A stretch of 35,662 bases of DNA from contig JALHNQ010000035.1 of NCBI GenBank assembly GCA_022843405.1, positions 1-35,662 on the forward strand. Direction: 5' to 3'. Positions 1-35,662 of the stretch are shown here, in pieces. The stretch comes from Methylocystis sp. (GTDB lineage Bacteria; Pseudomonadota; Alphaproteobacteria; Rhizobiales; Beijerinckiaceae). Numbering within the stretch: position 1 is the stretch's first letter; each line of letters begins with the position of its first letter. The position numbers and the translations under genes were made by a program. The notes under the pieces are model-generated. The model did not search any database, was not told the origin of the DNA, and worked only from the letters and a program-made list of their open reading frames with translations.

Positions 1-1
1 A

Positions 2-103
2 ACCGTCGACGCCCTCTGGGACAGGATCGGCGCCTTGCTGCTGGAGTTCTCGCCAACCGAATGCGCAAACTTCTTCGCCGCCGCTGGATACGAACCGATT
101 TAA
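2..103 (+). CDS. IS630-family transposase, C-terminal end (partial)
   Basis: The frame is open from the left edge and ends at TAA 101-103. Its 33 residues include LWDRIGALLLEFSPTECANF and end AAAGYEPI. This is the usual tail of IS630-type DDE transposases, in which an ECxNYFxxAGY-like stretch closes the protein. The catalytic domain lies outside the window, so I cannot tell whether the element is intact. I could not identify the terminal inverted repeat or the TA target duplication expected shortly after the stop. It marks an insertion next to the small stress-peptide genes. Confidence 0.75.
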   Translation, partial: TVDALWDRIGALLLEFSPTECANFFAAAGYEPI

Positions 104-254
104 GACGAATCCGCTCTAAGCCAAAATTCGGGTTAGACTTTTCTGCAGCGCGCTCCTGCGCCCATCGCCTGTCTGCGGCGGTCCCAGACGGCTTCAACAT
201 CGTTCAACACGATCGAGGCCACGAAAGACGCCAAGGACATGGCAACGGACGAAA

Positions 255-386
255 TTACTCGCAGATTGCGTATCCGAAGCAAAAGTCATCGCCGCTAGGC
301 GACGGACGCGAGAGCATGGTCGTCGCGCTCGCAACGCTTGCGGCGAACATGAATAGCATCAGCACATACAAAACCAAATTGCGCAT
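255..386 (-). CDS. Tiny exported peptide, CFGYAIC motif (copy 1)
   Basis: A 43-residue ORF. It starts MRNLVLYVLMLFMFAASVAS, a hydrophobic run ending in a signal-peptidase-like ASVASA site, and finishes DDFCFGYAICE. A GGTGGGG stretch upstream of ATG 384-386 could be the ribosome binding site. If cleaved after ASA, the mature peptide is about 22 residues with two cysteines spaced C-x5-C, which could form a disulfide. Its last residues nearly repeat those of the minus-strand gene at 545-691 (CYGYAICQ), which is the main reason to believe it is coding. A sigma-EcfG-type promoter sits about 100 bases upstream. I do not recognise the family. Function unknown; it may instead remain membrane-anchored. 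Confidence 0.6.
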   Translation of the reverse strand: MRNLVLYVLMLFMFAASVASATTMLSRPSPSGDDFCFGYAICE

Positions 387-492
387 GACGGGCCCCACCT
401 ACCGCCTATCGCTGAAAATTTGAAAGGCGCGGCGTTCCTCGTCTCTGCTCTTTCGAGCTTTGACATGGGACGCGTCGGCCTTCCATGAAGTA

Positions 493-518
493 AACGCAAT
501 GATGGGCGCGCGCGTTCC
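493..518 (-). promoter_or_regulatory. EcfG-type (general stress sigma factor) promoter
   Basis: Read on the minus strand: GGAAC (518-514), 17 bases, CGTT (496-493). This matches the known alphaproteobacterial sigma-EcfG consensus GGAAC-N16/17-CGTT at every specified base. It points at the tiny gene 255-386 and would give a leader of roughly 100 nt. It lies just downstream of the paralogous gene 545-691, so it would drive copy 1 independently. Inference: copy 1 belongs to the PhyR/EcfG stress regulon. Confidence 0.6.
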
Positions 519-544
519 ACGGAACTTGCGCAAAGCATGAAAAT

Positions 545-691
545 TTATTGGCAAATCGCATAACCATAACAAGCGTCGGAAGGATTAGCTTTGGCTGACG
601 ACGCGAGATAAGCGCCGGCGCCGGCGAATTCCAAAAAGAGAACGCACACTACCAGGCCTAGCCAGCCCATGCTTGTCGTCGGACGCATCAT
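545..691 (-). CDS. Tiny exported or membrane peptide, CYGYAIC motif (copy 2)
   Basis: A 48-residue ORF. I chose ATG 689-691 because GGAGGTGAAATC precedes it at good spacing; a longer upstream reading has no such site. Residues about 9-30 are hydrophobic (GWLGLVVCVLFLEFAGAGAY) and are followed by SSAKA, a possible signal-peptidase site. The protein ends NPSDACYGYAICQ. The end matches the neighbour at 255-386 (CFGYAICE) at six of eight positions, including both cysteines. The two genes lie head to tail, 158 bases apart. A cleaved product would be about 13 residues. Family not recognised. Alternatives are a single-span membrane peptide or a secreted disulfide peptide. Confidence 0.65.
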   Translation of the reverse strand: MMRPTTSMGWLGLVVCVLFLEFAGAGAYLASSAKANPSDACYGYAICQ

Positions 692-754
692 GATTTCACC
701 TCCTCCGTCGCCCGCACCCTGCGAGCATGGCGACTTTAGGAGCGGCGTCGCCCT

Positions 755-781
755 AACGCAGTGCGACGGCGCACATGTTCG
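755..781 (-). promoter_or_regulatory. Degenerate EcfG-like promoter
   Basis: Minus strand: CGAAC (781-777), 18 bases, CGTT (758-755), about 64 bases upstream of the tiny gene 545-691. It differs from the EcfG consensus in one base of the -35 element and has a spacer one base too long. Listed only because the paralogous gene has a consensus EcfG site; it may be chance. Confidence 0.25.
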
Positions 782-896
782 CGCGCATGGTGGCAACCAT
801 CTGGTTTAGCAAGCTCGCGTTTGGCTGGGTGAGTTCTGCTGCGGCTATGCGTCGAGGAGCGCCGCCGAGCAAAGACAGCGGGTCATCAAAATGGAT

Positions 897-926
897 GACG
901 CCCTCTCGCGATGCGCGGAGGGCGTC
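897..926 (-). terminator. Hairpin after the L,D-transpeptidase gene
   Basis: A perfect 9-bp stem, GACGCCCTC (897-905) with GAGGGCGTC (918-926), and a 12-base loop. It starts 29 bases past the stop of the minus-strand gene ending at 955. On that strand it is followed by ATCCATTTTG, a weak T-rich tail. Probably an intrinsic terminator. Confidence 0.55.
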
Positions 927-954
927 AACCGAAGTCTGTAATTTGGCAAAGGAC

Positions 955-1563
955 TTAGAGCACGCTGACTTTCGTGCCAACCTTCACGCGCTGGTAAAGA
1001 TCGATCGCATCGATGTCGCGCATGCGGATGCAGCCGGAGGAAACGGCCTGTCCGATTTTGTCCGGCTCATTGGTGCCGTGGATGCGATACAGCGTGTCCT
1101 TGCCGTTCTGATAGAGGTAGAGCGCGCGGGAGCCGAGCGGATTGTCGGGACCGCCAGGCAGGCCGCCGGCGTCCGCCGTCGGCTGAAGATGCGGCCAGCG
1201 CTCAAGCATGTCTTTCGGCGGAATCCACCGCGGCCATTCCTGCATGGCGCCGACATAGGCCCGTCCGGTGAACGCCATCGCGTCCTGGCCGGTGGCGACG
1301 CCGTAGCGCACCGCCTTGCCGCCCGGCATGACATAGTAAAGGAACTTCGAGCGATTATCGACGATGATCGAGCCCACGGGCTCGTTCGTCTTGTAATCGA
1401 CGAGGTAGCGTTCGTATTGCGAACTCACCGAGGCTTTCGGGGCGAGCGCCATGAATTCGGCGTCTCGGCCGCTCAGCCTCGGATCTGGAAGGGCCGTTCC
1501 GCCGTTGCATCCTGCGAGCAAGACGGCGACAAGCGCTGACGCCGTCACATATCTGAAATTCAT
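955..1563 (-). CDS. L,D-transpeptidase (YkuD fold) lipoprotein
   Basis: 202 residues. ATG 1561-1563 is preferred over an upstream in-frame GTG (1570-1572) because AAAGGAGT lies 7 bases before it and overlaps the GTG. The N terminus is a lipoprotein signal with lipobox LLAGC (Cys19). The YkuD catalytic domain fills the C-terminal half, with IHGTN (His162) and SSGCIRM (catalytic Cys178). Known family role: formation of 3-3 peptidoglycan cross-links, or attachment of outer-membrane proteins to peptidoglycan, in the periplasm. The lipobox suggests a membrane-anchored form. No neighbouring cell-wall genes. Monocistronic, with a hairpin downstream. Which of the two reactions it performs cannot be told from the sequence. 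Confidence 0.9.
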   Translation of the reverse strand: MNFRYVTASALVAVLLAGCNGGTALPDPRLSGRDAEFMALAPKASVSSQYERYLVDYKTNEPVGSIIVDNRSKFLYYVMPGGKAVRYGVATGQDAMAFTGRAYVGAMQEWPRWIPPKDMLERWPHLQPTADAGGLPGGPDNPLGSRALYLYQNGKDTLYRIHGTNEPDKIGQAVSSGCIRMRDIDAIDLYQRVKVGTKVSVL

Positions 1564-1797
1564 TTGGGGCACTCCTTTCCCGCCGCAAAACTGTCGTTAC
1601 GATTTTCTTATCATGAACTTTGGCGCTGGGATCACGTCTTCGGAATTATTCCCCTACTGTTGCGCCGGCGCCACGCGAACCGGGGCGAGGCGCCCCTTGA
1701 GCTTTACCGTTTCTTTTTCATGGACAGAAAGCCAAGGAAGGCCGAAAACTAATGTTTCGATTAGCATAGCGTCGCCCGCGCGGAGTGCGTCGCAGCA

Positions 1798-2727
1798 TTG
1801 AAAACCCTTTTCGTCACGCATGAGAGCGGTCTCCGTCATGAGATGGGACCCGGCCACCCCGAGCGGCCCGAACGGCTGCGCGCGATCGAGCGCGGTCTGG
1901 AGGAGGCGCGATTCGCCCGCCTTGCGCGGATGAGCGCGCCCAGAGCCGAATCGGAGGCGCTGCGCCGCGTTCACCCGCCATCCTATCTCGTCGCCCTCGA
2001 ACAGGCCGCGCCGCGGGAAGGCTATTCGGCGCTCGACAGCGACACGCTCATGTGTCCGGACACGATCGAGGCGATTTGGCGCGCCGCCGGCGGCGCTGTC
2101 GCGGCGGTGGACGAAGTGATGTCGGGAAGAGCCGACAACGCCTTCGTCGCCGCCCGCCCGCCCGGTCACCATGCCGGCGCGCATAATCCGATGGGGTTTT
2201 GCTTTATAAACAATGTCGCTGTCGCCGCGCGCCACGCCCAAGCGGCGCATGGGGCGGAACGCGTCGCGATCGTCGATTTCGACGTGCATCACGGCAATGG
2301 CACGCAAGAGATTTTCTGGGCCGACGAGACGGCGCTGTTCTGTTCCACGCATCAGGCGCCCTTCTATCCGGGCACCGGCGGGCGCAATGAGACGGGCGAC
2401 CATGACAATATCGTCAACGCGCCGCTCTTCGCCGGTTCGACCGGCGACGCCTTTCGTGAGGCGCTGGACGATCGGATCCTGCCGCGGCTGCGGGATTTTT
2501 CGCCCGATCTGATCCTGATTTCAGCCGGCTTCGACGCCCATGAGCGCGATCCGCTCGGCGGCCTGCGGCTGCGCGAGGCCGATTTCGGCGACGCGACCAA
2601 GCGGCTCATGGAGATCGCCGACCGGCGCTGCGGCGGCCGAATCGTCTCGATGCTGGAAGGGGGCTATGACGTCGACGCCCTCAGCCTCTGCGTCAACGCC
2701 CATGTGCTGGCGCTGACGGGCGGCTAA
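1798..2727 (+). CDS. Class II histone-deacetylase-like amidohydrolase
   Basis: 309 residues starting at TTG 1798. Starting later would remove the conserved GPGHPERPERL motif near residue 17, so the rare start is accepted; a GGAG lies 12 bases upstream. The zinc amidohydrolase signature is complete: PGHHAG (His124-His125), DFDVHHGNGT (Asp162 and His164 as zinc ligands), GFDAH (Asp246) and EGGYD (Tyr290). Bacterial relatives remove acetyl groups from polyamines, lysine side chains or acetylated small molecules in the cytoplasm. The substrate is not predictable here. It stands alone, divergent from the L,D-transpeptidase, and ends at a hairpin shared with rpmJ. Confidence 0.92.
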   Translation: MKTLFVTHESGLRHEMGPGHPERPERLRAIERGLEEARFARLARMSAPRAESEALRRVHPPSYLVALEQAAPREGYSALDSDTLMCPDTIEAIWRAAGGAVAAVDEVMSGRADNAFVAARPPGHHAGAHNPMGFCFINNVAVAARHAQAAHGAERVAIVDFDVHHGNGTQEIFWADETALFCSTHQAPFYPGTGGRNETGDHDNIVNAPLFAGSTGDAFREALDDRILPRLRDFSPDLILISAGFDAHERDPLGGLRLREADFGDATKRLMEIADRRCGGRIVSMLEGGYDVDALSLCVNAHVLALTGG

Positions 2728-2729
2728 GA

Positions 2730-2750
2730 CCGGCGCGCGCAGCGCGCCGG
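2730..2750. terminator. Shared hairpin between two convergent genes
   Basis: CCGGCGCGC (2730-2738) and GCGCGCCGG (2742-2750) form a perfect 9-bp GC stem around a 3-base loop. It lies between the stops of the plus-strand amidohydrolase (2727) and the minus-strand rpmJ (2759). No T-run follows on either side, so efficiency is uncertain; the position fits a bidirectional terminator. Confidence 0.5.
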
Positions 2751-2758
2751 GCAAAAAC

Positions 2759-2884
2759 TCAGCCCTGGCGGGCCTTGTAGCGGCGCTGGACCTTGTTGAT
2801 GATATACACGCGGCCCCTGCGGCGCACGATCTGGTTGGCGCGATGACGCGAACGCAGAGATTTCAAAGAGTTGCGGACTTTCAT
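2759..2884 (-). CDS. rpmJ: 50S ribosomal protein L36, cysteine-free type
   Basis: 41 residues, beginning [15 protein letters not shown] and ending [12 protein letters not shown]. Length and sequence are typical of alphaproteobacterial L36. It is the C-minus form: the CxxC...C...H zinc ribbon of the zinc-binding paralogue is absent, so it needs no zinc. It lies 109 bases downstream of, and on the same strand as, the Zur-box-controlled receptor gene. L36 is normally constitutive, and TTGATC-N17-CATAGG in the gap is a possible own promoter. Read-through from the receptor is possible but unproven. Confidence 0.95.
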
Positions 2885-2993
2885 CGGTCTATCCCCGGCA
2901 ATGGTGAACTAGCCGGGATACGCCCAGCGCTTCGTTGGCCCCGCCTATGCCCTATTTCGTCCCGGCGATCAAGCCGGAACGCCCGGTACGCGC

Positions 2994-5261
2994 TCAAAAC
3001 CGGGCATTGACGAAGACCCGCAGATTGGCACCCGGCAGCAGCACTTCGTCCTTCCGGAAGGAGACGCTGTTGCGGATATCCTCATTGAGGAGATTGTCGC
3101 CGACGAGACCCAGCCTCAGCTCGCGGCCCAGCGGATCGCCGGGATCGAACAGCATTCGGTAGCTGACTTCGGCCCTCAGCAGATTATAGCCCTTCGTCGG
3201 CGTTTCATTGGTCGGGTCGATGTCGCGCTGCGCGAAGGCGTGCAGAAGATTGACCCGCGCCAACCAGTTGATGTCCCGCCAGAACAATCCGCCGCCGAGC
3301 CGCACCGGCGGGATGCGGGGGACGTTGCCGCCGCCCACGAAGGTCGCACGCACCACATCGAATTGATGTTCCACGCCAAAAACGCCGTCGAACAGAGGCG
3401 CAACGTCGAGCTGACTCTGAAACTCGCCGCCGCGAAAGACCGCATTGCGCTGCGAATAGACCGCCTGACGAAGATCGCCCTCGCCTTCGAAGGCGCAGCT
3501 CGCGATGTCGCCTTCGCAGACCGCGCCGGTGAGGTTTCGGAAGATAAAGCCGTCGAACCGCGTGAGGTAGGCCGTCGCCTCGAAGCGGAAGGGGCCGAGC
3601 GGGCGGCGCAGGCCGATTTCGATGGTCTTCGCCCCTTCGATTCCGAGATTGGGATTGCCGATGTCGAAAGTTCCCGTCGCTTCATGGACGCCGCGCGAAA
3701 AAAGCTCGGGCGCGCGCGGCGCGCGTTCGACATATTGCGCGGTCAGGCTGGCGACGACGCCTACCGGCAAGTCCTGCAGAAAGCCGAAGGCGCCGCTCTT
3801 TGGCGTGAAATTTCGCACGCGGGCGACTTGCATCCCAGGCTCGATCAGGAATTCTGGAGATTCGCCGGTGATCAGGAGGTCGGGAAATGCGCCAGAGACG
3901 GTCGCCTGTTCGATGCGCCCCGCAAGCTGCATTCTCGATGTGTCGGTCAATCTGAATTCATTGAACCAGTAGCCGGCGACGCTTCGCGTCCGATTGGGGT
4001 CGAAGAGTCCGCCCTCGCGGCCGGGCGCGGTCAAGATCTGATGCATGCCCTGAATGCCGAAGGCGCTCGTCAGAGTCGCGAAGGAGAGGTCAATGGGACG
4101 AAGCTGCGTCTCGACGCGCACCTCGAGATCCTTGTTGGTGAAGGTCTGTTGGACGCCGTTGAACCCCTCCTCATTGGCGAGTTCGTGGTGCTTGTAGTCG
4201 GTGAGCCCCGCCCAGAAGCGGACCGCTTCGATATAGGCCGACGGCGGACGGAACTCGCCCTTGGTCGTCGCGCGCGTCTGGCGCAACTCGATGCGCGTAT
4301 TGGTCTCCGTCGGCTCAATGCCGGGGATGTGGTAGCGCGAGTTGAACTGAGTCAGCGCGAAGCCGACAAAGCCGCCGTCGAAGAAATAGGTGGCGCCGGC
4401 CGAGCCGCCGGCCGAACGCATTGACGAATTGGGCTGGCGTCCGAAAACGGGCGGCGGCGGGTCCGGCGGAAAAAGATAGGGATAGCCGGGAATGAGGTAG
4501 TCGCTGCTGCGACGGCCATGCACATCGACGTGGACGGCGACATTGCCGCGGCCGGCGTCGAGCAGCGTCGCGGTCTCCAACCCGTTGTCGACAGTCATGA
4601 CCGCCCCGCGCGACTCGACGATCGAGCAGCCCTCCATGTCGGCGGTGGGGAGGAGCGCCACACGGCAGGGTAAGGCCGAAGGGATGCGGTTATTTTCGAC
4701 ATTGACGACGCCGCCGATCGCCTGCGACCCCCAGCGCAGCGTGGCAGGGCCGCGCACCACCTCGACCTGGCTCGCGGCGACGGGATCGAGCGGGACGGCG
4801 TGGTCCTCGCCAAGTTCCGAAACGCCGCTGTTGCTGATGCCGTTTTCCTGGATTCGCACCCTGTAATTATCGAGACCGCGCACGATCGGACGGCTCGCCG
4901 CCCCGGGCGCGAAACTCGATCCGGTGACGCCCGGCTTGGCGAAGAGCACGTCGCCAAGGGTCGCGCCCGGCGAGCGCCGCAGTTCCTCATTGGTGACGAC
5001 CGTCACCGTCGCGAACTGATCGGCGACGATGGGGAGAACGCCTTGCGGCGCCACGGCCGGTTCACGCGGCTCGGGTCCGCTCGAGCCCGCGACGCTGCGG
5101 CTGCGCCCGCCGGGCGCTGGGGGAGTCTGTGGAGGGGCGGCGATCTTGCCGCGCTTGATTGGGCTTACGGCGCCGACTTCGATGGTCGGCAAGGACTGCT
5201 GAGCCGAGGCGCTCGCGCTGAAAAGAAACACCGCCGCACCGGCAAAAACGCTTCTCCTCAT
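2994..5261 (-). CDS. TonB-dependent receptor, ZnuD-like (predicted zinc uptake)
   Basis: 755 residues with a signal peptide (MRRSVFAGAAVFLFSASASA). A proline-rich linker (about 35-65) leads to the plug domain, about residues 75-200, with GLDNYRVRI and VEVVRGPATLRWGSQAIGGV, and then a 22-strand-type barrel ending in the terminal aromatic FVNARF. The plug wording, including EDHAVPLDP and VVNVENNRIP, and the YKHHE stretch in the barrel recall ZnuD zinc receptors. Known role of that family: TonB/ExbB-driven zinc (or heme) transport across the outer membrane. A Zur-box-like repeat 23-41 bases before the start supports zinc as the ligand. No ABC zinc importer lies in the window. Copper or a metallophore remains possible. 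Confidence 0.88.
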   Translation of the reverse strand: MRRSVFAGAAVFLFSASASAQQSLPTIEVGAVSPIKRGKIAAPPQTPPAPGGRSRSVAGSSGPEPREPAVAPQGVLPIVADQFATVTVVTNEELRRSPGATLGDVLFAKPGVTGSSFAPGAASRPIVRGLDNYRVRIQENGISNSGVSELGEDHAVPLDPVAASQVEVVRGPATLRWGSQAIGGVVNVENNRIPSALPCRVALLPTADMEGCSIVESRGAVMTVDNGLETATLLDAGRGNVAVHVDVHGRRSSDYLIPGYPYLFPPDPPPPVFGRQPNSSMRSAGGSAGATYFFDGGFVGFALTQFNSRYHIPGIEPTETNTRIELRQTRATTKGEFRPPSAYIEAVRFWAGLTDYKHHELANEEGFNGVQQTFTNKDLEVRVETQLRPIDLSFATLTSAFGIQGMHQILTAPGREGGLFDPNRTRSVAGYWFNEFRLTDTSRMQLAGRIEQATVSGAFPDLLITGESPEFLIEPGMQVARVRNFTPKSGAFGFLQDLPVGVVASLTAQYVERAPRAPELFSRGVHEATGTFDIGNPNLGIEGAKTIEIGLRRPLGPFRFEATAYLTRFDGFIFRNLTGAVCEGDIASCAFEGEGDLRQAVYSQRNAVFRGGEFQSQLDVAPLFDGVFGVEHQFDVVRATFVGGGNVPRIPPVRLGGGLFWRDINWLARVNLLHAFAQRDIDPTNETPTKGYNLLRAEVSYRMLFDPGDPLGRELRLGLVGDNLLNEDIRNSVSFRKDEVLLPGANLRVFVNARF

Positions 5262-5283
5262 CGAGGCCCGCTCTCTGTTCGAC

Positions 5284-5302
5284 TATGTTATAACATAACA
5301 TA
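5284..5302 (-). promoter_or_regulatory. Zur-box-like operator
   Basis: TATGTTAT-AAC-ATAACATA, an 8-bp perfect inverted repeat with a 3-base centre. This is the form described for Zur operators in proteobacteria (TGTTATA...TATAACA core). It sits 23-41 bases upstream of the ZnuD-like receptor start, where a bound repressor would block RNA polymerase. The receptor type and the operator agree independently. Confidence 0.75.
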
Positions 5303-5401
5303 TCAAGAGCTGGCCGAAGCCTGTCAATGCGCCTTCGTTCGGCGTGATGACGTCAACGCCAACTGTTGCCCTCATGCCACAGTTGAGCAGTCAGACAGGT
5401 C

Positions 5402-6136
5402 TCAAACGGTCGCGCGGACTTTTCCAGAGCGATAGTTCTCCCAGCCATGCGCACGCAGCTTGCAGGCCGGGCATTCGCCGCAGCCATAGCCCCAATCGAA
5501 GCGGCGGCCCCTCTCGCCGAGATAGCAGGTATGGGTTTCCTCGACGATGAGCCGCACCAACGCCTCGCCCCCGAGCGATTCAGCCAGCCGCCAAGTCGCC
5601 GCCTTATCGATCCACATCAGCGGCGTATGAATGGCGACGCTGCGGTCCATGCCGAGACTGAGCGCCTGCGCCATGGCGCGGATGGTCTGGTCGCGGCAGT
5701 CGGGATAGCCGGAATAGTCGGTCTCGCACATGCCGCCGACGAGATCGGCGATCCCGCGCCGATAGGCGAGCGCGCCGGCGAAGGTCAGAAACAGCAGATT
5801 GCGCCCCGGAACGAAAGTATTGGGAAGCCCGTCGGCGGCGAAGGCGATTTCGGCGTCGCGCGTCAGCGCCGTCTCGGAAATGGCGCCGAGCGCTTCGATC
5901 GAAATTATGCGATCTTCGCCAAGGCGCTCGGCCCAAATGGGCGACAGAAGCGCGAGCCCTTCGCGCAGCCCCGCCCGGCGCGAGAGTTCGACGCGATGGC
6001 GCTGGCCATAGTCGAATCCGACCGTCTCGACCCGGTCGAAGCGCGACAGCGCCCAGGCGAGGCAGGTGGTGGAATCCTGGCCGCCGGAGAAGAGCACGAG
6101 CGCGGCGGCGGATTGGATCGGGAGGTCGTTCGTCAT
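5402..6136 (-). CDS. queC: 7-cyano-7-deazaguanine synthase
   Basis: 244 residues. QueC makes preQ0 from 7-carboxy-7-deazaguanine, ammonia and ATP in queuosine biosynthesis. The N-terminal ATP-pyrophosphatase P-loop SGGQDSTT lies at about 17-24. The C terminus carries the four-cysteine zinc site CYLGERG...[11 protein letters not shown]. Length is typical. It is divergent from the GST gene across 91 bases. queF, the later reductase of the same pathway, is at 13200-13661, so the genes are near each other but not in an operon. No preQ1 riboswitch was recognised upstream. Confidence 0.95.
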
Positions 6137-6227
6137 CGCGCCTAACTTAAGTCATCTGCGGAAAGTTTGACGACGCCTCGCCAGTCGCAACAATTCCACC
6201 CCGATCCGAAGCAGGAACGAGACCGAT

Positions 6228-6839
6228 ATGCTGCTCTATAACACGCCGCTCGCGCCCAATCCGAGGCGGGTCCGCATTTTTCTGGCTGAAAAGAACGTCA
6301 CGATTCCCACACGCGACGTCAATCTCATGGCGCATGAGCACAAGCAGGAGCCCTATTCGGCCGTCAATGCGCTTGAGGAAGTCCCGGCGCTCGTTCTCGA
6401 CGACGGAGCGACGCTTACCGAGTCGGTCGCCATCTGCCGCTATATCGAATCGCTTTATCCGGAGCCGCCGCTCTTCGGGCGGGACGGACGCGAACAGGCC
6501 TTCGTCGAAATGTGGCAGCGTCGGGTGGAATTCCGCCTGTTCATACCGGTTGCAATCGCCTTTCGTCACAGCCATCCGGCGCTGGCGCGGCTTGAATCGC
6601 CGCAGAGACCGGAATTCGCCGAGCTTCAGCGGCCGCGCGCGCAGCAGATGATGCGCTTTCTCGACCAGGAACTCGCCTCGCGCCGCTTCATGGCCACCGA
6701 CGATTTCACCATCGCCGACATCACCGCCATCGTCGCGATGGATCTGACGAAGCTGGCGCGAGTCGAGATTCCTCAAGATCTGCCGCATCTCTCGCGCTGG
6801 CGGGCGGAAGTCTCGGCGCGTCCATGCGTCGTTCCCTAA
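6228..6839 (+). CDS. Glutathione S-transferase family protein
   Basis: 203 residues. The N-terminal thioredoxin-like domain (about 1-78) carries the cis-proline motif EEVPALVLDDG and the glutathione-binding ESVAICRYIE. The C-terminal helical domain (about 85-200) has the conserved FTIADI motif (written DDFTIADIT). These are soluble cytoplasmic enzymes that conjugate or reduce with glutathione. The N-terminal active site reads PNPRRVRI rather than a clear catalytic serine or tyrosine, so the substrate class is unclear. TAA 6837-6839 abuts the ATG of the next gene (6840), so the two are co-transcribed and probably translationally coupled. Confidence 0.9.
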   Translation: MLLYNTPLAPNPRRVRIFLAEKNVTIPTRDVNLMAHEHKQEPYSAVNALEEVPALVLDDGATLTESVAICRYIESLYPEPPLFGRDGREQAFVEMWQRRVEFRLFIPVAIAFRHSHPALARLESPQRPEFAELQRPRAQQMMRFLDQELASRRFMATDDFTIADITAIVAMDLTKLARVEIPQDLPHLSRWRAEVSARPCVVP

Positions 6840-7484
6840 ATGAGCCGGCGCGTCTCAGCTCTGACGCTCGACGAAGTCGCGGCGCGCATACGCGCCTGTC
6901 GCGTCTGCGTCGAGACGCCCAAGGGCGCAAAACTGCCGCATGAACCGCGGCCGGTGTTTCGCGTCTCGCCTACTGCGCGGCTTCTGTTGGCGAGCCAGGC
7001 GCCCGGCAATCTCGTCAATCAGACTGGCATTCCGTTCAACGATCCTTCCGGTAATCGGCTGCGCGACTGGATGGGCGTCGACCGCGAAACCTTCTACGAC
7101 GTCTCGCGCATCGCCATCGCGCCGATGGGCTTTTGCTTTCCCGGCAATGACGCTGCAGGCGGCGACCTCCCGCCGCGCCCGGAGTGTCGCGCCCGCTGGC
7201 ACGACGAACTCTTCGCGGCGCTGCCCCAGATCGAGACGGTCATCGCCATCGGCAGATATGCGCAGGACTATCATTTCGCCCGTCTCGGCCATGCGCTGCC
7301 GAAAGGCGCGGGAGTCTCGGAGATCGTCGGGCGCTGGCGCGAGTTCCAGAATGCGCGCCCGCTCATCTTTCCCCTGCCCCATCCGTCCTGGCGTAACAGC
7401 GGTTGGCTGAAGCGCCATCCGTGGTTCGAGGCCGAGGTTCTGCCGGCGCTGCGCACCGAAGTCGCGCGGCTCGTCAAAACGTGA
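6840..7484 (+). CDS. Uracil-DNA glycosylase superfamily protein
   Basis: 214 residues. LLLASQAPGNLVNQTGIPFNDPSGNRLRDWM is the UDG-fold nucleotide-binding start (a GxAPG..E-like loop), and FPLPHPSWRN near residue 180 is the DNA-intercalation motif (HPSxRN). An N-terminal CRVC pair could contribute to an iron-sulfur site, but I do not see the four spaced cysteines of families 4 and 5. It resembles the small uracil-DNA-glycosylase-like proteins often left without a demonstrated activity. Role in base excision repair is likely but inferred. It starts directly at the GST stop and its stop lies 11 bases before the kdsA start. Confidence 0.85.
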   Translation: MSRRVSALTLDEVAARIRACRVCVETPKGAKLPHEPRPVFRVSPTARLLLASQAPGNLVNQTGIPFNDPSGNRLRDWMGVDRETFYDVSRIAIAPMGFCFPGNDAAGGDLPPRPECRARWHDELFAALPQIETVIAIGRYAQDYHFARLGHALPKGAGVSEIVGRWREFQNARPLIFPLPHPSWRNSGWLKRHPWFEAEVLPALRTEVARLVKT

Positions 7485-7495
7485 GACAAGGCCGC

Positions 7496-8332
7496 GTGAA
7501 AAGCGTAATCATTGGAGACGGCCCGCGCCGCGTCGAAATCGGCAATGAATTGGCGCTGACTTTGATCGCCGGCCCTTGCGCGCTGGAGAGCCGCGATCTG
7601 GCGCTCAAGGTCGCCGGCGAACTCGCCGCGATCGGCGAGCGACTCAACATCGGGATCGTCTTCAAGGCGTCCTTTGACAAGGCGAACCGCACCAGCGGCG
7701 ATGCGGCGCGCGGCGTCGGTCTCGACGCCGCTCTGCCGATCTTTGCTGAAATCAGAGAGAAGACCGGCTTGCCGGTGACGACCGACGTGCATGAGATATG
7801 GCAATGCGCGCGCGTCGCCGAAGTCGTCGACCTCTTGCAGATCCCCGCCTTTCTCTGCCGCCAGACCGATCTCATCGTCGCGGCGGCAAAGACCGGCCGT
7901 CCGGTCAACATCAAGAAGGGGCAGTTTCTCGCGCCCTGGGACATGGTCCATGCCGTCGAGAAGGCGCGCGACACTGGCGCCGCTGGCGTCCTCGTCACCG
8001 AGCGCGGCACGAGCTTCGGCTATAATGCGCTTGTCGCCGACATGCGGGCCCTGCCGATCTTGAAGGAGACCGGCGCGCCTGTCGTCTTCGACGCGACCCA
8101 TGCCGTACAGCAGCCGGGAGGACTTGGGACGTCATCGGGCGGCGAGCTGCGTTTCGTTGCGACTCTCGCCCGCGCCGCCGTCGCCGTCGGCGTCGCCGGT
8201 CTTTTCATCGAGACGCATCCCGATCCGGGCGCGGCGATCTCGGACCGCACGACGCAGGTTCCGCTCGCCGAGCTTGGCGCCCTGATGGAGGAACTGCTCG
8301 AATTCGATAGGCTGGCGAAGTCTCAACGCTAA
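7496..8332 (+). CDS. kdsA: 3-deoxy-8-phosphooctulonate synthase (KDO-8-P synthase)
   Basis: 278 residues from GTG 7496, preceded by CAAGG at 4 bases; the usual family length is about 280. An upstream GTG at 7481 overlaps the previous stop and is less likely. KdsA condenses phosphoenolpyruvate with arabinose-5-phosphate to give KDO-8-P for lipopolysaccharide core. Visible motifs are IAGPCALESRD near the N terminus, FKASFDKANRTS, TDVHE, DLLQIPAFLCRQTDL, NIKKGQFLAPWDM and FIETHPDP. It is the last gene of the GST-UDG-kdsA run and ends 4 bases from the convergent PIN toxin gene. The neighbours have no lipopolysaccharide role, so the grouping looks positional. Confidence 0.95.
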   Translation: MKSVIIGDGPRRVEIGNELALTLIAGPCALESRDLALKVAGELAAIGERLNIGIVFKASFDKANRTSGDAARGVGLDAALPIFAEIREKTGLPVTTDVHEIWQCARVAEVVDLLQIPAFLCRQTDLIVAAAKTGRPVNIKKGQFLAPWDMVHAVEKARDTGAAGVLVTERGTSFGYNALVADMRALPILKETGAPVVFDATHAVQQPGGLGTSSGGELRFVATLARAAVAVGVAGLFIETHPDPGAAISDRTTQVPLAELGALMEELLEFDRLAKSQR

Positions 8333-8336
8333 GTCA

Positions 8337-8726
8337 CTAAGTGGTTCTTGCAGCCAGCGGATGATCGACAAGCGCGCGATCGATCGTGACGAGTCGTAAC
8401 GCTTCGATTTTGCATTGCGCAAGCAACAAACGATCGAACGGATCGCGCGTGCGCGCCTCTGGTTCGACGGAGCAGAGCGCGTGCCGCGCGTTGATTGAAA
8501 TAAGTTCGACGCCCATCGTTTCGAGCAGTTCAGGAAAGGCATCGAGATCGAACGCCAGTTCGAGCTTTCCCAGCCGCCATTTGATGGCGATCTCCCAGAG
8601 GCTGGCGACGCTCGCCACAAACTCCCCTTCTGGATTTTCCAGCAGCGCCCTGACTCCCGCGTTGAAAGCGGCGATGCGTCTCTCGACTAAAGCGAGAAGA
8701 ATATGCGTGTCGAGCAACAGCCTCAT
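8337..8726 (-). CDS. PIN-domain ribonuclease toxin (VapC-type)
   Basis: 129 residues, one PIN domain. The acidic Mg2+-binding residues are present: Asp6 (LLLDTHILL), Glu45 (LWEIAIK), Asp95/Asp98 (RDPFDRLLLAQ) and Asp116 (TIDRAL). Known family role: sequence-specific cleavage of RNA, often tRNA, blocked by the cognate antitoxin. Its ATG overlaps the antitoxin stop by four bases (8723-8726), the usual coupled order antitoxin then toxin. All catalytic residues are intact, so the toxin is probably active. Confidence 0.9.
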   Translation of the reverse strand: MRLLLDTHILLALVERRIAAFNAGVRALLENPEGEFVASVASLWEIAIKWRLGKLELAFDLDAFPELLETMGVELISINARHALCSVEPEARTRDPFDRLLLAQCKIEALRLVTIDRALVDHPLAARTT

Positions 8727-8992
8727 GCGTCGTCGGGCAATTGTCGGAGCAGAAAATCTTCCGGCAAAGGCGCGTCGAAATCCTCGGCGACGAAAGTGAC
8801 GAGGGATTTAAGGCCGTGGCGCTTCTTGAATTCGTCCACGGCCTCAAGCCGCAGCCCGGTCTTGCGCCGATGCGGGACAAGATCGAAGACCGGCCGCCCA
8901 TTGCGCGTCACGACGATCGTCTCGCCCTTCTCAACCCGGCGAGCGAGTTCGGTAAGCCGGTTTTTTGCGTCTTTGATCGAGACCGTGGTCAT
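8723..8992 (-). CDS. Phd/YefM-type antitoxin
   Basis: 89 residues from ATG 8990-8992 (MTTVSIKDAKNRLTELAR). SIKDAKNRL...VEKGETIVVTRNGRPV is the Phd/YefM dimerisation and DNA-binding fold. The C-terminal tail (about 50-89), ending LPEDFLLRQLPDDA, would wrap the PIN toxin. No Shine-Dalgarno precedes the ATG. A promoter-like TTGACG (9028-9023) and TACTTA (9005-9000) would start transcription at or next to the ATG, so the message may be leaderless. A longer reading from TTG 9028 is rejected because it would translate the promoter. Such antitoxins repress their own operon with toxin as co-repressor. Confidence 0.9.
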   Translation of the reverse strand: MTTVSIKDAKNRLTELARRVEKGETIVVTRNGRPVFDLVPHRRKTGLRLEAVDEFKKRHGLKSLVTFVAEDFDAPLPEDFLLRQLPDDA

Positions 8993-8999
8993 AGCTAAA

Positions 9000-9028
9000 T
9001 AAGTAGCTACTTGTAGCCATAACGTCAA
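9000..9028 (-). promoter_or_regulatory. Antitoxin promoter with palindromic operator
   Basis: Minus strand: TTGACG (9028-9023), 17 bases, TACTTA (9005-9000). Inside is the perfect 12-bp palindrome AAGTAGCTACTT (9012-9001), covering the end of the spacer and most of the -10 element. A repressor bound there would block polymerase, as expected for toxin-antitoxin autoregulation. A further AGCTA lies at 8997-8992 side. The -10 match is weak. Confidence 0.5.
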
Positions 9029-9071
9029 CGACCTGTCGGCCGCGCCACGGCGGCAATGAAGGAGAGCGAGC

Positions 9072-9422
9072 CTAACGCCCCTCCGCGTAGTCCGTCAGCC
9101 AGCCGACCGCGATAATGACAAGGCCCATGCCGGCGAAAAAAGCGAAGGCCGGCCTTTCGGCGGAAATCGCGGGAAGAAAGGCGATGGCGATGAGCGCGGG
9201 GCCGACGATTCTTTCGACCCAGCCATGGAGCGTGAACGCCAGCCGCCGAAAGAGTCCAAGCGGAAATCGCGTCGCGAGCGTCATCGCCAAATGCACCCCC
9301 GCGAGCAGCCAGGAAAGCTGCGCCGGAACGCCGCCGAAACCGAGAACGGTTGGCGCGGCGAGGAAAATCAAAACCGTCAGATAGTCGATGTAGCCATGCA
9401 GGCGCGCCGCGATGAATGCCAT
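9072..9422 (-). CDS. Small four-span membrane protein (SPW-repeat type)
   Basis: 116 residues with four hydrophobic segments at about 12-30, 33-52, 68-87 and 90-108. HGYIDYLTVLIFLAAPTVLGF and LLAGVHLAMTLATRFPLGLF resemble SPW-repeat or related small integral membrane proteins of unknown function. ATG 9422 follows GGGAGGAGCG, a strong ribosome binding site. It lies 81 bases downstream of the Crp/Fnr regulator on the same strand and may share its transcript. No enzymatic motif is visible. Confidence 0.75.
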   Translation of the reverse strand: MAFIAARLHGYIDYLTVLIFLAAPTVLGFGGVPAQLSWLLAGVHLAMTLATRFPLGLFRRLAFTLHGWVERIVGPALIAIAFLPAISAERPAFAFFAGMGLVIIAVGWLTDYAEGR

Positions 9423-9503
9423 CTTCGCTCCTCCCTCGCCGGCGGCGTGGATCGCCGCAGCGCCCTCATTAGCGTGCAGGGCGGAGGCGGTCTGTCATGC
9501 GCA

Positions 9504-10175
9504 TTACAGATCGGCGGGCTTTTCCTTCGCGAGCGATCGCAGTGCGAGGTGATTGACGCAGATGAGGTCGCGCCGATAGTCGAGCGCGCCCCCGCGCCTC
9601 AACTCATTCATGATCCGCGTCACGACCGGACGGCTCGCGTGAACGAGATCCGCGATGTCCTGCTGCGTCAGCCTGATCTCGAGCGAATAGCCGTGCGGGC
9701 AAGGCGCGCCGAAAGCGAGCGCAAGCTCGCCTAGCGTTTCGATCAGCCGCACGGAGACCGTTTTGGTCTGACGGTCGATCAGCCTGCGCTCGGCCAGGTC
9801 CCGCGACGCCTCCAGCCCGGCGCTGAGGAAGGATGAGAAACTCCGGCTTTGGGCGACGAGAAGGGCCACGTCCGAAGGGGAGAAGGCGAGGACACGCGCG
9901 TCGCCGATGGCGCTAGCGGCATGCGCCGAAGCCCTTCCCGGCGAGGCGCCGCCAAAGAGATCGCCGGCTCCCGCCACGGCGAGCGTCATCTGCGCGCCGT
10001 TCTCGGCGACATGCGAAAGCCTGACCACGCCCCGCGTCAAGCAATAGAGAAAACCCGGCGCTTCTCCTTGCCGATAGAGCGTTTCGCCGTCGGCGACTTC
10101 CGCCTCCCGCAACGAAGGCGCGCAGCGCCGCCACTCGGCGATATTCTTCTCCGATAGCATGTCGTCGCCCGGCAT
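9504..10175 (-). CDS. Crp/Fnr-family transcriptional regulator
   Basis: 223 residues. The N-terminal cyclic-nucleotide-binding-type beta-roll (about 15-125) contains GETLYRQGEAPGFLYCLTRGVV. It is followed by a dimerisation helix and a C-terminal winged helix (about 150-215) with LTQQDIADLVHASRPVVTRIMNEL as the recognition helix region. It lacks the N-terminal cysteine cluster of Fnr, so an iron-sulfur oxygen sensor is unlikely. The SRPVVTR helix departs from the E-SR of classic Fnr/Crp readers. Start ATG 10175 is used; an in-frame ATG at 10160 is an alternative. Ligand and targets unknown; the small membrane gene downstream is the obvious candidate partner. Confidence 0.9.
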   Translation of the reverse strand: MPGDDMLSEKNIAEWRRCAPSLREAEVADGETLYRQGEAPGFLYCLTRGVVRLSHVAENGAQMTLAVAGAGDLFGGASPGRASAHAASAIGDARVLAFSPSDVALLVAQSRSFSSFLSAGLEASRDLAERRLIDRQTKTVSVRLIETLGELALAFGAPCPHGYSLEIRLTQQDIADLVHASRPVVTRIMNELRRGGALDYRRDLICVNHLALRSLAKEKPADL

Positions 10176-10398
10176 TTCCGATGACTGGGCATCCTATCAA
10201 ATTCGAAGGCGCGCGCAGGATTTCGCTCAAGGACGCCGATTCACGCAGGCCAAGCGCGAATCGTATCATTCAGCGGATATTCGAGAAGCGCGCGCTCAAC
10301 CCTCGGCTCTCTCGCGCTCTCCCGCTCGTCTTCAGTATGAACTTTCATAAATAAGCGATTACGGATAGAATTGCCCATTGCACAGCCCGGCGGGGAAC

Positions 10399-11577
10399 AT
10401 GGCGCTCAATCCTTTCGACGACCGAAGAGAGAACGTCAAAGCCAAGGCCGCGGCGACATATGTTGTCATCATCGCCGCCAATATCATCGCCTGGACATGG
10501 GCTTGGACCGCCTTTTCCGAACGGCCGGGCTTGATGGGAGCCGCCGTCCTCGCCTTCATGTTCGGACTGGGGCGCGCGTTCGACGCCGACCATATCGCCG
10601 CCATCGACAATGTTGTGCGGAAGCTTATGCAGGACGGCAAAGCGCCCTTTTCGGTCGGATTTTTCTTCTCGCTCGGCCATTGCACCTTCGTCGCTATCGC
10701 TTCGATCGCGATGGCCGCAGCCGCCGTCGCGATGCAAGGTCAGGTCGACACGTTCACAACCCTGAGCAGCGCCGTCGGCGCTTCGATCTCCGCTCTGTTT
10801 CTCATTGGCATCGGCCTTGGAAACCTCTTCCTGCTTGGAGGCATTTGGTCGGCATATAACCGCGCCAGACAAGGCGACCCGGTCCGTGAGGAAGACCTCA
10901 ATCATCTGCTCGACGGGCGCGGCTTGCTTGCGAGATTCTTGCGCCCGCTGTTTCGCTTCGTTTCGCGGTCATCGCACATGTATCTCGTCGGCTTCCTGTT
11001 CGGACTGGGCTTCGACACCGCGACGCAGATTGGCCTGCTCGGCATTTCGGCCGCGCAAGGCATGTCATTTTCCACGATGCTGGTGTTTCCCGCCCTGTTC
11101 ACCGCCGGCATGTCCTTGGTGGACACCACTGACAGCGTCGTGATGACCGGCGCCTATGGCTGGGCTTTCGACGATCCGCTGAAGAAGCTTTGGTACAATC
11201 TGGTCATGACCGCGATGTCCGTCGTCGTCGCCATTTTCATCGGCGGGGTTGAAACGCTTGGGTTGATCGGCGACAAGCTCGGCGTCGAGGGCGGCTTTTG
11301 GGGCGTCATTCAGCGCCTAAATGACAATCTCGCCGATTTCGGCATTGCAATCGTCGCGATCCTGATCGCGAGCTGGATCATTTCCGCATTCGTCTATCGG
11401 ACCAAAGAGCCGACGAAGGCCTATCCCGGGCGCAGTCAGGTTGGACTGGCGGTCGCGGCGCGAGGAGTCGCGAACTCCAAAATTCCAGGCATGAGCGTCT
11501 TTTTGCCGATCAGGAAGAAAGAGCGCGTCGCCTCCTTGCCTTTTAATTCAACGGTTCCGCCATCCAAGAACACATAA
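10399..11577 (+). CDS. NiCoT-family nickel/cobalt permease
   Basis: 392 residues from ATG 10399 with GGCGGGG just before it; a TTG 21 bases upstream is less likely. Eight hydrophobic segments and the four NiCoT signatures are present: GRAFDADHIAAIDN, FFFSLGHCTF, LGFDTATQI and AGMSLVDTTDSVVM. These proteins import Ni2+ or Co2+ across the inner membrane. Oddity 1: the usual RHAxDADH motif reads GRAFDADH, so the first histidine of HX4DH is Arg59. Oddity 2: about 55 residues follow the last membrane segment, and the final 47 codons run antisense to the end of the cyclase gene. No hydrogenase, urease or cobalamin gene is nearby. Confidence 0.88.
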   Translation: MALNPFDDRRENVKAKAAATYVVIIAANIIAWTWAWTAFSERPGLMGAAVLAFMFGLGRAFDADHIAAIDNVVRKLMQDGKAPFSVGFFFSLGHCTFVAIASIAMAAAAVAMQGQVDTFTTLSSAVGASISALFLIGIGLGNLFLLGGIWSAYNRARQGDPVREEDLNHLLDGRGLLARFLRPLFRFVSRSSHMYLVGFLFGLGFDTATQIGLLGISAAQGMSFSTMLVFPALFTAGMSLVDTTDSVVMTGAYGWAFDDPLKKLWYNLVMTAMSVVVAIFIGGVETLGLIGDKLGVEGGFWGVIQRLNDNLADFGIAIVAILIASWIISAFVYRTKEPTKAYPGRSQVGLAVAARGVANSKIPGMSVFLPIRKKERVASLPFNSTVPPSKNT

Positions 11578-13088
11578 TCGTCGTGGAGGCGCACCTTGAC
11601 CGCTTCGGACACGTGGATCTTGTCGGGCTGAGAGGTCGATTCAAAGCGGCTGGCGACATTCACGACGTCGCCCCAAAGATCATAGGAAAATCGCTTTCTG
11701 CCCACGATGCCGGCGGCCACCGTGCCGGTATGGATGCCCGTTCGCATTTGCAGCGGGTAAGGAACCCCTTCCGCATAGCTGACGATGAACGCTTGCGCTT
11801 CTAAAGCGAAGTCAGCGATATGCTGACAATGCAACGGGTCCCGGTTCGGAACGCCGCCGACCACCATGTAGCTGTCGCCGATCGTCTTGATTTTTTCGAC
11901 TCCGTGCTTTTCGACCAATTCGTCGAATTTTTCGAATATGGCGTTGAGCATACTGACGGTCGCGTGCGGTCCAAGCTTCGCCGAGAGTTCGGTGAATCCG
12001 ACAATGTCGGAGAAAAATACCGTAACTTCAGGGAAAACTTCCGCGATCGTCTCTTCGCCGCCACGCAGCCTTTCGGCGATGGCGGCAGGAAGAATGTTGT
12101 GCAGCAGCTTTTCGGAGCGGGAGCGTTCGATCTCGAGGTCCGACAAGGCTTTGCCCGAAAGCCTTATCTTGTGTTCGAGCCTGTCGAAAGCGACGTTCAG
12201 ATCGTTCGCCATCTTGTTGATTGTCGCGGCGAGTTCGCTGATTTCGTCGCTGCCGGAGACCGAGGCTTGAGCCGCCAGATTTCCCGAGCCAATCTCGCGA
12301 ACGACCGCCATGAGCTGCGACGCTCGAACTGCGAAGCGGTTGCGCAAGAAAATGAAAGACAAGACAACCAGTCCAAACAAGCCAATATTCAAATAGGAAT
12401 TGGCTTCAAACAACTGGCTGGCGAAGGCCTGTTCCTGTGAAATCCGCTCAGCGTATCTCTGCCGGATCAAGTCCTGCATCTGCCCGACTTTCAGAGCTAA
12501 ATCTCCGTTGAGCTTGCGGTATTCGTCGCTAAACAACAGCTTTGTCGCCAGGGCGCGATCCGGCTTGCCCTTGCGCGAAAAGATCCCCGCGCCGTCGTCA
12601 TATTCGCCATCGACCGCATGCATTGCGGTACGTTCGATCGCCACCACTTTGTCGAGGAAGCTTCGCGCTTCCTTCAGCTTGTTCAATTCATGCGCCGTGA
12701 TGTTTTGGCTGAGGAAGCGGTCTTCGATGGAAACTGCGCCGTCGCTTTTCTTCTCGGGCGGCGGAATGATTCCGCCGTTCACGAGATCCCAATAGCCAAA
12801 ATTATAGTCTTTCGGACGAGCGATTTCGCCGTTCAGAATGCCTTCGATAATGTTGTACCACTCGACTCTTCTCGGGTCATTGTTGGAGATGTAGCCTCTC
12901 GCAAAGCGCGTCTGCCACTGCGAGGAAAAAACCAAATCCTCAGCAAGTGTGGTCAGGGATTGCAACTCGCGATGCGAGGTCTCCAGATCCCGCTGAGCCT
13001 TTTCCAGAAAAACGCCTAACGCCAAATTGGCGCCCGCCAAAGCGGCGAGCAACAGGAAGAAGATCGAAAAAAACGTCCGAAGCTTCAT
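11436..13088 (-). CDS. Membrane class III adenylate cyclase with HAMP domain
   Basis: 550 residues. Membrane segments at about 7-28 and 233-249 flank an extracytoplasmic sensor (about 30-230) with no family I recognise. A HAMP domain (about 250-302), a short coiled coil and a class III cyclase domain (about 345-525) follow. Metal aspartates are Asp361 (FFSDIVGFT) and Asp405 (KTIGDSYMV). Lys401 and Asp470 (YDLWGD) are the residues that select ATP over GTP, and Asn477 and Arg481 stabilise the transition state. One chain has all of them, so a homodimer would have two active sites making cAMP. It lies 111 bases downstream of queF. The Crp/Fnr protein at 9504-10175 could read cAMP, but this is not shown. 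Confidence 0.93.
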   Translation of the reverse strand: MKLRTFFSIFFLLLAALAGANLALGVFLEKAQRDLETSHRELQSLTTLAEDLVFSSQWQTRFARGYISNNDPRRVEWYNIIEGILNGEIARPKDYNFGYWDLVNGGIIPPPEKKSDGAVSIEDRFLSQNITAHELNKLKEARSFLDKVVAIERTAMHAVDGEYDDGAGIFSRKGKPDRALATKLLFSDEYRKLNGDLALKVGQMQDLIRQRYAERISQEQAFASQLFEANSYLNIGLFGLVVLSFIFLRNRFAVRASQLMAVVREIGSGNLAAQASVSGSDEISELAATINKMANDLNVAFDRLEHKIRLSGKALSDLEIERSRSEKLLHNILPAAIAERLRGGEETIAEVFPEVTVFFSDIVGFTELSAKLGPHATVSMLNAIFEKFDELVEKHGVEKIKTIGDSYMVVGGVPNRDPLHCQHIADFALEAQAFIVSYAEGVPYPLQMRTGIHTGTVAAGIVGRKRFSYDLWGDVVNVASRFESTSQPDKIHVSEAVKVRLHDDYVFLDGGTVELKGKEATRSFFLIGKKTLMPGILEFATPRAATASPT

Positions 13089-13199
13089 CGTCTCTCGCCT
13101 CGCGATAGGCGGGCCTCCGTATCGGGAGACCGCAGCGGCGCATAGGTAGGTGATTTATTGGCAGGCGCACAAGGGCGCGAAGTTTGGACCCGCAATCGC

Positions 13200-13661
13200 C
13201 TAGCCTCGCCCACGATAGGGCGGGACTCCCTGATCCGGGAGCCACAGTCCTTCGGGCGGCGCGCCGGTCTGCCAGAAAACATCGATCGGCATGCCGCCGC
13301 GCGGATACCAATAGCCGCCGATGCGCAGCCATTTGGGCTCCAGCGCCGCGACGAGATCGCGCGCGATCCGCAGCGTGCAGTCTTCGTGAAAGGCGCCGTG
13401 GTTACGAAAGCTCCCGAGATAAAGCTTCAACGCCTTCGACTCGACCAGCCATTCGGCAGGGACATAGTCGATGACGATATGCGCGAAATCTGGCTGGCCC
13501 GTCACCGGGCAGAGCGCGGTGAACTCCGGCGCGGTGAAGCGCACCAGATAGGCCGCATCCCTATGTGGGTTGGGCACCAGGTCGAGCTCCGCCTCGTCCG
13601 GCGAAGCCGGCAGCGCCGCCTGGCGGCCAAGCAGCGCCGCGCCCTTATGCGTTTTGCTCAT
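13200..13661 (-). CDS. queF: NADPH-dependent preQ0 reductase
   Basis: 153 residues, the short single-domain (unimodular) QueF that reduces 7-cyano-7-deazaguanine to preQ1. The nucleophile Cys51 is in [14 protein letters not shown] with catalytic Asp58 seven residues later. The family signature [15 protein letters not shown] follows, then HEDC. Start ATG 13659-13661; the upstream ribosome binding site is weak. With queC at 5402-6136 it supplies two steps of queuosine synthesis from this window; queD, queE and tgt are not here. Confidence 0.95.
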
Positions 13662-13707
13662 GCGCGTAACAAAGGCGCCGCGCCGGCGGCGTCAAGCGGC
13701 AAGCCGC

Positions 13708-14487
13708 TCACGGATCACGCGAATCCGGGCATTCTCCGGCGCGCAGCGTGATCGGATGGGCCGACATCCAGCCCGAAAGAAAGCGGTTCTCGGGGCTCTC
13801 CAGCGCCTTGAGCATTTCGACGCGCACGATTTCGAGCCATTTCTCGCGCCTGTCCGACGTATTCATCTCCGCCGGCACGCCAAGGTCGATGGCCTTGACC
13901 GCGAAGTGATAGGGCATCGTGTTCCAGAAGGCGACGCCGCCGCGCTCGAGCATCCCCGACACGTCTTTTTCCGCAATATGCGCGATCTGCTCCTGCTCCG
14001 CGATCGGCACGGCGCCGGGCGCCCCGCTGTGCGGCGCGACGATCGCGACGCCGTTGCGATAGAAGCGGTTCTGCTTCACCCCCTTGCGCGTCGCGATCAG
14101 ATTGCCGCCGACGACAAAGGCGACGCCCGTGCTGTCGAACGCGCATTTCAATGTGCGATCGAAGCAATGGCTGGCGCCGACCATGAGCGCGCTGCATCCG
14201 GCCTCGACCCAGCGCGCCAGGGTTTCCGGCTTTATGTCAAGCACATAGGCGAGGCCCGGCATATCCTCATATTGATATTCGCATCTTAGAACGAGATTCG
14301 CCGGCCAGCCGAGAAAATCCTCCTGCGCCGGCGCGCAATTTCCGCGGACGGGGGATTTTTCCAAAATCGCCTTGGCGGCGGCGACATGCTCCGGCGACTG
14401 GGCCGGCGCTGGGGCCGGAAGGGAAAGCCCAAAACAAAGAGCGAAGACGGCGACGCCCCGACCCAATCGCCTATTGATGCGCGCCAT
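13708..14487 (-). CDS. Exported cysteine-containing protein of unknown function
   Basis: 259 residues from ATG 14485-14487, preceded by GGGAGGGTGGC; longer upstream readings lack this site. The signal peptide MARINRRLGRGVAVFALCFG...PAPAQS is cleaved near residue 30. The mature protein has paired cysteines (NCAP, LRCEY, AGCSAL, SHCFD, LKCAF, ECPDS), six in all, suggesting periplasmic disulfides. No catalytic motif is evident. It lies divergent from enolase and 46 bases upstream of queF on the same strand, so it may share a transcript with it. I do not recognise the family. Confidence 0.8.
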   Translation of the reverse strand: MARINRRLGRGVAVFALCFGLSLPAPAPAQSPEHVAAAKAILEKSPVRGNCAPAQEDFLGWPANLVLRCEYQYEDMPGLAYVLDIKPETLARWVEAGCSALMVGASHCFDRTLKCAFDSTGVAFVVGGNLIATRKGVKQNRFYRNGVAIVAPHSGAPGAVPIAEQEQIAHIAEKDVSGMLERGGVAFWNTMPYHFAVKAIDLGVPAEMNTSDRREKWLEIVRVEMLKALESPENRFLSGWMSAHPITLRAGECPDSRDP

Positions 14488-14660
14488 GCCACCCTCCCGG
14501 CGGATCGTCGCGCTTGGCGACGACGGCCCGCACCATTGAGTAAGCTCAAGGATAGGCTGGGGCCCTCGCCAGTCAATGGAATTGGCGGGCCTGGCGACGC
14601 GGCGGTGCAGCATCGTCGCGTCAAAAGCGCGCGCCCGACGCGGAAGCTTTTTGCGGCTGA

Positions 14661-16013
<1,353 letters not shown>

Positions 16014-16028
16014 CTGGCGATGCGGATA

Positions 16029-17126
16029 TCAGCACCCGGGCTGCATAGACATCAATTCAGGTCTTAAACAGCGGCCGGCGGCAAGCTGCGCATGCGCCTT
16101 GAGAAGAGTTTGGACGAAGCCCAGCTTGTCTTTGACGACCGGCGAGATGACGAAGGGATAGATATCGGGCTGTCCCATCGATCGATTGATGTTGTTCAAT
16201 GCGAATGAAATATCGAGCCAATTATCGACCATATCGTTGATGTCGGGATAGGCGTAGGGATCGAAATCGACCCGCGCCGGAGAGCCGTCGTCGCGTCGCA
16301 CCACGAGCCCGGCGCTACGGCCAGTTTCGAGCGTATCGACGATGTGGAGATAATGCGCGAAGGTTTCAGCGAAGTCTTCCCACGGGTGGCATGAGGCGTA
16401 TGCGCTTATGTGATTCTGTCGCCAGTCGGCTGGAGGCCCTTCTTCGTAATGTCTCTGCAGGGAGCTCGAATAATCTTCGCGCTCGTCTCCGAAGAGCTTT
16501 CGAAATGGCCGGAGGTGACGCGAGTGAGGCACGATGCGGTCCCAATAATAATGGCCGATCTCGTGCCGGAAATGCCCGAGCAGGGTGCGATAGGGCTCTC
16601 CCATTTCGTGGCGCATTTTTTCGCGGACAGGATCGTCAGCTTCCTTCAAGGCGATCGTAATCAAGCCAGAGTCATGGCCGGTTAGTACAGGGCTTTGCGA
16701 GGGCTCCTCCGCCAGAAAATCGAAGACGAGCGGTTCGCTGTCATTCTCAGAAGCGGTCGGCGTCGGAAGATTTAATTTGATCAGGCTGTAAAACAGCCGT
16801 CGTTTCGCGGCTTCGATTTTCTGCCAAGCAGCGTGGCGCTTGTCGTCCGTTAAATCGGGCACAGTTCGATTGTGTCGGCAGGCAAGGCAATACTCCGAAG
16901 AGCCTCCCTTTTCGACCATCCAATTACAGCCATGCAGCTCCCAGTTCTTGCAGAACCGATATTCGCGAGTCCCGTCAGCCAGCGCGCGCCATCCATTACC
17001 GACGGCTTCGACTGCGGTCATCTCGCCATGTCCCGGCAGATAGCCGAGCATGTGCCCGCAACTTTCGCATTTGGTGTTCTCAAAAAGTATGCTCTGGCGG
17101 CAAACCTGGCAGCGAAAGGCTTTCAT
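16029..17126 (-). CDS. Zinc-ribbon metallopeptidase (putative, gluzincin-like)
   Basis: 365 residues from ATG 17124-17126. The first 85 residues carry two four-cysteine zinc-ribbon clusters (Cys6/9/20/23 and Cys59/67/80/83), followed by a basic helical linker. The peptidase core has HEIGH (His188, Glu189, His192) and downstream WEDFAETFAHYLHI, whose glutamate may be the third zinc ligand. It corresponds to the 'putative zinc-binding metallopeptidase' family with an N-terminal ribbon; no substrate is established to my knowledge. There is no signal peptide, so it is cytoplasmic. It stands divergent from the transglutaminase operon (278 bases apart), which may or may not be meaningful. Confidence 0.88.
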   Translation of the reverse strand: MKAFRCQVCRQSILFENTKCESCGHMLGYLPGHGEMTAVEAVGNGWRALADGTREYRFCKNWELHGCNWMVEKGGSSEYCLACRHNRTVPDLTDDKRHAAWQKIEAAKRRLFYSLIKLNLPTPTASENDSEPLVFDFLAEEPSQSPVLTGHDSGLITIALKEADDPVREKMRHEMGEPYRTLLGHFRHEIGHYYWDRIVPHSRHLRPFRKLFGDEREDYSSSLQRHYEEGPPADWRQNHISAYASCHPWEDFAETFAHYLHIVDTLETGRSAGLVVRRDDGSPARVDFDPYAYPDINDMVDNWLDISFALNNINRSMGQPDIYPFVISPVVKDKLGFVQTLLKAHAQLAAGRCLRPELMSMQPGC

Positions 17127-17404
17127 GGAGGATCTTTCTGGACACGCCTGCGGCCTTAACTGCGCGGCAGGGGGAATGTTCCTGGTCCGGAGGAGGCCCA
17201 ATCTCTTCCGCCGCGCAGCGCCTCCGGCGCCGGCGCTTTGCGCAGAACCTATCCAGCCGCTAAGCTCATTGCCGCAATTTCGGACAATGCCGCGATTTTC
17301 GCGGCGCATCAGATTGACTCTTCATGCCTCGGCCCCGCTAAACTCTCACACTGGCTTTGCGCCGCTCCGAGCGCGAATGGCGCTGAAACGAGACGCTCAC
17401 CAAC

Positions 17405-20400
17405 GTGTCGATCCAGATCGCCCTTCATCACGTCACCCACTATAAATATGATCGCCCGGTTGAGCTCGGCCCGCAGATCGTCCGGCTGCGCCCAGCGCCC
17501 CATTGTCGTACGAAAATCTCCAGCTACTCGCTCAAGATTGCGCCGTCGGGCCACTTCATCAACTGGCAGCAGGACCCGCACGGCAATTGGCTCGCGCGTC
17601 TGGTGTTCCCTGACAAGGCGAACGAATTCAAGATCGAAGTCGACGTGCTGGCGGAGCTCGCCGTCTACAACCCCTTCGATTTTTTTGTCGAGCCCTACGC
17701 CGAAGACTTCCCCTTCACTTATCCGGAGGAGCAGAAAATCGAGCTTGCGGCCTATCTCGAGCCCGAAGACGTCGGCCCGCTGACGGAAGGCTTCCTCCAA
17801 AGCCTGCCGAAGGAAAAGACGCGCACCATCGATTTTCTCGTCGAGCTCAACGCGCGACTGAGCAACGCCATTCGCTACGTCATAAGGATGGAGCCCGGCG
17901 TGCAAGCGCCGGAAGAAACGCTCGCGCTGGGGTCGGGCTCCTGCCGCGATTCCGCATGGCTTCTCGTGCAGATTCTGCGCAAGCTTGGTCTCGCCGCGCG
18001 TTTCGTCTCCGGCTATCTCATTCAGCTCAAGGCCGACATCGATCCGATCGAAGGCCCGAAGGGAACCGATCACGACTTCACCGATCTGCACGCCTGGGCC
18101 GAAGTTTTCCTGCCCGGCGCCGGTTGGATCGGTCTCGACGCGACTTCCGGACTCTTCTGCGGCGAAGGTCATTTGCCGCTCTGCGGCGCGCCGCATTATC
18201 GTTCCGCGGCGCCTTTGTCGGGCTTCGTCGAGCCCGCTCAGGTCGATTTCAATTTCGAGATGCGCATCGATCGCATCAATGAGGCGCCGCGCATCACCGC
18301 GCCCTTCTCCGATGACGCTTGGCGCCGGCTCGATGCGCTGGGCGAAAAAGTCGACGCCGATCTCGATGCGCTGGACGTTCGCCTCACCATGGGCGGCGAA
18401 CCGACATTCGTCTCGATCGATGATTTCGAATCCCCCGAATGGAACGTGGCGGCGACCGGGCCCAGCAAGCGCGAACGGGCCGACGATCTTATCCGCAAGT
18501 TGCGCGAGCGCTTCGCGCCGGAGGGCTTTCTGCATTACGGCCAGGGCAAATGGTATCCCGGCGAAAGCTTGCCGCGCTGGGCGTTCGGGCTTTATTGGCG
18601 ACGCGACGGCAAGCCGATTTGGTCGACGCCGCAACTCATCGCCGATGTTACGAAATCGAAAGGCGCGACCGCTGCGGATGCGGAAGTTTTCGTGCATGCG
18701 CTCGCAGAGCGACTGGGCGTCGGCCCCGAACATGCCCTGCCCGCTTACGAGGATCCGGCGCATTGGATGGTCAAGGAGGGCGCGCTTCCGATCAATGTCG
18801 ATCCTTCCGATCCCAAGATCGACGATGCGGAGGAGCGCTCACGGATGATGCGCGTCTTCGAACGCGGGCTGAGCAAACCGACGGGCTTTGTCCTGCCGAT
18901 CCAGCGCTGGAATGCGCGCGCCGAATCTCAGTCGCGGTGGACGTCAGAGAAGTGGACACTGCGTCGCGGAAAGCTGTTCCTGGCGCCGGGCGATTCTCCG
19001 ATCGGACTGCGGCTCCCGGTGGCCTCTCTGCCCAAGCTGTCCGACGACGAATATCCTTACATTCATCCGCAGGACCCCTTCGCCCCGCGCGAACCGCTCC
19101 CCGAGCCTGGCCATTTTCGGCGCATTCAGGTCGGCGGCCAGATGGCGGGCGGACATGCGCGTCAGGACGTGCATGAACAATCGATTGTCGAAGGCGCCGT
19201 GCGGACCGCCTTCACCATCGAGCCGCGCGACGGGAATCTGTGCGTATTCATGCCCCCTGTCGCGACGCTCGAGGACTATCTCGAACTGCTCGAGGCGGTC
19301 GAGGAGAGCGCCAAAGCCACAGGCCTGCCGCTCCATATCGAAGGCTATCCGCCGCCAGACGATCCACGTCTCGAGGTGATCAAGGTGACGCCCGATCCCG
19401 GCGTCATCGAGGTCAATATTCACCCGGCCGCCACATGGCGACAGGCCGTCGACACGACGACGGCGCTTTATGAGGACGCCCGGCAGGCGCGATTGACGAC
19501 CGCGAAATTCATGATCGACGGCCGACAGATCGGTTCGGGCGGCGGCAATCATGTCGTGCTCGGCGGCGCGACGCCGGCCGACTCGCCCTTCCTGCGCCGC
19601 CCCGATCTCTTGAAGAGTCTCGTTCTCTATTGGCAGCGCCATCCCGCGCTCTCCTATCTGTTCTCCGGCTTGTTCATCGGTCCGACGAGCCAGTCGCCGC
19701 GGGTCGACGAGGCGCGGCATGACTCGCTTTACGAACTGGAAATCGCGCTGGCGCAGGTCCCGTCGCCCGGCGAAGGCTATGTGCCGCCATGGCTCGTCGA
19801 TCGGCTGTTTCGCAATCTGCTGGTGGATGTCGCCGGCAACACTCATCGCGCCGAAATCTGCATCGACAAGCTCTATTCGCCGGACGGTCCGACCGGGCGT
19901 CTCGGCCTCGTCGAATTCCGCGCTTTCGAAATGCCGCCCGACGCGCGCATGAGTCTGGCCCAGCAATTATTGCTTCGCGCGCTCGTCGCATGGTTCTGGC
20001 GCGAGCCGCAGCACGGCGATCTGGTGCGCTGGGGAACGGCGCTGCACGACAAATTCATGCTGCCGCACTTCGTCTGGCAGGATTTCCTCTGCGTGCTCGA
20101 TGATCTGCGCCGCGCCGGTTACGCCTTCGAGCCGGAATGGTTCGAAGCGCAGCGCGAATTCCGCTTCCCGCTGGCGGGCGACGTCGAACATGGCGGCGTT
20201 CGCCTCGAAATTCGCGGCGCGCTCGAGCCCTGGCATGTGATGGGCGAAGAAACCGGCAATGGCGGCGCGGTGCGCTATGTCGACTCTTCGCTCGAACGCC
20301 TGCAGGTCAAGGCGAAGGGCCTCGTTCCTGGCCGACATGTGATCGCCTGTAACGGACGCCGCGTTCCGATGACGGGCATTGGCGTCTCTGGAGAGGCGGT

Positions 20401-20713
20401 CGCGGGCGTGCGCTTCAAGGCCTGGCAGCCGCCTTCCGGCCTGCATCCGACGCTTCCGGTCCATGCGCCTCTGACCTTCGACGTGATCGACTGCTGGAGC
20501 AGGCGTTCGCTGGGCGGCTGCGTCTACCACGCGACCCATCCCGGAGGCCGCAATTACGACGCCTTCCCGGTCAACAGTAACGAGGCCGAAGCGCGGCGAC
20601 TGGCGCGATTTGAGGGTCACGGCCATACGCCCGGGCCGGTCGACCCGCCGCGCGAAGAGCCAAGCCAGGAGTTTCCGCTGACTCTCGACCTGCGGAGGAG
20701 CGTTGTTCGCTGA
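17405..20713 (+). CDS. Transglutaminase-like protein with DUF2126 domain
   Basis: 1102 residues starting at GTG 17405. Residues about 1-110 are the beta-rich N-terminal domain typical of bacterial transglutaminase-like proteins ([23 protein letters not shown]). The core has a complete papain-like triad: Cys180 ([10 protein letters not shown]), His229 (DLHAWAEV) and Asp245 (GLDATSG). From about 300 to the end lies DUF2126, whose [11 protein letters not shown] and later stretches are typical. There is no signal peptide. Known only as part of conserved clusters with ATP-grasp/alpha-E proteins, proposed from comparative genomics to cleave or form amide bonds in a peptide metabolite or tag. First gene of three; its stop overlaps the next start. 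Confidence 0.9.
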
Positions 20714-23216
20714 GCGCGACATTGAATCGGACGAAGCCGCCCAGCGCGTCGCGGCCTGGATCGCCGATTACGCGCCGTCGCACGACGCGCCTGACGAACT
20801 GCTTGATGGCGACGGCCGTCCGCGGGAGCGCTGGCGTCAGTTCCTCCACTCGCTCGCGGCCTTAGGCGATGCCGGCCTGGAGCAGCGCTTCGCCGCCGCC
20901 GCCCGGCGCATCGACGACATGGGGATTTCCTACCGGGTCCATGGAGAGGCCAAGGAGCGCAGCTGGCCGCTCGGGCGCTTGCCGCTCCTGATTCCGGAGG
21001 CGGAATGGCGCGACATCGCGGCGGGAGTCGCCCAGCGCGCGGAGCTTCTCGATCAGATCCTGCACGACATCTATGGCGATGCGCGGCTGATCGCCGAAGG
21101 CGTCCTCCCGGCCGCGGCGGTTGCGGGTTCGCAAAACTTCATCCGGCCGATGTGCGGAGTCGCGCCGCCGGGCGGACGTTGGCTTCGCTTTTACGCCGCC
21201 GACCTCGGGCGAGGTCCTGACGGCAATTGGCGGGTGCTTGGCGATCGCGCGCAGGCGCCCTCCGGCGCCGGCTACGCCCTGGAAAATCGGCTCGTCCTGT
21301 CGCGCGCGCTGCCAAGCCTCTATCGGGATATGAACGTCGAGCGCCTCGCGCCGTTCTTTCGAGACTTTCGCGCGAGCATTTCCCGCGTTGCGCAGCGCGT
21401 CGATCCGCGCATCTGCCTGCTGACGCCAGGCCCTTGGAGCGAAACCTATTCCGAACAGGCGCATCTCGCCCGCTATCTTGGTCTTGCGCTGGTTGAAGGC
21501 GAAGATCTCGTGGCGAGCGACGGCAAGTTGCATGTCCGCACCATCGCCGGCTTGAAGCGCGCCGACGTCATCTGGCGCCGCGTCGACGCCGACTGGTGCG
21601 ATCCGCTGGAGCAGAACGCATCATCGCGGCTCGGGGTCGCCGGCATGTTCGACGCCATTCGCAAAGGCGCTGTCGTCGTCGCAAACATGCCGGGCGCGGG
21701 CGTGATCGAATCGCGGGCGCTGATGAGCCTGACGCCGGAATTGTCGCAACGCGTGCTCGGCGAGAGCCTGAAACTTTCGACGATCGAAACCATCTGGTGC
21801 GGCCGGGAAAAGGAACGCAGGCAGGTTATCGACGCGTTGAGCGAATTTGCCGTCGTCAGCGCCTTCGCCGACCGACTCCCCGGTTTTGGCGAACGGCGCG
21901 AGGCGCTCGGCGGCGCACTCACCGACGCGGAGCGCGCGCGACTGATCGACGCGATGCATCAGCGCGGCGTCGACTATGTCGCTCAAGAACCGACAAGGCT
22001 CTCCACGACTCCGGCCTGGATCGAGGGCCGGCTGTCGCCGCGACCTTTCGTCTTGCGGGTTTTCGCCGCCGCGACGCCAGAGGGATGGACCGTCATGCCC
22101 GGCGGCTTCTGCCGCATCTCCAACCAGCCGGGTGCGCGCGCCGTCTCGATGGACGCCGGCGCCCAATCGAGCGACGTCTGGGTGTTGTCGAACAGTCCGA
22201 TCAAATGGTCGACGCTGCTGCCGTCCGACGAGGACCCGCCGATCGTGCGCGCGCTCGGCAATCTGCCAAGCCGCGCCGCCGACAATCTCTTCTGGATGGG
22301 ACGCTATCTCGAGCGCGCCGAAGCGACATTGCGCGTCGTGCGGACTCTCGCCGCGCGGCTGGGCCAGCCGCAACACATCGATCCGCAAGGGCGCCAGTCG
22401 ATCGAACGGCTCGCGCGATTGCTGATCGCCTGGGGCGCGGCGCCGGAAGAATTGGCGGACATCGACCCGACGCAGATCGCGCTGGCGGCGACCGTCGACG
22501 CCGACGCTTACGGTTCGGCGCTGTCGGTCCTGCGCAGCGCAAAACGTGCGGCGTCGATCGTGCGCGAACGCCTCTCTTACGATGTCTGGCAGCTTGTCGG
22601 ACGCATCGAAACGCGTCTGACGCGCGCCGGCGCGGGCGCCATTACGGAGCCCGAGACGCTGGAAATCATCGAACGTTCGCTGCATACGCTGGCGGCTTTG
22701 TCCGGGCTGATCGACGAAAATTTCAATCGCGTGGCCGGCTGGAGCTTTATCGATCTTGGCCGAAGGATCGAACGCGCCATCGGGACCTGTCGCTTCGCCC
22801 GTCAATTTGCCGGCGACGAGGCGACAGTCGAGACGCTCGACGCATTGCTCGATCTGCTCGATTCGCAGATCACCTATCGCTCCCGCTACATCGCCGGCGC
22901 GGCGCTGGCGCCCGTCCTCGACATCGCCATGCTCGATCCGTTCAATCCGCGATCGGTCGCCTTTCAAGCGATGCGCATTGACGAACATCTCGCCGCGCTG
23001 CCTTCTCTGCGTCACGACGGCGTGATGGAGCCGCCTCGGCGAGTCTCCGTCAAGCTGCGCGCGGAACTCGAGTCGGAGGATGCGCGCCGTTTGGACGCGT
23101 CGATCATTCTTGCGATTGAACAACGCCTGATGTCTCTCGCCGACAAGATCGCCGAGCGTTATTTCGCGCATGGCGCCGACGGCGCAGCAAACTCTCAGCC
23201 GTCGCGGATCGCGTGA
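20703..23216 (+). CDS. Circularly permuted ATP-grasp fused to alpha-E domain
   Basis: 837 residues from TTG 20703, with GGAGGAG just before it; overlaps the previous stop by 11 bases. Residues about 70-500 form the circularly permuted ATP-grasp unit ([39 protein letters not shown]-like [27 protein letters not shown]). Residues about 520-815 are the helical alpha-E domain, beginning [18 protein letters not shown]. In many genomes these are two genes; here they are fused, which argues that they act together. Permuted ATP-grasp enzymes are predicted carboxylate-amine ligases, making peptide-like bonds with ATP. Substrate unknown. Cytoplasmic. Confidence 0.9.
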
Positions 23217-24094
23217 TCTACGATATCGCTCATCGCACGACCTACAAATATGACGCGCCCGTCGCTTCGGCGCGCTGCGCCATGCGACTGCTGCCGCGCA
23301 ACGATCGCGGTCAGACCGTGCTGTCTAGTAAGATCGAACTCTCGCCGTCGGCCGAGGTCATCAGCGACAGGATCGACTTTCACGGAAATCGCGTTTGCGA
23401 GGCGCGCATCCTGGAGCCTCACACCAGACTGCGCATCGCCCTCGCGGCGCGCGTCGCGGTGGAACGGATGCCGCCGCCTGCGCCGGCGCTGACGCCGGCT
23501 TGGGAGATCGTGAGGAACGCCGCCTATGCGTCCGACTCGCTCGCCGCGTCCTCACCCGCCCATTACATCTATGCGAGCCGTCATGCGCCGCTGTTCGACG
23601 CGGCGACGGACTACGCGCGCGAAAGCTTTGCGCCCGGACGGCCCATCCTCGAAGGCGCGATGGAGCTGACCAACCGCATCCACGCCGATTTCGCCTATGA
23701 TCCGGATGCGACGCATATTGCGACGCCCATCGTCCAGGTCTTCGAGAGCCGCCGGGGAGTCTGCCAGGATTTCGCCCATATCATGATCGCCGCGCTACGT
23801 GGCCTCGGCTTGGCGGCGTCCTATGTCAGCGGCTATCTTCGAACTTACGCAGCTCCAGGGCAGGCGCGACTGGAAGGGGCCGATTCAACCCATGCGTGGG
23901 TCTCTGTCTGGTGCGGACCCGAATTTGGGTTCTTCGATCTTGATCCCACGAACGCCATGGCGGTGGGCAATGATCATATCGCGATCGCGATCGGGCGCGA
24001 TTATGCGGACGTCTCGCCGATCGACGGCGTGATTCTGGGCGCCGGCAATCAGGATTTGGACGTGAGCGTCGATGTGACGGAAGCGGCGATTTAG
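23213..24094 (+). CDS. Transglutaminase-like cysteine protease or ligase
   Basis: 293 residues from GTG 23213, overlapping the previous stop by four bases (GTGA). The N-terminal beta domain (about 1-90, IAHRTTYKYDAPV) precedes a transglutaminase core with the triad Cys184 (RRGVCQDFAHIM), His227 (STHAWVSVW) and Asp244 (FDLDPTNAM). It ends after VILGAGNQDLDVSVDVTEAAI, typical of this group. It is the third gene of the operon and lacks DUF2126, so two distinct transglutaminase-type proteins flank one ATP-grasp ligase. No signal peptide. Peptidase versus amide-forming activity cannot be told from sequence. Confidence 0.92.
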   Translation: MIYDIAHRTTYKYDAPVASARCAMRLLPRNDRGQTVLSSKIELSPSAEVISDRIDFHGNRVCEARILEPHTRLRIALAARVAVERMPPPAPALTPAWEIVRNAAYASDSLAASSPAHYIYASRHAPLFDAATDYARESFAPGRPILEGAMELTNRIHADFAYDPDATHIATPIVQVFESRRGVCQDFAHIMIAALRGLGLAASYVSGYLRTYAAPGQARLEGADSTHAWVSVWCGPEFGFFDLDPTNAMAVGNDHIAIAIGRDYADVSPIDGVILGAGNQDLDVSVDVTEAAI

Positions 24095-24117
24095 AAGTCC
24101 GCGCGAAACGATTTGGA

Positions 24118-24223
24118 TGTCATGCCCGACGCGCGAAGCGCAATCGGGAATCCAGAGTCACACCATGAGTCGTTGAATTGGCTCTGGATTCCCGGTCAGG
24201 CCTTCGGCCTGCCGGGAATGACA
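24118..24223. repeat. Palindromic interspersed repeat element
   Basis: Nested inverted repeats in the gap after the transglutaminase operon. The outer arms are TGTCATGCCCG (24118-24128) and CGGGAATGACA (24213-24223), with one mismatch. The inner arms are the perfect 13-bp pair CGGGAATCCAGAG (24145-24157) and CTCTGGATTCCCG (24182-24194). A small hairpin CAGGCC-TTC-GGCCTG lies at 24197-24211. Elements of this style recur in intergenic regions of Hyphomicrobiales genomes; I see only one copy here. It could form a large cruciform or RNA stem and act as a terminator between the convergent operon and carbonic anhydrase gene. Confidence 0.65.
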
Positions 24224-24330
24224 ATGGTCCAAGCGAACGGATCAGGCGGAATCGTCATGACTTGCTGGGGCGTCATCACGGCCGTTCTGCCTCGGCGAAT
24301 CTGTTCATGCGCCGAGACCGCTCCGATCGC

Positions 24331-25044
24331 CTAAATCCACGACACCTTTCCCGTACCGATGTCATAGACCGCGCCAGCGAGCTTCACTTGTTGCGCGGCG
24401 ACAGCCTTGGCGACAATCGGCTTTGCCGACCGTAAACGCCCAACGTTGTAGCGCACGTTCTGTGCGATCGCCGCCGCGAGCGGGTCGGCGGCCTTTTGCT
24501 TTTCGACCAGATCGATCGAAGGCTTGATCGCATTCACGAGCTGCGGAAGGTGGCCCGGCAGTTTGGTCTTTTCCTTTAACACTTTGATCGTCGCGGCGAC
24601 GGCGCCGCAATTGGAATGGCCGAGCACGACAATGAGCGGAATCCCAAGAATCTTCACGCCATATTCCAGGCTCGCAAGTCCGTCGGTATTGACGAAATTG
24701 CCGGCGACGCGAACGACGAAGAGATCGCCCGGACCTTGATCGAAGGCGAGTTCCGGCGCGACGCGCGAATCCGAACAGCTTACCAGAGCGGCGAAAGGAT
24801 ATTGCGCCTGCGCACGCTCAGCCCGTCCAACCGACATGTCGCGGTTGATTGCCGTATTGCTCGCATATCGCGCATTGCCGTCCACTAACCGCTTAAGCGC
24901 GTCGTCCGGCGAGACTGGCGCTGGGGCGGCCGCGCCGGGCGAAGTTTGGGCGTAGGCGTCGGCCAAGCCGCCCATCAGGACCGTCGTCGCGCCCGAGGCG
25001 ATCAATGATCGCCTCGACAAATGCCGCGAATGATCGTTGCACAT
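24331..25044 (-). CDS. Beta-class carbonic anhydrase, Tat-exported
   Basis: 237 residues from ATG 25042-25044, preceded by GGGGAGAG. The N terminus has a twin-arginine pattern (LSRRSLIAS, Arg11-Arg12) and a hydrophobic stretch to about residue 32, so the folded zinc enzyme is probably exported to the periplasm. The beta-CA zinc site is complete: Cys90-x-Asp92-x-Arg94 (SCSDSR), His143 and Cys146 (GHSNCGA). It interconverts CO2 and bicarbonate. Most beta-CAs are cytoplasmic. It lies 29 bases downstream of the lldD-type gene on the same strand, so probably in one transcript. Confidence 0.93.
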   Translation of the reverse strand: MCNDHSRHLSRRSLIASGATTVLMGGLADAYAQTSPGAAAPAPVSPDDALKRLVDGNARYASNTAINRDMSVGRAERAQAQYPFAALVSCSDSRVAPELAFDQGPGDLFVVRVAGNFVNTDGLASLEYGVKILGIPLIVVLGHSNCGAVAATIKVLKEKTKLPGHLPQLVNAIKPSIDLVEKQKAADPLAAAIAQNVRYNVGRLRSAKPIVAKAVAAQQVKLAGAVYDIGTGKVSWI

Positions 25045-25073
25045 ATTTCTCTCCCCAAGGCGCGCACGCCAGC

Positions 25074-26204
25074 TCAAGCAAGAATCCGCCGGTCGATTTG
25101 ATCGATCGAACTGACGCCGGTCAAGGTCATCGCCACGCGCATGTCCTTGGCGAAAATCTCCAGCATATTCTCGACGCCCGCTTCGCCGGCCGCCGCCAGG
25201 GCATAGGCGGCGGCGCGCCCGAGCAGGACGCCTTTCGCGCCAAGCGCCAGCATGCGCACGACGTCCAGTCCGGTCCGCACGCCGGAATCGACAAAAACCT
25301 CAAGATCGTTTCCGACCGAGTCGGCGATTGACGGCAAGGCCTTGACCGTCGACAGCGCGCCATCGAGTTGCCGTCCGCCATGATTCGAAACGACGATCCC
25401 GTCCGCGCCGAACCGCACCGCGTCCTTTGCGTCTTCGGGATCCAATATGCCCTTGAGGATCAGTGGGCCTTTCCAGAACTCGCGGATCCATTCAAGTTCG
25501 GACCAGCTGATCGACGGATCGATGTTCTTGCCAAGCCAACCGATGTAATCCTCTAGTCCGGTCGCCTTGCCGAGATATTTGGAGACATTGCCGAGATCAT
25601 GCGGCCGGCCCCTGAGGCCGACATTAAAGCTCCAGTGCGGCTTCGTCATCGCCTGAAGCATGCGCCGCGTTCGCGCAAACGGCCCCGACATGCCTGACTG
25701 CGCGTCGCGGTAGCGCGATCCATGCACGGGAAGGTCGACCGTAAACACAAGGATTTCTACGCCGGCGCCCTGAGCGCGCTCCAGCATGGACTGCATGAAC
25801 CCGCGGTCCTTGAGAACATAGAGCTGGAACCAGATCGGGCTCGGGCAACTCGCGGCAACTTCTTCAAGCGAACAGACGGAAAGCGTCGACAGCACATAGG
25901 GAACGCCGCGTTTGGCCGCGGCGCGCGCCGCCTGGACCTCGCCGCGACGGGCGAACATTCCGCTGAGCCCTACCGGCCCCAAAATCACTGGAAGGTCGGA
26001 ACGTTGACCGAACCACTCCGTCGAAAGATCGAGGCCGGAAACATTTTTCAGCACGCGCTGCCTTAAATTCACGGCTCTCAGATCCGCGACATTGGCTTGC
26101 AACGTGTCCTCGGCGCTCGCCCCGCCGTCGATATAATCAAACAAGAAGCGCGGCAGCCTGCGCTGCGCGGCCTTTCGATAGTCCGAAGCCGAAGAAACGA
26201 TCAT
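25074..26204 (-). CDS. lldD: FMN-dependent alpha-hydroxy-acid dehydrogenase (L-lactate type)
   Basis: 376 residues from ATG 26202-26204, preceded by TTGGAGAGT; an in-frame TTG at 26216 overlaps that site and is rejected. It is a TIM-barrel flavoprotein with [52 protein letters not shown] (FMN lysine), [10 protein letters not shown] (catalytic histidine and arginine) and [11 protein letters not shown]. LldD oxidises L-lactate to pyruvate and passes electrons to the respiratory chain at the membrane. The substrate could instead be glycolate, mandelate or another 2-hydroxy acid. It precedes the exported carbonic anhydrase. No lactate permease or LldR regulator is nearby. Confidence 0.88.
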
Positions 26205-26323
26205 TCGACTCTCCAACGAGACCTTGAGTTCGCCAGGACCGAGCGCAGCCGTCGAGGCCCGCGCCCGCTGCTTTGATCGCAGCGGCGCGGCGCATCGTCA
26301 AACTTGGTGGTCGAATGGTTTTC

Positions 26324-26349
26324 GGCGCCGACCGCTTGGCCGCGGCGCC
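26324..26349 (-). terminator. GC-rich hairpin after the DAHP synthase gene
   Basis: GGCGCCG (26324-26330) pairs with CGGCGCC (26343-26349), and weaker flanking TTTC/GAAA pairs extend the stem. It sits 31 bases past the minus-strand stop at 26380 and before the lldD start. No T-run follows. It may terminate or separate the two transcripts. Confidence 0.3.
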
Positions 26350-26379
26350 TGAAAGCATGGGTTGCGCGATCGCCGCGCG

Positions 26380-27759
26380 TCACTCCGCGGCGTGCTGTTC
26401 CTGCAGGCCTCGCGCGAGCCTTTCCCGCTTCAGCAGCTCAGCGACGAGGAACGCTACTTCGATCGCCTGTTCCGCGTTGAGGCGCGGATCGCAATAGGTG
26501 TGATAGCGATCTCGCAGATCGCTCTCCGAAATGGCGCGCGCGCCGCCGGTGCATTCGGTCACGTCCTTGCCGGTCATCTCGAGATGGATGCCGCCGGCAT
26601 AGGAGCCTTCGGCCTGATGCACGGCGAAGAAACTGCTGATTTCCGACATGATCCGATCAAACGGCCGCGTCTTGTAGCCTGCGGCGCTGATCGTGTTGCC
26701 ATGCATCGGATCGCAGGACCAGACGATGTTGCGGCCTTCGCGCAGCACCGGCCGCACCAGCGCCGGCAGCGCATCCTGGATTTTGTCGGCGCCGAAGCGG
26801 CAGATCAGCGTGAGCCTGCCAGGTTCGTTCTCCGGGTCGAGGACGTCGATGAGACGCAGAAGCGCATCGGGCTTGAGGCTGGGGCCGCATTTCAGTCCTA
26901 GAGGGTTTTTGACGCCGCGCACAAATTCAATATGCGCGCCGTTCTCCTGGCGGGTGCGGTCGCCGACCCAGAGCATATGGCCGGAGGTGGCGTAATAGTC
27001 GCCAGTCGTCGAATCGATGCGGGTCAGCGCCTGTTCGTAGCAGAGCAGCAGCGCCTCATGCGAGGTGTAGAAATCGGTGCCGCGCAATTCCGGATGATGC
27101 TCCGGATCGAGACCGATGGCGCGCATGAAGGAGAGCGTCTCGGTGATCTGATCGGCGAGCTTTTGATAGCGCTCGGACTGGGGGCTGTTCTTGACGAAGC
27201 CGAGCATCCAGCGATGGACGTTTTCGAGATTGGCGAAACCGCCCGCCGCAAAGGCGCGGATGAGGTTCAGCGTCGCCGCGGATTGCCGGTAGGCGAGCAA
27301 CTGGCGCTGCGGATCGGGCTCGCGCGCATTTGTCGTGAAGGCGAGATCGTTGATGATGTCGCCGCGGTAGCTCGGCAGCTCGACGTCGCCCTGCTTTTCG
27401 AGCGGCGCGGAGCGGGGCTTCGCGAACTGGCCGGCGATGCGCCCGACCTTCACCACCGGCGAGGCGGCCGCATAGGTCAGCACCACCGCCATCTGCAGAA
27501 ATACCCGGAAGAAGTCGCGGATGTTATCCGCCGAATGTTCCGAGAAACTCTCCGCGCAGTCGCCGCCCTGGAGCAGGAACGCCTTGCCGGCGGCGACCTC
27601 GGCCAAATGGCGCTTCAGATTGCGCGCTTCGCCGGCGAAAACCAGCGGCGGGAAGCCGGCGAGCTGGCGCTCGACGTCGGCGAGCGCCGCCTGGTCGCGA
27701 TAGACCGGCGTCTGCTCGATCGGCAAATTCCTCCAGCTGCTCGGCGACCACCGTTCCAC
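26380..27759 (-). CDS. 3-deoxy-7-phosphoheptulonate synthase, class II
   Basis: 459 residues from GTG 27757-27759, with GCGGAG about 10 bases upstream. This is the plant/actinobacterial-type (class II) DAHP synthase, unlike the AroF/G/H class I enzymes. It condenses phosphoenolpyruvate and erythrose-4-phosphate as the first step to aromatic amino acids. Visible are [40 protein letters not shown]-like [56 protein letters not shown] and DPRLNAEQ, all standard. It is divergent from the acyltransferase gene. No other shikimate gene is in the window. Confidence 0.96.
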
Positions 27760-27953
27760 TTCGTAAAACTCCGCAAAATCAACGCCTCAACGGGCGCATG
27801 GGGCCGTCTCGACACGACGCCAGCGGCGCTTATAGAGGATTATGACGGCGAATGCGACCCTTCCGCCCGTCCGTCGAGATTTGGCGAAGACCGCAGCGAG
27901 CGGCTATAACACCAACACGCGGGCGTGGCCGAGCGAGGGGACGAACCGGGGCG

Positions 27954-29171
27954 ATGCCGTTTATTCTATCGCAGTTCATCGAGGCGAGCCGCTGGCTCGG
28001 CGCGCTCGTGGTGCTCGCCGTCCACACCTCCAACCTCTTCATCAACATCGCCGACATTATGAGCGCGCCGCACGCCCCGCTCGTCTATGTCTGGTGGTTC
28101 TACTCCGCCTTCGAACTCGGGCACCAGGCCGTGCTCGCCTTCTTCGTGATGTCGGGCTATCTCGTCGGCGGCGCCGTGCTGGCGCATATGCGCAAGAACC
28201 AGGAATTCCTGCGCGAATATTTCATCCATCGCGTCTCGCGAATCTATCTCGTGGTCGGCCCGGCCGTCGTGCTCACGCTCGTCCTCGATTCGCTCGGCGG
28301 ATGGCTGTTCGCCAGCAGCGGCGTCTATGACTGGCCGCTGTTCAAGGGCCATTTTTCCGCGCTTCTGTTTCTTATGAGCTTTCTCAATCTGCAGGGCATC
28401 GGCTTCGACTATTTCGGCACCAACGGCCCGCTATGGTCGCTCGCCTGCGAGTTTTGGTACTACATCACCTTTCCGCTGCTGCTGCTGCCCTTCGCGCGCA
28501 ATTATCCGCTGGCGCTGCGCTTCTTGGGTTTCGCGCTCGGCGCGGCGCTCTTCCTGGCGATTTCCACGCCGCCGAGCTGGTTCAAATTCGGCTATATTCT
28601 ATGGGCTGGCGGCGCCTTCGCGACGCTGATTCCCCGGCCGATCATTCGCTCGCGCTGGGGGGCGCTTCTCCTCTATGCCGCCGTCGTCGTGGTCATTCGG
28701 CTGGTCGTGCGCGGTCATCTTCTGGAGGCGCATCCCTGGATGGCCGATGCGGCCGACCTCCTCGCGTCCGCCCTGTTCATCATTGTCCTGATGGCCTTCC
28801 GCTATGGGCCGTCCGAGGGCTTCTCGCTGCTGCGGTTCAAATTCCACAAGACGCTCGCCGATTTTTCCTTCTCGCTCTACAGCATCCACATGCCGATCCT
28901 GATTTTCGCGCGCGCGGCGGTCGGCAGCACGATGGGGAACGATTGGGCGACGCAACTGGCGACGCCGGGAAATTACGCCGTGGGCTTTTCGGTGATGGGG
29001 ATCGCCATCGTCTCCGGCTATCTCTTCTCGCGAGTCACCGAGGCGAAGACCGGCGCGGCGCGGCGCAAGCTTCGCGCGCTTCTCGACAGATGGGCTCCGG
29101 CCCCGGCCCGACCTGTTCCGGCGCCGCAGGCGGCTCCGGCGCAGCCGCCGCGCCAGCGGATCGAAGCTTAG
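27954..29171 (+). CDS. Acyltransferase 3 family membrane protein (OafA-like)
   Basis: 405 residues from ATG 27954; an upstream in-frame extension of 34 mostly arginine/proline residues is not protein-like, and GAGGGG precedes the chosen ATG. About ten membrane segments span residues 10-375. Family marks include the early histidine (LAVHTSNLF), FFVMSGYLVGG, the RVSRIY motif and LWSLACEFWYY. These enzymes move acetyl or other acyl groups onto polysaccharides, lipids or antibiotics at the inner membrane. The C terminus is a proline/alanine-rich cytoplasmic tail. The target is unknown. Its stop overlaps the gor stop by three bases, convergently. Confidence 0.88.
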   Translation: MPFILSQFIEASRWLGALVVLAVHTSNLFINIADIMSAPHAPLVYVWWFYSAFELGHQAVLAFFVMSGYLVGGAVLAHMRKNQEFLREYFIHRVSRIYLVVGPAVVLTLVLDSLGGWLFASSGVYDWPLFKGHFSALLFLMSFLNLQGIGFDYFGTNGPLWSLACEFWYYITFPLLLLPFARNYPLALRFLGFALGAALFLAISTPPSWFKFGYILWAGGAFATLIPRPIIRSRWGALLLYAAVVVVIRLVVRGHLLEAHPWMADAADLLASALFIIVLMAFRYGPSEGFSLLRFKFHKTLADFSFSLYSIHMPILIFARAAVGSTMGNDWATQLATPGNYAVGFSVMGIAIVSGYLFSRVTEAKTGAARRKLRALLDRWAPAPARPVPAPQAAPAQPPRQRIEA

Positions 29172-30541
29172 GCCGGAGGCCCAAGCCGCCGCGCCGGCGC
29201 GCGCATCGTCACAAGCTCTTCCGCCATGGTCGGATGCACCGCCATGGTCGCGTCGAAATCGCTCTTCGTCGCCCCCATGCGCAGGGCGATGGCGACGAGC
29301 TGCGCCATCTCGCCCGCCTCGGGGCCAAGAATATGCGCGCCGACGACGCGCTGACTCGCGACGTCGACGACGAGCTTCAAATAGACGCGCTCGCCTCGTC
29401 CCGAGAGCGTCGCGCGCATCGGCCGAAACTGCGTCTCATAGATATCGACCCCACCATGCCGCGCCAGCGCCTCGGATTCGGTCAGTCCGACGGTTCCGAT
29501 TTCGGGCGTCGTGAACACCGCGCTCGGCGTGTGTTCATAATTGATCGCCGTCGGCGTCGCGCCGAAGACGCTGTCGGCGAAAGCCTGTCCTTCGCGAATG
29601 GCGACCGGCGTCAGGTTGAGCCGATCGGTGACGTCGCCGACCGCGTAAATGGATTCAACATTCGTGCGCGAATGCGCGTCGACCGCGACGGCGCCATTTT
29701 CGCGCAAGGCGACGCCCGCCGCCTCCAGCCCGAGATTCTGCGTCAATGGCCGGCGCCCGGTCGCGACCAGCAGGCAGTCGACCGTCAGCGGCGCGCCGTC
29801 GCTCATCTCGACCTCAAGACCGCCGACGCATTTCGTCACGCGCGTCGGCAGGACCCCGGCGCGATGTTCGACGCCCGCCGACTTGAGCGCGTCGGCAAGG
29901 CACGCACGGAGATCGTCATCGAAACCGCGCAGCGGCAGATCGGCGCGATAGGCGAGATCGACCTTCGCGCCGAGCCGCGCGAAGACGCTGGCGAATTCGA
30001 CGGCGATATATCCCGCGCCGACGATCAGCAGCCGTTGCGGAAATTTCGGCAGATCGAAAATCTCGTTCGAGGAAATGCCGAATTCGATGCCCGGAATATG
30101 CGGGGCGAGCACCGGCGCGCCGCCGGTGGCGATGAGAATGTAACGGGCGCGGGCGGAACGGCCGTTGGAAAAACGCACGCCGTTTGGATCGGTGAGCGTC
30201 GCCCGCGCGCGGATCAGCTCAACGCCCGAACTCGCGAGCGTTTCGGCGTAAATGTCTGAGAGGCGCGTGATCTCTTTTTCCTTGGCGGCGACAAGCGCAG
30301 ACCAGTCGAATGAGACGTCGCCGACGCGCCAGCCAAAACCGGCGGCGTCCTCGAATTCGTCACGGAAGCGGCTCGCCAGCACGTAAAGCTTCTTGGGAAC
30401 GCAGCCGCGGATGACGCAAGTGCCGCCGACGCGAAACTCTTCGGCGATCGCGACTTTCGCGCCATGGCTGGCCGCGACGCGCGCCGCGCGGACGCCGCCG
30501 GACCCGGCGCCGACGACGATAAGGTCATAGTCGAAGTTCAT
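29168..30541 (-). CDS. gor: Glutathione-disulfide reductase
   Basis: 457 residues. It reduces oxidised glutathione with NADPH in the cytoplasm. The FAD-binding start is [13 protein letters not shown] (about 10-22), and the redox pair Cys42/Cys47 lies in [13 protein letters not shown]. The NADPH-binding [10 protein letters not shown] lies in the second domain, followed by [11 protein letters not shown], where the arginines fit NADPH. The dimer-interface catalytic motif HPTMAEE is near the C terminus. Its ATG overlaps the rpiA stop (ATGA on the minus strand), so the two are translationally coupled. Together with rpiA, a pentose phosphate enzyme, it fits NADPH-linked redox defence. Confidence 0.96.
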
Positions 30542-31260
30542 ATGCTGTCGCCCGATATGTTGCCGATGATGCGCACGCCCTCGGCGCCGGCGATGAAGAT
30601 CGCGGTGGCGAGTCCGATGAACAATCCGTGATCCATCACTCCGGGTATCGCCGACAGCCGGGCGGACAGCGCTTCGGGATCGTCGATGGCGCCAAACGCG
30701 CAGTCGACGATGTAATGGCCGCCGTCGGTGATGAAGCGCTCCCCTGGCGCCGCTTCCCGCACCGTCAGCGGTCCGACAAGTCCGAGTCCCCGCCCCGCCC
30801 GTTCGATATGCAGAATGGTGGAGCGCGCGCCGAACCGATCGATTTCGACCGGCAGCGGGAAGGCGCCAAGCGTTTGCGCCTCTTTCGTCGCGTCGGCGAT
30901 GACGAACATTCGCGTCGACGCCGCCGCCACGATCTTTTCGCGCAGAAGCGCGCCGCCGCCGCCCTTAATCAGGCGAAGCCTCGAATCGAATTCGTCCGCG
31001 CCGTCGACGGTCAGATCGAGTTGCGGCGTCTCGTCGAGAGTCGAAAGCGCTATCCCCAGGCTTTCCGCCTGCGCGCGGGTGCGCTCGGAGGTCGGCACGC
31101 ACAGGACGTCGAGGCCGTCTTTGACGCGGGCGCCGAGAAGATCGACGAAATGCGCCGCCGTCGATCCGGTGCCGAGCCCGAGCCGCATGCCATGCGTCAC
31201 GGAGTCGAGCGCCGCGCGCGCGGCGGCGCGCTTCATGGCCTCGGCGGAAAATGCGCTCAT
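30538..31260 (-). CDS. rpiA: Ribose-5-phosphate isomerase A
   Basis: 240 residues from ATG 31258-31260. It interconverts ribose-5-phosphate and ribulose-5-phosphate. Motifs are [15 protein letters not shown] (substrate phosphate loop), [16 protein letters not shown] (catalytic aspartate), [16 protein letters not shown] (catalytic glutamate and lysine) and VDCAFG. The frame is open far upstream, but nothing before residue 1 resembles the family. It lies 29 bases downstream of the exported-protein gene and overlaps gor by four bases, giving a three-gene operon on the minus strand. Confidence 0.96.
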
Positions 31261-31289
31261 GCCGACATTCGCTTTTCTGCGCCGCCCGT

Positions 31290-31709
31290 CTATTTCGCCG
31301 ACGGCGTGCAGACCACCGAGGTTTCGTTGAGGACGAAGCAAATCGACATCATGCCCGAGCGCAGATCCACGCGGAACACGCCGCCCTCGCCGGTATGGCG
31401 CGATGCGACCAGCGCATATTCGCTGAAGGCGCCCGCCCTTGCGCCTTCGCCCGGCGGGTAGCAGAGCGTCACGCCGATCGCCGCGCCTTCCTTCAACCCA
31501 TATTGGCAGGCGCCGACCTCGCCGTTGGACCGGTCCAGGCGAAACACGCGATTGAGGTCGGTCTGCGGCGCGGCGAGAAACTCGTAATTGCCGCCCCCCG
31601 CCGCCGACGCCGGCGCGCCAAGCCCGGCCAAGAAAGGGCCTGCTAAGACAAGCGCGCTGGCCGTCAAAGCTGAACGTCGACGCGTATGGAAATGGCGCGT
31701 TCCACGCAT
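31290..31709 (-). CDS. Exported protein of unknown function, upstream of rpiA
   Basis: 139 residues from ATG 31709, preceded by AGGGAGCG. It starts with a basic stretch (RHFHTRRRS), a hydrophobic core and an ASA-like cleavage site near residue 36, a Sec- or Tat-type signal. The mature domain of about 100 residues is beta-rich by pattern, with three cysteines (ACQYG, TLCYP, SICFV, VVCTP give four in total), perhaps two disulfides. Family not recognised. It is the promoter-proximal gene of the operon with rpiA and gor. A housekeeping pair behind an unknown secreted protein is common in this group and does not reveal its role. Confidence 0.8.
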
Positions 31710-31838
31710 GTTTGCGCTCCCTGTCGCGAATCGGTGGGCGCAGTTTACACGCAGAGCCTGCGCGCGGAGCGGGTAAAATTTGGCTCGTCGTCCGGCGCCG
31801 CTTGATCCTGAGCGGCGGCGCGGCTACGCCCTGACGCC

Positions 31839-31880
31839 ATGACGAGCGCCCCATGACGATCCGCCCATGACGATCCGCCC
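31839..31880 (+). repeat. 14-nt triple repeat creating two minimal upstream ORFs
   Basis: Three tandem 14-base units start at 31839, 31853 and 31867. Units 2 and 3 are identical (ATGACGATCCGCCC); unit 1 differs at three positions. Each unit begins with ATG. Because 14 is not a multiple of three, each of the first two ATGs opens a 5-codon frame (MTSAP, MTIRP) closed by a TGA that overlaps the next ATG as ATGA. The third ATG is the gph start. This could funnel terminating ribosomes onto gph, which lacks a clear Shine-Dalgarno of its own. Confidence 0.7.
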
Positions 31881-32571
31881 CCCAGTTCTGGTTTTCGATC
31901 TCGACGGCACATTGGCCGACACCGCCCATGATCTCATCGGCGCGCTCAATGTGCTGCTCCTGCGCGAGGGACTGACGCCACTCGCTCTTGGGGCGGCCCG
32001 GCCGCTCGTCGGCGCCGGGGCGCGGGCGCTGATCGAGCGCGGCTTCGCCTCTCAAGGCGCGCCGCTCGATTCAGTGCGCACGGACGCGCTGGTGCGCGAC
32101 TTTCTCGTCCATTACGAAGCGCATATCGCCGACGAAAGCCGCCTCTTTCCCGGCGCGCTCGCAGCTCTCGACCGGTTCAAGGCGGCGGGCTTTCGTCTCG
32201 CCGTCTGCACCAATAAGCCCGAGGCCATGGCGCGCCTGCTTTTGGAAAAGCTCGCGGCGGCGGACCGTTTCGCGGCGATCTGCGGGCGCGGCAGTTTTCC
32301 CATGCACAAGCCCGATCCGCGCACGCTATGGCTGACGATCGAGGCGGCCGACGGCGATCTGCGCCGCGCGGTGATGGTCGGGGATTCGAAGACCGACATC
32401 GACACCGCCCGCGCCGCCGGAACGCCGTCGGTGGCGGTGGATTTCGGCTATACCGACATGCCGGTCGCAGCGTTCTCGCCCGATCGCGTCATCTCTCATT
32501 TCGACGAGCTGTGGGACGCGGTCGCTTCGCTGGACGCCGCGCTGTTCGCAGCGTCGCCCCAATCGACGTAA
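31867..32571 (+). CDS. gph: Phosphoglycolate phosphatase (HAD superfamily)
   Basis: 234 residues. HAD motif I is [11 protein letters not shown] (nucleophile Asp near residue 11), motif II is the VCTNKP threonine, motif III the lysine of HKPDP, and motif [16 protein letters not shown]. The cap is the helical Gph type. It removes phosphate from 2-phosphoglycolate, formed by Rubisco oxygenation or DNA repair. Family members overlap in specificity, so another small phosphate ester is possible. The start is the last of three repeated ATGs. It is divergent from the exported-protein/rpiA/gor operon and followed 59 bases later by the HD-domain gene. Confidence 0.92.
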
Positions 32572-32630
32572 GATACGGCCGCCGGGCCGCCTTCGTTCTA
32601 GCGGCGCGCGTTTGGAGACAGGTCTACGCC

Positions 32631-33182
32631 ATGGAGAAAATGCATTTCACCCGGATGGACCAGGGCACGGACGCAGATTTCGCGATCCTCAAACAGGTTC
32701 ACGAGCACACGCTCAACGAACTGCCGGACCGGCTCTTTGGACTGCTGCGCGATCTGAGCAAGGACACCGCCTATAACATCACACGCTACGACCATTGTCT
32801 GCAATCGGCGACCCGCGCGCTGCGCGACGGCAAGGACGAGGAATATGTCGTCGTCGCGCTGCTGCACGATTCCTGCGAGACGCTCGGGCCCTTCAATCAT
32901 GGCGAGGTGATCGCCGCGATTCTGAAGCCGTTCATCAGCCGCGACAATTATTTTATGCTGGTCCAGCACGGCCTGTTCCAGACCTATTTCTACGCCGCGC
33001 ATCTGGGGCTCGATCCCAACGCCCGCGACAAGTTCAAATCCGACCCGGCCTATGAGCAAACGGTCGAGTTCTGCGCCAAATATGACGAAATCTCCTTCGA
33101 TCCCGACTATCAGAACGAGCCGCTCTCGACTTTTGAGCCGATGGTGCGCCGAGTCCTGGCGAAGGACTGGACCCCGCCGTGA
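32631..33182 (+). CDS. HD-domain protein, PhnZ-like metal-ligand pattern
   Basis: 183 residues from ATG 32631, with TTTGGAGACAGG upstream. Candidate metal ligands occur in the order His55 (RYDHCLQ), His79-Asp80 (LLHDSCE), His90 (FNHGEV), His113 (VQHGLF) and Asp152 (KYDEISFD). This is the H...HD...H...H...D pattern of mixed-valence diiron HD oxygenases such as PhnZ, and the CLQSATRA and ISFDPDY wording also recalls them. Those enzymes cleave C-P or C-C bonds oxidatively; other HD proteins are plain phosphohydrolases. Neither phn genes nor a substrate hint lie nearby. Function is therefore open. Probably co-transcribed with gph. Confidence 0.85.
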   Translation: MEKMHFTRMDQGTDADFAILKQVHEHTLNELPDRLFGLLRDLSKDTAYNITRYDHCLQSATRALRDGKDEEYVVVALLHDSCETLGPFNHGEVIAAILKPFISRDNYFMLVQHGLFQTYFYAAHLGLDPNARDKFKSDPAYEQTVEFCAKYDEISFDPDYQNEPLSTFEPMVRRVLAKDWTPP

Positions 33183-33230
33183 GGCGGCGCGCAGGCTTGA
33201 GCCCCGGCGCGGCGGGATCGATCTGCGATC

Positions 33231-33260
33231 TTGACGGAAGGTGCCGGCCTCTCCTACAGG
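33231..33260 (+). promoter_or_regulatory. Probable promoter of tRNA-Val
   Basis: TTGACG (33231-33236), an 18-base spacer, then TACAGG (33255-33260), ending 25 bases before the tRNA. The -35 is strong, the -10 weak. Placement fits a short-leader tRNA transcript. Confidence 0.4.
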
Positions 33261-33285
33261 GGAATGATCGATCGCCAATGGCGAC

Positions 33286-33360
33286 GGGCGGCTAGCTCAG
33301 CGGGAGAGCACTCCCTTCACACGGGAGGGGTCACAGGTTCAATCCCTGTGCCGCCCACCA
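33286..33360 (+). tRNA. tRNA-Val (anticodon CAC)
   Basis: 75 bases including an encoded CCA (33358-33360). The acceptor stem GGGCGGC pairs perfectly with GCCGCCC. The D arm is GCTC-AGCGGGA-GAGC. The anticodon stem CTCCC/GGGAG encloses loop TTCACAC, giving anticodon CAC, which reads GTG valine codons. The T arm is ACAGG-TTCAATC-CCTGT. All stems are complete. The adjacent 3' region holds no obvious integrated element. Confidence 0.97.
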
Positions 33361-33493
33361 TTAAGCAGTTGAAATTGTTTAAATTTGATTCTTTGCGTGT
33401 CTGAGACCACGCAGAACGGCGCACGAACTTGCGCATTCAAAACCTGAAAAATCCAATGGGTTTCGACTATTCCGCTATGGGCGACGTGCGGAG

Positions 33494-34300
33494 CTACCCA
33501 CTCTTGCGACGCGGCACGAGGTGCAGCAATTGCGCCAGGCGTCGTTCCGTCAGGAAGGCGAGGCTGAAGAGCTGAACGAGATTTTCGGCTTCGATCAACT
33601 CCAGGCCGATGTTGGCGGGGACGAGTTCTTTCCTCGTGCCGAAAATCATGTCCCAGATCGAAAGGACAATCCCGTAGTTGCTGTCGTGCTCTTCGCGCAG
33701 AGTCGAATGGTGCGCGCGGTGCAGAGAGGGCGTGATAATCGCGTAAGACAAGGATTTCTCGCCGGGGAAGGTGAAATTCCCGTGATGGAACAGCACGAAA
33801 AACATCCGAACCACTTCGCACACCACAACGATGCTCGCGGGGACTCCGAAGAGGATGACGCAAAAGCATTTCACGACCACCTCTAGAAGCTGGTCGAGGA
33901 CGTGGAACCGCAGCCCCGTGGTGACGTGATAACTCTTATCGCTGTGATGAATCTTATGAAACCGCCACAGGAACTCGTATTTGTGCCCGAGTCGATGCCA
34001 AACATAGACCGCAAAATCAAATAGGATGAAGCTCAACACCCATTTGAGCGGCCCGTCGTCCATTTTTCCGAGAACGCCATAATGGGAATAATTTGAAGCG
34101 ACAATTATTAGGCTCGAGATCGACAACACGCTCATGATGATGTTGTTGACCAAAAAGGCGCCCGTATTTGTCTTGAAAGATTTCTTCAGCTCGTCCTTGG
34201 AAAGCTTCATGTATGGATAGCGTTTTTCCACGATGAGCAGGACCGCAAAAAGAATGACGGCCCCGCCAAAAAGATAGGCTTCGATTCCCGACGTGCTCAT
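33494..34300 (-). CDS. Fatty acid hydroxylase / sterol desaturase superfamily protein
   Basis: 268 residues from ATG 34298-34300, with GGGAG about 9 bases upstream; a longer reading from 34345 lacks such a site. Four to five membrane segments. The diiron histidine clusters are HRLGH, FHKIHH and LHRAHH, the set expected for the superfamily, which hydroxylates or desaturates lipids, sterols or carotenoids at the membrane using O2. The substrate cannot be told. It is divergent from the SRPBCC-LOV pair, separated by 242 bases that I could not resolve into promoters. Confidence 0.9.
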   Translation of the reverse strand: MSTSGIEAYLFGGAVILFAVLLIVEKRYPYMKLSKDELKKSFKTNTGAFLVNNIIMSVLSISSLIIVASNYSHYGVLGKMDDGPLKWVLSFILFDFAVYVWHRLGHKYEFLWRFHKIHHSDKSYHVTTGLRFHVLDQLLEVVVKCFCVILFGVPASIVVVCEVVRMFFVLFHHGNFTFPGEKSLSYAIITPSLHRAHHSTLREEHDSNYGIVLSIWDMIFGTRKELVPANIGLELIEAENLVQLFSLAFLTERRLAQLLHLVPRRKSG

Positions 34301-34542
34301 TACTGAACTCCCAAGTGGCGCAGCCCCGGGCAGGGAGAGAAGCATCGCGTTCGGCTCGAATGCCGGCGAGCGCCCCCAGTTGTCGAATGGCTTCCGCTCA
34401 AGCTCTCGGTTCCCAAAGCGTCAACGTCGCGCCGCGGCTTAACTCAACGGAGAATGGCTAGGATCGACGGTCAAAACCCTTTAGCGGGGTCTTATATGAT
34501 GCGGTAGATAGAGACGATGAACTGCCAATCAAGGAGTTTGAC

Positions 34543-35013
34543 GTGCTCGGAATCGGGGGAGCTCAGCCGGTCGCCGGACAGTCCGACGACGTGGTCAAAT
34601 GCTCTGCAGAGAAGGCTTATGATTACATAGGCTGGGGGTTTTTCGCAAACTATCGCAAATGGTGCCCTCAAGTGGTCGGGTTGGAGGAACTTTCAGAGCC
34701 GCCTGTGCATCTCGGGACAAGAGGGAGGCAGGTGACGAGAGACAGAGGGCTTGAAAGCGAATCAACCTTTGAAGTCTCGGCATTCGCGCCGACCAGCAAG
34801 TTCGAGATCAAAGGCGTCTCGGAGCCGTTTCGATCGGTCTACGAATTCGCCAACGCGGGAGACGGCGCAACTCGTGTCAGTTTCACCTTCGAACTTCTGC
34901 AACTCGATCTGGCGATGCGGCCGTTCCAAAAACTAATTCGGACTGCGCTACAGGATGGCGCGATTCAGACCATCGAAAACATCAAGGCTCTTCTCGAAGG
35001 AACGCCCGCCTAA
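34543..35013 (+). CDS. SRPBCC-family (START/polyketide-cyclase-like) protein
   Basis: 156 residues from GTG 34543, with AAGGAG 6 bases upstream. The pattern CSAEKAYDYIGWGFFANYRKWCPQV, a central VSEPFRSVYEF strand pair and the long C-terminal helix (QDGAIQTIENIKALLEG) are those of the helix-grip fold, which binds hydrophobic ligands in a deep cavity. Such proteins act as lipid carriers, cyclases or dehydratases, or have unknown roles. No catalytic residue can be assigned. It lies 51 bases upstream of the LOV gene on the same strand, so they are probably one operon. Confidence 0.82.
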   Translation: MLGIGGAQPVAGQSDDVVKCSAEKAYDYIGWGFFANYRKWCPQVVGLEELSEPPVHLGTRGRQVTRDRGLESESTFEVSAFAPTSKFEIKGVSEPFRSVYEFANAGDGATRVSFTFELLQLDLAMRPFQKLIRTALQDGAIQTIENIKALLEGTPA

Positions 35014-35064
35014 ACGACGCGCGACGAACGCGTCAGGAAAGAAAAAGAACCAGGGAGAAAACAT

Positions 35065-35514
35065 ATGTTCATCGTCCAAAAGGACAGCGGCGTCATCCCG
35101 CGCGTGTTGACCCAGATCCTGGATTCATGCGTGAACGGCGTGACGCTGACGGACCCCGACCTTGAGGACTCGCCGATCGTCTACGCCAACAAAGCGTTCG
35201 AAGACATGTGCGGCTACCCGCAGGAAGAGATTGTTGGCCGCAATTGCCGCTTCCTGCAGGGGAAAGACCGCGACCAGCCTGAACTGGATCCGCTCCGCGC
35301 TGCGATTAAGAAGGCCGAGCCTGTTGAAGTAACGCTGCGCAACTACAGAAAGAATGGCGATCTGTTCTACAACAGGCTTGTCGTCAAGCCGCTCTTCGAC
35401 GAACGGGGCAATGTCGTTTATTTCCTGGGCGTTCAATATGACATCACCGAACAGGTGCGCGCCCAGGAGGAGATCAAGAGCCTGACCGAGAAGCTCAACG
35501 TCGCAGGAAAATAG
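35065..35514 (+). CDS. Short LOV blue-light photoreceptor
   Basis: 149 residues from ATG 35065, preceded by GGGAG. A single PAS/LOV core spans about 15-125. GRNCRFLQG contains the photoactive Cys61 that forms the flavin adduct, and the flavin-contacting asparagines are in NYRKNGDLFYN. A C-terminal helix (about 128-146, ITEQVRAQEEIKSLTEKLN) is the Jalpha-like coiled coil. No kinase, HTH or cyclase output is attached, so it is a short LOV protein that probably signals by dimer rearrangement to a partner. The upstream SRPBCC protein, and perhaps the divergent lipid hydroxylase, are the nearest candidates. Confidence 0.92.
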   Translation: MFIVQKDSGVIPRVLTQILDSCVNGVTLTDPDLEDSPIVYANKAFEDMCGYPQEEIVGRNCRFLQGKDRDQPELDPLRAAIKKAEPVEVTLRNYRKNGDLFYNRLVVKPLFDERGNVVYFLGVQYDITEQVRAQEEIKSLTEKLNVAGK

Positions 35515-35662
35515 CGGTTTCCTTGGTGCGAGCGCTGTCGGCGGTCGTTCTCTGGAATGGGCCGACGCGCCGCTGAACCAGTCGTAGCCCTGATTTTCCC
35601 AGTCGCCCCTGGGATACGACAGCAGCGACAACGAGAGGCCCTGCCTCAGGAACAGGCTGCGT

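Follow-up and report, generated by a model that had tools for sequence, protein, structure and literature searches.

The window (the whole stretch of Methylocystis DNA that was analysed, 35,662 nucleotides long) carries two consecutive tiny genes on the minus strand near its first base. Gene B (positions 545–691; ATG at 691, stop codon 547–545) sits upstream of gene A (positions 255–386; ATG at 386, stop codon 257–255), and their products are 48 and 43 residues long (peptide B, MMRPTTSMGWLGLVVCVLFLEFAGAGAYLASSAKANPSDACYGYAICQ; peptide A, MRNLVLYVLMLFMFAASVASATTMLSRPSPSGDDFCFGYAICE). Both peptides have a hydrophobic N-terminus and closely related C-terminal ends, SDACYGYAICQ in B and DDFCFGYAICE in A. 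The part encoded by the last ten codons, DACYGYAICQ (548–577, minus strand) in B and DFCFGYAICE (258–287, minus strand) in A, is called the tail below. A Shine-Dalgarno-like GGAGGAGGTG, read in the window sequence, precedes the ATG of B. The only cysteines of A are residues 36 and 42, both in the tail, and B of the window has one extra cysteine (residue 16, in LGLVVC), which is not retained in all B peptides. The coordinates, the lengths and the shared motif of these two ORFs are all as described in the first-pass annotation, which was made from the window sequence.

Upstream of B runs an L,D-transpeptidase (YkuD) gene (955–1572, minus strand; Pfam PF03734), a recurrent neighbour that serves here as context only, and beyond it the window contains a histone-deacetylase-domain gene, a TonB receptor and queC. 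Positions 1–118, at the contig break, resemble the end of a mobile element. This repeat is found at 100% identity at nine other places in the genome, several of which lie at contig ends. The assembly breaks there, which accounts for the missing context downstream of A.

The motif is not a chance occurrence. An exact DNA pattern for C[FY]GYAIC has 46 matches in 61 genomes; the 26 genomes with a match are all Methylocystis, and the reversed pattern matches nowhere in the 61. Translation of 45 of the 46 places, and then of the remaining one (L063), showed that all terminate tiny ORFs of this type, which are arranged as tandem pairs or single copies. The genus-limited pattern, the null reversed control, the translated ORFs and the pN/pS ratios given below together rule chance out. 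When the motif followed by one residue and a stop codon was sought in the genome collection, 36 stretches were found, of which 20 are family members. The other 16 (in Helicobacter, Bacilli, Flavobacteriaceae, Methyloligella and others) were dropped as chance, being short or unrelated frames that have no export region when judged by eye.

Searches of Pfam and NCBIfam with three members and of PHROGs with two gave nothing over cut-off. Two NCBIfam matches (E 0.37 and 0.076) are limited to hydrophobic stretches, and profile matches in the PDB at E 0.23–0.26 are not meaningful. The first-pass annotation had known of no described family with this motif, and none has come to light in these four resources. 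The peptides are also not described in the literature searched, a single collection that includes the available parts of PMC6599016, PMC3892343 and PMC9600857. As judged from sequence, this tiny two-gene peptide family is real, narrowly distributed and new, and the function of its tail is predicted only.

Conservation of the tail and distribution of the family

The consensus of the family reads D-x-C-[FYLMA]-G-Y-A-[ILV]-C plus one further residue, and in an alignment of 20 diverse members the D, C, G, Y, A and C of D-x-C-x-G-Y-A-x-C never vary. In a side branch (G003, G008, G020 and G027; loci L104 and L108–L110), the last cysteine is followed by six residues in place of one. The pN/pS ratio of the last ten codons of A is 0.003 (27 distinct sequences) versus 0.57 in the preceding 30 codons, that of B is 0.139 (22 sequences) versus 0.52, and that of a second genus is 0.082 (8 sequences) versus 0.21, the upstream figures being rough because the codons were anchored at the C-terminus without gaps. 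Nine further sequences of other types were left out of this comparison. Synonymous sites in the tail of A are near saturation (pS 0.85), and the sole amino-acid change is I to V in one codon of one sequence. The tail is under extreme purifying selection. The earlier proposal that selection acts on the short C-terminal motif is thus upheld for A and B alike, and both ORFs behave as genes in terms of tail conservation across genomes and pN/pS. A remnant of B with a broken frame and both cysteines lost lies upstream of an intact A in G002 (L022); as the frame is broken, the loss of both cysteines is no evidence for their pairing.

A profile built from 20 diverse members detects homologues in 33 of 39 Methylocystis genomes and in all ten genomes of the second genus, which belongs to the same family (Beijerinckiaceae) and is probably Methylosinus. 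Conservation of the motif in related genomes, set beforehand as a test of the idea, is therefore evident. The six Methylocystis genomes with no match are G007, G025, G033, G034, G013 and G015. Two of these, G007 and G025, are rated 100% complete, so this lifestyle is possible without the peptide. In G025 and G033 the neighbouring membrane gene described below is present, and a rough search of short frames ending in cysteine saw no peptide beside it.

Wider searches returned weak matches. With a narrower profile (A1, E up to 0.1), 84 of 397 genomes of the family matched: 33 Methylocystis, nine of the second genus and 42 others, the last with best matches at E 0.003–0.005. Two of the 42 were fetched (G104, in which the match spans positions 1–40, and G137), and neither has a C-x-G-Y-x-x-C frame. 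Ten other genomes matched in an order-wide sample of 397 and eight in a phylum-wide sample of 299, all at E 0.0016–0.009 and none across the full profile; the two samples overlap, share two of these other genomes and contain only two Methylocystis genomes each. The loci concerned (L145–L154 and L157–L162) hold no C-x-G-Y-x-x-C frame and were rejected as relatives. No relative was found beyond the two genera in these overlapping family, order and phylum samples, and none on the viral contigs and plasmids searched. The distribution across Hyphomicrobiales that the first-pass annotation had marked for a wide search has not materialised, the family being confined to two genera in the samples searched.

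In the stretches compared, the main locus is flanked by the L,D-transpeptidase gene and by a gene for a small membrane protein, which has no Pfam match. The gene after the latter resembles dihydrolipoamide dehydrogenase by eye. The small membrane-protein gene also adjoins the second-genus copies in G263 and G201, and an XerC-like neighbour is found in G227, G263 and G162 (the phage-integrase domain was tested for G263). No modification, transport or receptor gene could be recognised as a constant neighbour among 21 stretches in which genes were called by length. Extra copies in G004 (two, on contigs C7 and C8; L131 and L130) and G014 (contig C52; L143) lie on separate contigs beside a recurring gene set, which by eye includes a cyclase-like, two glycosyltransferase-like and a radical SAM-like gene. 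The radical SAM-like gene was considered as a modification system and dropped, as none is recognised at the main locus.

Regulatory elements upstream of the two genes

A predicted EcfG general-stress promoter of A, GGAAC-N17-CGTT, is located at 493–518 (minus strand), 132 nt before the ATG. Published EcfG promoter boxes are GGAAC-N16-CGTT in Rhizobium etli (PMC3892343) and GGAAC-N17-20-GTT in Sphingomonas melonis (PMC6599016), and the conserved GGAAC-N16/17-CGTT of A matches this published consensus. With one sequence taken per genome, 27 of 28 carry the exact element upstream of A (N16 in 19, N17 in eight), beginning 105–151 nt before the ATG. The one sequence that lacks it lies on a G032 contig, and that genome has 9% contamination. 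The 27 sites have 20 different spacers. Once similar upstream regions are removed, the element is kept in 14 of 15; first-order Markov resamples contain it 0.027 times on average, and the reversed sequences never. There is no enrichment of the pattern in the window's genome as a whole (56 sites versus 57 for the reversed control), so a single site would be weak and the case rests on conservation.

The exact element is absent from all 23 upstream rows of B (22 genomes and one G014 duplicate cut at a contig end) and from all eight rows of the second genus. It is also absent from the side branch (G003, G008, G020 and G027), from A of G032 and from the extra copies in G004, G014, G023 and G162, one of the G162 copies having a near match.

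NepR, the component of the NepR–PhyR system for which a profile search was made, is above cut-off in all 12 genomes tried. In each of the 12, the best NepR locus has the exact element upstream in the right orientation, about 280–360 nt before the NepR domain; the same holds for two of 12 secondary loci fetched (14 of 24 for all loci). Peptide A thus appears, on sequence evidence, to be switched on by the general stress system, although its membership of an EcfG regulon is predicted only, and B falls outside. Of the options in the first-pass annotation, stress induction is hence backed by sequence for A (element in 27 of 28); B does not have the element (0 of 23 rows). The window's genome has four NepR matches (contigs C58, C27, C39 and C22 of G000), perhaps reflecting several EcfG-type sigma factors.

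Stress control of a small hydrophobic peptide would also suit a membrane-acting type I toxin that is silenced by an antisense RNA. Hok and TisB, both type I toxins, are small, possess one hydrophobic helix and are under stress control, and Hok has a periplasmic cysteine. A and B resemble them in size, in the single hydrophobic helix (in the model of A described below) and, for A, in the predicted stress control, and the stress element of A would leave an untranslated leader of about 100 nt. However, leaders align poorly between lineages, selection is stronger on the tail than on the hydrophobic part, and no antisense RNA was seen where scanned, with no Rfam element in positions 1–2000 of the window and no sigma-70-like promoter, the one promoter type scanned for, in positions 1–1700. 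A toxin is thus a very improbable interpretation.

B is preceded by a different element, a 14-bp dyad GTGCG-N4-CGCAC (761–774; 83 nt before the ATG), which is its probable operator. The dyad is exact in 21 of 22 B genomes, has one mismatch in the last (G011) and is found upstream of none of 28 A genes. It is likewise missing upstream of a B-like peptide of G010 (C-A-G-Y-A-I-C). In nine genomes of the second genus, the main copy has the exact dyad in four, one mismatch in four and two mismatches in one, always 88–90 nt before the ATG. This retained position suggests that the main copy corresponds to B. In the tenth genome, G162, the dyad is missing from both copies, which differ from the main one.

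The window's genome as a whole contains 16 sites of the dyad versus three of the control, and the 15 of 16 sites that were read point to no single regulator. One of the sites (contig C43 of G000, positions 6471–6484; L212) lies shortly before another L,D-transpeptidase-like ORF, which may be chance. Neither a regulator that binds the dyad nor a partner of the peptides was found, and no neighbour indicates function.

With the EcfG-type element upstream of A and only the dyad upstream of B, two separately regulated genes deliver one tail. What is observed directly is that the genes exist, that the tail is under selection and that both regulatory elements are conserved.

Predicted export and possible roles of the tail

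The members examined start with a net charge of 0 to +2 and have a run of 13–24 residues in which D, E, K, R, H, Q, N and P do not occur. Each also has at least one AxA-like site, called with a loose rule. In the window, such sites follow residue 21 of A and residue 35 of B. The mature lengths of 22 and 13 residues that were predicted earlier match these sites, but other such sites exist. The AlphaFold model of A (mean pLDDT 70.2, pTM 0.38) contains a helix at residues 2–25 (pLDDT about 86) and a loose tail of low confidence (pLDDT 50–60), which agrees with a signal or anchor segment that leaves a short tail exposed. The peptides are probably exported through this N-terminal hydrophobic segment, which could also be an uncleaved anchor instead of a signal peptide.

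A helix followed by a tail would likewise be compatible with a microprotein that acts like a subunit in an intracytoplasmic membrane complex, such as one around particulate methane monooxygenase, and in the samples the family is restricted to two genera that are methanotrophs as far as they are named. No such complex is recognised nearby (with a minority of the neighbours searched in Pfam), G007 and G025 have no match despite being rated 100% complete, and control by the general stress response would be odd for a housekeeping subunit. We regard this possibility as distinctly improbable.

Alternatively, the tail might be cut off and leave the cell as a small cyclic peptide, a signal or public good sensed by kin. 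In several members an AxA-like site directly precedes the conserved block (residue 33 or 34) and would give a ten-residue product; the near invariance of the ring and the limitation of the family to two genera in the samples searched are in line with this. In A of the window, however, the AxA site nearest to the tail leaves 22 residues and not ten. No transporter or receptor gene could be recognised as a constant neighbour in the 21 stretches mentioned above, with their gene calls by length. Signals usually diversify between species, and the ring does not. A released signal is thus unlikely.

Since the cysteine pair is invariant, we infer that the two tail cysteines form a disulfide bond. Short peptides with cysteines may instead bind metal or be modified by an enzyme, as copper chelators or MNIO products. 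Methanotrophs depend on copper, and the precursors of methanobactin and of bufferins, the latter with signal peptides, are short cysteine-containing MNIO substrates. A and B are likewise short cysteine-containing peptides of methanotrophs, but they have a different motif and no MNIO gene is seen at the main locus. MNIO enzymes (PF05114) are present in 33 of 39 Methylocystis genomes. The MNIO gene nearest to a peptide seen in the genus is about 3.4 kb away (G023), and in G004 and G014 some share a contig with the extra copies, at a distance of 22–28 kb. Against this, the four genomes of the side branch have no MNIO match; two of these are 66 and 77% complete, but G003 and G008 (99 and 98% complete) have the long-tail peptide, so at least this branch can do without an MNIO enzyme. 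Besides the cysteines, Gly, Tyr, Ala and Ile are conserved, which would go beyond the needs of chelation. A metal-binding or modified peptide is quite unlikely on these grounds.

The explanation we prefer, a tentative one with a substantial chance of being right, is that A and B belong to a family of envelope microproteins of methanotrophs, exported or anchored, whose ring-closing tail docks on one partner under stress. By means of the N-terminal hydrophobic segment, the chain would pass through the Sec pathway, so that a short tail ends up on the periplasmic side. Signal peptidase might cut this tail free at an AxA site, or it might stay anchored. With five residues between them, the two cysteines could then be oxidised there, closing C-x-G-Y-A-[ILV]-C into a ring of seven residues; this ring, together with the Asp before it, might dock on one conserved envelope partner. 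The idea of a single docking partner comes from the near-invariant tail that is common to otherwise dissimilar peptides, and a common binding partner outside the cytoplasm seems the simplest account of the shared ten-residue end. A would be supplied when the EcfG/NepR–PhyR general stress response is on, as predicted from the sequence conservation of its promoter, and B via a different regulator reading the GTGCG-N4-CGCAC dyad, so that two inputs would feed one output.

Alphaproteobacterial general stress regulons include many genes that lack a known function, and the EcfG table of S. melonis in PMC6599016 contains numerous hypothetical proteins and a single ‘Predicted small secreted protein’. 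The peptide family supplies one candidate stress gene with a precise core, a near-invariant ring on dissimilar carriers. If there is only one partner for the ring, it would represent a stress output of methane-oxidising bacteria that has so far gone unrecognised; the tail is short enough to be synthesised for a pull-down. A broader view, that Methylocystis and its neighbour genus possess a new class of Gram-negative cyclic peptide effector, in which seven-residue disulfide rings from several separately regulated precursors are released or displayed under stress and recognised by a single receptor, is unlikely.

Entericidins, paired small lipoproteins, are tandem tiny exported peptides that are associated with a stress sigma factor. 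When compared by description, A and B are similar to them in being two tandem tiny peptides with predicted export and, for A, a predicted stress sigma factor. A lipobox has its cysteine just after the signal segment. Unlike entericidins, A and B have no lipobox by eye (the residue before Cys16 in B of the window is V), and their conserved cysteines are at the C-terminal end.
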